A stretch of 64,000 nt of DNA, taken from positions 434,001-498,000 of the forward strand of contig NZ_FWZU01000004.1 of assembly GCF_900177375.1 (NCBI RefSeq), given 5' to 3'. Numbering within the stretch: the stretch's first letter is position 1; each line of letters starts with the position of its first letter. The position numbers were made by a program, and so were the translations under genes. The notes under the pieces are model-generated. The model worked only from the letters and a program-made list of their open reading frames with translations. It was not told the origin of the DNA and did not search any database. Source of the DNA: Desulfovibrio gilichinskyi. Its GTDB lineage: Bacteria; Desulfobacterota; Desulfovibrionia; Desulfovibrionales; Desulfovibrionaceae. This document shows, piece after piece, positions 1 through 64,000 of this stretch.

Positions 1-310
1 ACCAAGGCCAGAAAAACAGATGAATCAAAGACCCGATACCCTGCGGGGACAGAATCCCGGTGATGAACCAGATTCCAACGCCTGTAACTGCTCCGATAGA
101 AGTGGTCACGACCACCACAGGGCCAAGCAAAGAACGCGCGGAGTCCTGCCAGAACCGGCCATGCCCGAGGGTGTGGATGGTTTGAAACAGGACAATCATG
201 AATGTTGTGCCGATGGCCAAAGCATGGCTGATCAGCACGTGAATCACAGCGTTTAAGGCGATGGTCATCCCGTCGCCAAGTACAGGGATATGCAGCACAG
301 GGAAAGTCAT
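1..310 (-). CDS. Quinol oxidase subunit I-like membrane protein (5' part, cut by window edge)
   Basis: The first ~103 residues, read leftwards from an ATG at 308-310, are very hydrophobic and contain at least two membrane spans. They include histidines inside helices (HVLISHALAIG) and the segment GAVTGVGIWF. This resembles short proteins annotated as cytochrome bd-type quinol oxidase subunit I, which sit in the membrane and pass electrons from quinol to a partner. The ATG overlaps the stop of the upstream cytochrome c gene by 4 bp (ATGA), so the two are translationally coupled and probably form one redox module. The gene runs off the left edge, so length and haem ligands cannot be checked. 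Another haem-b or NrfD-like membrane subunit is possible. Confidence 0.5.
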   Translation of the reverse strand, partial: MTFPVLHIPVLGDGMTIALNAVIHVLISHALAIGTTFMIVLFQTIHTLGHGRFWQDSARSLLGPVVVVTTSIGAVTGVGIWFITGILSPQGIGSLIHLFFWPW

Positions 311-1188
311 TTGCTTGCCTCCACCGGGAGCTTGATAACTCGCTTGATTTTGTTGGGATGGGTGGCAATGAATTTTGGGCGAGGTTGTTCGTGAACGTAA
401 GCAGTCACGTTCAAAGCCTCTTCTTTGGTTAAAGTAGGTGCTGATTTAGGCATAAAACGCCATGAAAAAACCGAGAAAGTTCTGACTCGATTCATGCCAG
501 CACCATCATTAAAGGATCCATCGCCCCAAAGCGGTGGTGCAATGGGCGTTCCGTAGCCGTCATTACCGTGACATCTGGCACAGACATCCTCATAAATTTT
601 CTTGCCGGCTATAACGTCCGGCGTGCTGTTGATACCGAGATCATGGGGGATTCCCAGCCACGGGGGATTGGAATAAATGGGTACTCCCTTGGAAATCCAT
701 TGATAGTAAACCAGCAGTGACTGCATAATCTGGCTGTCCGGAGCCGGAGCTTTGCCGTTCATGCTGCGTTCGAAGCAGCCCTGAGTACGCAGAGCCAGGT
801 CCGCAGTATATTCACGGCGGCCTCGATAAGCTGGATATTTAGCCCCCACGCCGACCAAAGAAAGGGTGTTTTTACTGCGCCCTCCGTCAAAATGGCAATT
901 GGTGCAAGCCAGGTTGTTGCCTACGTATTCTCCGGCATATTTTTGGGTTTCGGTCATGATCTTGTAGCCGAGCATAACTTGCTCACGGATGGATTCGGGT
1001 GCTTCTTCCAGCCCCGGAGGGTTGAAAAGCGGCCCTGATCCGATAACTGATTCACTGGAATTGGAAACGGCGGAATTGGCTATTCTGGGCTGGGTGGCAG
1101 TCCACTGGAAAAACATGGCAAGCCATGCTCCGAATCCTAATAGCAGGGTGACTAATGCGAGCGAGAAATATAACTTTTTATCGTTCAT
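307..1188 (-). CDS. TsdA-like dihaem cytochrome c
   Basis: A 293-residue protein with one N-terminal membrane anchor or signal (about residues 7-27) followed by two cytochrome c domains with haem motifs CTNCH and CARCH. The region after the first haem contains QGCFERSMNG, which matches the part of thiosulfate dehydrogenase/tetrathionate reductase TsdA where a cysteine ligates the catalytic haem. It is therefore probably a periplasmic, membrane-anchored TsdA-family enzyme interconverting thiosulfate and tetrathionate, or a close relative. The next gene starts inside its stop codon and encodes a quinol-oxidase-like membrane protein that could be its electron partner. Start supported by the AAGGAG-like sequence just upstream on the minus strand. 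Family assignment is good; the substrate is inference. Confidence 0.65.
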   Translation of the reverse strand: MNDKKLYFSLALVTLLLGFGAWLAMFFQWTATQPRIANSAVSNSSESVIGSGPLFNPPGLEEAPESIREQVMLGYKIMTETQKYAGEYVGNNLACTNCHFDGGRSKNTLSLVGVGAKYPAYRGRREYTADLALRTQGCFERSMNGKAPAPDSQIMQSLLVYYQWISKGVPIYSNPPWLGIPHDLGINSTPDVIAGKKIYEDVCARCHGNDGYGTPIAPPLWGDGSFNDGAGMNRVRTFSVFSWRFMPKSAPTLTKEEALNVTAYVHEQPRPKFIATHPNKIKRVIKLPVEASK

Positions 1189-1433
1189 ATTATAACTCCT
1201 TTTGGAACTCGTGGAGATCTGAAGGCAAACAGTCCGAAAATAAGCGCGAAGTTGACTTGAAAGCAGGATTATAAAATTTGCCCGAAGTTTGATTGTAAGA
1301 GTCGGCGACGGGAATTTAATAATACAGAGAATAGCGAAGATTATGGATACAAATAGCAGTATTCAAATAATTCGGCAACTTTTCCCCTGCAAAATTATTA
1401 TAAACATCGAAGGATCGGGGGCTTAGAAGTAGA

Positions 1434-2090
1434 TTAGCTTTGACCGTTGAGGTAGACTTTGCGATTTTGGACCAGATTAAGGAATGCGGTTCGAGCTGGA
1501 TTGTCCCTAACCGTATTCCAGCAGATCAGGAGAGGAATAGGGGATGGAGACGGGATAATAGGTACAAAGGACAATTGATTTTCGCGCAAGTTTAGGACTC
1601 CTTCCGGTACTATGCTCACACCTTGTTCAGCCGCTACCATCATAAGTAACGTGTTCATAAGGTCCGGTGTGTGCATAACGATTGGAGAGAAGCCGCTTTC
1701 ACGACACATTGAGATTACATGGTCGTAAAGGCTCACGGCTACCGGACGATCTAAAAGCACAAATTGCTCTGCAGCCAGTTCTGAAAGCCGGAGACTGGTA
1801 CGTCCTGCTAGAGGGTGTGTCTCAGGTAACACTGCAAGTAAACGTTCCTCGAAAAGAATTACACTTTTAAGATATTGATAACCTGAAGGTAATGGACGTG
1901 TGAACCCCACATCTATTTCGTTCCGAGCGAAGGCTTCAAGTTGTTTATCCGGAGTCAATTCCTTTAATTGCACCGTCACTGCCTGGTGTGTTACCCGGAA
2001 GCGACGAATAAGATCCGGCAGAAAAAACATTGTCGGAGCTGAGAAAAATACGATTGCCAGCCTGCCTTCCTCGCCCCGAGAAAACATTCC
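1434..2090 (-). pseudogene. LysR-family regulator remnant lacking its DNA-binding domain
   Basis: The reading frame encodes a nearly complete LysR effector-binding domain, beginning around RGEEGRLAIVF and running through PDLIRRFR and EIDVGF to the C-terminus. The ~90-residue N-terminal helix-turn-helix and linker helix of the family are missing. In-frame sequence before residue ~20 does not look like LysR, and the DNA there instead becomes an MFS transporter on the other strand. Without the DNA-binding part it cannot act as a normal LysR regulator, so I call it a 5'-deleted pseudogene. A protein starting at 2141 could still be translated, but I see no good ribosome binding site. Confidence 0.8.
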
Positions 2091-2111
2091 AGATCCGCAA
2101 TTTGAGTGCTC

Positions 2112-2513
2112 AATGCTGGCTGCTCCCTTTGCCGGGCGCATTGCAGATCAAAAAGGTCCGGAGCTGGTCAACAGGCTTGGAGCAGGGTTAACGGCTGTAT
2201 CCTTCGCCTTGATGTTTATTATGCCCGCCCTTTCTCCACAGCTTCAACTCTGTATGCTCGGCATAGCTGCAGTTGGGTTCGATCTTGGCGCACAAACTTC
2301 ACTTATTGCTCATCAAACTATCATTTACGCTCTTGACCCAGATGCGCGCAGCAGACTCAATGCAGTCCTTTTCGTAGGAATGTTCACGGGTATGTCGCTT
2401 GGATCAGCTCTCGGAAGTGCTCTTCAGGGTCATTGGGGATGGTCAGCCGTGACTGTTCTTGCAAGATCAGCTGCGTTTAACGTTAAAAGGCAGCAGTCGT
2501 GCAGGACATGTTT
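2112..2513 (+). pseudogene. MFS transporter remnant (C-terminal half only)
   Basis: The frame starting near 2115 encodes APFAGRIADQKGPELV, then hydrophobic helices with GFDLGAQTSLIAHQ, DPDARSRLNAVLFVGMF and the final GHWGWSAVTVLA. These are typical of the last five or six helices of a YnfM/AraJ-like drug-efflux MFS protein. The first half of the ~390-residue protein is missing and the extreme C-terminus appears degraded after about 2465. It abuts the LysR remnant head to head within about 25 bp. This suggests that one deletion removed the shared promoter region and both 5' halves of a divergent LysR-MFS pair. Confidence 0.8.
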
Positions 2514-2641
2514 GCAGGAAAGACGTGGTAAAAAAAAATACTTTCTTTCAAGTTTTATTTTTTTAGTTTATAAAATTATTATTGACCTTATCACCTAAAT
2601 GCTAAGTATGATTGCCGTGCTTAAAAAAATGTGGAGAATAT

Positions 2642-5600
2642 ATGTATTTTCTTGATAGAATGACGATTAAATCAAAACTGATCGCCGCGTTTATGGCTAT
2701 CACTGTTGTTCTGATTTTTTTCGGTTCTTTTATCCTTATTGAGATGGAGACTCTGGGGGATCTCACAACAACACTATACGAACACCCACTCAGAGTATCT
2801 AATGCTGCTCAGTCCGCCCATAAGAGAGTTCTCCGCATACAGAGTTTGATGAAGGACATTATCTATTCAAAAAACGAGATTGATCTTCAGGAACAAATGG
2901 CTAACATCCAACAGGGTGAAAAGGAGGTTTTGGAGCAGCTTAACATTGTACAAAAATATATTCTTGGAGAGCAGGGAAGAGCATTGGAGGATGATGTTCG
3001 TCGAACTTTTTTCAAGTGGAAAAATCTCAGGATTGAAATAATATCTCTTCTTCGTGAGCATAAGCGTGAAGAAGCTCTGCAAAAATTTCAACTTGAGAAT
3101 GCAGATATGGTCAATGTCATTGAACTCAATATGCAGGGCCTAACGGCTTATGCTCGGAACAAAGCTGATGGATTCATGAGTGATGCTAATAAAGCCCGGG
3201 AAAATATTACTTTCAACACCATCATTCTGCTCGGCCTTCTTGTGCTGTTTTTCTATTTTGTAAGTTCAATATTAATTAAAAATATTATAGGAAGGATAAA
3301 TGACCTTCAGTCGACAATCTACAAAATAACGGAGTCGGGAAACCTTAATGAGATTGAGGTAATCGGAGATAATGAACTGTCTAAGCTGGCCGTTAGTTTT
3401 AACGGCCTGATTCGCTCGCTGTCCAGTCAGTTATGGCTTCGGGAAGGGCTTAACAAACTTAATGACGAACTTACCGGAGCCTCGTCACCTTTATTGCTTG
3501 CAGAATCTGTTTTAAAATTTCTTGCCGATCATATGCAGGCCAGTACAGGAGCTTTTTTCATATATGATGAGGAAAAAAAGAACAGCTCAATGCTGGCTTC
3601 CTATGCCATGGCAGAAAGTAATAAGTTTTCCAGAGAATTTACTGATGGTGACGGGATTGTCGGACAGGTCGCCAAAGAGAGAAGTCCGAAGATATTGACG
3701 ATTGTGAGCAGAGATGAAGGGCTTATTCAGTCTGGAACCGTCTCTAGGGTGCCTAATACTATCTTTGTTTCACCATTACTTTTTGCCGATAACCTTCTGG
3801 GTGTTTTAGAGGTGACTTCCTTTCAGGAATTCGGAACTGTCGAACAGGCTTTTATGAAGACTGCTTGCCATAATATAGCCACTTCTTTGAGTAATATACT
3901 TCAGCGTGAAGAGATAGATGCTCTTTATGCTGAAGCCCGGATACAGAATACCGAGCTTTTCAATGCCGGAGAAAAGGCCCGTAAAGCCACTGAAGAGATT
4001 GAATTAAGAAACACAGAACTTCGCATTCGGTCGGAAGAACTTAAGTTGCAGGCCAATCTTCTAAGCTCCCAGAAAAAGGAGCTTGAAGTAAAACAGGTAC
4101 AGGTGGAAGCGGCAGACCGTCTGAAATCGGAATTTCTTTCCAACATGAGCCATGAGCTGCGTACTCCGCTGAACAGTATTTTGGCTCTTTCACAGCTGAT
4201 GCAGATTAAAGGAACCGGTAAGGATGAAAAAAAAGAGGCCGAATATCTTCATGTTATTGAGAGGAATGGAAAACATCTGCTCTCGTTGATCAACGATATT
4301 CTGGACCTTTCAAAAATTGAATCCGGGCGCATGGATTTATTTCTTAATAACTTTTCCCCGGCTGAACTGCTGGAAGATGTCTCCACAACGATACGCCCGA
4401 TGGCAGAGCGTAAATCTTTGTCTTTCATTGTTAAAATTGATTACTACCAAAGTATGTTCTCCGACAGGGACAAGATTCGGCAGATATTGCTGAATCTTAT
4501 GTCGAACGCTGTTAAATTTTCAGATAAGGGAACGATTGAAGTCCTGCTGACTACTGAGGAAGAGCATCTGGTTCTCCATGTGAAAGACACTGGAATCGGC
4601 ATAGCCATTGAAAATCAGGAAGCTATTTTTGATGAGTTTAGGCAGGTGGACGGATCTACATCTCGTAAGCATGAAGGGACTGGTTTAGGTCTTGCGATAT
4701 GCAGAAAATTGGCAAACATGCTTGAAGGCGAGTTGAAAGTCGCTTCGGAGCTTGGCCAAGGCAGCACCTTCACCCTGCGTCTTCCGCTTCGTTTAGCCGA
4801 TAGTGGGAAAACACAAAGTAGTTCCGCAGAGGCCCGCAACAGTGAATCCGAACATTCCCTTAATACTGTTTTGGTGGTTGATGACGATCCTAATTCGCGC
4901 GAAATTGTCATGAAGCATCTTGTAAAAGCCGGGTATGGGGTACTTGAAGCTGATAATGGCAAACGTGCTCTTGAGATTGCCGCTAATCACTCTCTGGTGG
5001 GCATTATACTGGATATTTTTATGCCCGGAATGGACGGCTGGGAAACGTTGAACATGCTCAAGAAAAATCCGTCTACAAGAGATATTCCAGTAATTATAGT
5101 ATCAATAAGTAATGATTCGACCACCGGATATGTCCTTGGAGCAAACGCTCATCTGACTAAGCCGGTCGATAAAGAACAGCTTTTGAACGAGATCAGCAAA
5201 CTTAAAGGACAGAAGCCATCACAAATACAAAGTATTCTTATTGTTGATGACGAAGAGAATGATCGGATGCTTTTATCGAATACTTTGCGGGAAGCCGGGT
5301 ATGACACCATAGAGGCAGACAGCGGGCAGTCCGGTCTGGATAAAGCTGTAAGCTTGCTTCCGGATGTTATGACTCTGGATTTGCTGATGCCGGAAATGGA
5401 TGGTTTTCAGATGCTGGAGAAAATCAGCAAGCTTCCACAGTTAAGTTATCTGCCTGTAATAGTAATAACAGCCAAAGATCTTAGCATCAGTGAGCACCAA
5501 AAGCTTCTGGAACGGTCCAGGGCTATTGTCCAGAAAGGTGACCTCGATGTTAAAATACTGCTTCAAAAATTAGAGAATGAACTTGATGATCTCCGCCGGC

Positions 5601-6445
5601 AGAAATTTGAACACAGTTGCGAGGTGAAAGTTCTTGTTATTGAAGATAATGATATCGCAACCATGCAGATAGCTCGTCTTTTAAAGGAACTATGCTTCAG
5701 TATGAGCCATGCAGCATGCTTCCAAGACGCAGTGCTACTGGCGCAGCAGATTACCCCTGATCTTATAATACTGGATCTCATGATCTCAAGTTTCAATGTT
5801 TTCAAAACATTTGAAACTATCCGCTCCGAGCCTGATACAGAACATATTCCGGTCATAGTTCTTACAGGTAAAGATTTAAGCAGCGAAGTTCAAGCTGTCC
5901 TTAAGAACCGGAATGTCAGGCAGTTCAATCGTAAGGAACCTTTAGACAGGGAGCTACTTAAAGAGCTCATCCTTCAATCTGTGAATGATGGCGCGAAGCC
6001 CGCTTACGTGAATTTGAGCGGGCAGAAACTGATGGAGATAGAATTGCCTGATAACCGTTTCAATAAACCGTTCGGGAAGGGGAAGGTTATTGTTGTTGTA
6101 GAGGACAACGAGGATAATGTTATTACCCTCAAGGCCATTCTGGAAGATTTTCAAGGTGAAATTCATGTTGCTTATGACGGTGAAAGCGGATTGAAGATAA
6201 TTCATGAGATCAGGCCTGATCTTGTGCTGATGGATATTCAGTTACCTGGCATAAACGGACTGGAGGCCACTTCCTCCATTAAAAAATCTCAGGAATTGGC
6301 GCATATACCTGTAATTGCTGTTACTGCCAGAGCTATGAAAGACGATAGAAAAAAGATTATGGAAGCAGGATGTGACGGGCTGTTAACTAAACCATATGAT
6401 GTTGAAAATTTGCGTAAAATTCTTTTAAAATGGTTAATGTTATAG
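2642..6445 (+). CDS. Membrane hybrid histidine kinase with GAF and four receiver domains
   Basis: A 1267-residue kinase. In order: membrane helix (~10-30), periplasmic four-helix-type sensor region with many charged heptads, second helix (~185-208), HAMP, GAF (~280-430), coiled coil, HisKA with phospho-accepting H504 in NMSHELRTP, HATPase (N box NLMSNAVKFSDKG, DTGIGI, GTGLGLAI), and four receiver domains. The receivers lie around nt 4865-5205 (LDIFMPGMDG), 5230-5560 (LDLLMPEMDG), 5625-5960 (LDLMISS, the least typical) and 6085-6435 (MDIQLPGING). I chose the ATG at 2642, not an upstream in-frame one at 2612, because GGAGA lies 5 nt before it. A second kinase follows after 16 bp, so they probably form one operon. 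The signal sensed is unknown. Confidence 0.9.
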   Translation: MYFLDRMTIKSKLIAAFMAITVVLIFFGSFILIEMETLGDLTTTLYEHPLRVSNAAQSAHKRVLRIQSLMKDIIYSKNEIDLQEQMANIQQGEKEVLEQLNIVQKYILGEQGRALEDDVRRTFFKWKNLRIEIISLLREHKREEALQKFQLENADMVNVIELNMQGLTAYARNKADGFMSDANKARENITFNTIILLGLLVLFFYFVSSILIKNIIGRINDLQSTIYKITESGNLNEIEVIGDNELSKLAVSFNGLIRSLSSQLWLREGLNKLNDELTGASSPLLLAESVLKFLADHMQASTGAFFIYDEEKKNSSMLASYAMAESNKFSREFTDGDGIVGQVAKERSPKILTIVSRDEGLIQSGTVSRVPNTIFVSPLLFADNLLGVLEVTSFQEFGTVEQAFMKTACHNIATSLSNILQREEIDALYAEARIQNTELFNAGEKARKATEEIELRNTELRIRSEELKLQANLLSSQKKELEVKQVQVEAADRLKSEFLSNMSHELRTPLNSILALSQLMQIKGTGKDEKKEAEYLHVIERNGKHLLSLINDILDLSKIESGRMDLFLNNFSPAELLEDVSTTIRPMAERKSLSFIVKIDYYQSMFSDRDKIRQILLNLMSNAVKFSDKGTIEVLLTTEEEHLVLHVKDTGIGIAIENQEAIFDEFRQVDGSTSRKHEGTGLGLAICRKLANMLEGELKVASELGQGSTFTLRLPLRLADSGKTQSSSAEARNSESEHSLNTVLVVDDDPNSREIVMKHLVKAGYGVLEADNGKRALEIAANHSLVGIILDIFMPGMDGWETLNMLKKNPSTRDIPVIIVSISNDSTTGYVLGANAHLTKPVDKEQLLNEISKLKGQKPSQIQSILIVDDEENDRMLLSNTLREAGYDTIEADSGQSGLDKAVSLLPDVMTLDLLMPEMDGFQMLEKISKLPQLSYLPVIVITAKDLSISEHQKLLERSRAIVQKGDLDVKILLQKLENELDDLRRQKFEHSCEVKVLVIEDNDIATMQIARLLKELCFSMSHAACFQDAVLLAQQITPDLIILDLMISSFNVFKTFETIRSEPDTEHIPVIVLTGKDLSSEVQAVLKNRNVRQFNRKEPLDRELLKELILQSVNDGAKPAYVNLSGQKLMEIELPDNRFNKPFGKGKVIVVVEDNEDNVITLKAILEDFQGEIHVAYDGESGLKIIHEIRPDLVLMDIQLPGINGLEATSSIKKSQELAHIPVIAVTARAMKDDRKKIMEAGCDGLLTKPYDVENLRKILLKWLML

Positions 6446-6461
6446 TCCTCAGGAGATAGTC

Positions 6462-8822
6462 ATGCTTAAATCAATTCTTGTCATTGACGACCAGCAGGAA
6501 AATTTATTTATCTTGGAAGAAATGCTCAATGAGTTTCTCCCTTCTATAAAAGTTATTACTGCACTTGGAGCCCAAGAAGGAATGCAAAAACTTGGTCAGG
6601 ATGTAGGGGTTGTTATCTCTGATGTTCAGATGCCAAGTAAAAATGGAATTGAGTTATGTAAAAGTATTAAAGATAATCCGGAATATAAGGACATTTCCAT
6701 TCTGCTAATCACTGCCCACCAGTCCACTCCTTCAATGCGTGTACAGGCCATGAAGGCCGGCGCACTGGATTTTATATCCCGTCCTATCGACACCAATGAA
6801 CTTGTCGCCAAAGTCAATGTGGCGTTGAAGGTTCATTACAAGGAACATGGCTTACGCCATGAACGCGACGAATTGTCTACCAAGGTAGAAGTTACAGGTC
6901 AAAAACTCAAGGCTGCGGACCGTCAGTATAAGACTCTTTTTGACAATGCTAATGATGCAATTTTTATACTTGATACGGATGGGGATATTCTTGAGGCCAA
7001 TCCAGAAGCCCATGCTATTCTTGGGTATAATCATAATGTACTTGTAGGTAGATCCGTAAAAGAAATCTTGAACAAACATGACGCAGGACTGCTTCTAAGT
7101 AGCATCGCCCTTACCGGTGAAGTGAATATTTCATCCGAATTTGTTGTTTTTGACAGGACTCGTATTCCAATTGAAATTCGCAGTCGCTTGGTGGAACTAA
7201 GTGAAAATAAAGTCATTTTGGCTATTGCCCGGGATGTAACAAGACAAAAGATGGCTGAGCAGGTCATTAAAGAAAGCGAAAAGCATTTTCGCCTTCTCTA
7301 CACCGATGCCCCTGTAGCATATCAATCTTTGAACGGCTTCGGTGAATTTCTTGATGTAAACTTACGCTTTACAGAAACTCTCGGCTATACGGCTAAGGAT
7401 GTTGTCGGCAAACCATTTGTGAGTATTTTACACCCTGACTGTAGGGGGGATTTTGCAAATCAGTTTTCCAAGATCAGCTCCATAAGTGAACTTAAAGGTC
7501 TTGAACTGCGAATTCTTAAAAAGAACTCGGAAGAGGTCTTGGTAGCCTTCAACGCACGTGTGGCCTCTTCGGGAGTCGGAACTTTCCAGCAGGTTCATTG
7601 TGTTTTTCACGATATAACCAAAGAGCGTAATACTGAAAAGGCTATAATCAAAGCCAAGGAAGCCGCAGAAAAGGCAAGTCGCAGTAAATCTGAATTTCTG
7701 GCCAACATGAGCCATGAAATCAGAACTCCCCTGAACGGTATTATGGGTATGATGCAATTGCTGCAAAGCAGTGATCTTAAAAATGAGCAAATCCGTTACG
7801 TAACTATGGCCATTCAATCTTCCAGACGACTCACAAGTCTTCTCTCCGATATTTTAGACCTTTCGCGAGTGGAAGCAGGTAAAATGAATATCAGCTATGA
7901 GAAGTTTGAACTGACGGATATTTTACATCAACTCTCGGAGATGTATTGTGCGGTGGCCAGTCAGAGCGGAGTAGAGCTGATTTTGAGTATAGATCCGAAT
8001 GTCCCGCACTACGTAATTGGTGACAGTGTCCGCCTGCAACAGGTTCTTACTAATCTGCTTGGGAATTCATTGAAGTTTACTACTGAGGGAAAGATAACTG
8101 TAGAAGCATACAAACTGCCTATTTCGAAGGAAAATATGGTAAAGATTCTGTTTTCTGTGAGCGATACGGGAGTAGGTATACCGGAAGGTAAAATTCAGGA
8201 TCTTTTTGTGCCTTTTTCTCAGGCCAGCGAAGGCTATACTCGCAAATATCAGGGTGCAGGGCTCGGCCTTTCAATTTGTAAAAGGCTTGTCAATATGATG
8301 GGAGGGGGGATGTCCTTGGAAAGTGAGGAGGGTAATGGAACAACTGTTCACTTCACTGCTCTTTTCGGGGGTGTCGATCAGGATTACATTCCATCACCGG
8401 CAGAAGTGCAGACAGAAATTATTCGCCAAGATCCTATGCGTATCCTTTTGGTAGAAGATGAGTTTATCAGTCGTCTTTCCGCGCAAAAGCAAATTGAGAA
8501 TCTTGACTGCCATGTCGTTGCTGTTGAAAATGGTTTACAGGCTCTTGAAAGCTTACAATCAGGTAGTTTTGACGTGGTGTTCATGGATATACAAATGCCG
8601 ACGATGGACGGCATAGAAGCGACAAAAGCTATTCGTCAGGGGCTGGCCGGAGTAAAAAACAGGGATGTATATATTATTGCCATGACAGCCTATGCAATGG
8701 AAGGAGACAAGAATATTTTTCTAGGGTCCAGCATGGATGACTATTTGGCTAAACCTGTTGAAATAGTTGATTTAGAGGCTACTCTAAACAGGGCCAGAAA
8801 TAAGCTCGCGCAGGGTATTTAA
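6462..8822 (+). CDS. Soluble hybrid histidine kinase REC-PAS-PAS-HisKA-HATPase-REC
   Basis: A 786-residue protein without membrane segments. It has an N-terminal receiver domain (ILVIDDQQEN, phospho-site D54 in SDVQMPSKNG, about residues 1-125), a short coiled coil, and two PAS domains (~145-270 and 275-400). These are followed by HisKA with H418 (NMSHEIRTP), HATPase ([23 protein letters not shown]) and a C-terminal receiver (ILLVEDEFISR, MDIQMPTMDG). It starts 16 bp after the preceding kinase with SD AGGAGA, so the two probably form a phosphorelay: the four-receiver kinase could pass phosphate to this protein's N-terminal receiver. No DNA-binding output protein is adjacent, so the final target is not visible. 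Confidence 0.9.
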   Translation: MLKSILVIDDQQENLFILEEMLNEFLPSIKVITALGAQEGMQKLGQDVGVVISDVQMPSKNGIELCKSIKDNPEYKDISILLITAHQSTPSMRVQAMKAGALDFISRPIDTNELVAKVNVALKVHYKEHGLRHERDELSTKVEVTGQKLKAADRQYKTLFDNANDAIFILDTDGDILEANPEAHAILGYNHNVLVGRSVKEILNKHDAGLLLSSIALTGEVNISSEFVVFDRTRIPIEIRSRLVELSENKVILAIARDVTRQKMAEQVIKESEKHFRLLYTDAPVAYQSLNGFGEFLDVNLRFTETLGYTAKDVVGKPFVSILHPDCRGDFANQFSKISSISELKGLELRILKKNSEEVLVAFNARVASSGVGTFQQVHCVFHDITKERNTEKAIIKAKEAAEKASRSKSEFLANMSHEIRTPLNGIMGMMQLLQSSDLKNEQIRYVTMAIQSSRRLTSLLSDILDLSRVEAGKMNISYEKFELTDILHQLSEMYCAVASQSGVELILSIDPNVPHYVIGDSVRLQQVLTNLLGNSLKFTTEGKITVEAYKLPISKENMVKILFSVSDTGVGIPEGKIQDLFVPFSQASEGYTRKYQGAGLGLSICKRLVNMMGGGMSLESEEGNGTTVHFTALFGGVDQDYIPSPAEVQTEIIRQDPMRILLVEDEFISRLSAQKQIENLDCHVVAVENGLQALESLQSGSFDVVFMDIQMPTMDGIEATKAIRQGLAGVKNRDVYIIAMTAYAMEGDKNIFLGSSMDDYLAKPVEIVDLEATLNRARNKLAQGI

Positions 8823-8879
8823 TCAGAAACTTATCTATGACGTCTACGAACATTGTATACTGGTAAGTTTTCTTTCTGC

Positions 8880-10772
8880 TTATCGCACTACGAGAATCGG
8901 TATCTTTACCAAATGGCGCACCGGATCAACGGTTTCGCCCCAGAGAAGATCGCCAAGCAGCCGGTGTCCATGTGCTCCCATGATCAGCATATCCACCCCG
9001 TGAGACTTTACAAATGTGCTTAGTGCTTTGGCCGGTTCCCCGTAAGTCAGGGCTATTTCCACGGCCATACCTGCGGCGCGCAGTTCCTCTGCAATTTCGT
9101 TCATGTACTGCTCATCTTCGCGTGAATGTTCGTCATAGGCCTCGTGAGTGTATATTCTGGCCGGAGCTGAATCTACTACGTGGATAAGTGTGAGCAGAGC
9201 TTTTTCGGACTTGGCCAGGGTCATGGCATGGCTGACAATAACCGGGTCGCTGTCGTCGTGTCCCAGAGCTGCTGCGATATGGCGCACGTGGCGTGTCTCA
9301 ATTTTTTCTACAACTGCGGCACCTCCGACCGGTTTCCCGGTACGCCATGGTCTTTCCCCGCGAATCCACGGTAGAACTGTAATATAAACGAGAAAAATAG
9401 TGAGCAGTATTGCAAGTCCGCAGGCTGAAACAGAGAAAAGTTTAGGTAGATCGCCCGAAACCCATTCTGTGAGCTGATCGAAGACCAGTTTACCATTAAG
9501 TACGATGATGATGGCTGATGTTCCCCATGCCAGAATCTTGATCCACCATGCATTGGCGAAGGAGCCCATTTTTAGTTTATCACTAGTAAAATGAACCAGC
9601 GGTATTATGGCGAATGGCAATTGCAGACTGAGCACCACCTGACTGAGGATAAGTAGCTGATAGGTTCCCTTATCTCCCGAAATCCAGATAACCGCCACTG
9701 CGGGCAACAGTGCAACAGAGCGGGTAAGCAATCGACGCAGGTACGGGCGCAGCCTGATATGGACGAAACCTTCCATGACTATCTGTCCTGCCAGAGTGCC
9801 CGTCAGGGTCGAGCTTTGTCCGGCTGCAAGCAGAGCCAGCCCGAAAGCGACAGGGGCGACTTTGCTGCCGAGTAATTGGTCGAGCATTTGGTGGGCTTGC
9901 TGGATTTCTGTGACCACGATCCCGTTACGATAGAACACGGCCGCAGCTAGTATAAGAATGGCCGCATTGACGAAGAATGCCGCGTTGAGGGCAATTGCCG
10001 AGTCGAACAGATTATAGCGGCAGGCTCTGGCTTTGGAGTCAACGTCACGCGCTACGTGGCGTGTCTGTACCAGCGCCGAGTGAAGGTATAAGTTGTGCGG
10101 CATTACTGTGGCGCCGATGATGCCTAGAATAATGTATACTGATCCGACGGGCAAAGTCGGTGTCAGCCCTGTGAGGGCGGCCCCCCAGTCCGGTTTGGCT
10201 AGAAATAAATTGACGATGAACCCACCTGCAATAACCATGATGAGCGACAGGATGAACGCTTCCATCTTGCGCATGCCCAGCCTCTGGATCGCCAGAAGTA
10301 AGAAGGTATCGAACAGAGTTACCAGCGCGCCCCATAACAAAGGGAGGCCGAAAAGTAAGTTGAGGCCGATGATGGTTCCCAGAATTTCCGCAAGGTCGCA
10401 GGCCGCAATAGCTATTTCGCAAAGGAGCCAGAGAGCTTTAACTGTTAACTTAGAGTATTCTGAGCGGCAGGCTTGAGCTAGATCCTTGCCTGTGACTATG
10501 CCGAGGCGTGCGGATAAAGTCTGGAGTAGTATTGCCATCAAATTCGACATGAGGATTACCCAGATGAGCGCGTACCCGAAGCGGGAGCCGCCTTCAAGAT
10601 CGGTGGCCCAGTTACCTGGGTCCATATACCCCACGCTGACAAGATAGGCCGGCCCGGCAAAGGCGAACACACGCTTCAGCCAAGAAGGATGGTTGGTCTC
10701 GACGCTGCTATTGACTTCTTCCAGTGATTTGCCGGTGTGGGAATGGGCTATATCGGTGTTGTCTATATCCAT
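8880..10772 (-). CDS. mntH: Nramp-family metal transporter fused to a UspA domain
   Basis: Residues ~30-440 form the Nramp divalent-metal transporter core with eleven or so membrane helices. They carry the diagnostic metal-site motifs MDPGNWATD in helix 1 and MPHNLYLHS in helix 6, so proton-coupled Mn2+/Fe2+ uptake is expected. Residues ~490-630 are a cytoplasmic universal stress protein domain with the nucleotide-binding pattern G-2x-G-9x-G (GAHGHRLLGDLLWGE), where the usual Ser/Thr after the last Gly is Glu. Typical MntH proteins end near 410-450 residues, so this one is extended. It stands alone between the kinases and an AT-rich region; no MntR- or Fur-like gene is adjacent. The symbol reflects family, not tested substrate. 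Confidence 0.85.
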   Translation of the reverse strand: MDIDNTDIAHSHTGKSLEEVNSSVETNHPSWLKRVFAFAGPAYLVSVGYMDPGNWATDLEGGSRFGYALIWVILMSNLMAILLQTLSARLGIVTGKDLAQACRSEYSKLTVKALWLLCEIAIAACDLAEILGTIIGLNLLFGLPLLWGALVTLFDTFLLLAIQRLGMRKMEAFILSLIMVIAGGFIVNLFLAKPDWGAALTGLTPTLPVGSVYIILGIIGATVMPHNLYLHSALVQTRHVARDVDSKARACRYNLFDSAIALNAAFFVNAAILILAAAVFYRNGIVVTEIQQAHQMLDQLLGSKVAPVAFGLALLAAGQSSTLTGTLAGQIVMEGFVHIRLRPYLRRLLTRSVALLPAVAVIWISGDKGTYQLLILSQVVLSLQLPFAIIPLVHFTSDKLKMGSFANAWWIKILAWGTSAIIIVLNGKLVFDQLTEWVSGDLPKLFSVSACGLAILLTIFLVYITVLPWIRGERPWRTGKPVGGAAVVEKIETRHVRHIAAALGHDDSDPVIVSHAMTLAKSEKALLTLIHVVDSAPARIYTHEAYDEHSREDEQYMNEIAEELRAAGMAVEIALTYGEPAKALSTFVKSHGVDMLIMGAHGHRLLGDLLWGETVDPVRHLVKIPILVVR

Positions 10773-11179
10773 GTCTGGCTCTCTGCATTGTCTCGATATT
10801 AATTGCCGCGAATAAACAGCTTTTTTACATTTCTAGTTCATAGCATATTCCTGAATCATCTCAATGAGAAATATGCTCCGTGAATACCGTTCGGGCAAGT
10901 TAAAAAAATAAGGTTAGAACTTCTGTTCTTGCGGTGCGGTTCACAGCGGAAGCAAAGTAGCCTTTATCCGTATGGCATTTAAATTTCCGAAAAAAGGACG
11001 GGGCGTATGGAGGATATAGGCATAGAGCGTGGAAAATAGATAAATTTTTCATAGATTTTCTTTTATCTTTTTATCGTTATTTAAAAAGGGTTTGACGTTG
11101 TATTTGGTATAATATAATTTTTATAAATCTTAATTAGGCATAATATAAATTAATCGCAACTTATGGATAACTAGAAATT
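10773..11179. other. AT-rich intergenic region between divergent genes
   Basis: About 400 bp upstream of both the Nramp gene (leftward) and a hypothetical gene (rightward). It must hold both promoters, but I could not single out a convincing -35/-10 pair, a Fur/MntR operator or a riboswitch. The right half (11040-11160) is extremely AT-rich. Confidence 0.4.
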
Positions 11180-11797
11180 ATGAGCGAAAGTTTTCAGCCT
11201 CCATGGAATTGGGGGGTCTTTAAGCGAAAAGAATGCAATGGATATGCTTTTAAGAATCTAGTTTTACAGAAGCCACAAATTAAAGCTATTTATAATGCTT
11301 TGGAGGATGTTGGGTATCGGCCTACCTATTGGCAGTATGTCTACCCAAAACAGGTTGGTGGATTAGTCAAAAGTCACTGCAATGGATCTTTAGAAACCCA
11401 TATCCGATTCTTTAGTGATAATAGGATATATACAGAAATTGAAATTGGCAGAATTGCTTTTATTCATTTTAGCTCACATAGATATTACGCAAATCAATAT
11501 ATTTTAAGAAAACTTAAAAAACTACCAAATGAATCGCATAGCTATTTAATCTCAGCAATAGAAAATTACAAAGTTAAAGCGCTGTGCAACAAACCTGAAT
11601 GGAGTCGTGAAAATAAATTTTGTACTCCTTCAGTACGACGATTGATTAAACTGGCTATGGTTGCAACAAATTGGACAACATTAGGTTTTTTACTCGTTGC
11701 AGCCGTCACCATCGCACCGGCTACTAATTCTTCAACGTTAATTATCGCAGTAGCTATTGCAATTGTACTTTACCTCGTTTCCCCTAAAGCCCATTAG
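11180..11797 (+). CDS. Unknown protein with C-terminal membrane hairpin
   Basis: I do not recognise this 205-residue protein. Residues 1-150 look soluble, rich in Tyr, Trp and Lys (e.g. GYRPTYWQYVYPKQ), with alternating polar/hydrophobic stretches that suggest an alpha/beta fold. Residues ~155-202 hold two hydrophobic segments (NWTTLGFLLVAAVTIAP and TLIIAVAIAIVLYLV) ending four residues before the C-terminus, so the protein is probably tail-anchored by a hairpin with the N-terminal part in the cytoplasm. Its stop overlaps by 4 bp the stop of the oppositely oriented SLATT-like gene. Composition is more AT-rich than the flanks, which fits a small acquired insert. Confidence 0.65.
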   Translation: MSESFQPPWNWGVFKRKECNGYAFKNLVLQKPQIKAIYNALEDVGYRPTYWQYVYPKQVGGLVKSHCNGSLETHIRFFSDNRIYTEIEIGRIAFIHFSSHRYYANQYILRKLKKLPNESHSYLISAIENYKVKALCNKPEWSRENKFCTPSVRRLIKLAMVATNWTTLGFLLVAAVTIAPATNSSTLIIAVAIAIVLYLVSPKAH

Positions 11798-12252
11798 TAT
11801 CCATTGTCTGAATAATGATTTAAGAGTTCACAAAAATGATCGTTGGCTCGTTTCAATTCTTCAATGAACTTCTCTTCATTCATTTCGACACTGCTAATAT
11901 TTAAGCTGATTTCAAGAGCCCGTAGGTTGTTATTGAGTGAGAAAGCCAAGCGTTTTTTCTGTGCAGGATTGAGCAGAGCTTCTAAGCTTGCCATTACTGT
12001 TACAACTATGGAAATAATTGCGGCGTATCTGTTTTCAATTAACCCTTCACCAACCAACCCAGAAACCATATTGATTGCAACCAAAAGAGCTCCTGCAGGA
12101 ACAACAATCTTGCACGCCCAAAATAATATGATATTTAGCCAACGATAACAAAAAGTTTCTTTACGCCACTTTGCTATATCTCTCGTCAGTCGATCCAGCT
12201 CCGTGCTGATTGATTTTGTATTCTGAAGAATATTTGTTTTGCTTTCGCTCAT
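11794..12252 (-). CDS. SLATT-like two-helix membrane protein
   Basis: A 152-residue protein: a basic helical N-terminus (ELDRLTRDIAKWRKE), two membrane helices (about residues 38-62 and 78-96) separated by a short loop, then a long charged helix (LNPAQKKRLAFSLNNNLRALE...). This is the architecture of the SLATT family, two-helix membrane effectors predicted to form pores in nucleotide-signalling conflict systems. No obvious nucleotide cyclase, SMODS or SLOG gene lies next to it; the only close partner is the convergent membrane-anchored unknown. Its stop overlaps that gene's stop. The family call comes from topology and the post-helix basic segment and should be tested with a profile search. 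Confidence 0.5.
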   Translation of the reverse strand: MSESKTNILQNTKSISTELDRLTRDIAKWRKETFCYRWLNIILFWACKIVVPAGALLVAINMVSGLVGEGLIENRYAAIISIVVTVMASLEALLNPAQKKRLAFSLNNNLRALEISLNISSVEMNEEKFIEELKRANDHFCELLNHYSDNGY

Positions 12253-12583
12253 AATTTCTAGTTATTGATATGTACGTCCTAGAGATTTTTTCCCTTGAAT
12301 ACTGCGATGGAAGGAAAATCAGTCGCGATAGTAGCTTTAACGAAGTGTATGTTTTTGCTAAAGCAATTGAAATATTGCCATGTAAAGTTTAAATTCTCAT
12401 GTGGAGGAGCAGTTATCACTAAACATAGACGAAATAGTATGTATGAAAATGTGCCAAAGAATATACTATGACACGTATGCAATGATGCAATTTTTATTGG
12501 ATACTGGCTGGGGTGATTCCGTGGAAAAGTAGCCGATGTATTATTAGTGTTTGAAACGACTGCATGAATGATTTTCTCTGCCA
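12253..12583. other. Intergenic region without a supported gene
   Basis: AT-rich sequence between the SLATT-like gene start and the terminator of the RidA unit. A 108-codon minus-strand frame exists (12279-12605), but it overlaps the terminator, has no ribosome binding site and looks like random composition, so I do not call it. Confidence 0.4.
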
Positions 12584-12627
12584 CAAAAAAAGGCAGGTTC
12601 CTCACTAAAATGAGAATACCTGCCTTA
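12584..12627 (-). terminator. Rho-independent terminator of the RidA/cysteine desulfidase unit
   Basis: Read on the minus strand, a 9-bp stem AAGGCAGGT/ACCTGCCTT (12619-12627 with 12591-12599) is followed by a run of T residues. It lies about 95 bp after the RidA stop. Confidence 0.8.
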
Positions 12628-12722
12628 TTAAATCTATTTATTCTTCGTGCTGATGTATATTTTACCTTAAAGCTACTTACGCAAAATTAATCTGAACGAG
12701 AAGAATGTTTATTCCGTAATGG

Positions 12723-13106
12723 CTAGTCCATTTTTGCAACGCATTTAATTTCAACCAGCCCGCCTAGGGGGAGTGCTGAAACCTGAACGGCTGCGCGGGC
12801 AGGTTTGTGATCTCCCATGAAAGATGCGTATATACCGTTCAAAGTTTTAAATTCGCCCATATCAATAAGAAAAACATCTACACTTACGATGTCTTTAATC
12901 GAGCAGCCGGCTGCTTCTAGAATAGCACCCAAATTTTTAAGAGACTGCTCGGCTTGATCTGAAAAGCTGGCAGGCAGAGTCATCGTTTCTGGATTAAGTC
13001 CAAGCTGTCCACTTACATAAAGCATTCCGCCTGCGGCAACGGCTTGAGAATAAGGTCCTACGGCTGCGGGTGCTTTTTCTGTGGCGATTACGCTAAGTTC
13101 ACTCAT
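12723..13106 (-). CDS. ridA: RidA-family enamine/imine deaminase
   Basis: A 127-residue protein of the usual RidA (YjgF/YER057c) length with the family core (GPYSQAV, LYVSGQLGL, PARAAVQVSALP). R104 corresponds to the conserved catalytic arginine. RidA proteins hydrolyse reactive enamine/imine intermediates such as 2-aminoacrylate, released when PLP or iron-sulfur enzymes eliminate H2S or water from cysteine or serine. Here it lies 82 bp downstream of a cysteine desulfidase gene on the same strand, which is exactly the enzyme that would release 2-aminoacrylate. A cytoplasmic detoxifying partner role is therefore a strong inference. Confidence 0.9.
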   Translation of the reverse strand: MSELSVIATEKAPAAVGPYSQAVAAGGMLYVSGQLGLNPETMTLPASFSDQAEQSLKNLGAILEAAGCSIKDIVSVDVFLIDMGEFKTLNGIYASFMGDHKPARAAVQVSALPLGGLVEIKCVAKMD

Positions 13107-13188
13107 ATCAAATTCTCCTCAAAATAATTATAATGTTGTTTATGATTATACAAAAGTTCCTGAACTATCAGTCTATTGGGTAGGTTTT

Positions 13189-14460
13189 TTAAGACTGACT
13201 GTCCATAAGGCGAAGGATGACCGCGTCTACCGCAGCAAACCCTACTCCTGATAATTCACCGACAGCTACTGCATTGTTTTTAAAATCAGTGCCGATGATT
13301 CCTTGCTGTGAGGTAAATTTTGAACCGTTCGTGGCAAGCAGCATACCCATAAAAGCTTCACCTGCGGCAGTACCAACTTTCAGGGCGCAAGTGGATTTTG
13401 CTCCGTCACATATCATTCCTAACACTGACGAAAGTACATAGGAGGAAGCTTGCTCTGCCTGCACGGCTGTTCCCTTGGCTAATCTTGTGAGCGCTGCCGC
13501 AGCTCCGGCTCCGGCAGCAATAGAACATCCGCACACTGGTGTTAAACGTCCTGTTTTTGCTTTAACTGCTCCGGTAACCAGATGGGACAGAGCCAAAGCT
13601 TCAGCCAGTTCGCGGTCAGAACATTTCCAGAATCTGGCAGCCAGTGCAGGAGGAATAATCGCTGTCAATCCATGGTTACCACTGCCTGCGCTGCTCATAA
13701 CCGGCCATGGTCCTCCATCCATACGAACATCCGCAGCAGCTGCGGACCATGCACGAATTACCCATGCCAAGTCATCCTGATTCATGTGCTGCGCTGTGAT
13801 ATAACCTGAGCCTAGTCCCCATGGACGCTGTAGCCCTTCATTGGCAACATGCAGATTCATCTCTGCGCCTTTCAGGAGAAAAGCTTCATTCTCTTCATCT
13901 ATACTGCCGGCAAGTTCCCATAAATCCGCAAAATTCAGGCGTGCCAGCTCAGAAAGATATGACGGAAGTCTGCCGGAACCTCCTTCATTTTCCTGTCCTT
14001 GAAAAACTGTACGCTTGTTGTGTGTGACTTCTACAAGATTGTCATGGGAATAAGCTACAACGGCAGTAACACTTTCACCCTGACGCAACAGCTCAACCTC
14101 TACATAAACATTAGGAGTGTCGTGTACGACTTCCTGCGTAAGGCTGCCAGCATTGAGCATGGCCGTAGCCTTAGAAATACAATCGTCATTGATATTTTCG
14201 AGGGAGAGCAAACCCTTTTCAGGATCTCCTCCCAGAGCTCCGAGCGCGGCTGCAAGCAGATTCCCTTTCAGCCCGGGCGTGCCTGGGATTCCTACAGATT
14301 GTCCGTTTTTGTAAATATTCGCTGATAAACGCAGGTGAATATGTTTTGGAGGTCCGGCAAGATATTTAGCACCGGAACTTGCGGCCAAGGCGACCGCTCC
14401 GGGTTCGGTGCAGCCCAAAGCAGGTTTGACTTCATTATTAAAGAAAGCGTGCAGATCCAT
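13189..14460 (-). CDS. cyuA: L-cysteine desulfidase (CyuA/YhaM family)
   Basis: A 423-residue protein of the UPF0597/CyuA family. The N-terminal GCTEPGA motif (C17) and the C-terminal CGCSIAAGAG and ICDGAKSTC motifs supply the cysteines that hold a [4Fe-4S] cluster in this family. These enzymes split L-cysteine to H2S, ammonia and pyruvate via 2-aminoacrylate. The gene is followed by ridA, and transcribed away from it is an ATC hydrolase gene that makes a cysteine precursor from thiazolines. Together with the downstream ABC importer this gives a cysteine acquisition and degradation block. A serine dehydratase-like activity is the main alternative. Confidence 0.85.
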   Translation of the reverse strand: MDLHAFFNNEVKPALGCTEPGAVALAASSGAKYLAGPPKHIHLRLSANIYKNGQSVGIPGTPGLKGNLLAAALGALGGDPEKGLLSLENINDDCISKATAMLNAGSLTQEVVHDTPNVYVEVELLRQGESVTAVVAYSHDNLVEVTHNKRTVFQGQENEGGSGRLPSYLSELARLNFADLWELAGSIDEENEAFLLKGAEMNLHVANEGLQRPWGLGSGYITAQHMNQDDLAWVIRAWSAAAADVRMDGGPWPVMSSAGSGNHGLTAIIPPALAARFWKCSDRELAEALALSHLVTGAVKAKTGRLTPVCGCSIAAGAGAAAALTRLAKGTAVQAEQASSYVLSSVLGMICDGAKSTCALKVGTAAGEAFMGMLLATNGSKFTSQQGIIGTDFKNNAVAVGELSGVGFAAVDAVILRLMDSQS

Positions 14461-14617
14461 GTTAGTCCTTTTTGTATGCGTGAATTAATAAGCAGTCCAC
14501 GGAATAGGGTTTTGCTATTTTGCCTTTCTGCTGTCTTACTATCAAGTATAATGCCAACATTGAAATTTAGCGTTGCGGTACACCTTATGCATAAGAAAAG
14601 GATTACTTAATCAACTT

Positions 14618-14636
14618 CTGGTGTAGAAAACACCAG
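14618..14636. promoter_or_regulatory. Perfect inverted repeat before the ATC hydrolase gene
   Basis: CTGGTGT-AGAAA-ACACCAG, two 7-bp arms with a 5-bp loop, ends 23 bp before the ATG and just before the SD AAGGAG. It could be an operator or a leader hairpin. Upstream at 14576-14591 is a weak sigma-54-like element (CGGTAC-N5-ATGCA with correct GG/GC spacing). Confidence 0.5.
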
Positions 14637-14659
14637 TAAATAAAAAGGAGAATTAAACA

Positions 14660-15139
14660 ATGAGTGAAGAAACATTACGTAAAGAGCTTTACGCTGCTAA
14701 TGAAAACAGAGCTATCCTTTATAAACTTATCTTTGATGCTATGGTCGATGAATTCGGTCTTGAAAAAGCAAAAGAAGTAATGAAAAAAGGTATTTATAAA
14801 CGCGGAGAGCAGATTGGAGAGAACTTCAAACAGTTTGCTCCGGCTAATTTTTCAGGTCTTCGTGATGCCTTTTTAGGCGGAATTCCAGACGACACAAAGA
14901 TGTTTGCTCCAACCGTTACTAAGTGTGACGCAGAAGGATTGGATATTGAATTTGACAATTGTCCTCTTAAGAATGCATGGCTTAAAATGGGTCTTTCAGA
15001 CGAAGAATGTGCAACTCTTTGTGAAGTTGCCGGAATAATTGACTTTGGAACATTTCAAGGCGCAGGTTTCGACTTTCAGATGACAGCACTTCCTGAAGGT
15101 AGCAAAGAAAAATGTTACCTTAAAATACGCTCTAAATAA
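14660..15139 (+). CDS. L-2-amino-thiazoline-4-carboxylate (ATC) hydrolase family protein
   Basis: A 159-residue soluble protein. The pattern around FDNCPLKNAWLKMGLSDEE and CEVAGIIDFGTFQGAGFDF matches the ATC hydrolase family, which opens the thiazoline ring of L-ATC to S-carbamoyl-L-cysteine on the way to cysteine. ATG at 14660 follows AAGGAG with good spacing. It is divergent from the cysteine desulfidase gene and followed by its own terminator, then by a Liv-type importer operon. Context suggests a route thiazoline or cysteine derivative -> cysteine -> pyruvate + sulfide. Many members of this family are uncharacterised, so the exact substrate is not certain. Confidence 0.75.
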   Translation: MSEETLRKELYAANENRAILYKLIFDAMVDEFGLEKAKEVMKKGIYKRGEQIGENFKQFAPANFSGLRDAFLGGIPDDTKMFAPTVTKCDAEGLDIEFDNCPLKNAWLKMGLSDEECATLCEVAGIIDFGTFQGAGFDFQMTALPEGSKEKCYLKIRSK

Positions 15140-15150
15140 TCCGCCTTACC

Positions 15151-15200
15151 GCGCGGGAAAATTAATTATTTTAATATGTTAATTTCCCGCGCATTTTTTT
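15151..15200 (+). terminator. Rho-independent terminator
   Basis: Stem GCGCGGGAAA (15151-15160) with TTTCCCGCGC (15183-15192), followed by ATTTTTTT. It ends the ATC hydrolase transcript and isolates the importer operon downstream. Confidence 0.9.
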
Positions 15201-15332
15201 GAATTTCTCACCTTATCTATAAAATTCTCACTTTTCTTGAGAACTTCATCTCTTCTACAACAATTCTCACTATCTTTTGAGAACTTGACAAATTCGCAAA
15301 GCATATCTCTAAATTGTAAGTTGAATTTCTCA
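15201..15332 (+). promoter_or_regulatory. Cluster of TTCTCA/TGAGAA upstream activator sites
   Basis: Two inverted repeats, TTCTCA-N7-TGAGAA (15225-15243) and TTCTCA-N8-TGAGAA (15264-15283), are flanked by two identical half-site decamers GAATTTCTCA (15201-15210 and 15323-15332). They sit about 110-235 bp upstream of the sigma-54 promoter of the importer, the usual place for enhancer sites of an AAA+ activator. The same hexamers occur in the promoter of the activator gene at the other end of the operon (21855-21860 and 21910-21915), so that protein is the likely ligand (inference). Confidence 0.75.
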
Positions 15333-15438
15333 ATATTATACATTTTTGATCATAATGCTCATTTGTGTTTTTGTTTATTCATTTGTATTGACATTTTTAT
15401 TCAATGGACACCCGCGTTTACTATGAAAGACTATCTTG

Positions 15439-15454
15439 TGGCATGTAGATTGCT
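15439..15454 (+). promoter_or_regulatory. Sigma-54 promoter of the Liv-type operon
   Basis: TGGCAT-GTAGA-TTGCT fits the -24/-12 consensus TGGCAC-N5-TTGCW with the invariant GG and GC at the right spacing. It lies about 95 bp before the ATG of the binding-protein gene and downstream of the repeated TTCTCA/TGAGAA sites. Confidence 0.85.
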
Positions 15455-15547
15455 ATTACTCCCGTATGAGTCCCGTTTGGATGTCTCCGGTAACTTGATC
15501 CTGTGCTGTTTAATTTGCGCTTAACCTGTAATCCCTTGGAGGGACAA

Positions 15548-16666
15548 ATGAAAATAAGAAACGTTTTTCTTGCGGTAGCCTTTATGGCCGTAATGCTGAT
15601 GGCTTCAACAGCCATGGCTGAAAAGGTTATTGTACTTGGCTATTCACTGCCTCTGTCCGGGAGCCATGCTCAATACGGTGAAGTTTTTAGAAATGCAGCC
15701 AAACTTCAATTAGACAAATTTAACAAATCTGGAAAGCTCAAGGGAGCTACCGTTGAAATAACATACGAAGATTCAAAATCAGATCCTAAAGAAGCAATTA
15801 ATATTGCTCGTAAGTTTATAGATGACAAACGTATAGTAGGTGTTCTTGGAGATTTTACTTCTACAGTTTCCATGGCTGCAGGACGAGTATACGGTTCTGA
15901 AGGTATGCCGCAGCTTTCTCAAACTGCCTCTCACCCAGATTTTACAAAAGTAAGCAAATATCAATTCCGCAATATAACTACTATGGCTTTTGAAAGTCCC
16001 TTCGCTGCAAAATGGGCTGTAAGTCTCGGTTTTAAAAAATTTGCAATTATAGCAATCCAGAATGACTGGGGTATTTCTGCAGCTGAAAATTTTGATTCCG
16101 CCATGAAAGCTCAGGGCGGCGAAATTACCTCAATCGAATATTTCAATCCTGGTACTCGTGACTTCCGCTCTATTCTGACTAAAGTCAGCCGTGACAAGCC
16201 TCAGGCTATATACCTTTGTATGATGTATGAAGAGGGAGCGATGGCTCTTCAGCAGATCAGACAGCTTGGTATAAAAGCTCAGGCTTTCGGAACCTCTTCA
16301 CTTTATTCTCCTAAACTGATTGAACTCGCAGGAAAAGCCGCTGACGGGGTGATGCTTTCTACCACTTTTATGCCTGACAGTCCTGAAGCTAATGTTGTCG
16401 AGTTCGTAACTGAATACAAAAAAAGTTACAATTCAGAACCCAATATGTTCACCGCTCAAGCTTATGATGCTGTAGGCATCATGCTGGATGCAATTGCTAA
16501 AGTCGGTCCTGATGTAACCCGTTCCAGTCTTCGTGACGCTTTGGCCCACACTACAGATTACCCAGGTGTTACCGGTGCGACCACATTTGATCCGGAAACA
16601 CGTGAACCTGTTAAGAATATGGCGAGAATGAAAGTCGAAGACGGTTCATTCAAGCTTGTAAAATAA
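15548..16666 (+). CDS. livJ: Branched-chain/amino-acid type periplasmic binding protein
   Basis: About 372 residues with a clear signal peptide (MKIRNVFLAVAFMAVMLMAS, cleavage after AMA) and the type-I periplasmic-binding fold of LivJ-like proteins (LPLSGSHAQYGEVFRNAAKL; GVLGDFTSTVSMAAG; DRNVFTAQAYDAVG-like end). I start it at 15548, where GGAGG precedes the ATG, rather than at an upstream in-frame ATG at 15503 that would add residues before the signal peptide. It is the first gene of livJHMGF. The cargo need not be leucine or valine: flanking cysteine desulfidase, RidA and ATC hydrolase genes suggest a sulfur amino acid or thiazoline (inference). Confidence 0.88.
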   Translation: MKIRNVFLAVAFMAVMLMASTAMAEKVIVLGYSLPLSGSHAQYGEVFRNAAKLQLDKFNKSGKLKGATVEITYEDSKSDPKEAINIARKFIDDKRIVGVLGDFTSTVSMAAGRVYGSEGMPQLSQTASHPDFTKVSKYQFRNITTMAFESPFAAKWAVSLGFKKFAIIAIQNDWGISAAENFDSAMKAQGGEITSIEYFNPGTRDFRSILTKVSRDKPQAIYLCMMYEEGAMALQQIRQLGIKAQAFGTSSLYSPKLIELAGKAADGVMLSTTFMPDSPEANVVEFVTEYKKSYNSEPNMFTAQAYDAVGIMLDAIAKVGPDVTRSSLRDALAHTTDYPGVTGATTFDPETREPVKNMARMKVEDGSFKLVK

Positions 16667-16684
16667 GGCTTTTTTTGTTCCACC

Positions 16685-16706
16685 AGCGGAGCCGAATGGC
16701 TCCGCT
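16685..16706 (+). repeat. Intercistronic hairpin between livJ and livH
   Basis: AGCGGAGCC-GAAT-GGCTCCGCT, a perfect 9-bp stem with no following T run. It probably protects the binding-protein mRNA or dampens downstream expression rather than terminating fully, which fits the higher need for binding protein. Confidence 0.7.
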
Positions 16707-16729
16707 TATAATCACAGGACAATTTCTTC

Positions 16730-17641
16730 ATGGACACTTATCTTTTGATGCAAATAATTAATGGCTTGAGTTCTGGAATGATCTACGCGCTCATTGCCAT
16801 CGGCTTCACTCTTATTTTTGGAGTGCTTAACGTTGTCAACTTTGCCCATGGCGAGATGTATACTATCGGAGCATTTGCCGGAATAGTCTGTATCAGCACT
16901 CTGAGCTGGCCTATTGCTCTCGTGATTCTCGTTGCTTTGGCTGTCGGTGGATTTTCCGGAATAATTCTTGAGAAAATAGCCTTTAAACCTTTTCGGCGCT
17001 TTCAGGATGAAGCCTCGTTAAAATCACGTGCAATGCGTGAGTCAACCCTGCTGTCATCACTTGCAGTGTCCATCATCATTAAAGAATTGCTTCAGCATTT
17101 TTTCGGTGCAGAAATGCAATCGATTCCCGCACAGTATTTGATGAATGATCCTATTCCTATCGGTCCAATATCACTATCCAGCGGTCAGTTTCTCATTCTC
17201 GGTTCCTCAATAGTCATGCTCGCCGGTTTGCAGTACGTGCTCTACCATACGCGCATCGGGTTATCTATCCGCGCTATTTCTAACAATCCCCTCGGGGCAA
17301 AGTATGTAGGTCTGTCAGTTGATAGAACTATAATCGCAACTTTTGCAGTAGGCAGTATGCTTGGCGGGGCGGCAGGTATTATGGTCGGCCTGTATTCCGG
17401 AGCTATCTTTCCTGCAATGGGTTTCGCTCCATCTCTTAAAGCTTTTGTCGCCATGGTCATGGGCGGTCTGTCCAGTATCCCCGGAGCTGTTATATGTGCC
17501 TTGATACTTGGTGTGTGCGAAGCTTTAGCTACGAATTTTATGACCCAAGGCTGGAGCGATATGGTGGCCTACAGTTTTCTCATTTTAACTTTGATCTTCT
17601 TCCCGCAAGGTATCTTCGGTGCACGAAGAGAACGCGTCTAA
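16730..17641 (+). CDS. livH: LivH-type ABC permease
   Basis: A 303-residue inner-membrane permease with about eight helices. It has the family start (LLMQIINGLSSGMIYALIAIGFTLIFGVLNVVNFAHGE, given here only as hallmarks GLSSGMIYAL and NFAHGEMY) and the EAA-like segment RAISNNPLGAKYVGL that docks to the ATPases. It pairs with the LivM-type permease that follows to form the transmembrane channel of a HAAT-family importer. Length matches LivH. Confidence 0.9.
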   Translation: MDTYLLMQIINGLSSGMIYALIAIGFTLIFGVLNVVNFAHGEMYTIGAFAGIVCISTLSWPIALVILVALAVGGFSGIILEKIAFKPFRRFQDEASLKSRAMRESTLLSSLAVSIIIKELLQHFFGAEMQSIPAQYLMNDPIPIGPISLSSGQFLILGSSIVMLAGLQYVLYHTRIGLSIRAISNNPLGAKYVGLSVDRTIIATFAVGSMLGGAAGIMVGLYSGAIFPAMGFAPSLKAFVAMVMGGLSSIPGAVICALILGVCEALATNFMTQGWSDMVAYSFLILTLIFFPQGIFGARRERV

Positions 17642-17657
17642 CCAAGAGGTTACTCAT

Positions 17658-18674
17658 ATGATTACCACCGATTCTGCACCGCGCTCTTGGCGTTCAAAAA
17701 TACTTGTCGCGGCAACTTTAGTGATTGTCTTAGCCGTTGTCCCCGGAATTTTATCTGCTTTAGGCAAGAGTTACTATACTCAGGTGGCCAACTCCGCCCT
17801 TATTTATTGTATTCTGGCCGCAAGCTTAAACCTGATTACCGGAACCGCAGGTCTTCTCTGCCTCGGGCATGCTGCTTTTTTTGGTATCGGAGCTTATACT
17901 GCAGCTTTGCTGGCATCCAACTACGGTTTGCCATTCTTGGTTACACTTCCGCTTGGCGGAATTGTTGCAGGACTGGCCGGAGTTATGGTGGCCTTGCCTA
18001 CCATGCGGCTTATCAGCATTTATTTTGCAGTTGCAACACTTGGTGTGGGCGAAATAATTCACGTGACTCTGCTTAACTGGATATCAGTTACAAGAGGGCC
18101 GATGGGCGTTCAGATTTATGAGCCGATCACTATTTTCGGGCACAGTTTTACAAGTTTGCTTTCCATCTATTATATTACCGCTGTTTTAGCCTGTGTATGT
18201 ATTTATCTGATCTGGCGCTTAACAAATTCCTATTTCGGCAATGCCTTGCGTTCGCTAAGAGAGGATGACCAGTGTGCCGAGGCAATGGGGATCAATGTTA
18301 TTAAACTGAAAGTTCAGACTTTTGCCGCAAGTACCTTTTTTGCAGGTATAGCCGGAGCTTTGATGGCCCATAGTGCAGGGTATATCAGTCCTGAAAGCTT
18401 TCAGTTCAGTGAATCCATTTTAATTCTGGCCATGGTTGTTGTCGGCGGACTCGGGTCGTTGCCCGGTGTTCTTCTCGGAGCACTGCTCCTGATAATTCTT
18501 CCTGAGGCGGCCCGAGGGCTTGGCGACATGCGTATGGTTGCCGTCGGAGTTGTTATGTTCTTGTCTATTCTTCTGTTACCTAAGGGGCTGCTTGGTGAAA
18601 CCTCGGCAATAAAAATGGCGAGAAAGTATTTTAATTCGGCTTGGAACAGCCGTCAGTTGGTGGGGTGGAAATAA
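17658..18674 (+). CDS. livM: LivM-type ABC permease
   Basis: The second permease, about 338 residues with eight to ten membrane helices and motifs NLITGTAGLLCLGHAAFFGIG and ALREDDQCAEAMGIN-like coupling loop (LREDDQCAEAMG). The ATG at 17658 follows AGAGGTTACTC; an in-frame ATG at 17619 would overlap livH and lacks a ribosome binding site. The stop TAA overlaps the ATG of the next gene (TAATG), so translation is coupled with livG. Confidence 0.9.
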   Translation: MITTDSAPRSWRSKILVAATLVIVLAVVPGILSALGKSYYTQVANSALIYCILAASLNLITGTAGLLCLGHAAFFGIGAYTAALLASNYGLPFLVTLPLGGIVAGLAGVMVALPTMRLISIYFAVATLGVGEIIHVTLLNWISVTRGPMGVQIYEPITIFGHSFTSLLSIYYITAVLACVCIYLIWRLTNSYFGNALRSLREDDQCAEAMGINVIKLKVQTFAASTFFAGIAGALMAHSAGYISPESFQFSESILILAMVVVGGLGSLPGVLLGALLLIILPEAARGLGDMRMVAVGVVMFLSILLLPKGLLGETSAIKMARKYFNSAWNSRQLVGWK

Positions 18675-19444
18675 TGCCTGAACTTATACTTGAAACTAAG
18701 GGGCTGACCCGTCGCTTCGGAGGGCTTACAGCTGTTGATAGCGTGGACATAGAAATGAAAGCGGGTGAACTTGTCGGTCTTATCGGGCCGAACGGCGCTG
18801 GTAAAAGCACCTTCTTTAATTGTCTTACGGGGTTTTATTCACCTAGCGAAGGCGAAGTCCGCTTTATGGATCGCCCGATAACGGGTCTTAAACCTTATGA
18901 GGTTGCAAAACTCGGCATAGGCCGTACTTTTCAGAACCTTCGCATCATGCCTAATTTGACTGTTTTTGATAATGTTTCCATAGGAGCAATCGGTTCTTTG
19001 GGGCATTCCTTAAGAAGAGCGATTTGGCCATTTAGATGCGAGACTGATAAAAAAATCAGCGAACGAACATGGGATATTTTGTCGCGGGTAGGTTTAGATT
19101 CTCTGGCAGGAGAACTGGCTGCCAATCTGTCCTATGGCAAGCGTAAATATCTTGAAATCGCCAGAGCAATGGCTACAAATCCGAAACTCTTGATTCTTGA
19201 TGAACCTGCAGCTGGTCTAAATGAACAGGAAACAACTCAATTAGCTGGTTTTATACGTGAACTTAACAGTGATGGTCTTCCCATTTTACTGGTTGAACAT
19301 GACATGGGGTTGGTAATGGGCATTTGTCATCGCGTGGTGGTACTGGCTCTCGGTAAGAAAATTGCTGATGATACTCCAGAAGCAATCCAAAAGAACCCAG
19401 CTGTCCTTGAAGCATATTTAGGAGGAGAGCAATGCCAATATTAA
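18674..19444 (+). CDS. livG: LivG-type ABC transporter ATPase
   Basis: An ABC ATPase of about 256 residues with Walker A GPNGAGKST, LivG-specific FNCLTGFY, signature-like LSYGKRKYLEIARAM, Walker B LLILDEPAAGLN and H-loop VEHDM. ATG at 18674 overlaps the livM stop; upstream in-frame starts lie inside livM. It powers the importer together with LivF, whose start overlaps its last 13 bp. Confidence 0.92.
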   Translation: MPELILETKGLTRRFGGLTAVDSVDIEMKAGELVGLIGPNGAGKSTFFNCLTGFYSPSEGEVRFMDRPITGLKPYEVAKLGIGRTFQNLRIMPNLTVFDNVSIGAIGSLGHSLRRAIWPFRCETDKKISERTWDILSRVGLDSLAGELAANLSYGKRKYLEIARAMATNPKLLILDEPAAGLNEQETTQLAGFIRELNSDGLPILLVEHDMGLVMGICHRVVVLALGKKIADDTPEAIQKNPAVLEAYLGGEQCQY

Positions 19445-20151
19445 CTGTTAATAATCTATGCGTGCGCATGGGCGTGCAGGAAATCTTGCGCGGTGTTAAT
19501 ATAAAAATCGAGAAAAACGGGATTGTGGCAGTTCTCGGTTCCAACGGAGTCGGCAAAACCACTCTCATGCGGGCAATTTCAAATATTTATGAATCCTCAG
19601 AAGGGGAGATCTTATTTCGTCGTCAGGATATAGCAAATATCGGGTCAGACAAAGTTGTTAAACTCGGTGTTTGTCAGGCTCCTGAAGGACGACAGATCTT
19701 TTCCAACATGACTGTGGAAGAAAATCTTATTTTGGGTGCGTATCATCAGGAAAAAAAACATTTCAAAGGGGATTTGGATAAAATTTTTGAATTATTTCCT
19801 ATCGTTAAAGAACGTCTTCGCCAGAAAGCCGGAGCAATGTCCGGAGGTGAACAACAGATGCTCTGCATTGGCCGTGCTCTGATGGGGCGGCCCAAATTGC
19901 TTCTTCTTGATGAACCTTCACTTGGCCTTGCTCCGCTGATTATAAAAGATATTTTTGATCTGATTAAAAAAATCCGTGAAGCCGGGACAGCTATCCTGAT
20001 TGTTGAGCAAAATGCCAAAGCAGCATTGTCCGTCGCTGATTACGGATATATTATGGAGGGAGGTTCCATTCTTATGGAAGGTCCGGCCGCGGAACTGGCC
20101 AGCAGCAATAGTTTAGAAGCTGCATATCTAGGCGGAAAAGTGCACGGTTAA
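19432..20151 (+). CDS. livF: LivF-type ABC transporter ATPase
   Basis: 239 residues with Walker A GSNGVGKTT, the LivF-type PEGRQIFSNMTVEENL, signature MSGGEQQMLCIGRALM, Walker B LLLLDEPSLGLAP and H-loop VEQNA. SD AGGAGG lies at the end of livG. Last gene of the importer operon, followed by a bidirectional terminator shared with the convergent activator gene. Confidence 0.92.
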   Translation: MPILTVNNLCVRMGVQEILRGVNIKIEKNGIVAVLGSNGVGKTTLMRAISNIYESSEGEILFRRQDIANIGSDKVVKLGVCQAPEGRQIFSNMTVEENLILGAYHQEKKHFKGDLDKIFELFPIVKERLRQKAGAMSGGEQQMLCIGRALMGRPKLLLLDEPSLGLAPLIIKDIFDLIKKIREAGTAILIVEQNAKAALSVADYGYIMEGGSILMEGPAAELASSNSLEAAYLGGKVHG

Positions 20152-20181
20152 GATCAGTTTTCATTCGTGAAAAAAAATAAG

Positions 20182-20220
20182 GCTCCGGGGAATTTATATA
20201 GATTTTCCGGAGCTTTAATT
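20182..20220. terminator. Bidirectional terminator between livF and the sigma-54 activator gene
   Basis: Stem GCTCCGG (20182-20188) with CCGGAGC (20207-20213), extended by G-T and A-T pairs, with a T-rich tail rightwards and A-rich sequence on the left. It can serve both convergent units. Confidence 0.8.
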
Positions 20221-21837
20221 TTTTATAGTTGATTCAGAAGATCCTACATCATATCGGTATGCGTCAAGTAGACCGTAACGTTTTATCTTTCTGTATAAGG
20301 TAGCTAAACTCATGTCTAATTCCTCTGCAGCTCGTCGTTTTCCTTCAAGTGTATAGCCGAAACGGGATAACGCCTGCTTTATAACTTTTTGTTCAGAACG
20401 TTCCTGTTCCCATGAAGCTTCTGTTTGATTTTCCGGTTTGCCGGAATTGTCAACGTTGGCGGGAGTGATGGATCCGGGGCAGGTTATACTTTTTTCCATA
20501 GACCATTGTTCATAGCCTGGCTTATCCGGTGTTTTTTCAGCGTCAACAAAGCGTTCTTCAAGAGTAGCTAAATCAAGGGACAGCCCTTTACGGAAATTGA
20601 TGCCGTATTCCACAAAGTTTTTAAGCTCTCGCACATTTCCCGGCCATGAATATGAAATGAATCTTTTTATAAGTTCAGGGTCAATTGATGGCAGAGGTTC
20701 TCCTCTGCGGCGGGCGTAGAGTCTGGCAAAGTGATACACCAGCAGTTCAATGTCTTTGTCACGGTCCCTTAAAGCTGGAACGTGCAGGGGAATTACAGAA
20801 AGTCTGTAGTAAAGGTCCTGTCTGAAAAGCCCATTTCGGGCCTGTTTAGCCACATCCACGTTAGCTGCCGCGATTATGTGTACGTCAAATGGATATTCTT
20901 TGCGTCCACCAAGTCTCATGACTTTACGTTCTTGTAGAACTCGCAAAAGCTTAACCTGAAGTTGTAGGGGTAATTCGGCTATTTCGTCGAGAAATAGTGT
21001 GCCCCCGTCAGCATGTTCAAAGAGCCCCGGTTTGCCGCCGCGCTGTGCGCCGGTAAACGTTCCGGATGCGTAGCCGAACAATTCACTTTCTATAATTGAT
21101 TCAGGAATGGCCCCGCAGTTTACAGCTACAAACGGCGAAGAAGCACGTGGTGACAGTTCATGAAGAGCTTGTGCTACAAGCTCTTTGCCTGTTCCTGATT
21201 CACCTTGAATAAGCACTGTGGAGTCAAGCGGTGCACAGCGCATAATGTCATCTTTGAGAGAACGCATGGCAGGACTTTCACCGACAATTCTTTCAAGCCC
21301 TGCGCTGTCTATTTCGGCTCTGTTTCCAGTTAAAGCGGTGAGAAGTCGTGCATCTGTTTCGCAGCTTTGAACTAAAAAAAGAGTGATTGCCTCAGCTAAA
21401 TCTGCTGCTTTATTTTGTAGAATTTCACATTGGGGAGCATCAAATGCCACAGCTTGAACGGCTGCTACAATTTTATCACGAACGGCAATAGGAGCGGTGT
21501 AGTTGGCTAGGTCGCGGCAGGTTAGTTGCTGTGAACAGTCACGGCAGGCAACATGAGCTCTAGGGTCTGCGACTAAAGTCGGGCGACCGCTGGCAAGGCT
21601 GTAGCCGATAGCGGTATCTCTTGGGCTTATGCATCCTACTGCGGCTTCGTATGCCCCTGATCCTGCCACACATAAATAATCGGAGTTTATGATATATAAA
21701 TCAATATCTGCCAGCCGAGATAAAATTCTCACAAGTTGTTGGAGGTCATGGCAGACTTCAAGTGTACTAAGGACCGTGGCCTTTTGTCCTTCGGGGCCTA
21801 ACGCCCATGACGGGGCATAGTGTCTATTCTTATTCAT
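20215..21837 (-). CDS. Sigma-54-dependent activator with Cys-rich sensory domain
   Basis: About 540 residues: an N-terminal GAF/PAS-like sensory domain (1-175) containing the clustered cysteines CRDCSQQLTC, then an AAA+ domain (Walker A GESGTGKE, sigma-54 contact loop GTFTGA instead of GAFTGA, GGTLFLDEIAELP) and a C-terminal Fis-type helix-turn-helix (KRRAAEELDMSLATLYRKIKR). I choose the ATG at 21837, preceded by AGGTG, over 21861. It converges on the Liv operon, whose promoter is sigma-54 type with repeated TTCTCA/TGAGAA sites, so it is very likely that operon's activator. The cysteine cluster could sense a thiol, metal or redox state (inference). Confidence 0.88.
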   Translation of the reverse strand: MNKNRHYAPSWALGPEGQKATVLSTLEVCHDLQQLVRILSRLADIDLYIINSDYLCVAGSGAYEAAVGCISPRDTAIGYSLASGRPTLVADPRAHVACRDCSQQLTCRDLANYTAPIAVRDKIVAAVQAVAFDAPQCEILQNKAADLAEAITLFLVQSCETDARLLTALTGNRAEIDSAGLERIVGESPAMRSLKDDIMRCAPLDSTVLIQGESGTGKELVAQALHELSPRASSPFVAVNCGAIPESIIESELFGYASGTFTGAQRGGKPGLFEHADGGTLFLDEIAELPLQLQVKLLRVLQERKVMRLGGRKEYPFDVHIIAAANVDVAKQARNGLFRQDLYYRLSVIPLHVPALRDRDKDIELLVYHFARLYARRRGEPLPSIDPELIKRFISYSWPGNVRELKNFVEYGINFRKGLSLDLATLEERFVDAEKTPDKPGYEQWSMEKSITCPGSITPANVDNSGKPENQTEASWEQERSEQKVIKQALSRFGYTLEGKRRAAEELDMSLATLYRKIKRYGLLDAYRYDVGSSESTIKN

Positions 21838-21843
21838 GATCAC

Positions 21844-21915
21844 CTCAAGATAAATTCTCAAGATAAATATATAGCCAGATGATAAATTTGTAAAGTGAAT
21901 GATGTATTGTGAGAA
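21844..21915 (-). promoter_or_regulatory. Repeat-rich promoter region of the sigma-54 activator gene
   Basis: Two exact 11-bp direct repeats CTCAAGATAAA (21844-21854 and 21857-21867), 13 bp apart, overlap the ribosome binding site, the second one completing a TTCTCA. A TGAGAA hexamer sits at 21910-21915. These match the hexamers upstream of livJ and suggest autoregulation by steric block of the leader. Confidence 0.55.
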
Positions 21916-22209
21916 TTTATTGGGTATTAATTCTTTAAATTGTTAAATAATATTTTATTATGTTGTTGGTGTTTGATATAATATACAAAATTGTATTGGA
22001 TGTAGCTTTAATTTGGTAGAGATTTTTGTTTTGCATATACGGCTAGAAATAAAGCTAAGTTTAAACTAGATAAACTCTAGACATTGACTATGTTTTCATT
22101 TCTACATATGCAATATTATTGTAATCATATGGATCTTGATAGAGTTTGATTTTTGAAAATCTTTTTACATAATTAACATCTCTTTTCGCAAAGGGCGGCT
22201 TAATCAATA
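21916..22209. other. AT-rich intergenic region
   Basis: About 300 bp of strongly AT-rich DNA before the glycan gene set. No gene, strong promoter or hairpin could be supported. Confidence 0.4.
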
Positions 22210-22974
22210 ATGATCCCTAATTTTTTCCATTTTGTCTTTGGATTAAAAAAACAGACTGAACCTTTGCATCTTGTTCATGCTCTGGCCATAATTTCCTGCG
22301 CAAAAGTTAATAAGCCTGTAAAAATTTTCTTCCACTATCAGCACGAACCACACGGTCCTTATTGGGAGGTTGTTAGACCTCTTGTAAAGCTCATTAAAGT
22401 TGTCCCCCCAGACAATATTTTCGGTATTCCCATTACACATTACGCTCATCAGGCAGATATAATAAGACTTAATGCCCTTTTAGAGTTTGGGGGAGTGTAT
22501 GCAGATATGGATACAATTTTTGTTAATCCACTATCGCCCGACCTTTTTACGAAACCTTTTGTTATGGGACAGCAGGGGGAAATGGGACTTTGCAATGCTT
22601 TCATGATGAGCAGTAGGCAGAGTCGTTTTGCTAAACGGTGGCTGGATGGCCATTCCAGTGCATTTAAAGGAGGTAAGCCTGGTACTCCAGAATGGGATAA
22701 CCATTCTGTTTATTTCCCCGGGCAATTAGCCAAAGCGATTCCTTTAGATATTCACATTGAGCCACAGTCCAGTTTTTTTAAGCACCTGTTTACAAAAGCT
22801 GGCGTTGACCAGCTTTTTGAGAAGAAAGATACAGACTTTAAGAATGTGTACTCTATGCATCTTTGGGAAAATATAACTTGGAAAGACTACCTATCAAAAC
22901 TCACCCCGGGAAGAATTGAATCTAAAGACACCACTTATAATTGTATTGCTCGGAGGTTCTTAGATGAAATTTGA
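22210..22974 (+). CDS. GT32-like sugar-binding-region glycosyltransferase
   Basis: 254 residues. The N-terminus MIPNFFHFVFG and the central ADIIRLNALLEFGGVYADMD give the hallmarks of glycosyltransferases of the DXD sugar-binding family (GT32/capsular polysaccharide synthesis type), with DMD as the metal-binding DXD. It has no signal peptide, so it acts in the cytoplasm on a nucleotide sugar; donor and acceptor are unknown. Its end overlaps the start of the next gene by 11 bp. First of three co-translated genes that probably modify one glycan or surface structure. Confidence 0.8.
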   Translation: MIPNFFHFVFGLKKQTEPLHLVHALAIISCAKVNKPVKIFFHYQHEPHGPYWEVVRPLVKLIKVVPPDNIFGIPITHYAHQADIIRLNALLEFGGVYADMDTIFVNPLSPDLFTKPFVMGQQGEMGLCNAFMMSSRQSRFAKRWLDGHSSAFKGGKPGTPEWDNHSVYFPGQLAKAIPLDIHIEPQSSFFKHLFTKAGVDQLFEKKDTDFKNVYSMHLWENITWKDYLSKLTPGRIESKDTTYNCIARRFLDEI

Positions 22975-23509
22975 TCTTGGCGGACGCGGGAAAAACAAAG
23001 AATTCATCTCAGTGAATATGGAAGATGATTGCGATATTCAGCATGATATTCTTGATGTAGATGGTTTTATTCCAAATGATGATGTTGTGAGTGAATTCCG
23101 TCTGATTCATACTTTAGAACATGTTCCCACCGCGGTATATGTTAGTTTTCTTAAAACATTAAAGCGCAAACTTAAGGTGGGCGGTAAAATAAGCGTAGTC
23201 CTTACGGATGCGGAAGCGGCTATAACTATGTGGAGAGAAAATATTTTATCATTTCGGGCTATGAAAAAAATACTTTTTCCTCCCGCTCAACATACTGGAA
23301 GTAATCAGCTCATGGCTCACCACAACATGTGGAATACTCTTGACCTTGCAAGAGATTTTCAGGCCTTAGGTTTCGAAACATACAGCTTTAATGCCGGTTT
23401 TTGGCTTTTTGATTTAACTGATGAGTTTTATCCTGAAGAGATGGAACAGTTTCGCGGAATAAAAATTAAAAATATTGGAGTGCTGGCTGTCTTAGGAGGA
23501 AATGAGTGA
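22964..23509 (+). CDS. Small SAM-methyltransferase-like protein
   Basis: 181 residues with a class I methyltransferase outline: a start strand and loop FDLGGRGKNK in place of the classic GxGxG, HTLEHVP after strand 4, and LKVGGKISVVLTD before strand 5. These are typical of methyltransferases found in polysaccharide loci. The SAM-binding glycine loop is short, so activity is uncertain. It overlaps both neighbours (11 bp and 4 bp), indicating tight translational coupling. Confidence 0.6.
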   Translation: MKFDLGGRGKNKEFISVNMEDDCDIQHDILDVDGFIPNDDVVSEFRLIHTLEHVPTAVYVSFLKTLKRKLKVGGKISVVLTDAEAAITMWRENILSFRAMKKILFPPAQHTGSNQLMAHHNMWNTLDLARDFQALGFETYSFNAGFWLFDLTDEFYPEEMEQFRGIKIKNIGVLAVLGGNE

Positions 23510-24414
23510 GTAAAGTTGATGTTATTATAAGCGTTTGCGGTAAACCTCTTCAGACCTGTCTTGCTTTGCTTTCGCTTGAACGGGCATGCGGTAATCATAT
23601 TGATAAAATTTATTTTATTGAGGAGAACACCAAAACACGCGGGATAGACGTAGGTTGCCATCAATATGTTCTGGATGCTCTATCTCATAAAATTGTTCAT
23701 TTTATGCCTAAACAGTGGAATTATTGTTTTCCTATTGAATGGGATAAAATGGATGATGTCGATTATCGCCATTCAATACGCTATCAATACGGCTGGGAAA
23801 TGAGTGATAAAGATTATGTGCTGATTATTCACAATGATGTCATCTTTAAAAAAGATGTTATCGGCGCAATGATTGACAGTATGGGTGATAATGTCGCGTC
23901 TGGGCATATCGGGCAGTGCTGGTATTGTCCTGCTTATTTCTCCGGCAAATGTACTCCGGATACCTACATGGATTATCGTCCAGAGTTTCGTGAACTGGTC
24001 AGTTTATATCGCGGCGCACAGCCTCCTGAAGGTAAGCAGGTCCGCGCTTATCATATTCCAAGAATGCACCCTATCTTTTTTGATCAGCCGTGGCCTTTGC
24101 CGGAATGCAGAGTTAATGAATGGTGCTGCCTGATAAATATGAAAATAGCCCGTAAGATGACTATGCCGATCGGCAAAGCAACTCCTTTCGGCGCATTTAT
24201 TAATGTTGGAAAGCAAATCTTGGATGTAGGGTGCCAGTGGTTCAGAGATATGCACCTTAGAAAACAAACTTGTTTAAATTTTGATATCTATAAGTATATG
24301 TATCACGATGTACCGCCTACAGGTCAGCCGACACTTATCGATAAGGATAAGTATAAAGATAAAGAGTTAATAGCACTTGACGCACTAAGAGCGGACTTTG
24401 ATTACCCTTATTAG
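23506..24414 (+). CDS. GT-A-like glycosyltransferase of unknown specificity
   Basis: 302 residues beginning at a GTG in a GTGA overlap with the previous stop, preceded by a strong AGGAGG. The start SKVDVIISVCGKPLQTCLALL and the central DYVLIIHNDVIFKKDVIG resemble family 2-like transferases, with HNDV in the position of the DXD motif. The C-terminal half (WCCLINMKIARKM, GCQWFRDMHLRK) is not familiar to me. Probably works with the two preceding genes in one glycan modification. Confidence 0.6.
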   Translation: MSKVDVIISVCGKPLQTCLALLSLERACGNHIDKIYFIEENTKTRGIDVGCHQYVLDALSHKIVHFMPKQWNYCFPIEWDKMDDVDYRHSIRYQYGWEMSDKDYVLIIHNDVIFKKDVIGAMIDSMGDNVASGHIGQCWYCPAYFSGKCTPDTYMDYRPEFRELVSLYRGAQPPEGKQVRAYHIPRMHPIFFDQPWPLPECRVNEWCCLINMKIARKMTMPIGKATPFGAFINVGKQILDVGCQWFRDMHLRKQTCLNFDIYKYMYHDVPPTGQPTLIDKDKYKDKELIALDALRADFDYPY

Positions 24415-24418
24415 CTCC

Positions 24419-25132
24419 TTACTGATCAATACGTAACTCAATGGCATCGAATCGCCAGTATTCGTGCTCAACAGTCAGTACCTGTTGATTTTTTTCATCT
24501 ATTTTTATCCTGCGTATATAAACGCCTGGAGAGCCGAATGAAACTCCAAGCTCGGTGGTGACTTCTCGCGCGAGAAGTTGCGGGCGGACTATCAGGTTAC
24601 GTTGTTTAAGTTTAATTTTATAGTCGTCCTCAATTACCTGTGTCATAGCGCGTTCTTGGATCTTAGGGATGATTCCATTCAATCTTTCCGCATGCAGATA
24701 GTTGAGCGTATAAGCAACCTTTTGCCCGTCAAGTATGAGAACGCTATCCATTTCATACACACTGGTGCCGAGGGGGAACCCTTCGCTCTCGCCGGTGTTT
24801 GCGTTTTCATCTACCACTACAATTCCTTTATCAACAGCAGTCCACGAGGCTTGGCGATCTTGAGAAGCAGCTAGTTTGGCAAAGTTTACATGATTTGTCG
24901 GGTTGTAAGCTAACCGTATCGGATTAACATACCAACCTTTTCGTTCAAGACGGAAAATGACTCCTTCACGTTGCAGAAGTAACAGTCCGTGCCGGACTGT
25001 ATTCCGGTTAAGCCCGGTTTCTTCGCAAAAATTACGCTCGGAAGGCAACTTGTCGCCGGCCCGTAACTGATTGGTTTTCAATAGATTGAGAATACGTTTT
25101 CTCACAATTTGATAGGAGCCTTGTTTTTCCAT
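24419..25132 (-). CDS. GntR-family regulator with UTRA domain
   Basis: 237 residues: a winged helix (RKRILNLLKTNQLRAGDKLPSERNFCEETGLNRNTVRHGL, with hallmark GDKLPSER; residues ~8-75) followed by a HutC-type UTRA ligand-binding domain ending with YIRRIKIDEKNQQVLTVEHEYW. Such regulators usually repress neighbouring transport and catabolic genes until a small ligand binds. It is divergent from the amino-acid importer operon, with repeated AACTGTTTCT sequences between them. The ligand is unknown. Confidence 0.88.
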   Translation of the reverse strand: MEKQGSYQIVRKRILNLLKTNQLRAGDKLPSERNFCEETGLNRNTVRHGLLLLQREGVIFRLERKGWYVNPIRLAYNPTNHVNFAKLAASQDRQASWTAVDKGIVVVDENANTGESEGFPLGTSVYEMDSVLILDGQKVAYTLNYLHAERLNGIIPKIQERAMTQVIEDDYKIKLKQRNLIVRPQLLAREVTTELGVSFGSPGVYIRRIKIDEKNQQVLTVEHEYWRFDAIELRIDQ

Positions 25133-25170
25133 ACCACTCTCATTTCATAAAATTTACGATGGACGCATGA

Positions 25171-25257
25171 AACTGTTTCTTAACACTTTCTTCACTCTTT
25201 CGTAATTTCAATTTTGTCAATCTGGGTTAAACCAGTTGAACTGTTTCTCGCAACAGT
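25171..25257. promoter_or_regulatory. Candidate GntR operators between the regulator and importer genes
   Basis: AACTGTTTCT occurs exactly at 25171-25180 and 25239-25248. The second copy is part of a perfect inverted repeat ACTGTT-N6-AACAGT (25240-25257). The spacing (68 bp) and position between divergent regulator and transporter genes suit operator pairs. Confidence 0.6.
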
Positions 25258-25430
25258 GTAAAGGCAAATATGGCTGACTGTTTATAAATGATGTAAGCTG
25301 ACAGCTATATTTGTGATCGGCAAATGGACCAACTCGTTACTGCGGTACTGCCTGCATATTCTTATGCAGCCTGAAACACCCTCACAAGGAGGTGCTGCAG
25401 AGTCTCAATGGGGGTGGCGGAGGTTGTTTT

Positions 25431-26441
25431 ATGAAATTTTCCCGTATCGGTTTAGTCAGTTTATTGATCCTCATGTCGGCCTCGTTTGTACAGGCGGGGA
25501 CTTTGCAGGACGTTCAGAAAGAAGGGTATCTTAAATGTGGAACGCACATTGAAAATCCCGGATTTTCCGCTTTAAACAGCAAAGGCGAACGTATCGGTTT
25601 TGATGTGGACTTTATGCGCGCCGTTGCCGCAGCTGTGAACGTTAAAGAAATTAAGTTCACTCCTCTTACTTCCAAAGAAAGACTGCCTGCTTTGCAGTCC
25701 GGTGAAGTAGATCTGCTTATCCGTACTACCACCTTTACCATGAGCCGCGATGTCAAACTCGGACTCGATACCACTGTTACAACTCTTTATGACGGACAGG
25801 GGCTTATGGTTCGTAAGTCACTCGGTGTCAAGAGTGCTAAAGAGCTGGACGGAGCCTCCATCTGTCTGCAGACAGGTTCTACAACCGAACTGAACGTAGC
25901 TGACTACTTTCGCAAAAATCATATGAACTTTACCCCTGTTGTTTTTGATAAGCAGGCTGACGTTCGTAAAGCCTATGACGCAGGTCGCTGTGACGTTCAC
26001 ACTACTGATATTTCCGGTCTGGCAGCTCAGCGTTCTTTGATGAAGAATCCTGATGAACACATCATCCTTCCTGAAGTTATTTCTAAAGAACCTCTCGGAC
26101 CTTTTGTTCGTCAGGGTGACGATCAGTGGGCTAATGTGGTTCGCTGGACTATCAATTTGACTATTGCTGCTGAAGAAATGGGCGTTACTCAAGCAAATGT
26201 TGAAGACATGTATGCAAACAGCACAGACCCAGAAATTCAGCGGATGCTCGGTAAAACAGGTTCACTTTGGACAGATTTAGGTCTTGATCAGGGAGCTCCG
26301 GTCCGCGTGATTAAAGCTGTTGGGAACTATGGAGAAATCTTTGAACGTAACCTTGGTTCTAAGACTCCGCTCCGCATGGAACGCGGCCTTAATGCTCTTT
26401 GGACCAACGGCGGCTTGATGTATTCTCCTCCTTTCCGTTAA
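25431..26441 (+). CDS. aapJ: Aap-type amino-acid periplasmic binding protein
   Basis: About 336 residues with a signal peptide (MKFSRIGLVSLLILMSASFVQA) and the type-II binding fold of the general L-amino acid importer (TLQDVQKEGYLKCGTHI, GFDVDFMRAVAAAV, DLLIRTTTFTMSRD). The ATG at 25431 fits the signal peptide; an ATG at 25392 adds a glycine-rich leader with no function I can see. It heads a four-gene aapJQMP operon and is separated from aapQ by a terminator-like hairpin, as expected for an abundant binding protein. Confidence 0.9.
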   Translation: MKFSRIGLVSLLILMSASFVQAGTLQDVQKEGYLKCGTHIENPGFSALNSKGERIGFDVDFMRAVAAAVNVKEIKFTPLTSKERLPALQSGEVDLLIRTTTFTMSRDVKLGLDTTVTTLYDGQGLMVRKSLGVKSAKELDGASICLQTGSTTELNVADYFRKNHMNFTPVVFDKQADVRKAYDAGRCDVHTTDISGLAAQRSLMKNPDEHIILPEVISKEPLGPFVRQGDDQWANVVRWTINLTIAAEEMGVTQANVEDMYANSTDPEIQRMLGKTGSLWTDLGLDQGAPVRVIKAVGNYGEIFERNLGSKTPLRMERGLNALWTNGGLMYSPPFR

Positions 26442-26457
26442 ATATAAAGATGATGAT

Positions 26458-26490
26458 CCGCGTCAGGTGAGAGCCTGACGCGGTTTTTTT
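26458..26490 (+). terminator. Attenuating terminator between aapJ and aapQ
   Basis: CCGCGTCAGG-TGAGAG-CCTGACGCGG followed by TTTTTTT. It is a textbook terminator but sits inside the operon, so partial read-through must feed the permease genes. Confidence 0.85.
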
Positions 26491-26502
26491 AAAGGTTATA
26501 TC

Positions 26503-27879
26503 ATGTCCCATAGCTCAGCACCGCAAAAGGCTGTATTTTGGCGTAATCCGCAAGTAAGAATCTGGAGTTTTCAGATTTTAATGCTTGCCGCTTTCATCTG
26601 GCTTGCTGTTTCCATGTACGAGAACACCCTTATTAATCTGGGAACTCGAGGCATCAGTTCCGGTTTCGGATTTCTTAAAAACGAAGCAGGCTTTCGCATT
26701 GGAGAATCCTCCGGAATACCTTTGCCGCAAGGCGGGGTCCTTTGGTTTCTGCTCAGCCTTGTAACAGGGCTTTGTATTTCGAAGTTTATTTCCAGTTATC
26801 AAAAGAAAATTTCCGGCGGTTCATTAAATTGCAAGTGGCTGTCAATTTGCCTTTTTTTCAGCGTGGCCCTTCCGGTTCTCACACTTTACTTTTTCAGAAA
26901 CAGTATTGAAATTATCCACTACTCAGAGTCCTCAAGTTATACTCTGGCTCTTGCTGTCGGTTTGGTGAATACTCTCAAAGTTACGGTAATAGGATGCGTG
27001 GCCTCGACCTTTTTGGGGCTGCTGATTGCGCTCGGTCGTTTGTCGCCTAACTGGCTGCTAAGTCGTCTCTGCCGCTGGTATGTGGAACTTAACCGCAATC
27101 TGCCGTTGCTCCTCCAACTTTTTTTCTGGTATTTTATAGTCCTGCAACAGTTGCCGAATGTCCGCCGATCCATCAATCTAGGCGGCTGGATATTTCTTAA
27201 TAAGCGCGGTCTTTTTCTGCCGGCTTTAGTTCCGCAGGGCGGAGCATGGGCTTTTTCTATAGCTGTTATTCTTGCTCTTGCTGGAGTTGTTGTCATCTTC
27301 CGCCGTTCAAACCGTCTCCTTAATGATACAGGTACTCCGGGTAAAATTCTTCTTCCTTCGCTTGGACTGCTTATCGGTCTGCCCGCGTTGGTATGGCTTA
27401 TTTCAGGTCAGCCTTTCACTTTAGACTTTCCGGTTTTCAAGGGATTCAATTTCCATGGCGGAACCGGATTAACGCCTGAATTTACAGCTCTTGTTGTCGG
27501 TCTCACAATCTACGTTTCGGCATTTAATGCGGAAATTATCCGTTCCGGCATTCAGGCCGTTTCCAAAGGTCAGCGTGAAGCGGCTCGCGCTCTGGCCATG
27601 AAAGAAACGCAGGTTATGCGCATAGTCATTCTGCCGCAGGCTATGCGTATCATAGTTCCTCCCATTACCAGTGAATATTTGGCTATTGCCAAGAACAGTT
27701 CGCTGGCTGTCGCCATCGGATATCCAGATTTTGTCAGTATCGGCGGGACCATTCTTAATCAGTCCGGACAGGCCGTGGAGATCGTTGGAATCTGGATGGG
27801 AGTTTACCTGTGCATTTCCCTGCTGATTTCAATGGGAATGAATATTTACAATAGCAAAGTCGCTTTAGTGGAGAGATAG
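26503..27879 (+). CDS. aapQ: Aap-type ABC permease Q
   Basis: 458 residues with about eight membrane helices. The N-terminal third holds an extra pair of helices and a periplasmic loop typical of AapQ, and the C-terminal BPD_transp_1 domain carries the EAA motif region (GQREAARALAMKETQVMRIVILPQAMR). Forms the channel with AapM. Its stop is 2 bp before the next start. Confidence 0.9.
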   Translation: MSHSSAPQKAVFWRNPQVRIWSFQILMLAAFIWLAVSMYENTLINLGTRGISSGFGFLKNEAGFRIGESSGIPLPQGGVLWFLLSLVTGLCISKFISSYQKKISGGSLNCKWLSICLFFSVALPVLTLYFFRNSIEIIHYSESSSYTLALAVGLVNTLKVTVIGCVASTFLGLLIALGRLSPNWLLSRLCRWYVELNRNLPLLLQLFFWYFIVLQQLPNVRRSINLGGWIFLNKRGLFLPALVPQGGAWAFSIAVILALAGVVVIFRRSNRLLNDTGTPGKILLPSLGLLIGLPALVWLISGQPFTLDFPVFKGFNFHGGTGLTPEFTALVVGLTIYVSAFNAEIIRSGIQAVSKGQREAARALAMKETQVMRIVILPQAMRIIVPPITSEYLAIAKNSSLAVAIGYPDFVSIGGTILNQSGQAVEIVGIWMGVYLCISLLISMGMNIYNSKVALVER

Positions 27880-27881
27880 GA

Positions 27882-28967
27882 ATGGAACAAAATATACCCG
27901 ACAGTCTCCCTCCGATAACTCAAATCGGTGTGCTGGGCTGGATTCGCAAAAATCTGTTCTTTCCATGGTATAACGGCATACTTACTGTCGTTTCCTGCTG
28001 GGTTATATGGTCGGCAGTAAGGCCGTTGTGGGAGTGGGGTGTTGTCAATGCATCCGTGACTCTTGATCCGGTCCTTGCAAAACAGCATTCCGGAGCGGCA
28101 TGGGGATTCATCCGTGATATGTGGCCCGTGTTCATGACTGGAGTTTATCCTGATGTTGAACGCTGGCGTCCGCTGGTGGCTTTGGTTTTGTTTGTTATGA
28201 TGGTCGGTATCAGTCTTGTTCATTCATTTCGCGGCTCCAGATGGATTCGTGTGCTTTGGCTGGCTTCTCCAATCGTGATTTTCATGCTGATATACGGAGG
28301 CGTTTTGGGTCTTCCGGTTGTCGGAACTCATTATTGGGGCGGATTAATGCTGACCATCATGCTCTCTGTTGTATCCATGCTGGCCGCTTTTCCTATCAGT
28401 GTACTTCTGGCACTCGGGCGTACTTCGAATATGCCTATCGCCAAGCCGTTTTGTGTGGCCTACATTGAGCTGATCCGCGGTGTTCCGTTGATCACTATTT
28501 TGTTTATGGCCTCGGTAGTGCTGCCGTTGTTTCTGCCTCCGGATATTAATCTTGATAAAGTACTTAGGGCCATGGTCGGTATCACCATGTTTTTTTCAGC
28601 CTATCTTGCTGAAAATATTCGCGGCGGTTTGCAAGGTGTAGGCAAGGGACAGTACGAAGCGGCGGATGCTTTAGGTATGAGCTACTGGAAAAAAACTATT
28701 GTAGTAATACTGCCGCAGGCACTTCGCATAGTCATTCCGCCAATGGTTAATAACTTTATCGGAATTTTAAAAGATACATCCCTTGTCGGTATTGTTGGGC
28801 TGGTCGATCTGCTTCAGATAGCTTTTGCTACCACCTCCAACCCGAAATGGTTCGGCAGACTTGAAGAAGCATACGTGTTTATAGCATTCTGGTACTGGAT
28901 TCTTTGCTATGGACTTTCCTGCTACAGCCGTCACCTTGAAAAGAAAATACCCTCCGCAAGTAAATAG
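27882..28967 (+). CDS. aapM: Aap-type ABC permease M
   Basis: 361 residues with N-terminal helices plus a BPD_transp_1 domain ([18 protein letters not shown] and coupling loop [16 protein letters not shown]). Partner of the preceding permease in a polar amino acid importer. Coupled tightly to aapQ and followed after 11 bp by the ATPase gene. Confidence 0.9.
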
Positions 28968-28978
28968 AGGTAATTTAT

Positions 28979-29752
28979 ATGACTCAGATATATACCGCAG
29001 CCCATCTGGGCGATAAGCCTGTCATTATAGATATCAACGGGCTGAACAAATGGTACGACCAGTTTCACGTTCTTAAAGACATATCTTTGCAGGTTAGACA
29101 AGGCGAACGAGTGGTAGTATGCGGACCTTCCGGTTCCGGTAAATCCACTTTGATCCGTACTATCAACAGGCTTGAAGAACATCAGGAAGGAACGATTGAA
29201 GTTAACGGAACCATCCTGAATAACGATGTGAAGCATATTGAACAGATCCGCCGCGAGGTCGGGATGGTTTTCCAGCAGTTCAATCTGTTTCCGCACATGA
29301 CTATTCTGGATAACGTTATTTCCGGTCCGGTCCATGTTCGCAACATGGCGCGTAAGGATGCAATTGATATCGCTTACACCTATTTGAAACGTGTAGGAAT
29401 TGCCGAGCAGGCAAATAAGTTTCCGGGCCAGCTTTCCGGCGGACAGCAGCAGCGTGTGGCAATTGCCCGTGCGCTTGCTATGCAGCCGGAGGTTATGCTT
29501 TTTGATGAACCTACATCCGCGCTCGACCCTGAAATGATCAAAGAAGTTCTCGACGTAATGCGCGAACTGGCAGAGCAGGGAATGACTATGATTTGTGTAA
29601 CTCATGAAATGGGTTTTGCACGGGAAGTTGCCGACACCATGGTTTTCATGGATCGCGGACAGATCGTAGAGTACGCTCCGGTCAAAGAATTTTTCGCGGC
29701 TCCGAAAGAAGAAAGAAGCCGCATGTTTCTAGAGCAGATTCTTAACCACTAA
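28979..29752 (+). CDS. aapP: Aap/Gln-type ABC transporter ATPase
   Basis: 257 residues with Walker [11 protein letters not shown]-loop [12 protein letters not shown], signature [15 protein letters not shown], Walker [15 protein letters not shown] and H-loop VTHEM: the polar amino acid uptake (GlnQ/AapP) subfamily. SD GAGGTAATTT precedes the ATG. Last core gene of the importer; a phosphodiesterase gene follows 42 bp later in the same direction. Confidence 0.93.
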
Positions 29753-29794
29753 TTCCTGACAAATTTCAGACTGTCATAAAATTGGAGACTTTTA

Positions 29795-30628
29795 TTGAAA
29801 CCTCTTTCACTTATAAATGATAAACCATTGATATGGGCTCATCGCGGCGGTCGTTCCCTTGCCCCGGAAAACACGCTTCAAGCACTGCGCAGAGGACATG
29901 AAGCCGGAGCTGACGGGTGGGAAACAGATGTACAGTTGACCAAAGACGGCGAGCTTATCATCTTGCATGATCTTAATCTGCTACGCACTACCAATGCAGG
30001 CGTGCATCCATTATTCAGGGCTAATCGTCCTGCTTTGCCGTGGCGTTTCACCCTTGAGGAAATTAAAAAGCTTTCAGCGAACGTTTTTCCGCGTAGATTC
30101 TGTCCGCCTCATTATAGTGAACAGCCGTGGAAGGAACTTCCTGAAACTGTGCACCCTGATTTAAGAGTGCCGACTCTTTCCGAGGCTCTGGATATCACTG
30201 CCGAACTTGGAATGTGGATTAATATTGAAATTAAAGATCTTTCACACGATGTTCCTGAAGAATTTAGTAAAACTGTAGTGAAGAAGGTTACTGATATGGT
30301 TCACGCCAAGGGCATGGATACACAGGTGATCATATCTTCTTTCAACCATGACTATATGCGTGAAAGTAAAATTGTAGCTCCGCAGATATTCACGGGAATA
30401 CTGACTCCGCATGAGTTCACGGGGGATCCCGTTGAAGCTGCAAAAGCGGTAAAGGCGGATGCATGGCATCCAGGGCTCCAGTTCCTTACAGGTGAAGTGA
30501 TTCAAAGAGTGCGCGAAGCCGGAATTGCTATCAATCCTTATACCGTTAACAAACCGGAAGATGTGTCCCGCCTAACCAAATGGGGCGTAACCGGACTCGT
30601 TACAGACTGTCCGCAGTCCATTCGCTAG
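29795..30628 (+). CDS. Glycerophosphodiester phosphodiesterase
   Basis: 277 residues, TTG start preceded by GGAG. The family motifs are visible: AHRGGRSLAPENT (catalytic HRG and PENT), GADGWETDVQLTKDG and ILHDLNLLRTT at the N-terminus, then INIEIK in the middle. No signal peptide, so it is cytoplasmic like UgpQ. It hydrolyses glycerophosphodiesters (for example glycerophosphocholine) to glycerol-3-phosphate and an alcohol. Co-orientation with the importer 42 bp upstream suggests one transcript. Because choline is one possible product and the window holds a choline lyase operon, a metabolic link is conceivable but unproven. Confidence 0.9.
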   Translation: MKPLSLINDKPLIWAHRGGRSLAPENTLQALRRGHEAGADGWETDVQLTKDGELIILHDLNLLRTTNAGVHPLFRANRPALPWRFTLEEIKKLSANVFPRRFCPPHYSEQPWKELPETVHPDLRVPTLSEALDITAELGMWINIEIKDLSHDVPEEFSKTVVKKVTDMVHAKGMDTQVIISSFNHDYMRESKIVAPQIFTGILTPHEFTGDPVEAAKAVKADAWHPGLQFLTGEVIQRVREAGIAINPYTVNKPEDVSRLTKWGVTGLVTDCPQSIR

Positions 30629-30647
30629 AAAATCGATAATTAATTCA

Positions 30648-30673
30648 ATCGCCGTTTCATGTGAAGCGGCGAT
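30648..30673. repeat. Long hairpin between convergent genes
   Basis: ATCGCCGTTTCA-TG-TGAAGCGGCGAT is a 12-bp stem with one wobble, without a clear T tail. It lies between the ends of the phosphodiesterase gene and the convergent YibE/F gene and may work as a weak terminator on both strands. Confidence 0.65.
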
Positions 30674-30679
30674 CGATTA

Positions 30680-31822
30680 CTAAGCTGCTGTTTGCCCATG
30701 AGTTTTTTTCTTTTCCGATACTCCGCATAAAATAACTCCAGCTATGAGAGCTGTTATCGGGGCGACCATCACCAAGCCTACGCTTCCGACCAAAGTCCGG
30801 AAAATCTCTGCCGCTACCAGCTTTAAATTAAGCATCCTTGTGAAGGTTGAACCTTTGGTTACAAACAGCATCAGCATCGTAAGATATCCGCCCGAATAGG
30901 CCAGCAGCAACGTCGTAGTCATAGTTCCTGTTACCATGCGTCCGACATTTATGCCTGAATGGATAAGTTCTTTTCGCCCTATATCGGGACGCTTTTTTAA
31001 TATTTCATTCATTGATGCCGTTATATCCATTGCAATATCCATTGCCGCTCCGGAAGCTCCGAGGATTACTGAAGAGTAGAAAATATCACGTAAATCAAGC
31101 GTATAGTGACCTGAAAAGATAAGCATTGCCGCAAAGGGGGAAGTCATTCCTTCCAGTCTGAGTTTTTCGCCGAAAAAGAGAGTCAGACCCAGTGCTAAAA
31201 GCAACCCGCAAAGAGTTCCAAGCGTTGCTATCAGCGTAACCTTACTAAATCCGGCTACCGAAGTAATGATGATTACCGTCAATAGAGTAAGAGTGATTAC
31301 CGTAAGCCAGATTGGGTTGTTTCCGGCAAGTAATCCAGGAATAAAGAATTGCCAGAGAATATAAAAGCTGGCTACAAAACTGAATAATGCCTTCAGACCG
31401 ATTGTGCGGGCGTAAATCAGAAGAATCAGGACGAAAAGTATAAACAGTACAAGTTCCCAGTCCTGCCGGTACTGGTTTACTGTTCGCGAATCTGCTGGAA
31501 TGCCGTTATGAATGCGCACGGCCATCAGCAGGGTATCCCCGGGGCTGTAAATCTCATCCATATCCGGCTGCCCTACCAGTTGATTTACCCCGACAACTTC
31601 TTTCCCCTTAGCTGGCCCCTCCATGAGAATAGCTGTGACGTGCTGAGTCCCGATTCGCGCTGTCCCCATATTTATAAGTGATGAATCATCAACTTTCGTC
31701 GCGACTGCTCGCAGTTCGTATACATCCGGCTGTGTATCACGGCCGGCCTCTTCATGTTGCAGCAGAGCTACCATGCCGATAATCATCATGGTTACAATAA
31801 CCGGAGTAGCAAACCGTTTCAT
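30680..31822 (-). CDS. YibE/F-family membrane protein
   Basis: About 380 residues with an N-terminal membrane anchor, a periplasmic domain of ~110 residues, then seven or so helices containing the family hallmarks (SFVASFYILWQFFIPGLL; SVILGASGAAMDIAMDIT; TMTTTLLLAYSGGYL). The biochemical function of YibE/F proteins is not established; a transport role has been suggested. I start at 31822, where GAGGG precedes the ATG; longer frames run back through the hairpin after the phosphatase gene. It probably shares the phosphatase promoter by read-through. Confidence 0.85.
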   Translation of the reverse strand: MKRFATPVIVTMMIIGMVALLQHEEAGRDTQPDVYELRAVATKVDDSSLINMGTARIGTQHVTAILMEGPAKGKEVVGVNQLVGQPDMDEIYSPGDTLLMAVRIHNGIPADSRTVNQYRQDWELVLFILFVLILLIYARTIGLKALFSFVASFYILWQFFIPGLLAGNNPIWLTVITLTLLTVIIITSVAGFSKVTLIATLGTLCGLLLALGLTLFFGEKLRLEGMTSPFAAMLIFSGHYTLDLRDIFYSSVILGASGAAMDIAMDITASMNEILKKRPDIGRKELIHSGINVGRMVTGTMTTTLLLAYSGGYLTMLMLFVTKGSTFTRMLNLKLVAAEIFRTLVGSVGLVMVAPITALIAGVILCGVSEKKKTHGQTAA

Positions 31823-31842
31823 AACTGCCCTCATAATAGTAA

Positions 31843-31868
31843 AAGGTCCCCGCAAGTGCAGGGACCTT
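31843..31868 (-). terminator. Terminator/attenuator after the alkaline phosphatase gene
   Basis: On the minus strand AAGGTCCC-N10-GGGACCTT followed by TTTT. It lies between the phosphatase stop and the YibE/F start. Confidence 0.75.
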
Positions 31869-31906
31869 GGAATTAATCGTGTAATAGACTGGAATAGAAA
31901 CAATAA

Positions 31907-33460
31907 TTAATTATTGTAAGGAATCTTGGAGTATTCTTCCTGAGGTCCGAAGGTGTTACCCAAAAGAGCCTTGGAATCGGTTTTCTTAACATCTGAAAGC
32001 TTAACGTTCATGATTGCGGCAATTTTGGTAGGGATATCAGTGTTATCGATAAACCCGCTGAATTTCTCGGAGCCGGAACCAATTGCAGAAGCTGGAATAA
32101 ATGTTCCTGTGTGTACAAAGGAAGTCCAGAAGATACGAGCTCTCTGAGAGACTAAGTCTGTTACCGCAACCATGGTCGGTGTGTAAGAATAACCGTAACG
32201 GACTTTTTCTTTTGCAGGCAGAGACTGGTTTTTATCCTGAACATCCATTGCGTTATTCAGAATCTTGTCTTCGCTTGGAGTGCGGTCAGTCAAACCCCAT
32301 TTTGATTCAGCGTACTTAATGAATGTTTCATGGCGTTTAGCAATATCTGATTCTTTTTCGGCGAGCTTATTGTAAAACTTGTCGAGATTGTCTTCTGCAG
32401 AAACAGTGACATTTTCCAGTTCCTTAAGATCAAGGAAGTATCCGTTTTGATCAAGAGAGATACCGAGTGCAACTCCGCCTGTTTCATGGTCTGCTGCGGT
32501 AACGATTAAAGTTTCTTTAGGATGTTTTTTATAGAAATCGAAAGCAACTTTGACAGCTTCATCCATGGCAAGTGTGTCCAAAATTACTGATTTTGCGTCA
32601 TGGGCATGTGCTGCGTGGTCAATACGTCCGCCTTCAATCATCATAAAGAAAGGTTTCTGCTGTGCGGAAAGGACTTCTACACCTTTTTCAGTAAGTTCAC
32701 TGAGTGCAGGAATTTTGTCTTTTTCAAGTTTGCTGTTGCGGCGTTCAACTTCATAAGGAATATGGCTTGCTGCTAAGGATGCAAAAACTTTTTCCCCTTT
32801 TTTCGCTTTATAAGCACGGAATCCATCACGGGCGGACTCGCCTACAAAGAGTTTGTATCCATTATCTGCAAACATTTTTACAACGTCCAGATTATCTTTA
32901 CGTTTGGATTTTAGCCCCTGAGCGTTATCCTTGGAAACAAAGTGACGATAACCGCCACCTGCAAAGTAATCGAATTTGGAGTTAGCCTGATCGACTGCAA
33001 TTGCATTTTCTGCGTCACGGTCAGTGTTATGCGCTGAAAATGATGCTGGCGTTGCATGTGTCAAACGGGTTGTTGTTACAATACCGACTGCATAGCCTTT
33101 ATCTCTGGCTGCTTCAGCAATTGTTTTGATGTCTGCGCCGCTTGGGAGTTTTCCGATGTATCCGTTGGTTGTTTTGAATCCACAGGCAAGAGCTGTTCCG
33201 CCGGCGGCAGAGTCGGTAACAAGAGTGTTGTCTGAAAATGTGGTGACCAGTGCAGAATAAGGGAAGCTGTTCATAACAAGTTTAGCTTCAGGGTTGGCAG
33301 TTTCCATTTTGTAGTAATATTCTGCAGCCATACGCTGTGTGGGCCCGAGGCCGTCACCGATAAAGTAAAATACATACTTCGGTGCTGCGGCAAATGCTGC
33401 TACCGCCAGCATGGTAATACAGACGGTTATAATTGAAATACGAATAGTTTTTCTAAGCAT
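31907..33460 (-). CDS. phoA: Alkaline phosphatase (PhoA family)
   Basis: 517 residues with a signal peptide (MLRKTIRISIITVCITMLAV, cleavage after AFA). Active-site elements: FYFIGDG (metal Asp), DSAAGGTALACG with the nucleophilic Ser, IEGGRIDHAAHAHD, AADHETGG and the late HTGTFIPASA. It is a periplasmic phosphomonoesterase of the PF00245 family. I start at 33460, where AAGGAATGAGAAC precedes the ATG and the signal peptide begins; a frame from 33547 adds 29 non-signal residues. Expected to be phosphate-starvation controlled; no consensus Pho box was certain. Confidence 0.92.
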   Translation of the reverse strand: MLRKTIRISIITVCITMLAVAAFAAAPKYVFYFIGDGLGPTQRMAAEYYYKMETANPEAKLVMNSFPYSALVTTFSDNTLVTDSAAGGTALACGFKTTNGYIGKLPSGADIKTIAEAARDKGYAVGIVTTTRLTHATPASFSAHNTDRDAENAIAVDQANSKFDYFAGGGYRHFVSKDNAQGLKSKRKDNLDVVKMFADNGYKLFVGESARDGFRAYKAKKGEKVFASLAASHIPYEVERRNSKLEKDKIPALSELTEKGVEVLSAQQKPFFMMIEGGRIDHAAHAHDAKSVILDTLAMDEAVKVAFDFYKKHPKETLIVTAADHETGGVALGISLDQNGYFLDLKELENVTVSAEDNLDKFYNKLAEKESDIAKRHETFIKYAESKWGLTDRTPSEDKILNNAMDVQDKNQSLPAKEKVRYGYSYTPTMVAVTDLVSQRARIFWTSFVHTGTFIPASAIGSGSEKFSGFIDNTDIPTKIAAIMNVKLSDVKKTDSKALLGNTFGPQEEYSKIPYNN

Positions 33461-33838
33461 GTTCTCATTCCTTACAAATTTAAAGTTGCCTCGCGTCGGG
33501 GACCATTCCCCGGGCATATCCCACCCTGCGGTAGAGATATTCAACATGAGCTGTTTAGCTTAATCTGTTTAATTAAGCTTTGTGAAAAAACGTTTCATTA
33601 ACGCATTCATAATCATGCTTCATTTGTTATTTATTCTGACTCGAATATTTAACAAACTTGTGAAACAGATTGCAGTTACTCATATTATAAATTTGTTATC
33701 ACCTCAATATAAAAAAGCAATTTAGGCTGAGGACGATTAATCTATTTAATACAAATTTGTATTAAAATGTTAATGGGATCAAAAAAGGATATGGTACTCA
33801 ATTGACGGAAAGCAAATACAGTTATTGTGGGAATGAGT
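33461..33838. other. Intergenic region upstream of the phosphatase gene
   Basis: About 380 bp. The only clear structure is a direct repeat CTGTTTAGCTTAA (33551-33563) and CTGTTTAATTAA (33565-33576), 14 bp apart, 90 bp upstream of the phosphatase start. It loosely recalls a Pho box but the period is too long. The rest is AT-rich without features. Confidence 0.35.
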
Positions 33839-34882
33839 TTAGGTGAGGGATGTTTCCTCAGCTGTATGCTGCTCTTTTATTGAAAGGATCTGCCCAATAT
33901 TTGCAAAGAAAATATCAATCAGTTTGGGATCAAAATGTTTTCCTTGTTCGTTTAAAAGTAAATCAAAAGCCTGTTCTACAGGCCATGCCTCTTTGTAAGG
34001 ACGGTTAGAAGTTAATGCATCAAATACATCTGCAACAGCGACAATGCGACCTTCAATAGGAATGTTCTCGCCGCAAAGTCCTTCGGGGTAGCCTTGTCCA
34101 TTCCATTTTTCATGATGGGTTAACGCAACGGTTCTGGCTGCACGCAAAAGAGCATTGTCATGGACGCCGATTATTTTCCCGCCGATTAAAGTGTGTGTTT
34201 TCATTATTTCCCATTCATCGGAGGTAAGCTTTCCCGGTTTGAGGAGAATGCTGTCAGGTATGCCTATTTTTCCTACATCGTGCATAGGTGCTGCGTTAAG
34301 CAGTATGTCCGCTTCGCTGTTTGAGAAACCGAAACCTTTTGCAATTGTGTGGCTGTATTTACTCATGCGCAGAATATGCTGACCTGTCTCATTGTCTTTG
34401 AATTCTGCAGCGATTCCAAGTCGACGAATGACTTCCAGTCTGGTTGAATATAAATCTTTGGTTCTTTCAGCAACCTGACGCTCCAAAAGAAGATTGTGGT
34501 TCAATAAAGCTAAATGAGTTTTTATCCGTGCCTTAACAACCAGAGGATGAATAGGTTTGGTAATATAGTCTACTGCTCCAAGTTCAAAACCTAGAGTTTC
34601 ATCCCCACCATCATTTTTCGCCGTTACAAAAATTACAGGAATATTTTTTGTTTTAATTTGTGATTTAATCCTGCGGCATACTTCATACCCGTCCATCTCC
34701 GGCATCATAACGTCGAGCAGGATAATATCCGGAGGTTCGGAAGAGTTAACTACCTCCAAAGCTTTTTTACCATTTATGGCCACTTTTACTCTGTAGTCAT
34801 TTTTGAGGATTGTAACGAGCGTCTCGATGTTACTGGCAATGTCGTCTACCACTAGAACTGTCTGAGGTATGTACTCAGTCAT
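33839..34882 (-). CDS. Response regulator with HD-GYP domain (c-di-GMP phosphodiesterase)
   Basis: 347 residues. Residues 1-125 are a receiver domain (VLVVDDIASN, LLDVMMPEMDG, FVTAKNDG, ITKPIHP). Residues ~150-335 are an HD-GYP domain with the metal-binding APMHDVGKIGIPD, the HTLIGG segment, HHEKWNGQGYP and DVFDALTSNRPYKEAW. Such proteins degrade cyclic di-GMP when phosphorylated. It is transcribed away from a hybrid kinase gene 285 bp to the right, a plausible cognate partner. Confidence 0.92.
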   Translation of the reverse strand: MTEYIPQTVLVVDDIASNIETLVTILKNDYRVKVAINGKKALEVVNSSEPPDIILLDVMMPEMDGYEVCRRIKSQIKTKNIPVIFVTAKNDGGDETLGFELGAVDYITKPIHPLVVKARIKTHLALLNHNLLLERQVAERTKDLYSTRLEVIRRLGIAAEFKDNETGQHILRMSKYSHTIAKGFGFSNSEADILLNAAPMHDVGKIGIPDSILLKPGKLTSDEWEIMKTHTLIGGKIIGVHDNALLRAARTVALTHHEKWNGQGYPEGLCGENIPIEGRIVAVADVFDALTSNRPYKEAWPVEQAFDLLLNEQGKHFDPKLIDIFFANIGQILSIKEQHTAEETSLT

Positions 34883-35167
34883 TTTTTAAATTTCCTTATT
34901 GGTTCAATTTAAAAGAGAAGGATGAATATATACATGAATTTTATGTATTATCATGGGATAACTAAGTATTTATTGTACCAAGTTGTTATAACGTAGCAGT
35001 ATTTTGATTTAAAATCACTTAATACAGCAAAAAAATGGATCAAAAATTGTATTTTCCCGGTAAGAGTTGCTAGTGAGTATATAATTTTAGTTTAAATAAA
35101 TTTGTCTTTATGATATATAGTATAATACTATATCTATGTCTGCTCAATATCTTTTAAGGGCTTTAAT

Positions 35168-38100
35168 ATGAAAAATAAGTATAGTTTGTCATTGATCTTC
35201 ACTCGAACTTTTCTGATTCCGACCATTATCCTTGTGGTTCTGACCGGGGTGGGCTGCTACCATATGTTCCGTTCCGAGTCTGATTCGTACGAAAAAATAG
35301 TTAAGGTCAATGCGAAGATGTATAATCGCCTGTTAGCACAGAAGATGAGTCTGGATCTCAAAAATATGTTTAACGATATCGAGTTAGCTTGCAGTTATAT
35401 TGATGTGCAGCGGTTTTTAAAAAGTCGTAATCCTGTTAAACGTTCCGATTTGGAATTAGAATATATTTCGCTGTGTAATATTCGCAAGGTTTATGATCAG
35501 GTTAGAATTCTTGGACTCGATGGCATGGAACTGATTCGTGTAAATTATAACGATGGATACCCGGCAGCCGTTGCACCGGATAAACTTCAAAATAAAAACA
35601 ACCGTTATTATTTCAGGAACTCGTTAGAGTTAAAGCGCGGCGAAATTTATGTTTCTCCGTTTGATCTGAATGTTGAAAACGGAGAGATAGAGCAGCCTTT
35701 AAAACCCATGATCCGGGTCACTATGCCTATTTACGATGATGACGGGCAAAAAATTGGTTTCGCTGTGCTTAACTATCTAGGACAGAAATTACTTGACGGT
35801 CTAGCTATGAATTCCGAAAAATTTAAAAATCCTATGATATCCCCAATGCTCTTAAATAATGAAAGTTACTGGTTGTTCTCTCCGGACAAATCTCAGGAGT
35901 GGGCTTTCATGTATCAGGATCGTAAAGGTATTAATTTAAAACATCTCAAACCTGAAGCATGGAAGCAAATATACTCATCTTTAAATGGGCAGTTCACCAC
36001 TGGAGACGGTCTTTATACGTTCGACACCATCATTGTTGCGCCTGAAAGCAAAATTGCGGAAGTCAGTTGGAATGGACGTAACTGGAAAATAGTTTGCCTG
36101 ATTCCTGCGTCAACATTCGACGCGATTCTTTTGGACACTTCATCACGCTATCTACTTGTGTTTTTATGTATTTTTTTGATTATACTTTTCGGAACTCTGA
36201 CAAGAGCAAATTTTATTAAAGCGCGGGCTAGCGGGCAGAAAAAATTAGAAGCGGCTAAGCAGGCGGCAGAAGATGCCAATCGGGCTAAAAGTGATTTTCT
36301 GGCGCGAATGAGTCATGAAATCAGAACTCCTATGAATGCAATTATCGGTCTGACACATCTGGCCCTTAAGACGGAAATGACCCCAAAGCAGCATGATTAT
36401 CTGACGAAGGTTGATATTTCTGCAAAGTCTTTGCTCGGTATAATAAATGACATATTGGATTTCTCTAAAATAGAGGCAGGCAGGCTTGAACTTGAAAAAA
36501 CTGAGTTTCTTTTGGATGATGTGTTTAATGATATACTTAACATACTTGGCCTTCAAGCAGGGCAGAAAGGGCTCGAACTTATACTTATGGTAAGAAGCAC
36601 AGTCCCCAATATGCTTGTAGGGGATAGATTGCGTCTTGGACAGGTGTTAATGAATCTGACAGGGAATTCCATAAAATTTACTGGATCAGGCGAGATTGTC
36701 ATCTCAGCTGAACTTATCGAAGATACAGATAAAATAGCGGTAATAAGGTTCTCAGTTAAGGATTCCGGTATTGGTATTTCTCCGAAGCAGGCTGCAGCTT
36801 TGTTTCAGCCTTTCAGTCAGGCTGACGGTTCCATTTCAAGACGGTTCGGCGGCACTGGGCTCGGTTTAGTCATCAGCAAAAAGTTAGTTACGCTGATGGG
36901 CGGAACCATGGAGCTGAAAAGTGAGGCAGGAAAAGGAAGTGAATTTATTTTTACTATTCCGTTTCAATTACAGGAACCGGGTAAAAGGGAACTCTATCTT
37001 TACCCTGAAGAAATCAGAGGCATGCGTGTTTTGGTGGTGGACGACAGCCGCATGTTCCGAATGGTTCTGGATAAGGTGTTACAGTCGTTCACTTTTAGAG
37101 TGGACGCGGCTGAGAGCGGGGAGCAGGCTTTAGAGTTGCTGCATCGTTATGACGAGTCAGACTGTTTTAAGCTGGTTATCACAGATTGGCGAATGCCTGA
37201 TATCGACGGTATCGAGTTAGCTGAAAAAATTAAGTATTCTGAAAACTTGGTTAATGTTCCTAAAGTTATCATGTTGACAGCATACGGGAATGAAGAAGTT
37301 CGTTACAGAGCCGAAAAAGTGGATCTTGACGGGTTCATGCTCAAACCTTTCGATAGGTCGATTATGTTTGATACTATTATGGAAGTCTTTTCATATAATG
37401 ATTATCGATTGAATAAAGTTGTTTCCACAGAAGGTAAAGCAGTCCCTTCTTTTAATATTAATGGAACTCATGTTTTGCTGGCGGAGGATAATGATATTAA
37501 CCAGCAGGTTGCGCGTGAAATACTTGAAGATGCAGGAGTGACAGTTTCAATCGCTAACAATGGGAAAGAGGCTCTCGAAATGATTAAGACTAATGCTTAC
37601 AGTGCCGTGCTTATGGATATTCAGATGCCCGTGATGGATGGATTGCAAGCTGTTAAAATTATTCGGGAAGATGAAAACCTGCAATCTCTTCCGGTTATAG
37701 CCATGACTGCACATGCTCTTGTCGGGGACAGGGAAAAAAGTCTGCTTGCAGGAATGAATGATCATATTACCAAGCCTATTGATCCTGATATACTTATTGC
37801 AACCCTTTCCAAATGGTTGCCGGAAAACCCTGAACTTAAGTCTGGACAGGAAGGGGCGCAAAACTTCCTTTATGAAGTCCCTTCTATATTCAATCAATTA
37901 TCTGAAATAAATGTTAAAAAGGCAATCAGCAGGCTTCGCGGAAATACAGAACTTTTTAAAAAACTCCTCATCAGTTTTGTGCATGAGTGTGATGACCTTT
38001 ACGCAAAATTAATCTCTCACATATCTAAAGGAGAGAATAAAGATGCACAGCTTCTCGCCCATTCTATGAGAGGTACTTCCGGCAATATTAGTGCTGAAAG

Positions 38101-38512
38101 TTTGCAATATCTTTTTCAGGAAATCGAAAACTCGCTTAGTAACGGAGCGGATATTGAACAATCACTATTAGATGATCTTGAAGCAGAAAAAAATTTGGTT
38201 ATTAAAGAAATTTTTAAAGTATTTCCTCAAGCCGGAGATAATAAATATATCCGGTTACGTGATGAGGAAAATGATATTATCGCACTAAGTGATGCTCGGA
38301 AGCTGTTGCCTAAACTTAGGGATATGGCAGAGTTATTAAAAAAGCATGATATTGAGTCTCAGGATGTTTACAACTCTATTAAGCCTCAATTGACCGGAGC
38401 CGCACCAAATTTTTCAAAAGAACTTGGTGAAAGTCTTGGTAAATTCGATTTCACCTATAGCCAAACAATTGTTGAGGGCTTTATTGCAAAATATGAGCAG
38501 GAGAGTGAATAA
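35168..38512 (+). CDS. Cache-sensor hybrid histidine kinase with two receivers and Hpt
   Basis: 1114 residues: membrane helix (~10-30), large periplasmic Cache-type sensor (~35-320), second helix (~325-345), HisKA with H383 (RMSHEIRTP), HATPase ([23 protein letters not shown]), receiver 1 ([18 protein letters not shown]), receiver 2 ([20 protein letters not shown]) and a C-terminal Hpt domain with H965 ([12 protein letters not shown]). This is a complete His-Asp-Asp-His relay. Its TAA overlaps the ATG of the next kinase gene. The HD-GYP regulator divergent from it may be the output. Ligand unknown. Confidence 0.92.
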
Positions 38513-39684
38513 TGGATAAGCCTAGAATTCTTGTAGTTGATGACACCGTAGATAATTTGGAAATATTAAGTGGATTATTGCGCCCGAACTATAGAGTCAG
38601 CGTCGCAACAAACGGGGCCGATGCTCTGCGAATGGTATTATCTAATGACCCTCCTTCCCTTGTTTTGCTTGATATCATGATGCCGGGAATCGACGGATAC
38701 CAGGTTTGTAAAACGATGAAACAAAATAAGGGCACTCGAGATATTCCAATAATTTTTGTGACAGCAATAAGCGAAATTGAAAATGAAGAAATGGGATTAA
38801 ACCTCGGGGCTGTGGACTACATAATAAAACCATTTAATCCTGCTATTGTTTTGGCAAGAGTAAAGACTCATCTTTCATTGTACAGCCAGACGGTGTTGCT
38901 TCAAAACCTTGTCCGCGAACGGACTTTCGAACTTGAAAAGGCCAAGGAAGCGGCTGATATGGCTAATAAAGCTAAAAGCATATTTCTAGCTAATATGAGC
39001 CATGAACTAAGGACTCCGCTTAACGGCATTATCGGAATGACTCAGCTCCTTTCGGAAAGCAATCCAACTGAATTGCAGAAATGTTTTCTGGAGGACGCAC
39101 TGGCTTCCTGTTCCAGGATGCTGACAATGGTTAATGATCTATTGGAACTGTCCCGTGTTGAAGCCGGTAAAGTAGCTTGCTGCCCTTGCAGTTTCAAAAC
39201 TAGAGAGAGTATTGATCAAGTTATTCAGTTTTATCGAGAGCAGGCAAATGAAAAAGAACTCAAGCTTACCTGTTCATTCGAAGCAAATATTCCAACTTAT
39301 TTATGCGGTGACATTAGTCACGTCCGTCAAATCTTAATGAATCTGCTTAATAATTCATTCCGCTATACCAAAAGCGGATTTATAGATGTTTCAGTTAAAT
39401 TATGGGGAGAAAATAATGAGGGGGCCAGCCAAAATTCTTCTTTAATTCTCTGTTTTGCTGTCAAAGACAGCGGAATAGGTATAGCCGCTGAAAAACAGGC
39501 TGATATTTTCGAAGCTTTTGCTATAGGCGAAGATTTTCTGACGAAGACTTACAGCGGTGCAGGATTGGGGCTTTCCATTTCAAAGCGTCTAGTTGAATTG
39601 ATGGACGGACATATTTGGCTTGATAGTCGCGAAGGCGTCGGCACAACAGTCTATTTTACCATCCCATGTGCGGCAGTAAGCTAA
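38512..39684 (+). CDS. Soluble REC-HisKA-HATPase hybrid kinase
   Basis: 390 residues: N-terminal receiver ([11 protein letters not shown]54 in [18 protein letters not shown]), short coiled coil, HisKA with H164 (NMSHELRTP) and HATPase ([27 protein letters not shown]). Starts within the stop of the preceding kinase (TAATG), so the pair is made together and probably forms a branched phosphorelay in which the Hpt of the first charges this receiver. Confidence 0.9.
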
Positions 39685-39702
39685 TATCAGGCTAGATGCA
39701 AA

Positions 39703-39777
39703 ATGGACGGATTAATCTGGTTTGTTCTTTGCTGTGCTTGTTTTGTGGGGCAAAGATTATCGGGGAGAGATAGCTAA
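39703..39777 (+). pseudogene. Decayed 5' fragment of the GlsB-like gene
   Basis: A 24-codon frame MDGLIWFVLCCACFVGQRLS... shares its first nine codons, and the run GGATTAATCTGGTTTGTTCT, with the intact GlsB-like gene 400 bp downstream (MHGLIWFVLVGLVAG). Similarity then fades. It looks like a truncated tandem copy. Confidence 0.6.
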
Positions 39778-40106
39778 GAAGAAAATAGTTACTAAAAATA
39801 CTGGCAATATTGAGATATCAATCCTTTTCGCTGACTCCCTTTAGGGTCTGGAAATGTTTGTTTAAAAACAGTATGAGTGAAGCTGGCGGGACTTATGTTG
39901 CTCATGGTGTTTGAATTAGTTCTTAGTTGATCAAAATAGATGTCTATTCTATTTTTGGTTGAACCAATCTTTAAGAATAACTATTTAATATACTTATTGT
40001 AAATAATACTATGTTAAGTTTCAGAATCTCTATTTGCTTTGCTTGATCTCCAAAAAGCGTGTTATGTTCAAAGTAGTTAAAAAAGCAAAACTCATAGAGG
40101 TGTACA
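39778..40106. other. Intergenic region before the GlsB-like gene
   Basis: About 330 bp, AT-rich, probably holding the promoter of the small membrane protein. No further gene or repeat could be supported apart from the decayed copy just to its left. Confidence 0.4.
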
Positions 40107-40352
40107 ATGCATGGATTAATCTGGTTTGTTCTGGTGGGGCTGGTTGCCGGATGGCTGGCCGGAATGCTTATGAAAGGCGGCGGCTACGGTGTCATCGGAG
40201 ATATTGTCGTAGGTATTCTTGGCGCGGTGCTTGGTGGATTCCTTTTTGGATCTATCGGTATCGGTGCGAACGGATTTCTAGGGTTGATAATTATTTCTAC
40301 GGCCGGAGCGGTTATTTTGATCTTTCTTTTGCGTCTTGTTAAAAGGCTCTGA
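40107..40352 (+). CDS. GlsB/YeaQ/YmgE-family small membrane protein
   Basis: 81 residues, almost entirely three hydrophobic glycine-rich helices: GLIWFVLVGLVAGWLAG, GDIVVGILGAVLGGFLFG and GLIIISTAGAVILIFLL. This is the pattern of the transglycosylase-associated/GlsB family, inner-membrane proteins often induced by stress; the molecular function is not known. SD AGAGGTG precedes the ATG. It is monocistronic, closed by a strong bidirectional terminator. Confidence 0.9.
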   Translation: MHGLIWFVLVGLVAGWLAGMLMKGGGYGVIGDIVVGILGAVLGGFLFGSIGIGANGFLGLIIISTAGAVILIFLLRLVKRL

Positions 40353-40378
40353 CAAATCAAATAAATATTTCAGTGTTG

Positions 40379-40426
40379 ATACAAAAACATCTTTCATGTT
40401 GTTAAACATGAAAGATGTTTTTGTAT
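40379..40426. terminator. Strong bidirectional terminator
   Basis: A perfect stem of at least 18 bp (ACAAAAACATCTTTCATG at 40381-40398 with its complement at 40407-40424). Its A/T-rich base supplies a T tail on both strands. It separates the GlsB-like gene from the convergent glycyl radical activase gene. Confidence 0.9.
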
Positions 40427-40447
40427 GCAATAAATTTATGGTTCAGC

Positions 40448-41422
40448 TTAACCACCGACTGAAACATTCGGACAGTGCGGAAGTACAAGATCTCTTAAAG
40501 CATAAACATGATCGCGGTCCGGAGGCATTACTCCGTGGAGGACATATTCGCGGTCCAGTTGTTCCCATTTGGGTTCGCCAAGACGGTGGTAAGGGAGGAT
40601 GTCGAGACCTTCCACAGCATCTCCAAGTGCACCGACAAATTTAGCTACCGCTTCAATGTTTTCTGCTGAATCATTACAGCCCGGAATGAGCGGAATTCTT
40701 ATGCGCAGTTTTTTGCCCATTTCTGCGGCCATTTTGATGTTGCTTAAAATCTGCTCATTTGGTGCTCCGGTGAGCTCTTTATGTTTAGCTGAATCAATAT
40801 GTTTGATGTCGGTCAGTACCAGATCTGTATATTTCATAACTTCCGCAAAGGTTTCTTGCGGGCACAGGCAACAGGATTCAATTGCTGTATGCAGGGATCT
40901 TTTTTTGGCTTCCTGCAATGCTTTGATCAAAAAATCAGATTGCAATGTGGGTTCTCCGCCGGAAAATGTCACGCCGCCTTTGGATGTATTATAAAAAGGG
41001 CGATCGCGTTCAACTTCTTCCATCACTTCGTCAACGGTCATGTAGCGGCCCACAATTGTCATTGATCCTGCATAACATTTTTCAACACATTCGCCGCAAT
41101 AAGTGCATCTATCGCGGTCAATTTCAACTTTGAAATTTTCTTTAATGCTAATAGCCTGCTCAGGGCAAAGCGTTGCACATTTTACGCAGCTTATGCAGTG
41201 GTGAGGTATGCGCATAATTTCCGGCTTACTGCTCATGGATTCAGGATTTTGGCACCATTTGCATTTCAAGGGGCATCCTTTCAAAAAGACCAGAGTGCGA
41301 ATGCCTCCGCCGTCATGGACAGCAAAACGCTGTATATCAAAGACCAGTCCCGTGAGCGGTCCTTTGTCTTTATCCTTTAAACTGAATTTATGCTGCCGTT
41401 CCTTCCATCTCATCATAGTCAC
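40448..41422 (-). CDS. Glycyl radical enzyme activase (radical SAM)
   Basis: 324 residues. The N-terminal radical SAM motif GCPLKCKWCQNPE (CxxxCxxC) is followed by a ferredoxin-like insert with two cysteine clusters (CISCVKCATLC and CTYCGECVEKC), then GGVTFSGGEPTLQ and the C-terminal half of the SAM barrel. It makes the glycyl radical on the dehydratase-like enzyme encoded immediately upstream. The first codon is GTG at 41422 (ATG codons follow at 41416 and 41413); no strong ribosome binding site is seen, which fits the low amount of activase needed. A hairpin separates it from the enzyme gene. Confidence 0.9.
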   Translation of the reverse strand: MTMMRWKERQHKFSLKDKDKGPLTGLVFDIQRFAVHDGGGIRTLVFLKGCPLKCKWCQNPESMSSKPEIMRIPHHCISCVKCATLCPEQAISIKENFKVEIDRDRCTYCGECVEKCYAGSMTIVGRYMTVDEVMEEVERDRPFYNTSKGGVTFSGGEPTLQSDFLIKALQEAKKRSLHTAIESCCLCPQETFAEVMKYTDLVLTDIKHIDSAKHKELTGAPNEQILSNIKMAAEMGKKLRIRIPLIPGCNDSAENIEAVAKFVGALGDAVEGLDILPYHRLGEPKWEQLDREYVLHGVMPPDRDHVYALRDLVLPHCPNVSVGG

Positions 41423-41477
41423 CCGCTTATTTATGTGATGCCGGCCTTTGGCGGCTAAAGGTGTAAGCCCTGAATAA

Positions 41478-41503
41478 GGCCCCCGGCATAATTGCCGGGG
41501 GCC
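41478..41503 (-). repeat. Intercistronic GC-rich hairpin between glycyl radical enzyme and activase
   Basis: GGCCCCCGGCA-N4-TGCCGGGGGCC, an 11-bp stem in an otherwise AT-rich region, without a T tail on the minus strand. It is well placed to stabilise the enzyme mRNA and lower activase output. Confidence 0.75.
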
Positions 41504-41512
41504 GCATAATCA

Positions 41513-43903
41513 CTAGAAGTTCTGTTCAGTACGGGCGAGAATGTCATCCTGCAGTGATTTGTCCAGTGCGGTAAAGAATGCACTGTATCCTGCAACGCGG
41601 ACAACTAATCCCTTATGTTTTTCAGGGTTAGCCTGAGCGTCGAGCAGGGTTTCACGACTGATAACGTTGTACTGCACATGGAATCCGCCGTTTTGGAAGT
41701 AAGCTTCGGTAACGGCTTTGAGATTCTCCAGTCCTTTTTCTCCTTCGATTGCGGAAGGATGGAATTTCTGGTTCAGCAGTGTTCCGTTGGATGCAATCTC
41801 ATGATCCAGTTTTGCAACGGATAGAACAGATGCGGTAGGACCGCAGGAGTCGTAACCGGATATAGGTGATACACCGTCAGCAAGTGGTGTCCATGCTTTG
41901 CGTCCGTCAGGAGTTGCCGTTACAACGGAACCTAAAGGCACGTTTGCAGAAGCAGGGTAGAGGCCCGGCTGGAATTTACCACCGCGAGGGTTGGTGTATT
42001 TGTTGACTTCTTTGCAGTAGATAAGAGCTGCTTCCTTAGCAATTTCATCTGCGTAATCGTCATCATTGCCGTACTTAGGAGCACGGTTGACGAGCATCTG
42101 GCGCAGGTCTTCCTGTCCTTCGAAGTTGTTGGCGAGTGCTTCCTGAAGCTGTTCAAGAGTCAGAGCTTTATCGTCAAAAACGATCTTTTTGATAGCAGTT
42201 AAGGAGTCACCTGCGTTGGCAACACCTACGCCCTGCGGCCCTGTGAAGTTGTAATGAGCTCCGCCTTCCTGCAAGGAAATTCCTTTGGAAATGCAGTCGT
42301 CAACGAGAGATGACAGGAATGGAAGCGGACAATGTTTACCGTGGGTCATATCAACAGCGTTGTCAGCAGCAGCCATAAGTTTTACGAAATGAGCTGTCTG
42401 CTGTGTGTATGAAGCCATGAGATCTTCAAAAGATTTGAAGGTTTTCATGCTTCCTGATTTAGGACCAAGTTGTTTTCCGGTGCGTTGGTCAACACCGTCA
42501 TTGAGGCAAAGCTCAATAATTTTTGCCATGTTGTAGAAAGCTGCGTCATGCCAGCCTTCGGTTTTGCCGCCGACCTGAGGTTCTACGCAGCCGATGATAC
42601 CGTAATCACGAGCATCTTCACGTTCAAGACCGCGAGCCAGAAGAGCCGGTACAATAACGCGGTCATTGTAGTATGCGGGATACCCCATTCCCATACGGCT
42701 GAGTTCAGCGGCTTTCTTGTATAACGGATCAGGTGTTCCTTCGTGAATGCGGATGGATAGTGAAGGCGCATAAAGCTTAGTATTGGCGCTCGCTTGCAGG
42801 ATAAGATAGGACATCGTGTTTGTGGCATCAGAGCCGTCACGTTTCTGTCCGCCAACTATCAGGTTCATAAACATGGGGTAGCCTGCAAAAGCCATAGAGG
42901 AGTTTTCGTCACGAACTTTGTTAAGTTCAGAGAACTTGACCCACAGCATGTCCAGCAGTTCCTGTGCCTTTTCAACAGAAATGCTGTCAGCCTGAAGGAA
43001 GGGATTCATGTATTGGTCAAAGCGCATCGGTGAAATGGAGTGACCGTTTGATTCAATCTGGATAACCAGATGGATGAACCAGAATGCCTGCATTGCTTCC
43101 TGAAAGGATTCAGCAGGCTGGGCGGGAACTTTGCGGCAGATGCGGGCTATTTCAATAAGTTCGGCTCTGCGCTCTGAATCATCACATGCGGATGCCATTT
43201 TTTCTGCCAGCACTGCAAAACGTTCTGCAAAAGCGATAACAGCTTTGTTGGCTGTGACAACTGATTTCAGAAAATGCATTTTATTAAGCTGTGAAGGATC
43301 TGAGAAATCAATTTCAGCCAGTTTAGCTTCAGCCTGAGCAATAACAGCATTGAGGCCGAGTTTTAGTACTTTATCATAGTTGGCGGAAATGTGGCCTACG
43401 CCGTTGTAGAAGTAGTTGCCGACGGTGAACACAACTTCATTGTGTGCTTCAAGAGATTCTTCAGGCATGAGCTTGGAAGCAATTTCATTAACAGTTTTGC
43501 CGTCCCAGTATGCGAAAGCTTTGCGCAGTTTGGCTTTAACATCTTCAGAAATAAGGAAAACGTCGGAAGTCCTTTTTGCGAGGCGGTCCAGTTCCTCTTC
43601 AACCCATTTGCAGGAAAATTCCGGAAAAATCGGAGCAGAGCGAGGCATGGAGCACTGGTTACCGACCAAAATTTCATCGTCCTGAATGAAAATTGACATG
43701 CCGGAGAGAATCTTTTCCAGAGCCTTTGCGCGGCGAGTCGGCATGGGCAATCCTTCTGTTTCCTTATAGGATTCAGTGATCAGCTCGGCACGTTCTGCGC
43801 AGATTGAAGGTGTTGTGTTTAAAAAACGATCAAGGATTTTTTCTACACGCTCTGAAGTACCCACAGTCTTGGGAATTTCTACATTAGGTTTATTCTTAGT
43901 CAT
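41513..43903 (-). CDS. Glycyl radical diol dehydratase-like enzyme
   Basis: 796 residues with the pyruvate formate-lyase-like barrel, thiyl cysteine C439 in GCVEPQ (with E441) and glycyl radical G772 in RVAGYSAFF. Side chains that hold glycerol in B12-independent glycerol dehydratase (His164, His281, Ser282, Asp447) have counterparts: H171 in NGVGHIS, H288-S289 in NGHSIS and D453 in GWHDAAF. The sequence GKTEGWHDAAF and YTNPRGGKFQPGLYP also match that group. It therefore probably dehydrates glycerol, 1,2-propanediol or a related diol (sulfonated diols are possible); it is not the choline lyase. Start ATG at 43903 after GGAG. Followed by its activase, preceded by a GlcG/HbpS-like gene. Confidence 0.85.
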   Translation of the reverse strand: MTKNKPNVEIPKTVGTSERVEKILDRFLNTTPSICAERAELITESYKETEGLPMPTRRAKALEKILSGMSIFIQDDEILVGNQCSMPRSAPIFPEFSCKWVEEELDRLAKRTSDVFLISEDVKAKLRKAFAYWDGKTVNEIASKLMPEESLEAHNEVVFTVGNYFYNGVGHISANYDKVLKLGLNAVIAQAEAKLAEIDFSDPSQLNKMHFLKSVVTANKAVIAFAERFAVLAEKMASACDDSERRAELIEIARICRKVPAQPAESFQEAMQAFWFIHLVIQIESNGHSISPMRFDQYMNPFLQADSISVEKAQELLDMLWVKFSELNKVRDENSSMAFAGYPMFMNLIVGGQKRDGSDATNTMSYLILQASANTKLYAPSLSIRIHEGTPDPLYKKAAELSRMGMGYPAYYNDRVIVPALLARGLEREDARDYGIIGCVEPQVGGKTEGWHDAAFYNMAKIIELCLNDGVDQRTGKQLGPKSGSMKTFKSFEDLMASYTQQTAHFVKLMAAADNAVDMTHGKHCPLPFLSSLVDDCISKGISLQEGGAHYNFTGPQGVGVANAGDSLTAIKKIVFDDKALTLEQLQEALANNFEGQEDLRQMLVNRAPKYGNDDDYADEIAKEAALIYCKEVNKYTNPRGGKFQPGLYPASANVPLGSVVTATPDGRKAWTPLADGVSPISGYDSCGPTASVLSVAKLDHEIASNGTLLNQKFHPSAIEGEKGLENLKAVTEAYFQNGGFHVQYNVISRETLLDAQANPEKHKGLVVRVAGYSAFFTALDKSLQDDILARTEQNF

Positions 43904-43942
43904 TGCTCCACTCCTTCATTAAAAGTTAATTTTCCAGAGTTA

Positions 43943-44347
43943 TTAAGAACTATACGCTGCAAGACCGGCTTTGGCGCAAGCCATGTCCTGCTCAACACTG
44001 CCGCCGCTCACTCCGATTCCACCGACTATTTTTCCACCTTCTTCAATAGGAAATCCACCGCCGAAAATTACAATCCGTCCGTTTTCAGCGGTGTGAATGC
44101 CATACAGCGGTCCACCTGGCTGTGACACTGTTCCTAGAGTTTCGGTTGACATTTTCGCTGCTACGGCAGTGTATGCTTTATTCCAAGAGAGGCTTACGCT
44201 GACCAGCAAAGCATCATCCTGTCGTAGCTGTGCAACAAAGTTTCCACCCTGATCTACCACCGCGATCACCATGGGCACGCCTATTTCGTCTGCTTTTTCG
44301 GCCGCTGCCATGATCATTTGTTGAGCTTTCTTTGCTGTAACTGGCAT
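43943..44347 (-). CDS. GlcG/HbpS-family (DUF336) protein
   Basis: 134 residues of the GlcG/HbpS/PduO-C fold: AQQMIMAAAEKADEIGVPMVIAVVDQGG, LSWNKAYTAVAAK and GRIVIFGGGFPIEEGGKIVGGIGVSGG carry the conserved glycine-rich pattern. Members bind haem or cobalamin-like ligands or have unknown roles and commonly sit beside diol-utilisation genes. It is the first gene of the minus-strand unit with the glycyl radical dehydratase and activase, 39 bp upstream of the enzyme gene. Confidence 0.85.
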   Translation of the reverse strand: MPVTAKKAQQMIMAAAEKADEIGVPMVIAVVDQGGNFVAQLRQDDALLVSVSLSWNKAYTAVAAKMSTETLGTVSQPGGPLYGIHTAENGRIVIFGGGFPIEEGGKIVGGIGVSGGSVEQDMACAKAGLAAYSS

Positions 44348-44374
44348 TATCGGTTCCCTTATTTGATAATGTTG

Positions 44375-44390
44375 AGCATAAAGTTTTCCA
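44375..44390 (-). promoter_or_regulatory. Candidate sigma-54 promoter of the glycyl radical dehydratase unit
   Basis: On the minus strand TGGAAA-ACTTT-ATGCT keeps the GG/GC pair at the right distance. Transcription would start ~12 bp downstream, giving a short leader that still holds the ribosome binding site. The -24 half is only a partial match. Confidence 0.4.
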
Positions 44391-44782
44391 CTACTTTTGC
44401 TGTTGCCTGATAATTCTAGCTAAGAGAAAAACATGCCATGAAATGAATATCTTTATATTGCAGATAGCTAACGTAGTTTAGGGGCTTGTCATGTCTAATT
44501 TGATCCATACTTAGGTGTCACTCCAGGTTGACAAGGTATGAATTTACGATTTTATTTCTAGTATAAAAGATATTCTATTCAAGTATGTTATGCGGTAAAG
44601 TTAGTTTGGTTGACATGAATGTGTACAGTGGTTGTCAACTAGGATGTAATTCTGTTTGACAGGAATTATGGAAGGATGAATATTTTTGATTTTTTTCCAG
44701 TTGTTTAATATGTTACTGTAATAACATATTAAATTTTTACTGTTTCCGAGGCTGGGCTATTGATATTTATCATGAAGAAAAG
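44391..44782. promoter_or_regulatory. Shared control region with TTGACA repeats and a palindrome
   Basis: Between the divergent units lie GTTGACA (44527-44533), GTTGACA-N17-TGTCAAC (44609-44639) and TTTGACA (44654-44660), plus a perfect 9-bp inverted repeat AATATGTTA-N6-TAACATATT (44707-44730). They are at enhancer distance from both candidate sigma-54 promoters and may bind the response regulator encoded at 46.8 kb (inference). Confidence 0.5.
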
Positions 44783-44798
44783 TGGCATTGATCGTGCT
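44783..44798 (+). promoter_or_regulatory. Candidate sigma-54 promoter of the PocR kinase/regulator operon
   Basis: TGGCAT-TGATC-GTGCT matches the -24/-12 pattern with correct GG-N10-GC spacing, 78 bp before the kinase ATG. It implies that the regulator activates its own operon. Confidence 0.6.
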
Positions 44799-44875
44799 AA
44801 GATCTTTAAAACATGAACCGCAATCAGTACTTAGTGTAAGCAAAAAATCGATTATATTGGATTAAGATACGTAAT

Positions 44876-46771
44876 ATGAAATCTAAAGATGATAATTTAA
44901 ACAAAACAAATGTCTGTCCTGAGGACTTTATTGATGAGCTTAACACTCTGCGTGGGAGAGTCTCAGAGCTTGAAGCTACGAGATCTCTGTGCGGTAATTT
45001 CAGTAAGGAATGTAATCTCAGTACACAGATTAATGATTCGCAGATGGATGACAAGAATTATCGATTTGAAGACTATTTTGATGTTGAGGCCATTCAGCAG
45101 ATTCAGGATGCCTTTTCCGAGGCGACAAGTGTCGCTTCGATTATCACGGACCTTGACGGACAACCCATAACCAGACCAAGCCGATTTTGTAAGCTGTGTA
45201 ACGATGTTATCCGCAAGACTCCTAAGGGGCTTAAGAATTGTATGCGTTCCGATGCATCATTCGGCACAAAAAGCCCACTCGAACCTATAATGCGTCCTTG
45301 CCTGAGCGGCGGACTCTGGGACGGCGGTACAAGTTTTTATGTCGGGGACCGTCATATTGCGAATTGGATAATCGGTCAGGTTCGCTGTCCGCCCATTAAT
45401 GACGAGCGCATCAAAGGGTATGCCAGAGAGATAGGCGCGGACGAGGATGAATTTATGGAGGCCCTGAAGCTTGTGCCTGTCATGTCGCGCGAAAAATTTA
45501 TGAGTGTCTGTAATGTCCTTTGCCTTGTGGCCAATCAGATTTCAATTTTAGCCCGCAAAAATTTTTTACAGGCTCAGGCCATTGCCAGACGGCGGGTTGC
45601 AGAGGCTGCTTTGCGTGAAAGTGAAGAACGTTTCCGCCAGCTTTCCCAGTCAACTTTTGAAGCTATATTTATTCATCGTGACGGGGAAATTCTGACTACA
45701 AACAAGGCCGGGCATCGAATTTTCGGTTATTCTCAGGAGGAATTTTCCGGCCTCAATATTGATGATCTGGCTGATCCTGTTCATCGGAAAAAAGTTAAAG
45801 AATACACATCAAAAAATAAAAAATACCGCTTCGACGCAAATTTCAGGTGCAGAGACGGCAAGATGCTGATTTGCGAGATTCAGCAGCGCGACATAATTTT
45901 TCAGGGTGAAAGCGTAGGAGTCTGTGCCATAAGAGACGTTACTGAACGGATTGAATCCGAGCGGCAGAGTAAAGAAAAAGAGCAGCAGCTTATTCAGGCT
46001 GATAAAATGGTTTCGCTGGGCATTCTTGTTTCAGGTATGGCCCATGAGATAAACAATCCAAACAGTTTCATGACTCTCAATCTTCCGTTGCTGGGTGATA
46101 TATGGGGTGATATTGCTCCGATTCTGGAAGATTATTACCATGAAAACGGCGAGTTCTTAGCCGGAGGTTTGGAGTACTCTGAACTTAGAAGTTTTATGCC
46201 GGACCTGCTTTCAAGGATGCAGGAGGGGGCATGCAGAATCAGCGGAATTGTGAACAGCCTCAAGGATTATTCTCGGATACAGCCCGGTGAATTGATGTGG
46301 GATGTTGACCTTCGAGATGTGATCAAGAACTCACTGCGTCTGCTGGAAAATATGATCAGCCAGAAAACAGCTAAGTTTGAAACTGATCTTGCGGAATCTC
46401 TACCCACTGTTCGCGGTAATTCCCAGCGTCTATCACAGGTTCTGATCAACCTGCTGGTTAATTCATGCGAAGCTTTGACTGATCGTAAACAGGGAATTCA
46501 TCTTTCGTCAAAGTTCAATAAGGCTGAAAAAAGAATAGATATAATTGTGAGTGATGAGGGCAGCGGTATTGCAACTGAAAACCTTACGAAGATAACAGAT
46601 CCGTTTTTTACCACAAAACGGAACAGTGGCGGAACAGGGCTTGGGCTCTCCGTGTCTTCGTCGATTGTACAGGAACATTCCGGCGAATTGGAATTTTCCG
46701 GCAATCCCGGCGGGGGGACTGTTGCAAGATTTTCTATTCCGGTCGTAGAAAATGAGGATGAGAATGCATAA
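44876..46771 (+). CDS. Soluble sensor histidine kinase with PocR and PAS domains
   Basis: 631 residues, no membrane segments. After a short coiled coil comes a PocR ligand-binding domain (about residues 60-235; FCKLCNDVIRKTPKGLKNC and RPCLSGG carry its conserved cysteines), then PAS (~250-365), HisKA with H390 (GMAHEINNPN) and HATPase (NLLVNSCEAL, DEGSGI, GTGLGLSV). PocR is named after the 1,2-propanediol utilisation regulator and binds small alcohol-like molecules in known cases. The kinase faces the diol-dehydratase-like enzyme unit and overlaps its response regulator gene, so it likely senses that enzyme's substrate. Confidence 0.9.
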   Translation: MKSKDDNLNKTNVCPEDFIDELNTLRGRVSELEATRSLCGNFSKECNLSTQINDSQMDDKNYRFEDYFDVEAIQQIQDAFSEATSVASIITDLDGQPITRPSRFCKLCNDVIRKTPKGLKNCMRSDASFGTKSPLEPIMRPCLSGGLWDGGTSFYVGDRHIANWIIGQVRCPPINDERIKGYAREIGADEDEFMEALKLVPVMSREKFMSVCNVLCLVANQISILARKNFLQAQAIARRRVAEAALRESEERFRQLSQSTFEAIFIHRDGEILTTNKAGHRIFGYSQEEFSGLNIDDLADPVHRKKVKEYTSKNKKYRFDANFRCRDGKMLICEIQQRDIIFQGESVGVCAIRDVTERIESERQSKEKEQQLIQADKMVSLGILVSGMAHEINNPNSFMTLNLPLLGDIWGDIAPILEDYYHENGEFLAGGLEYSELRSFMPDLLSRMQEGACRISGIVNSLKDYSRIQPGELMWDVDLRDVIKNSLRLLENMISQKTAKFETDLAESLPTVRGNSQRLSQVLINLLVNSCEALTDRKQGIHLSSKFNKAEKRIDIIVSDEGSGIATENLTKITDPFFTTKRNSGGTGLGLSVSSSIVQEHSGELEFSGNPGGGTVARFSIPVVENEDENA

Positions 46772-48182
46772 AGTCGCAGGTCTTACACCAAGATATCCGC
46801 TTTTGCTTGTTGATGATGAAGATTCATGGCTGCAAAGTTTCAGGGCTACTCTCCGTTCACAGGGGATAGATAACGTAGTTCTCTTAAATGACGGAACTAA
46901 AGTGATGGAAGTGCTCGGGCGGAATAAATTCTGCGCTGTTGCTGTAGACCTGATGATGCCCGGTATTTCCGGCGAAGAGCTCATTCCGCAGATTGTTGAA
47001 GAACATCCAGAGCTTCCTGTTCTCGTTATTTCAGGGCTTAATGATATTAAAGCCGTAGTGAACTGTATCCGCAAGGGAGCTTTTGATTTTATTGTCAAAA
47101 CCGAGGAACGTAATACCCTTATTGCCGGGGTGCGTCATGCTATTGAAATTTTTGAGCTGCGGCAGGAAAACAGTTCGCTGCAGCAAAGTTTTTTCATGGA
47201 CGGTCCTGACAGGCCGGAGCTGTTTTCAGAGATTATTACTGCCCACAAGGATATGTATTCCATATTCAAATATATTGAAGCCATAGCTGAAACTTCGCGC
47301 CCTGTGCTTATTACAGGTGAATCCGGAGTAGGTAAGGAACTGATCGCGCGGGCAGTGCATAAAGCCAGCGGACGCAAAGGGGAATTTGTCGCCGTAAATG
47401 TCGCCGGATTAGATGATAATATTTTTTCAGATACATTGTTCGGGCACAAAAAGGGTGCTTTTACCGGAGCGGCTGAAGCCCGCATCGGACTGGTGGAAAA
47501 AGCTAAAAAAGGGACTTTGTTTCTTGATGAAATAGGTGATCTCAGCCAGACATCGCAGACTAAATTGCTGCGACTGTTGCAGGAACATGAGTTTATGCCG
47601 CTGGGATCTGATATGGCTAAGCGTTCAAGCGCAAGGATTATTACTGCAACTCATCAGTCAATCAACGGAATGCAGGAACATGGTAAATTCCGCAAAGATC
47701 TGTTTTTCAGGCTGCGTGGACATATGCTGTGCATCCCGCCTCTCAGAGAGCGGATGGAAGACATTCCGCTTCTGCTTTCACATTTTTTGAATGAAGTGCA
47801 GGCAGAAGTAGGAGTTGATGTTGAGGCTGATGTCCATGAAATAGCAAGATTTCTGGCTAATTATTCTTTCCCCGGAAATATACGGGAGCTTCAGCATTTG
47901 GTCCATGATGCTGCCGGTATTTGCGGCTATAAAGGGCTAATGGCAAAGCATTTTAAGAAGCTGCTGGTCGTGCCGTTAGAGTCAAGTTCAAGTGGCTTTA
48001 ATACTGCTTTGGAAGAAAGTGTAACGTTTGGAACCAGATTGCCGACTTTGCATGAACTCAGATCTAAGCTATTTGATGAAGCTCTCCGGCGCACAAAAGG
48101 GAATCAATCCTCCGCTGCGCAGCTTATAGGTGTCACCAGACAGGCTGTGAGCAAGTATTTAAAGAAAAATGAATATGATTAG
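46764..48182 (+). CDS. NtrC-family sigma-54 response regulator
   Basis: About 472 residues: receiver (LLLVDDEDSW, D62 in VDLMMPGISG), AAA+ with Walker A GESGVGKE, GAFTGA loop and GTLFLDEIGDLS, and a Fis-type helix-turn-helix (NQSSAAQLIGVTRQAVSKYLKK). I prefer the ATG at 46764, preceded by GAGGATGAG, over in-frame ATGs at 46752 and 46758; all overlap the kinase gene end. Cognate of the PocR kinase. Likely targets are the two sigma-54-like promoters in the divergent region at 44.4-44.8 kb. Confidence 0.9.
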   Translation: MHKVAGLTPRYPLLLVDDEDSWLQSFRATLRSQGIDNVVLLNDGTKVMEVLGRNKFCAVAVDLMMPGISGEELIPQIVEEHPELPVLVISGLNDIKAVVNCIRKGAFDFIVKTEERNTLIAGVRHAIEIFELRQENSSLQQSFFMDGPDRPELFSEIITAHKDMYSIFKYIEAIAETSRPVLITGESGVGKELIARAVHKASGRKGEFVAVNVAGLDDNIFSDTLFGHKKGAFTGAAEARIGLVEKAKKGTLFLDEIGDLSQTSQTKLLRLLQEHEFMPLGSDMAKRSSARIITATHQSINGMQEHGKFRKDLFFRLRGHMLCIPPLRERMEDIPLLLSHFLNEVQAEVGVDVEADVHEIARFLANYSFPGNIRELQHLVHDAAGICGYKGLMAKHFKKLLVVPLESSSSGFNTALEESVTFGTRLPTLHELRSKLFDEALRRTKGNQSSAAQLIGVTRQAVSKYLKKNEYD

Positions 48183-48194
48183 TATGCTATGATG

Positions 48195-49046
48195 TTAGTG
48201 GGCAGCCGTGCCGACCCGTGAAGCTTCAATCAAAATTTCTGTTACGAATTTGGAAGCATTCCGGGTGGTCCAGTAATCAGTTATGTACCGCTCGTATGAC
48301 TCTTCTCCGAGTATATATCCGTTGTGGCCCGCCCACCTGCAAATCTTTTGATAAGTTTTGTGAATTTCTTCATGCGGGCCTATGTGATAGCAAGACACCA
48401 TCATGCAGCCGCCAAATTTGAATTGGTTTTCTTCGTTGCATGGCATCAAAGTCTTTTGCAATATTTTAACAGGCTGGTTTCTGTTCTCTACTCTGTCGTT
48501 TAAAGAGGAGAAATTAATAATAACCGGTCCGGTTATTTCATTTTCAAGATTTTCAACATGCTGCGTAAACTCAAGGTTGATAATTGATGATTTAATATCA
48601 TTATCAAATTCTTGATCCAGAAAAATGAGATTTGAAGGATCAACATATTTAACAGAAACTTCTTTGATATTGTTGTCTATCACCATTTCCGCTTCTAAAA
48701 TCAGCGTATACCAGTCCCGTACAGAGACGTGTTTTCTGCGAAGTTTTTCCTGATCTTTTTCTAGCTCGTTAATTTTAGAAACAAAAGAATTTTGGAGAGA
48801 TTTGAAGACATTGGATCCACTTCCTTCGATGAATTCTTTCATTTCATCAAGAGTAAATCCCATTTGTTTGTAATATTTAATGACAGGAACGGCTAACAGC
48901 GCATCGAGAGTATAGTATCTGTAGTTGTTGTAGTCGTGGCGGTGAGAGGGAATGAGATTTATCGTATCATAATAGCGAAGAGCTTTTTTCGATATGTTAC
49001 ATATCTTGCTCATGTCTCCTATGAAATACCTATTTTTAGTTTTCAT
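48195..49046 (-). CDS. MerR-family regulator with GyrI-like effector domain
   Basis: 283 residues: N-terminal MerR winged helix (YFIGDMSKICNISKKALRYYD; YNNYRYYTLDALLAVPVIKYYKQMGF), a dimerisation coiled coil (~75-125) and a C-terminal GyrI-like effector domain (CYHIGPHEEIHKTYQKICRWAG; GEESYERYITDYW). This is the BmrR-type layout for organic ligands, with no metal-binding cysteine pair at the end of the coil. SD GGAGGA precedes the ATG. Two promoters with MerR-type long spacers flank the region ahead of the transporter and cut operons (50617-50647 and 51110-51141), and this is the only MerR protein in the window, so it probably activates both. Confidence 0.88.
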   Translation of the reverse strand: MKTKNRYFIGDMSKICNISKKALRYYDTINLIPSHRHDYNNYRYYTLDALLAVPVIKYYKQMGFTLDEMKEFIEGSGSNVFKSLQNSFVSKINELEKDQEKLRRKHVSVRDWYTLILEAEMVIDNNIKEVSVKYVDPSNLIFLDQEFDNDIKSSIINLEFTQHVENLENEITGPVIINFSSLNDRVENRNQPVKILQKTLMPCNEENQFKFGGCMMVSCYHIGPHEEIHKTYQKICRWAGHNGYILGEESYERYITDYWTTRNASKFVTEILIEASRVGTAAH

Positions 49047-49110
49047 AGTTTTCCTCCTGTAGCTTTTTTAGTCTGTCATTTAAATATGTTGTTAAAGTTC
49101 ATATAAAAAT

Positions 49111-49142
49111 GGGGAGCGTTTTACCGTGGTGAAACGCTCCCC
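49111..49142 (-). terminator. Terminator of the transporter/88-aa unit
   Basis: Minus strand: GGGGAGCGTTT-N10-AAACGCTCCCC followed by ATTTTTA. It separates this unit from the MerR gene, which must have its own promoter in the 60 bp that remain or rely on read-through. Confidence 0.85.
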
Positions 49143-49166
49143 TTATATCTACGAGAATTTTTTAGG

Positions 49167-49433
49167 TCAATCCTTGATATAGCGATTGATCGTTGCGGCC
49201 CCTTCTTCGTGGGCGCGGTAGTAAACCCGGAGTTCTTCGTTGGAATCAAGGTCAAATCTAGATTCTTCAAGAAGGCCGTTGGCTTCAGCTGTCATCAAGG
49301 CATTTATTATAGAATGTTTTTTGAATGCTTTGAAGTGGCCGTACTGATCTTTTAACGCATCCATTACGCAGTCCGCGCAAGCTTCGTCAGTTTTAGTAAC
49401 AAATTTTAATATAGCGTAGTTTAAGGGGTTCAT
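49167..49433 (-). CDS. Small unknown protein, possibly winged-helix-like
   Basis: 88 residues that I do not recognise. Predicted helices (MNPLNYAILKFVTK, CADCVMDALKDQYG, HSIINALMTAEANGLLEE) followed by a hydrophilic strand-like segment recall a small PadR/winged-helix pattern; the pair CADC could bind metal. Its ATG overlaps the stop of the DMT transporter gene by 4 bp (ATGA), so both are co-translated under the MerR-type promoter. A regulatory or transporter-associated role is only a guess. Confidence 0.6.
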   Translation of the reverse strand: MNPLNYAILKFVTKTDEACADCVMDALKDQYGHFKAFKKHSIINALMTAEANGLLEESRFDLDSNEELRVYYRAHEEGAATINRYIKD

Positions 49434-50515
49434 GCTATCTCCTGATCATTTTTTTTGAACAAATCCATGGGGTTCATTGATATGATAAAGATACCGATAA
49501 CCATTGTTATGGCTGCTATCCATGCGATAGGAGGCATAGCCCATCCTTCGTATCCAAAACAAACACCAAGAACTATCCAGCAGCAAAATGGTCCCCAGAA
49601 TGAAAAGGTTCCGTTGCAAGACATTCCAAGAGCTGCTCCGCACATAGCGTTGCCTTTATACCAGTACATGAAGGTCAGGTACGCACTAAGGCCGGCAATA
49701 ACAAACCAAATAATGGAGCTGTCGGTGAAGGACTGTGCAACCATGCTGAATGCATCAACATGCGCGATCATGCTGAACAAAGGTACTAAAATAAGAAGAT
49801 TTGAAAGACCGGCGGTGACCTGACGGATAGTAATACCGATTTCAGGGTCGATCATTGAGGTTCCATAACCGCATATACATCCTTCAATTCCCCAGCAAAC
49901 TGCTGCAAGGAAGCCAAAGAAGAGACCTAACAGAAGGTTGTCAGGAACATTATCGCCGATTCCTGTACTACCGATCATGAAGCTGGCTCCGAAACAAATG
50001 GCGATACCGAGAAGCATACGGGAGTTCAGTTCTTGTTTAAACAGGATTCTTCCCAGAATAGCTCCAACTGCCGGACAAAGAGCAGCGATAGGAACTACAA
50101 TGGAGCCTGCGAGCTGGAGGCCGACGACATATGCAGTACTTGCAAGCGGTCCGCCGATAATAGCTGCGATAACCATTGCTAGGCCGGGTTTAGTTTTTAT
50201 GCATCTTAGAAAATCGCCGAATCTTCCTCTGAAGTTCGCAATGCCTACAGCCCAGACTGCGCTGCATGTATCAGTTGTAGCTGCTCCGAGTGCGCTTAGC
50301 AGATACATAACTCCAAAAGCAGATAAGCCGGAATTTGCTCCGTACCATTCAACCCAAACGCCCTTGGACATACCAAGAGTCATGAATGCAGTATAAAATC
50401 CGTATAGAAGTCCTGAAAGCAGGGCTGTAATAATCCCCTGCCTTCGAAAGCTTGTTGCAAGCTTTCGTTTCGCAGTCACTGCTGCCGGGTTTAGTGCAAT
50501 TGAAGCGTGCCCCAT
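49430..50515 (-). CDS. DMT-superfamily (EamA-like) transporter
   Basis: About 361 residues with ten membrane helices in two repeated halves. ASTAYVVGLQLAGSIVVPIAALCPAVGAILGRILFKQ shows the EamA hallmark (hallmark piece: ALCPAVGAILGRILFKQEL), and a polar region with many cysteines lies late in the protein (SCNGTFSFWGPFCC). ATG at 50515 follows AAGGAG; an ATG at 50530 would overlap that ribosome binding site. It is divergent from the cut operon, with matching MerR-type promoters on both sides, so uptake of choline or export of trimethylamine/ethanol is the likely role (inference). Confidence 0.75.
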   Translation of the reverse strand: MGHASIALNPAAVTAKRKLATSFRRQGIITALLSGLLYGFYTAFMTLGMSKGVWVEWYGANSGLSAFGVMYLLSALGAATTDTCSAVWAVGIANFRGRFGDFLRCIKTKPGLAMVIAAIIGGPLASTAYVVGLQLAGSIVVPIAALCPAVGAILGRILFKQELNSRMLLGIAICFGASFMIGSTGIGDNVPDNLLLGLFFGFLAAVCWGIEGCICGYGTSMIDPEIGITIRQVTAGLSNLLILVPLFSMIAHVDAFSMVAQSFTDSSIIWFVIAGLSAYLTFMYWYKGNAMCGAALGMSCNGTFSFWGPFCCWIVLGVCFGYEGWAMPPIAWIAAITMVIGIFIISMNPMDLFKKNDQEIA

Positions 50516-50616
50516 GGTCGTCTCCTTCAAACATTAAAAGATGAATATGAAAAATATTTCCTCACATAAGTCCGTATCCACTTCCGTTATGCGGATACAA
50601 ACTACTCCTCTTTATA

Positions 50617-50647
50617 TTTATACCCTTCCCCTTAAGGGGAAGGTCAA
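50617..50647 (-). promoter_or_regulatory. MerR-type promoter of the transporter unit
   Basis: On the minus strand -35 TTGACC, a 19-bp spacer and -10 TATAAA. The spacer contains the perfect 20-bp palindrome CCTTCCCCTTAAGGGGAAGG (50624-50643). Over-long spacers with a central palindrome are the mark of MerR-activated promoters. Confidence 0.8.
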
Positions 50648-51109
50648 TGCTGTTATTCGAATTTGGCTTGGAACTGGCTAGTTTGTGAATAATTAATTAG
50701 CCGTTTTTATTCATTTTAGTCTTAAATATCATAATGTTATATAAACTAATAAGTGTTAAAGATTTCACAAATGTCTCGTTTTTATCCGGCCGGACAGAAC
50801 CATATCTTGTTAATAAAAGTCTTAAGTCAAAGCTGTTGTTGCTGTTTTAAAACAGTTAAAAATGAAGAAAAGTTTGTATATAAATAGTATTTAATTACAG
50901 GAGTTTATAGAATAATGGTCATTCATGTTTTTCTCCGAAAAGAAGATTGTTTGTCGTAAAATTTGATACTTCCCTTCCAGCAAATCGGTGTGTTTCCATA
51001 GTAATTATCCTAATTTTGGTCAAATAAATGCCTTTTTTGTAATTATCTTGAACAAAAATGTAACATTTTAATCTCTTAACAACTAAAATAAAAAATTTCG
51101 AAAAGTGTG
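50648..51109. other. AT-rich DNA between the divergent MerR-type promoters
   Basis: About 460 bp without a supported gene. It is AT-rich with several T/A tracts. Apart from the two promoter palindromes at its edges I see no further repeat or hairpin. Confidence 0.4.
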
Positions 51110-51141
51110 TTGACCTTCCCCTTGGGGGGAGGGGGTAGGCT
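51110..51141 (+). promoter_or_regulatory. MerR-type promoter of the cut operon
   Basis: -35 TTGACC (51110-51115), a 20-bp spacer and -10 TAGGCT (51136-51141). The spacer holds CCTTCCCCTTGGGGGGAGG, the same operator as in the divergent promoter but with a diverged right arm. Located 100 bp before the first shell-protein gene. Confidence 0.75.
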
Positions 51142-51240
51142 TAAAGTCGGAGATAAAAGAGAACTTGAGTTCAGGAGTTCTTAATCCGCTCGGCAGAAGT
51201 TGCAGTTATGAACTGAAGAATCAGCTCAAATGGAGATCAC

Positions 51241-51858
51241 ATGAGATATTACGGCGAAGAGGCTTTGGGCCTTATTGAAACTCTTGGAATGGTTCCGGCA
51301 ATAAACGGCGCAGACCAAATGCTGAAAACAGCAGATGTAGAGCTTATTTCATACGAAAACGTAGGGTCTACCCTTGTTGCCGTTATGGTTAAAGGAGATG
51401 TCGCTGCCGTTAAAGCTGCGGTTGAAGCCGGAGCTGTTGCAGCAGCTGAAATAGGCAAACTGACCGCACAGAACGTTATGGCTCGTCCAATCCGCGGAGT
51501 CGGCGAAATCGTTTCCGTGCATGCTGTTGAAAGCAGTGATGATGCAGATGCGCAAGCTGGCAGACCAAAAGCAATGGGGCTCATTGAAACCTTCGGTATT
51601 GTCTATGTTCTTGAAGCTGCCGACGCCATGATGAAGGCTGCTGATGTAGAACTCATCGGATATGAAAACGTAGCTTCAGGATACATTTCAGTTTTGGTTC
51701 AAGGTGATGTTGCAGCATGTAAATCCGCTGTAGAAGCCGGAGTCAAAGCAGTCCATGAAATGGGCGTTGAAGTGTACAGCTCTGTTGTTATCCCGACCCC
51801 TCATCCTGATTTAGTAAAAATTACTGAAAGATACGCACTCAGCACTTTGCTTGCTTAA
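51241..51858 (+). CDS. Tandem-domain microcompartment shell protein
   Basis: 205 residues made of two canonical BMC domains (1-~95 and ~113-200) joined by an acidic linker (ESSDDADAQAG). Each has the GLIETLGMVPAINGADQML / GLIETFGIVYVLEAADAMM start and the loop before VKGD/VQGD. It should form a trimeric pseudohexagonal tile of the shell facet. SD GGAG precedes the ATG. First gene of the cut operon, 71 bp before the aldehyde dehydrogenase homologue. Confidence 0.9.
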   Translation: MRYYGEEALGLIETLGMVPAINGADQMLKTADVELISYENVGSTLVAVMVKGDVAAVKAAVEAGAVAAAEIGKLTAQNVMARPIRGVGEIVSVHAVESSDDADAQAGRPKAMGLIETFGIVYVLEAADAMMKAADVELIGYENVASGYISVLVQGDVAACKSAVEAGVKAVHEMGVEVYSSVVIPTPHPDLVKITERYALSTLLA

Positions 51859-51928
51859 TTCCGCTGTGACTTTGTGGAATGTGTGGGAACGAAGTGATTG
51901 TTTATACACATGCTAGAGGGGGGATATA

Positions 51929-53431
51929 ATGATTGTTGACAGTGATTTACTTTCCATTCAGCAAGCCAGAATTCTTGCGGAGAATGGGCATGAAGCGCAA
52001 AAGAAGCTGGCCTCTTTCCCACAGGAAAAGCTGGATGAAATTGTCGAGAGCATGGCTGACGCTGTTGAAAAACATGCTAAAGACCTTGCCGTCATGTCTC
52101 AGGAAGAAACTGACATCGGTAAATGGCAGGATAAATATGTCAAAAATCATTTTGTCTGTGAGCAAGTCCGTACCCAGCTAAGATCCATGCGTTGTGTGGG
52201 GGTTATTAATAAAGATCCGCAAAAGCACATTATGGATATAGGCGTTCCTGTCGGAGTCATTGCAGCCCTCTGTCCTGTAACAAGTCCTGTTTCCACAACT
52301 GTCTGCAACGCCCTGATTGCGATTAAATCAGGAAACGGAATAATCTTTTCCCCGCATCCCGGAGCCGTAAAAAGCATCAGCATGGTTTTAGACATCATGA
52401 TTGAGGCTGCGCAGGCTCACGGTCTGCCGGAGGGATGTCTCTCCTATCTTGGAACCGTTACCAAAAGCGGAACCAAAGAACTCATGAACCATAGACTCAC
52501 TTCTCTGGTTCTTGTCACCGGAGTTCCGGGAATGCTTCAAACCGCTCATTGCTCAGGAAAGCCCGTTATTTATGGTGGAACAGGTAATGGTCCTGCTTTT
52601 ATTGAGCGTTCTGCAAACATAAGTCAGGCCGTCAAAGACATCATTTCCAGTAAAACATTTGATAACGGCATTGCTCCGTCAGCGGAACAGTCCATTGTTG
52701 TTGACTCCTGCATCGCAAGCGACGTCAAACGTGTTTTATATGATAACGGTGCTTATTTCATGTCGGATGAAGAGTCGCAAACTCTTGCCGAACTTTTCTT
52801 CCGCCCTGACGGTCAACGTAAAAAGGGAATGATCGGTCAGTCCGCCGCGGTTATCGCCCGCAGAGCCGGATTTAATGTACCGGAAAATGTATCTGTGCTT
52901 GTCGCAGAACGTAAGTACGTTTCCGAGACAGACCCTTATTACAAAGAATTTCTTTCCCCCGTTCTTGCTCTTTATGTGGAGGATGACTGGATGCATGCCT
53001 GTGAAAAGTGCATCGAGCTGCTGCTCCACGAGAGAAACGCCCACACCTTGGTAATTCACTCCGGTGACGAAGAAGTAATCCGCCAGTTTGCTTTGAAAAA
53101 GCCGGTTGGAAGATTGCTGGTCAATACTCCGGGTACTTTCGGTGGAATGGGCTTAACCACAAATCTCTTCCCCTCAATGACTCTCGGTAGCGGTTCCGCC
53201 GGACGCGGCATCACGTCTGACAATGTGTCGCCGCTTAATCTTATCTACACCCGAAGGGTTGGATACGGAGTCAGGCACATGAACGGACCGGAAGACGTAA
53301 TTAATAATAGTGAAAATCATTGCCCGGCAGCGGTTGAGCACAAAGAAAGCAATGATTCTAATCTGGAGCAGGCATTACAGCTGCTCCTGAAAAAGGCGAT
53401 TGAAGCAATAAATGATCCTGCGGATCGTTAA
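51929..53431 (+). CDS. cutB: Acylating aldehyde dehydrogenase homologue lacking the catalytic cysteine (CutB-like)
   Basis: 500 residues of the EutE/PduP family (GVPVGVIAALCPVTSPVSTT; SGNGIIFSPHP; GPAFIERSAN; SKTFDNG). Where the active-site motif GTICASEQ occurs in the downstream paralogue (C247), this protein reads GIAPSAEQ, so the nucleophilic cysteine is replaced by P250. It cannot use the normal thioester mechanism. The C-terminus ends in an amphipathic helix (NLEQALQLLLKKAIEAI) typical of encapsulation peptides. It is therefore probably an encapsulated pseudoenzyme, perhaps a partner or scaffold for CutF or CutC. The symbol follows operon position. Confidence 0.85.
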   Translation: MIVDSDLLSIQQARILAENGHEAQKKLASFPQEKLDEIVESMADAVEKHAKDLAVMSQEETDIGKWQDKYVKNHFVCEQVRTQLRSMRCVGVINKDPQKHIMDIGVPVGVIAALCPVTSPVSTTVCNALIAIKSGNGIIFSPHPGAVKSISMVLDIMIEAAQAHGLPEGCLSYLGTVTKSGTKELMNHRLTSLVLVTGVPGMLQTAHCSGKPVIYGGTGNGPAFIERSANISQAVKDIISSKTFDNGIAPSAEQSIVVDSCIASDVKRVLYDNGAYFMSDEESQTLAELFFRPDGQRKKGMIGQSAAVIARRAGFNVPENVSVLVAERKYVSETDPYYKEFLSPVLALYVEDDWMHACEKCIELLLHERNAHTLVIHSGDEEVIRQFALKKPVGRLLVNTPGTFGGMGLTTNLFPSMTLGSGSAGRGITSDNVSPLNLIYTRRVGYGVRHMNGPEDVINNSENHCPAAVEHKESNDSNLEQALQLLLKKAIEAINDPADR

Positions 53432-53462
53432 TGAATAATATCTCTTAAATGGAGGAAGCAAA

Positions 53463-56021
53463 ATGGATCTTCAAAGTTTTTCAAATAAGTTAGCAGAGGT
53501 TACTAAGAATCTGTCTCCTGAGGAGAGAGCTTCGTTAAAGAAGATTTTTGAGGGCGTATCCGCAGAGATTTTACATAGTAAAGATGCGGACACTCATGCT
53601 GTAGCTCATGGTGTTGCTCATGCTCACGACACTTGCGGTATTCCTGACGGACCCACTGACCGTCATGTCAAACTCAAAGAAAAATTTCTACAGCACGTTC
53701 CTAGCGTAACTGTTCATCGTGCTCGCGCCATCACCAAGATGGCTAAAGAAAATCCCGGAATGCCTAAAGCTCTTTTACGCGGTAAGTGCTTCCGTTACTG
53801 CTGCGAAACAGCTCCTCTGGTTATTCTGGATGGCGAGCTTATCGTCGGTGCTCCTAACGGTGCTCCTCGCGCAGGTGCATTTTCACCTGACATCGCATGG
53901 CGCTGGATGAAAGACGAAATCGACACTATCGGAACACGTCCTCAGGATCCTTTTTATGTTTCTGACGAAGATAAAAAGATCATGTTGGAAGAACTCTTTC
54001 CTTTCTGGGAAAGCAAGTCCGTTGATGAACATTGCGAAGGTCAGTACCGCGAAGCAGGACTCTGGGAACTTTCCGGCGAATCCTTTGTTTCCGACTGCTC
54101 CTACCATGCTGTGAACGGCGGCGGTGACTCCAACCCCGGTTATGACGTAATTCTTATGAAGAAAGGGATGCTGGACATCCAGAGCGAAGCGCGCGCTCAT
54201 CTTGAAGAACTGGATTACGAAAACCCCGATGATATCGATAAAATTTATTTCTATAAATCAGTAATCGAAACAGCTGAAGGCGTAATGATTTACGCTAAAA
54301 GAATGTCCGATTACGCCGCACAGCTTGCAGCTAAAGAAGCTGATCCGAAACGTAAAGCTGAACTTCTCAAGATTTCAGAAGTCAACGCACGTGTTCCTGC
54401 TCATAAGCCTAGCACTTTCTGGGAAGCTATTCAGGCAGTCTGGACCATTGAATCCCTGCTTGTAGTTGAAGAAAACCAAACAGGTATGTCTATCGGACGT
54501 GTTGACCAGTATATGTATCCTTTCTTCAAGGCTGACCTTGAAGCCGGACGTATGACTGAATACGAAGCTTTTGATCTTGCCGGATGTATGCTGATCAAAA
54601 TGTCTGAAATGATGTGGATCACCAGCGAAGGCGGCTCTAAATTCTTCGCAGGATACCAGCCTTTTGTAAATATGTGCGTTGGCGGCGTAACCCGTGAAGG
54701 TCTTGATGCAACTAACGATCTGACTTACCTGCTCATGGACGCAGTTCGTCATGTCCGCATTTATCAGCCTTCCCTTGCAACTCGTGTTCATAACAAATCA
54801 CCTCAGAAATACCTGAAAAAGATTGTTGATGTTATCCGTTCAGGAATGGGTTTCCCTGCTGTTCACTTTGATGATGCCCATATTAAAATGATGCTGGCTA
54901 AAGGCGTAAGCATTGAAGATGCTCGCGACTATTGCCTCATGGGATGCGTTGAACCTCAGAAATCAGGTCGTCTGTATCAGTGGACATCAACCGCATATAC
55001 CCAGTGGCCTATCTGCATTGAGCTTGTTCTCAATCAGGGTGTTCCGCTTTGGTACGGTAAGAAAGTCTGCCCTGATATGGGACCGATCAACTCTTTCGAT
55101 ACTTATGAAAAATTCGAAGCAGCTGTAAAAGAACAAATCAAGTACATTACCAAATGGTCAAGCGTTGCAACTGTTATTTCGCAGCGAGTTCACAGAGATC
55201 AGGCTCCAAAACCTCTCATGTCCCTCATGTATGAAGGTTGTATGGAAAAAGGTAAGGACGTTTCCGCCGGCGGCGCAATGTACAACTTCGGTCCAGGTGT
55301 TGTCTGGTCCGGTCTGGCTACTTACGTTGACTCCATGGCTGCTATTAAGAAGCTTGTATTTGAAGATCATAAGTACACATTGTCCCAGCTTAACGAAGCT
55401 TTGAAAGTCGACTTCGTAGGGTTTGAACAGATTAAGGCTGACTGCCTTGCTGCTCCTAAATACGGTAACGATGATGATTATGTAGATCTTATTGCTGCGG
55501 ATCTGGTTCATTTCACTGAAACTGAACACCGCAAATTCAAGACTCTGTATTCTGTACTGAGCCACGGAACACTTTCTATTTCTAATAACACTCCATTCGG
55601 ACAGCTGCTCGGCGCTTCCGCTAACGGTCGTCGTGCATGGATGCCTCTTTCCGACGGTATCAGTCCGACTCAGGGTGCTGACTACAAAGGACCTACCGCA
55701 ATCATCAAGTCCGTTTCCAAGATGGCAAACGACAGCATGAACATCGGTATGGTTCACAACTTCAAGCTTATGTCCGGCCTGCTCGATACCCCTGAAGGGG
55801 AAACCGGCATCATCACTCTCATGCGCACAGCCTGCATGCTGGGCAATGGTGAAATGCAGTTCAACTATCTTGATAACGATACTCTGCTGGATGCTCAGAA
55901 ACACCCTGAAAATTATCGTGATCTCGTTGTCCGCGTAGCTGGATACAGCGCGTTCTTTGTTGAGCTTTGCAAAGATGTACAGGACGAAATCATCAGCAGA
56001 ACCATGCTGCTTGAACTGTAA
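53463..56021 (+). CDS. cutC: Choline trimethylamine-lyase
   Basis: 852 residues, glycyl radical enzyme. Residues known for the Desulfovibrio alaskensis enzyme are all present with a constant offset of six: Y214, D222 (in [11 protein letters not shown]), thiyl C495 and E497 in GCVEPQ, Y512, and glycyl radical G827 in RVAGYSAFF. This identifies cleavage of choline to trimethylamine and acetaldehyde with high confidence. An N-terminal extension (~1-60) begins with an amphipathic helix ([17 protein letters not shown]) that probably targets it into the shell. SD GGAGG precedes the ATG; the activase gene follows 44 bp later. Confidence 0.97.
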
Positions 56022-56065
56022 TTGAATTGTAGTCGGCCCGGGATTTTAGAGCCTTAAACAATAGA

Positions 56066-57007
56066 GTGATCACCGTGATTGAAAGAAAAGCACATATATT
56101 CAACGTACAGAAATACAACATGTACGACGGACCCGGAGTGAGAACTCTGGTGTTCTTTAAAGGGTGTCCTCTTCGTTGTGAGTGGTGCTCAAATCCCGAA
56201 GGACAACTTCGTAAATTCCAAGTTCTATTTAAAAAAGACCTCTGCGTTCATTGTGGTGCATGCGAGCCCGTCTGCCCGGTGGGAATCCATAAATTCTCAC
56301 CGGGGGCTCGCCGCCACGAAATAGATCAGAATATTGAATGTATCGGATGCCGGAAATGTGAACAAGTCTGCCCTCATTCGGCTCTGGCTGTGGTCGGAGA
56401 AGTAAAAACTATATCAGAACTGATGGATATAGTGGAAGAGGATAGACCTTTTTATGAAATGTCAGGCGGCGGCGTCACCTTAGGCGGCGGGGAAGTCCTT
56501 ATGCAGCCTGAAGCCGCGACTAATCTGTTAATGGCCTGCAAACAGAGAAACATTAACACCGCAATGGAAACTTGCGGGTATGCGCGCCTTGAAGTTGTGC
56601 AGAAAGTTGCGGAATTCACGGACCTTTTTCTCTTTGATGTGAAGCATATGAATTCCGAAAGACACCGTGAGATCACAGGCGTTCGCAATGAGATGATCCT
56701 AAGCAATCTGACATGGCTTCTTGATAACAAGTACAACGTAAAAATCAGGATGCCGCTCTTAAAAGGCGTAAATGACGGCGAGCAGGAAATTCTTGATCTG
56801 ATCAAATTGTTGAAACCTTATCAGGATTTTAAAAATTTCAAAGGCGTGGACCTTCTGCCGTATCACAAACTCGGGGTGAACAAGTACAGCCAGCTTGGTT
56901 GGGAGTACCCGATTGAAGGTGACCCGAAGCTTAGCGATGCTGATCTTGAACGCATTGAGAACAGCATTAAAAAATATAATTTTCCGGTTTCAGTGATCAG
57001 GCACTAA
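56066..57007 (+). CDS. cutD: Choline trimethylamine-lyase activating enzyme
   Basis: 313 residues: radical SAM motif GCPLRCEWCSNPEG, ferredoxin-like insert with two clusters (CVHCGACEPVCPVG, CIGCRKCEQVCPHS), GGVTLGGGEVLMQ and the remaining barrel. It generates the glycyl radical on CutC using SAM and reduced ferredoxin/flavodoxin. The start is GTG (56066, or 56075) with no good ribosome binding site, which fits the low amount needed relative to CutC. Confidence 0.95.
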   Translation: MITVIERKAHIFNVQKYNMYDGPGVRTLVFFKGCPLRCEWCSNPEGQLRKFQVLFKKDLCVHCGACEPVCPVGIHKFSPGARRHEIDQNIECIGCRKCEQVCPHSALAVVGEVKTISELMDIVEEDRPFYEMSGGGVTLGGGEVLMQPEAATNLLMACKQRNINTAMETCGYARLEVVQKVAEFTDLFLFDVKHMNSERHREITGVRNEMILSNLTWLLDNKYNVKIRMPLLKGVNDGEQEILDLIKLLKPYQDFKNFKGVDLLPYHKLGVNKYSQLGWEYPIEGDPKLSDADLERIENSIKKYNFPVSVIRH

Positions 57008-57052
57008 CAGGAACATGCGATACGCATTTTCAGTAATTGAGGAGAACACATT

Positions 57053-57655
57053 ATGGCGGCACTAGGATTTATTGAAACAAAGGGACTGCTTGCAGCGGTT
57101 GAAGGCGCAGATGCCATGCTTAAAGCTGCAGATGTACACCTTCTTGAAAAAAATCTCGTGGGTGGCGGACTTGTCTCCATCACTATTGAAGGAGAAGTCT
57201 CCGCAGTAAAGGCATCCGTTGATGCTGCTGTTTCTGCTATAGGCCGTATTTGCGGATCAACACTTGTTTCGCAGCATGTCATTGCCCGTCCTGATGAGGA
57301 GCTTAAGCGGATTATTGCTACAAAGCCGGTTCAGGTTAATGCTCCGGAATTTAAAGAAGAAGCTAAAGTTGAACATGAAGAAGCTCCAGTTGAGGTTTCA
57401 GAACCTGCTGTCGAAATCAAGAAGGATTTAGATAAAGTTGAGAATTTATCTAGTAATATTCTAGATAAAATTTCTGAGCCATCTGTAAAAGCAGAACCTG
57501 TTCGCTATCAAATTTCAGATTTAGAAAAGATGAAAATCGGTAAGCTGCGGCAGATTGCTCGCACCATGAGTGATCTTTCTCTGACCAGAGAAGAGATTAA
57601 ATCTTCCGCGAAGAAAGCACTGATTGAAGCAATTATTAAAGTTACAGGCAGATAA
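57053..57655 (+). CDS. Shell protein with Rho-N-like C-terminal domain
   Basis: 200 residues. Residues 1-90 are a canonical BMC hexamer domain (GFIETKGLLAAVEGADAML; GGGLVSITIEGE). Residues ~90-150 are an acidic linker. Residues 151-200 form three helices: SDLEKMKIGKLRQIART, SLTREEIKSSAKKALIEAI. That pattern resembles the Rho termination factor N-terminal (SAP/HeH-like) domain, which binds nucleic acid, with two basic residues in the last helix region. Such an extension would hang from the shell face and could bind RNA, DNA or protein cargo. SD GAGGAG. Confidence 0.8.
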   Translation: MAALGFIETKGLLAAVEGADAMLKAADVHLLEKNLVGGGLVSITIEGEVSAVKASVDAAVSAIGRICGSTLVSQHVIARPDEELKRIIATKPVQVNAPEFKEEAKVEHEEAPVEVSEPAVEIKKDLDKVENLSSNILDKISEPSVKAEPVRYQISDLEKMKIGKLRQIARTMSDLSLTREEIKSSAKKALIEAIIKVTGR

Positions 57656-57667
57656 GGAGTATTCCAA

Positions 57668-59107
57668 ATGGTAGACAAAGATTTATTGTCCGTTCAGGAA
57701 GCGCGTTCACTTGTTCGTGCCGCTAAAAAGGCACAGGCAGAACTTGCTTTACTCGATCAAGAACACATCGATTGCATTGTTAAGGCAATTTCCGAAGCAG
57801 CCAGATCTCAGGCTGAGTCTCTTGCAGCTCTTGCTGTTGAAGAAACAGGGTTCGGGAAAGTTCAGGACAAAACGGCTAAGAATATTCTTGCCAGTGAGCA
57901 GCTTTTCGAAGCTATCAAAGACATGAAAACCATTGGTGTTCTTAGCGAAGACAAAGTTAAAAAAATCACTGAAATTGCTGTTCCAGTAGGTGTTATTGCA
58001 GGGATTGTTCCTTCAACCAACCCTACATCTACAACTATTTATAAATCCATGATTTCCATCAAGTCAGGAAATGCGATTGTTTTCACTCCTCATCCCAGTG
58101 CTAAAAAATGCATCGGTAAGACTGTAGAAATAATCCGCGCCGCTTTGTCCAAATGCGGAGTCAGCGAAGATCTCGTCAGCGTTATGAGTATTCCTACCAT
58201 TCAGGGTAGCGGTGAACTTATGAAAGTTGCAGATCTGATTCTTGCTACTGGCGGTCCCGGCATGGTTAAAGCTGCTTACAGCTCCGGTACTCCTGCTTTA
58301 GGTGTAGGTGCAGGTAACGTCCCAGCTTACATCGAAAGAAGTGCCAACGTTGAAGATGCTGTCAGAAAGATCTTTATGAGTAAGACTTTTGACAACGGAA
58401 CTATCTGCGCATCCGAACAGTCTATTGTTACTGAATCAGTTATTGCTGATAAAGTCAGAGCTGCTGTTATTGCTGAGGGTGGTTACTTCCTTGAAGGCGA
58501 GTGTCTTGAAAAGGTTAAACGAGTCATGGAAAGAGGAAACGGTTCCATGAATCCTGATATCGTCGGACGTGACGCTGCTTACATCGCTAAAATTGCAGGC
58601 ATAACAATTCCTCACGGAGTTACTGTTCTGCTTTCAGATGAAAAAGGAATCGGACCTAAATATCCTTTCTCCAAGGAAAAACTCACCGGTCTCCTCGGTT
58701 TCTACGTAGTTGAAGACTGGAAAGAAGCTTGCGAGACATGTCACGCGCTTTTGGAAAATGGCGGTATCGGTCATTCTCTCTCCATTCATTCACAAAATGA
58801 AGAAGTTATCCGTGAGTTCGGTATCAAGAAGCCTGTCTCCAGACTGCTTGTAAACACTCCGTCCACACAGGGTGCTGTAGGTCTTTCAACCTCGCTCTTC
58901 CCTTCATTCACACTTGGTTGCGGAACAGTCGGCGGAAGTGCCACTTCTGATAACGTAACCCCTTTGAATCTGATGAACGTCAGAAGAATAGCTTACGATC
59001 TTGGAACTACAACCAGCCATCACGCTCATGAAGCGGCTGGATCGTCCACCCTCGACGTCAGTGCAATCACCGCAATGATCGTCGAACAGCTTAAACAGAT
59101 GGTTTAA
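57668..59107 (+). CDS. cutF: CoA-acylating acetaldehyde dehydrogenase
   Basis: 479 residues with all EutE/PduP elements: GVPV-type GVIAGIVPSTNPTSTT, GNVPAYIERSAN and catalytic C247 in GTICASEQ. It oxidises acetaldehyde from CutC to acetyl-CoA with NAD+. The C-terminal segment LDVSAITAMIVEQLKQMV is amphipathic and probably an encapsulation peptide. SD AGGAG just after the preceding stop. About half the sequence is shared with the CutB-like paralogue upstream, which lacks the cysteine. Confidence 0.93.
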   Translation: MVDKDLLSVQEARSLVRAAKKAQAELALLDQEHIDCIVKAISEAARSQAESLAALAVEETGFGKVQDKTAKNILASEQLFEAIKDMKTIGVLSEDKVKKITEIAVPVGVIAGIVPSTNPTSTTIYKSMISIKSGNAIVFTPHPSAKKCIGKTVEIIRAALSKCGVSEDLVSVMSIPTIQGSGELMKVADLILATGGPGMVKAAYSSGTPALGVGAGNVPAYIERSANVEDAVRKIFMSKTFDNGTICASEQSIVTESVIADKVRAAVIAEGGYFLEGECLEKVKRVMERGNGSMNPDIVGRDAAYIAKIAGITIPHGVTVLLSDEKGIGPKYPFSKEKLTGLLGFYVVEDWKEACETCHALLENGGIGHSLSIHSQNEEVIREFGIKKPVSRLLVNTPSTQGAVGLSTSLFPSFTLGCGTVGGSATSDNVTPLNLMNVRRIAYDLGTTTSHHAHEAAGSSTLDVSAITAMIVEQLKQMV

Positions 59108-59173
59108 TTCCCTTATAAAAGGGAGTTTTGGCGGCATATTTAGCAGAAAATTGAACATTTAAAGGAGAATATC

Positions 59174-59455
59174 ATGTCATCTAACGCACTTGGAATGATT
59201 GAAACTAAAGGACTCGTCGGCGCAATTGAAGCAGCTGATGCAATGGTTAAAGCAGCAAACGTAACTCTGGTCGGTAAGACTCAGGTTGGCGGCGGTCTGG
59301 TTACTGTAATGGTTCGCGGAGATGTTGGAGCTGTTAAAGCTGCAACTGACGCCGGTGCTGTTGCTGCTAAAAACGTAGGTGAACTTATCAGTGTTCACGT
59401 TATTCCTCGCCCTCATGATGAAGTTGAAATCATCCTTCCTAAAGCTGGAGAATAA
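59174..59455 (+). CDS. Hexameric microcompartment shell protein
   Basis: 93 residues, a minimal BMC domain like EutM/PduA ([21 protein letters not shown]; pore loop [22 protein letters not shown]). Strong SD AAAGGAG. It should be the major facet tile. A near-identical paralogue lies at 62974. A hairpin follows at 59521. Confidence 0.95.
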
Positions 59456-59520
59456 GCAGCATTGCAAGTCGCAGGAAGATTTTTTGTGAAAAGTCGACTC
59501 CTATGACTTTCAAAAGTGGA

Positions 59521-59546
59521 GGAGGGAAGGATTCTTCCTTCCCTCC
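59521..59546 (+). repeat. Intercistronic hairpin after the main shell gene
   Basis: GGAGGGAAGGA-TTCT-TCCTTCCCTCC, a perfect 11-bp stem with a 4-nt loop and no T tail. It probably protects the upstream shell mRNA and reduces flow into pduL. Confidence 0.7.
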
Positions 59547-59644
59547 ACTGCCCGCTGAGTAAGGTTTGCGAAGAATAGAACAGTACCGTGCAGAAGCAAG
59601 ATACTTGAAAGAAACATCATTCAATATTTTTAAGTGAAGTGAAT

Positions 59645-60325
59645 ATGAACGAGAAAGCTATTAACGACATTTTGGAAGAGGTCGTCAGGAACGTCATTGA
59701 CCAGCTTGGTGGCAAGACACCGAATGCTTCTGCGTGTGAGAAAACAAGTGATGTTATTCCGGTTGAGCTGTCTGGAAGACATGTTCATTTAAGTGAAGAT
59801 GACGCCAAAGCTCTATTCGGCGGTCCTTTGACTCTCACTAGGGAGCTTTCCCAGCCGGGACAGTTTCTGTGTAAAGAGCGTGTTCGTCTTATCGGACCTA
59901 AAGGCGTTATGGATAACGTGGCTGTGCTTGGACCATCACGTTCCCATTCACAGGTGGAAATTTCTAAAACCGATGCCCGCATTCTCGGGATCAATGCCCC
60001 CGTGCGCCAGTCAGGTGACGTTGCCGGTACGCCCGGTATCATTCTGGCTTCCGAGATGAATATCGTCGGACTTGAAGAAGGCGTAATCGTCGCTGCCCGT
60101 CACATTCATATGTCTCCTGAAGATGCCAAAAAAATGTGTGTCTCCGACAATGAAAAGGTCAGTGTCCGCCTTGAAAGCGAACGTCCTGTTATTCTTGAAG
60201 ATGTTGTAGTGCGCGTTAATGATGCATTCAATCTGAGCATGCATATTGATCCTGATGAAGGAAACAGTGCAGGCTGGGACAAAAGTGTTTCCGGTAAAAT
60301 CCTTTCTAAGGGATGGCGGAGCTAA
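59645..60325 (+). CDS. pduL: PduL-type phosphate acyltransferase
   Basis: About 226 residues: N-terminal encapsulation helix (NEKAINDILEEVVRNVIDQL), then two PduL beta-barrel domains with the metal-binding histidine motifs SGRHVHLS and AARHIHMSPEDA and the late SMHIDPDEGNSA. Converts acetyl-CoA plus phosphate to acetyl-phosphate and recycles CoA inside the shell. Start is ATG 59645 or GTG 59639; the ribosome binding site is weak. Confidence 0.93.
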   Translation: MNEKAINDILEEVVRNVIDQLGGKTPNASACEKTSDVIPVELSGRHVHLSEDDAKALFGGPLTLTRELSQPGQFLCKERVRLIGPKGVMDNVAVLGPSRSHSQVEISKTDARILGINAPVRQSGDVAGTPGIILASEMNIVGLEEGVIVAARHIHMSPEDAKKMCVSDNEKVSVRLESERPVILEDVVVRVNDAFNLSMHIDPDEGNSAGWDKSVSGKILSKGWRS

Positions 60326-60327
60326 CA

Positions 60328-61149
60328 ATGGACTTTTCAGTCATTGATCAAAAAATTTGTGCTCTTGAAGACTGCATTGAGAACACCGTTCCGGTAAGTG
60401 CCGATGAGAAACTCTTTGTGGGGGTTGACCTTGGTACAGCCTACATTGTGGTGGTTGTTCTGAACAGTAAGAAAGAGCCTGTGGCCTGTGCCATGGAATT
60501 TGCTCAAGTGATCAAAGACGGTCTGGTTGTTGATTATACGGGAGCTACCCGTATTGTCCGTAAGCTTGTGAAACAGATTGAAGAGCGTCTCGGACGCACT
60601 TTGACCCACGCCGCTATCGCTGTCCCGCCCGGAACCGGGGAGAAAGATTGCGGAACTCACCGCTATGTTGTGGAAGGTGCGGGGCTCGAAGTTACCACGA
60701 TTCTTGATGAGCCGACTGCTGCTAATGCTGTTCTCGGCATTGTGAACGGGGTTATTGTTGATATCGGCGGCGGTACTACCGGACTTTCTGTTCTTGAAGA
60801 CAGCAAAGTAACTTATGTTGCCGACGAGGCTACCGGCGGAACTCATCTGACGCTGGTTCTTGCCGGAAATTATAAGATCAGTTTTGAGGAAGCGGAAGAA
60901 TTGAAGAAGCAGAAAGACCGTCAGGCAGAAACGCTTGCTGTTGTTTTTCCGGTAATTCAAAAAATGGCTTCCATCGTCAGCAATCATATCGCAGGTCGCG
61001 AAATTTCAGCGATTTATCTGGTCGGCGGAACCTGCTGCCTTAAAAATATGGAGCAGGTGATGGAAAAGTCTATCGGCAAACCTGTTTTCAAGCCGGCGAA
61101 TCCTTTTTTGGTAACCCCGCTGGGCATAGCCCTGAACTGCGAAGCCTAG
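60328..61149 (+). CDS. eutJ: EutJ-like chaperone
   Basis: About 273 residues with the actin/Hsp70 ATPase fold (FVGVDLGTAYIVVVV phosphate-1; IVDIGGGTTGLSVL phosphate-2; YLVGGTCCLKNMEQVM adenosine loop) but no Hsp70 substrate-binding domain, as in EutJ. Thought to assist cargo or shell assembly. I start at 60328 with GGAG 8 nt upstream; an ATG at 60313 would overlap pduL. Confidence 0.9.
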   Translation: MDFSVIDQKICALEDCIENTVPVSADEKLFVGVDLGTAYIVVVVLNSKKEPVACAMEFAQVIKDGLVVDYTGATRIVRKLVKQIEERLGRTLTHAAIAVPPGTGEKDCGTHRYVVEGAGLEVTTILDEPTAANAVLGIVNGVIVDIGGGTTGLSVLEDSKVTYVADEATGGTHLTLVLAGNYKISFEEAEELKKQKDRQAETLAVVFPVIQKMASIVSNHIAGREISAIYLVGGTCCLKNMEQVMEKSIGKPVFKPANPFLVTPLGIALNCEA

Positions 61150-61158
61150 GAGAACCTC

Positions 61159-61752
61159 ATGGATATGAATGAACTGGTCCGCTCCATTACCGAAGAAGTT
61201 TTAAAGCAGCTTCGTAAAGATGAAAAGAAGGATTGCGTCATGGTTTTAGCAGAAAGGGATAAATCTCTATCTCAGAAAATTCATGGCTGTCTGGCAGATG
61301 ATTTTGAGCTTATTTTTTTCGGAGAAGATACTCAAAATAAAAAAATCTGTCGCTATATCCTCCCTTCTCTCTGTTGCAGCACCATGGCTGATTTAGCTCT
61401 GGGCAGGTGCTCCGGACCTGTCATGTCGGAAGTTTTGAGACTCCTTCTTAACGGCATTGAAGTAGAGGTTCTGAAGTTCGGATATAGAGATTTCAGCGAA
61501 ACAGCAGCGGCTCCTCTGTTTAATCTTTATGAAGGCTACCGGGAAACTCTGGCAGGATTCGGTCTTAAAGAATTTCAGCCTAAGATGCCGGATACGATCA
61601 GATTCAGAGACACTCTTGTGACAGAAAAAGCGGTTACTGATGCTCATGAGCAGAAGGCTTCTATTCTCATGGTGCCTGTAACAGCTCAGATTACCCCTTT
61701 GGCAGCAGAAGTTGCTCAGGAACTGAAAATCAACATTCAGAAGTGTTTGTGA
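61159..61752 (+). CDS. PduM-like microcompartment protein
   Basis: 197 residues. The N-terminal helix (MDMNELVRSITEEVLKQLRKD) looks like an encapsulation peptide. The middle (LPSLCCSTMADLALGRCSGPVMSEVLRLLLNGIEVEVL, hallmark LPSLCCSTMADLALG) and the C-terminal RFRDTLVTEKAV / ILMVPVTAQITPLA follow the layout of PduM, a structural protein of the Pdu compartment, although it is longer than the usual ~160 residues. A flavoprotein-like fold is the alternative. SD AGGAG. Role inferred from position and shape. Confidence 0.65.
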   Translation: MDMNELVRSITEEVLKQLRKDEKKDCVMVLAERDKSLSQKIHGCLADDFELIFFGEDTQNKKICRYILPSLCCSTMADLALGRCSGPVMSEVLRLLLNGIEVEVLKFGYRDFSETAAAPLFNLYEGYRETLAGFGLKEFQPKMPDTIRFRDTLVTEKAVTDAHEQKASILMVPVTAQITPLAAEVAQELKINIQKCL

Positions 61753-61765
61753 GGATTATGAGCTT

Positions 61766-62077
61766 ATGATGATCTGCAAAGTTATCGGCAATGTCTGGGC
61801 TACCCGTAAAGAAGACACTTTGAGCGGACTGAAATTGATGGTCGTTCAACGGCTGGACGTCGCTAATAAAAGCGGTGAAGAAATTTTTGTCGCCGTTGAT
61901 TGCGTTGGCGCAGGTATCGGAGACGAAGTGCTGGTTACAACCGGCAGTTCTGCGCGCAAGGCTCTCGATAATCAGGAAGCTCCTGTGGACGCATCTATTG
62001 TGGGCATCATTGACGAAGTGCAGGCCCAAATAAGCGAAATTTCTTCAGACGCTGTAAGCGGTCAGGATAAGGACTAA
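61766..62077 (+). CDS. EutN/CcmL-family shell vertex protein
   Basis: 103 residues with the pentamer family core (MICKVIGNVWATRKEDTLSGLKLMVV; FVAVDCVGAGIGDEVLVTTGSSAR; VDASIVGIIDEV). Five copies should cap each vertex of the shell. Starts at ATG 61766 (or 61769), 14 bp after the preceding stop. Confidence 0.95.
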   Translation: MMICKVIGNVWATRKEDTLSGLKLMVVQRLDVANKSGEEIFVAVDCVGAGIGDEVLVTTGSSARKALDNQEAPVDASIVGIIDEVQAQISEISSDAVSGQDKD

Positions 62078-62080
62078 ATT

Positions 62081-62629
62081 ATGGATACGCTGGGTATTGT
62101 GGAGAGCAAAACCATCGCCGCCGGAGTGGAACTGGCGGATATGATGATGAAAGTAGCGGATGTTGAACTCGTTCGCGCCTCCACGATCTGTTCAGGTCGA
62201 TACATGATTTATGTCTCCGGTGACCGTGAAGCTGTTGCAACCAGTGTACTTGCTGCTCAGGAATCGGGTCGCCCGCTTTCAGGTAGTTTTGTTATTTCGC
62301 AAATTTCTCCTCAGGTGATGGAAGTGCTTCGAAAAGACGCTGTCATTGATGAAGTGAATGCGCTGGGTGTTATTGAATGCCGCAATGTTTCTTCCGGAGT
62401 GATGGCGGCTGACAGTGCCGTTAAAAGATCAGCTGTTCAGCTTGCGCGCCTTGTTTCCGGTCAGGGCATAAACGGTAAATCATATTTCGTAATGAGCGGA
62501 GATGTCGCTTCTGTTGAAGAAGCTGCAGATGCTGCAAAGGAAGTTTTAGGTAAAAATCTTGTTGAGGCGGTTGTTATCCCCAGACCACACGCCTCGGTTG
62601 TAAGAGCTCTTATAAAAGGGGTGAGGTAA
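62081..62629 (+). CDS. PduT-like tandem shell protein with pore cysteine
   Basis: 182 residues, two BMC domains; length and layout match PduT (184 residues). At the pore of domain 1 it has STICSGRY, aligned with TICPGKF of PduT, where the cysteine (here C37) holds a [4Fe-4S] cluster at the threefold axis. The second domain (ALGVIECRNVSSGVMAADSAV; VVIPRPHASVVRALI) is typical. It probably moves electrons or holds a cluster across the shell facet. Coupled to the vertex gene by 3 bp. Confidence 0.88.
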   Translation: MDTLGIVESKTIAAGVELADMMMKVADVELVRASTICSGRYMIYVSGDREAVATSVLAAQESGRPLSGSFVISQISPQVMEVLRKDAVIDEVNALGVIECRNVSSGVMAADSAVKRSAVQLARLVSGQGINGKSYFVMSGDVASVEEAADAAKEVLGKNLVEAVVIPRPHASVVRALIKGVR

Positions 62630-62632
62630 AAC

Positions 62633-62947
62633 ATGAAAAAAATACTTGTTGAAGTGGGCAACCTCGAGTCCTTCATTTGTCAGGACAGTGCCAAGATCTA
62701 TGTTGATAACAGCATGATCTTGACTCCCGGCGCAAAGGACGAGCTCAGCAAAAGAAAAATTGAAATTGTTCGCGGTTCAAAGCCGGATACAACCGTCTGT
62801 GAAGCCGCAGAGCACGGAACAGAAGGTTTTGAAAGATTTGTTCTGACTATCGCAGTTATGCTGAAAGAGCAGTTCGGAATTAATGACCCGGAACAGTTGC
62901 AGATTCTTAGCTATCAAGTTGCTAAGACCGTGAAAGAAAACATTTAA
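62633..62947 (+). CDS. Unknown small microcompartment-operon protein
   Basis: 104 residues. The segment [24 protein letters not shown] resembles (in the piece [15 protein letters not shown]) the start of EutQ/EutT-like proteins, where a short strand-helix precedes the main domain; the second half is helical ([19 protein letters not shown]). No catalytic motif is visible. Only 3 bp after the PduT-like gene and before the second major shell gene, so it belongs to the compartment. Possibly an assembly or cargo-linking protein. Confidence 0.6.
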
Positions 62948-62973
62948 GTATATTAAGTTATAAGGAGGATACC

Positions 62974-63255
62974 ATGATGAACGCACTTGGAATGGTTGAA
63001 ACAAAAGGTTTGGTTGGAGCTGTTGAAGCTGCTGATGCTATGGTTAAAGCTGCTAATGTTAAACTTGTCGGCCGTGAACAGGTCGGTGGTGGATTGGTAA
63101 CAGTTATGGTTCGCGGTGATGTAGGCGCAGTAAAAGCTGCAACAGACGCTGGTGCTGCCGCTGCTGCTAAAGTCGGCGAATTACTGAGTGTTCATGTAAT
63201 TCCTCGTCCTCATAGCGAAGTTGAGCTGATTCTGCCTAAATGCAACTGCAAATAG
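62974..63255 (+). CDS. Second hexameric microcompartment shell protein
   Basis: 93 residues, nearly identical in protein to the shell protein at 59174 through residue ~75 but with a different tail (LILPKCNCK instead of IILPKAGE). The cysteine pair CNC at the C-terminus is unusual. Strong SD AAGGAGG. Followed by a strong terminator. Confidence 0.95.
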
Positions 63256-63271
63256 AGATAGATACTGTGCG

Positions 63272-63309
63272 GGACACAGGCTGCGCAATGTGCCTGTGTC
63301 CTTTTTTTT
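63272..63309 (+). terminator. Strong terminator between the shell gene and alcohol dehydrogenase gene
   Basis: GGACACAGGC-N10-GCCTGTGTCC followed by eight T residues. Either ends the main cut transcript or attenuates expression of the alcohol dehydrogenase. Confidence 0.9.
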
Positions 63310-63385
63310 CAAGTATTCAAACACACAGTTAAACAGTAACAAAATTAAATAAATTTTAAGTATATTGGATTAATTGGAGATTTAG

Positions 63386-64000
63386 GTGACACAATTCTAC
63401 GGTAAGACAAAAATCTGCTATGGCGAAGACGCGCTGGAGACACTTGAACATTTGCCGGCAACGCATGCTTTCCTTGTTACTGATGCTTTTATGGTGAAAA
63501 CCGGATTTGCAGACAGGGTTAAAAGTCATCTTGATCGTAATAACATCCCTTGCACTGTTTTCGATGCAGTTGAGTCAGATCCTTCTCTGGAAACGGTAAC
63601 TGAAGGCGCGAAACTTTTTCTCCAGAAAAAAGCTGATCTTATTATCGCTCTCGGCGGCGGCTCTCCTATTGATGCAGCCAAGGCAATAGCCTTCTTTGCT
63701 CACAAAGCTAACGAAGGAAAGCCTAAACCGTTGCTTGTCGCTATTCCGACTACCAGTGGAACCGGTGCTGAAGTTACGGGCATTGCGGTTGTAACTGACA
63801 AGATTAATGAGATTAAAATACCTCTTTCCGATGAACTGCTGATTCCTGATATGGCTATTCTGGATGCCCGTTTTACCCGTTCACTTCCACCGCACGTTAC
63901 AGGTGCTACAGGTATGGACGTTCTGACACACGCTATTGAAGCTTATACATCCAGACATGCCAACGCTTTTACTTCTATCTATGCGAAATATGCTATCCGC
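63386..64000 (+). CDS. cutO: Iron-dependent alcohol dehydrogenase (5' part, cut by window edge)
   Basis: The first 205 residues, from GTG at 63386 with GGAG 10 nt upstream, match the EutG/PduQ group of iron-containing alcohol dehydrogenases. They include LIIALGGGSPIDAAKAIA and AIPTTSGTGAEVTG for NAD binding, plus DMAILDARFT and TGMDVLTHAIEAYTSRHAN with the first metal ligands. It reduces acetaldehyde to ethanol and recycles NADH from CutF. The gene runs off the right edge. It is separated from the shell genes by a strong terminator, so it may have its own promoter. Confidence 0.92.
   Translation, partial: MTQFYGKTKICYGEDALETLEHLPATHAFLVTDAFMVKTGFADRVKSHLDRNNIPCTVFDAVESDPSLETVTEGAKLFLQKKADLIIALGGGSPIDAAKAIAFFAHKANEGKPKPLLVAIPTTSGTGAEVTGIAVVTDKINEIKIPLSDELLIPDMAILDARFTRSLPPHVTGATGMDVLTHAIEAYTSRHANAFTSIYAKYAIR

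Follow-up and report, generated by a model that had tools for sequence, protein, structure and literature searches.

The window, that is, the whole stretch of DNA that was analysed, comprises 64,000 nucleotides of Desulfovibrio gilichinskyi and contains an operon which, as read from its genes, is a choline-utilisation microcompartment locus. The genes of the operon and the features within cutB are the following:

51241-51858 (+): two-domain shell gene of the BMC-T type, directly 5' of cutB (two stretches of Pfam BMC).
51929-53431 (+): cutB, a pseudoenzyme of 500 aa with the acylating aldehyde dehydrogenase (ALDH) fold (open reading frame, family profiles and predicted structure).
52283-52285 (+): codon of Ser119, which replaces the oxyanion-hole Asn (alignment; residue role from the available portion of PMC4762007).
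52676-52678 (+): codon ccg of Pro250, which replaces the catalytic Cys (codon read directly; comparison of 81 sequences).
53357-53413 (+): predicted C-terminal helix, residues 477-495, a putative encapsulation peptide.
53463-56021 (+): cutC, choline TMA-lyase with a short N-terminal extension, GRM1 type (TIGR04394, 1665.8 bits).
56066-57007 (+): cutD, the CutC activase (TIGR04395, 577.8 bits).
57053-57655 (+): BMC-H shell protein of 200 aa, whose BMC domain (residues 3-80) is followed by a long C-terminal extension.
57668-59107 (+): cutF, acetylating acetaldehyde dehydrogenase with Cys247 (TIGR02518, 661.9 bits, cut-off 620.1).
59174-59455 (+): single-domain shell protein, called by eye from the sequence.
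59639-60325 (+): PduL-type phosphotransacylase (PF06130).
60313-61149 (+): EutJ-family protein (NF011660, above cut-off).

A short-extension CutC accompanied by shell genes is the composition of a GRM1 cut locus. The N-terminal domain of about 350 aa found in the CutC of GRM2 loci is absent from the protein of the window, which has 852 aa and whose TIGR04394 match starts at residue 64. Organelles of this kind are often used by gut bacteria producing trimethylamine from choline. In all 15 neighbourhoods where CutF was seen, its gene is preceded by a shell ORF whose frame measures 181-352 aa. Elsewhere in the window (40448-43903, minus strand) lies a second glycyl radical enzyme accompanied by an activase of its own, with scores above the PFL2-3 and activase subfamily cut-offs and below all the equivalog cut-offs shown. 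The names CutB and CutF are used as in a supplementary-figure legend of PMC6620236, the part of that paper considered here, where both stand among the CoA-acylating ALDHs.

The first-pass annotation had described cutB as an ALDH gene that lost its catalytic cysteine, and the ORF, which is open over 500 aa, its frame and the motif were found as described: read from the DNA, CutB has FDNGIAPSAEQ where CutF has FDNGTICASEQ, with Pro250 in the place of Cys247. CutB reaches 540.3 bits against TIGR02518, under the curated cut-off of 620.1, so that by score it falls outside this family, and Pro250 stands where the enzymes of the family have their catalytic Cys. The claim that cofactor-binding and fold motifs were kept held for the fold, as seen in the AlphaFold2 model and its PDB matches, and failed in part for the active site: besides Ser119, the protein has VTGV where the conserved ATGG is expected and Ser421 where the TLGCG motif has a conserved Cys. 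A CxxC is present in the same helix of both ALDHs of the operon (ACEKC and ACETC); in CutB it comprises residues 358-361 (window 53000-53011) and is invariant in the 22 CutBs of one alignment.

The AlphaFold2 model of CutB, built on 26 sequences, has a mean pLDDT of 86.5 and a pTM of 0.83, and in this model the ALDH fold is intact. Its closest PDB structures are acylating-type ALDHs, with chains of 3k9d (a probable ALDH) on top; for chain A the TMq was 0.87, the TMt 0.96 and the rmsd 1.8. CutB thus shares fold, family origin and C-terminal helical tail with the EutE/CutF-type enzymes (TIGR02518; PDB 3k9d and 5j78), from which it differs in lacking the catalytic Cys and, mostly, the oxyanion Asn. 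The C-terminal helix had also been announced as amphipathic: it is indeed predicted at residues 477-495, preceded by a low-confidence stretch (459-478) taken as a disordered linker, but the amphipathicity is only moderate, with a hydrophobic moment of 0.45 that is reached by 4% of shuffles.

The cysteine is absent from all the orthologues found. Loci from the genus, the class and the named genomes (there the 80 top-ranked among at least 579 stretches confirmed) were pooled with later loci, and at the cysteine position the 81 CutB-type sequences have Pro (49), Ser (27), Ala (3) or Thr (2) and never Cys, whereas the related acylating-ALDH rows have Cys in 99 of 99 (97 loci, with two genomes doubled: L210 with L083 and L198 with L099). 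CutB was present in 10 of the 17 genomes of the genus sample, each time together with CutF. In the class of the host it was matched at E <= 1e-130 in 50 of 297 genomes, where the residue is Pro in 41, Ser in 6, Ala in 3 and Cys in none. The scan of named genomes, in which at least 579 stretches were confirmed and the best 80 retained, gave further CutBs, none with Cys among these; the bearers include Desulfopila, several Clostridium, Eubacterium multiforme, Neobacillus, Desulfosporosinus hippei and Vagococcus.

Several rows were left out of the count: the partial L141 and L126, in whose stead L180 and L179 were taken; L071 (G214), identical to the CutB of Candidatus Bilophila faecipullorum (L082); the repeats L173, L175-L178, L182, L183, L185, L186 and L189-L192; and the fragments under 300 aa, L197 (a 162-aa CutB end) and L205 (a 208-aa piece). 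Some partial rows stay in the count, for example L195 with 340 aa. Fifteen late-added rows were called CutB by the missing Cys itself, so that for those 15 the count is circular; all of them score better as CutB than as CutF, and the 10 present in the tree lie on the CutB side. A higher score as CutB than as CutF was tried as classifier and proved imperfect, since the GRM2-type Cys ALDH L207 scores 484 against 476, and classification was therefore made by tree.

A local or strain-level mutation, or a sequencing error, would have left close orthologues with the cysteine, and the first-pass annotation had named such orthologues as the case against its reading. None was found among the 81 CutB-type sequences and nothing was found in favour of this explanation, which is therefore rejected and can be given practically no credence. 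Since none of the orthologues found has kept the nucleophile, the alignment indicates that CutB cannot use the thiohemiacetal mechanism.

Trees were made from 160 rows and then from 84 identity-thinned rows (50 of the 81 CutB and 34 of the 99 others), with the Cys column excluded; both trees are unrooted, and the 84-row one was computed with LG+G4 rather than a mixture model. In both, the CutBs and the Cys enzymes occupy the two sides of one branch, with a support of 100/100 in the 84-row tree, and because the two sets are separated by this fully supported branch a single change between Cys and non-Cys suffices. The CutB of the window falls on the Cys-less side, in a tree that comprises no published GRM1 sequences by name. 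L193 and L202 were flagged as long branches that meet in the 84-row tree. The CutBs nearest to the Cys enzymes are those of the Desulfosporosinus type (L137, L187 and L188, own grouping support 93/46), whose motifs are GI[IV]SASEQ, PSTNP and GHT, so that Ser replaces the Cys while the motifs of the Asn and the His are intact; L187 and L188 additionally retain the Cys of TLGCG. Since these three have lost the Cys and kept the Asn and His motifs, it seems from the sequences that loss of the Cys came first and that other erosion of the active site followed.

This erosion is considerable. Residue roles were taken from the available part of PMC4762007 and matched by alignment. The oxyanion Asn, which all 99 Cys-enzyme rows have, is gone in 71 of the 81 CutBs, which have Ser (64), Gly (6) or Leu (1) at this site and Asn in only 10. 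The base His is His in 67 and Gln in 13 of 80 CutBs. Retained residues are Glu340 (78/80), Lys69 (79/81) and the phosphate-binding His143 (77/81). Because these three are kept, CutB could conceivably bind nucleotides or have some residual activity. A new or residual activity independent of Cys, for example a Ser-based esterase or thioesterase in the Ser lineages, could draw on the Ser found in 27 of the 81 sequences and on the retained Glu and mostly retained His; it is nevertheless very improbable, as the Pro of 49 and the Ala of 3 of the 81 cannot be nucleophiles and His has become Gln in 13 of 80. Moreover, in the Clostridium phytofermentans enzyme either C269A or H387A abolishes activity without unfolding the protein, according to the portion of PMC4762007 used here.

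Among 96 positions conserved at 95% or more in the Cys enzymes, 15 are altered in most CutBs; six catalytic loops hold 9 of these among their 30 conserved positions, and the other 6 lie among the 66 positions outside the loops (Fisher p 0.014, with the loops picked post hoc). The conserved positions of the SPHP and GxGN motifs, on the contrary, are altered in 0 of 8. This difference, together with the nearly constant Glu340 and Lys69, could be expected of a ligand-binding regulator or cofactor buffer, that is, a protein which binds NAD, CoA or acetyl-CoA without turnover or regulates CutF. Such a role is considered unlikely: the catalytic loops in the comparison were selected after the data had been seen, the buffering of a cofactor in stoichiometric amounts by a single core protein accounts poorly for conservation of this degree, and the continuing erosion of catalytic residues in part of the lineages weakens any chemical or buffering role. 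The two most diverged CutBs (L193:2559-4034 and L202:4427-5869, with 312 and 220 bits to the protein of the window) have wrecked catalytic motifs, yet occupy the slot between the shell genes and cutC, as is expected if only shape matters.

Across seven within-genus pairs dN/dS was 0.046-0.110 for CutB and 0.053-0.102 for CutF, and on these values cutB is under purifying selection. The term retained pseudoenzyme, introduced by the first-pass annotation, is thus well supported by the absence of Cys in all 81 sequences, a loss that fits a single event, purifying selection and a gene order constant in 50 of 50 loci.

This order is shell ORF, cutB and cutC on one strand, as identified in the 50 class loci with flanks of about 1-1.5 kb. 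Sixteen wider neighbourhoods all showed shell gene, cutB, cutC and cutD, with CutF further on in 15; the exception is L162, with no CutF within the stretch examined. Full-length CutC (above 1550 bits) was identified in 54 of the 297 class genomes, and 50 of these 54 have CutB. The remaining four (G266, G272, G042 and G213; loci L169-L172) contain cutC and cutD with no shell gene or ALDH in 17-20 kb, and their CutCs begin without the short N-terminal extension. Three more class genomes lie above the CutC family cut-off: G215, where the contig ends within CutC on the side of cutB and CutB was not found, and G140 and G253, whose CutC relatives score lower.

In the Clostridia sample CutC was found at E <= 1e-290 in 7 of 341 genomes (including G300), and all seven loci comprise shell genes, cutB and cutC, with no Cys in CutB. 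In the sample of the order of Proteus cibi, CutC was found at the same threshold in 6 of 295 genomes. Three of these combine a long CutC (1136-1153 aa frames) with shell genes and a single Cys ALDH, and show no CutB over 20 kb. The other three have a short CutC: in L205 it is accompanied by a CutB with Pro, in L209 neither a shell gene nor CutB occurs over 20 kb, and in L208 shell genes are present and the 20 kb contain no ALDH at all, CutB included. The N-terminal tail of the L208 CutC differs.

Thirty-one named genomes form a biased set, chosen via ALDH hits. Six of them (G308-G313) have a long CutC with no neighbouring CutB (in G313 this covers all its ALDHs but one), and in the other 25 genomes the 26 short-CutC loci have CutB upstream of cutC in all except L194 of Paenibacillus sp. 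NAIST15-1. In L194 an apparent iron-type alcohol dehydrogenase (9556-10747), named by eye, was observed in the cutB slot. The distance between cutB and cutC is 1.1-1.5 kb in G298, G320 and G321, where the two genes do not abut, and in G325 CutB is split across two contigs. In total, no CutB was seen beside the long CutC of any of eight genomes (frames of 1135-1155 aa; G308 belongs to two sets), and no CutB locus with a long CutC occurs in the samples examined. As far as sequences can tell, CutB goes with loci having both a shell and a short-extension CutC; it is not strictly required there, because L194 and L208 (the latter over 20 kb) have shell genes and a short CutC without it.

With cutC following cutB in 50 of 50 class loci, and with the extension and CutB jointly absent from the four shell-less class loci, CutB might be a dedicated assembly partner of CutC or of its N-terminal extension only, with no part for CutF. 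The usual pairing partner of an ALDH-fold protein is, however, another ALDH-fold protein, and L194 has the extension and no CutB. CutC and CutD are moreover enough for choline cleavage in E. coli, as given in the consulted portion of PMC6325248, so that CutB is not needed for the lyase, and a partnership with CutC only is quite unlikely. A role as activity partner of CutC was also considered and is unlikely, because CutCD is active alone and the shell-less cutCD loci (L169-L172 and L209) lack CutB.

CutB is the catalytically defunct second AldDH already published for GRM1 (type I cut) loci: it belongs to the same locus type and stands as second ALDH beside an intact Cys247 CutF. In the available text of Axen et al. 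2014 (PMC4207490) every GRM1 locus with two ALDHs is described as having Cys changed to Ser or Pro in one of them, to which Pro250 conforms and to which Ala and Thr are added here, and a scaffold or regulator role is suggested for the defunct enzyme. Sutter et al. 2021 marked the same ALDH as putatively inactive, in the portion of PMC8217296 that was accessible. The missing Cys is thus confirmed and was already known, in print since 2014. The present analysis adds the erosion of Asn and His, the dN/dS values, the order in which the residues were probably lost and the association of CutB with the shell and with the architecture of CutC. Neither the order of erosion nor the pattern of co-occurrence with shell, extension and GRM2 was found in the parts of the GRM1 literature examined. 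No experiment on CutB was found in the open-access papers searched.

Two other systems offer a comparison. The human pseudoenzyme ALDH16A1 resembles CutB, by its description in the available part of PMC10650815, in having the ALDH fold without catalytic residues, although its setting is unrelated. The N-terminal domain of GRM2 CutC is likewise a dead copy of a core enzyme linked to the packaging of CutF, and according to the accessible portions of PMC6325248 and PMC6971018 it was needed in recombinant GRM2 work to bring CutF in. Unlike CutB, it has the glycyl-radical-enzyme fold and is fused to CutC, and the analogy of roles is inferred.

CutB is probably, with moderate confidence, an ancient pseudoenzyme of the EutE/CutF family that became a dedicated structural core component of GRM1 choline microcompartments. 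It would be packaged in the organelle via its C-terminal helix and would act structurally, as ALDH-type oligomers formed with itself or with CutF. These oligomers may space, cross-link or recruit CutF beside CutC and the shell, and by analogy CutB would do in GRM1 the job of the dead CutC N-terminal domain in GRM2. A broader proposal, tentative and possible rather than probable, is that GRM1 and GRM2 cores are each built on a dead duplicate of a core enzyme, as alternative adaptors between CutF and the radical enzyme; it is supported by the absence of CutB from the eight long-CutC loci and of long CutC from the CutB loci.

That an inactive enzyme has been kept next to the signature enzyme suggests an architectural part, and the pattern of co-occurrence predicts that CutB matters for packaging and organelle assembly and not for choline cleavage.
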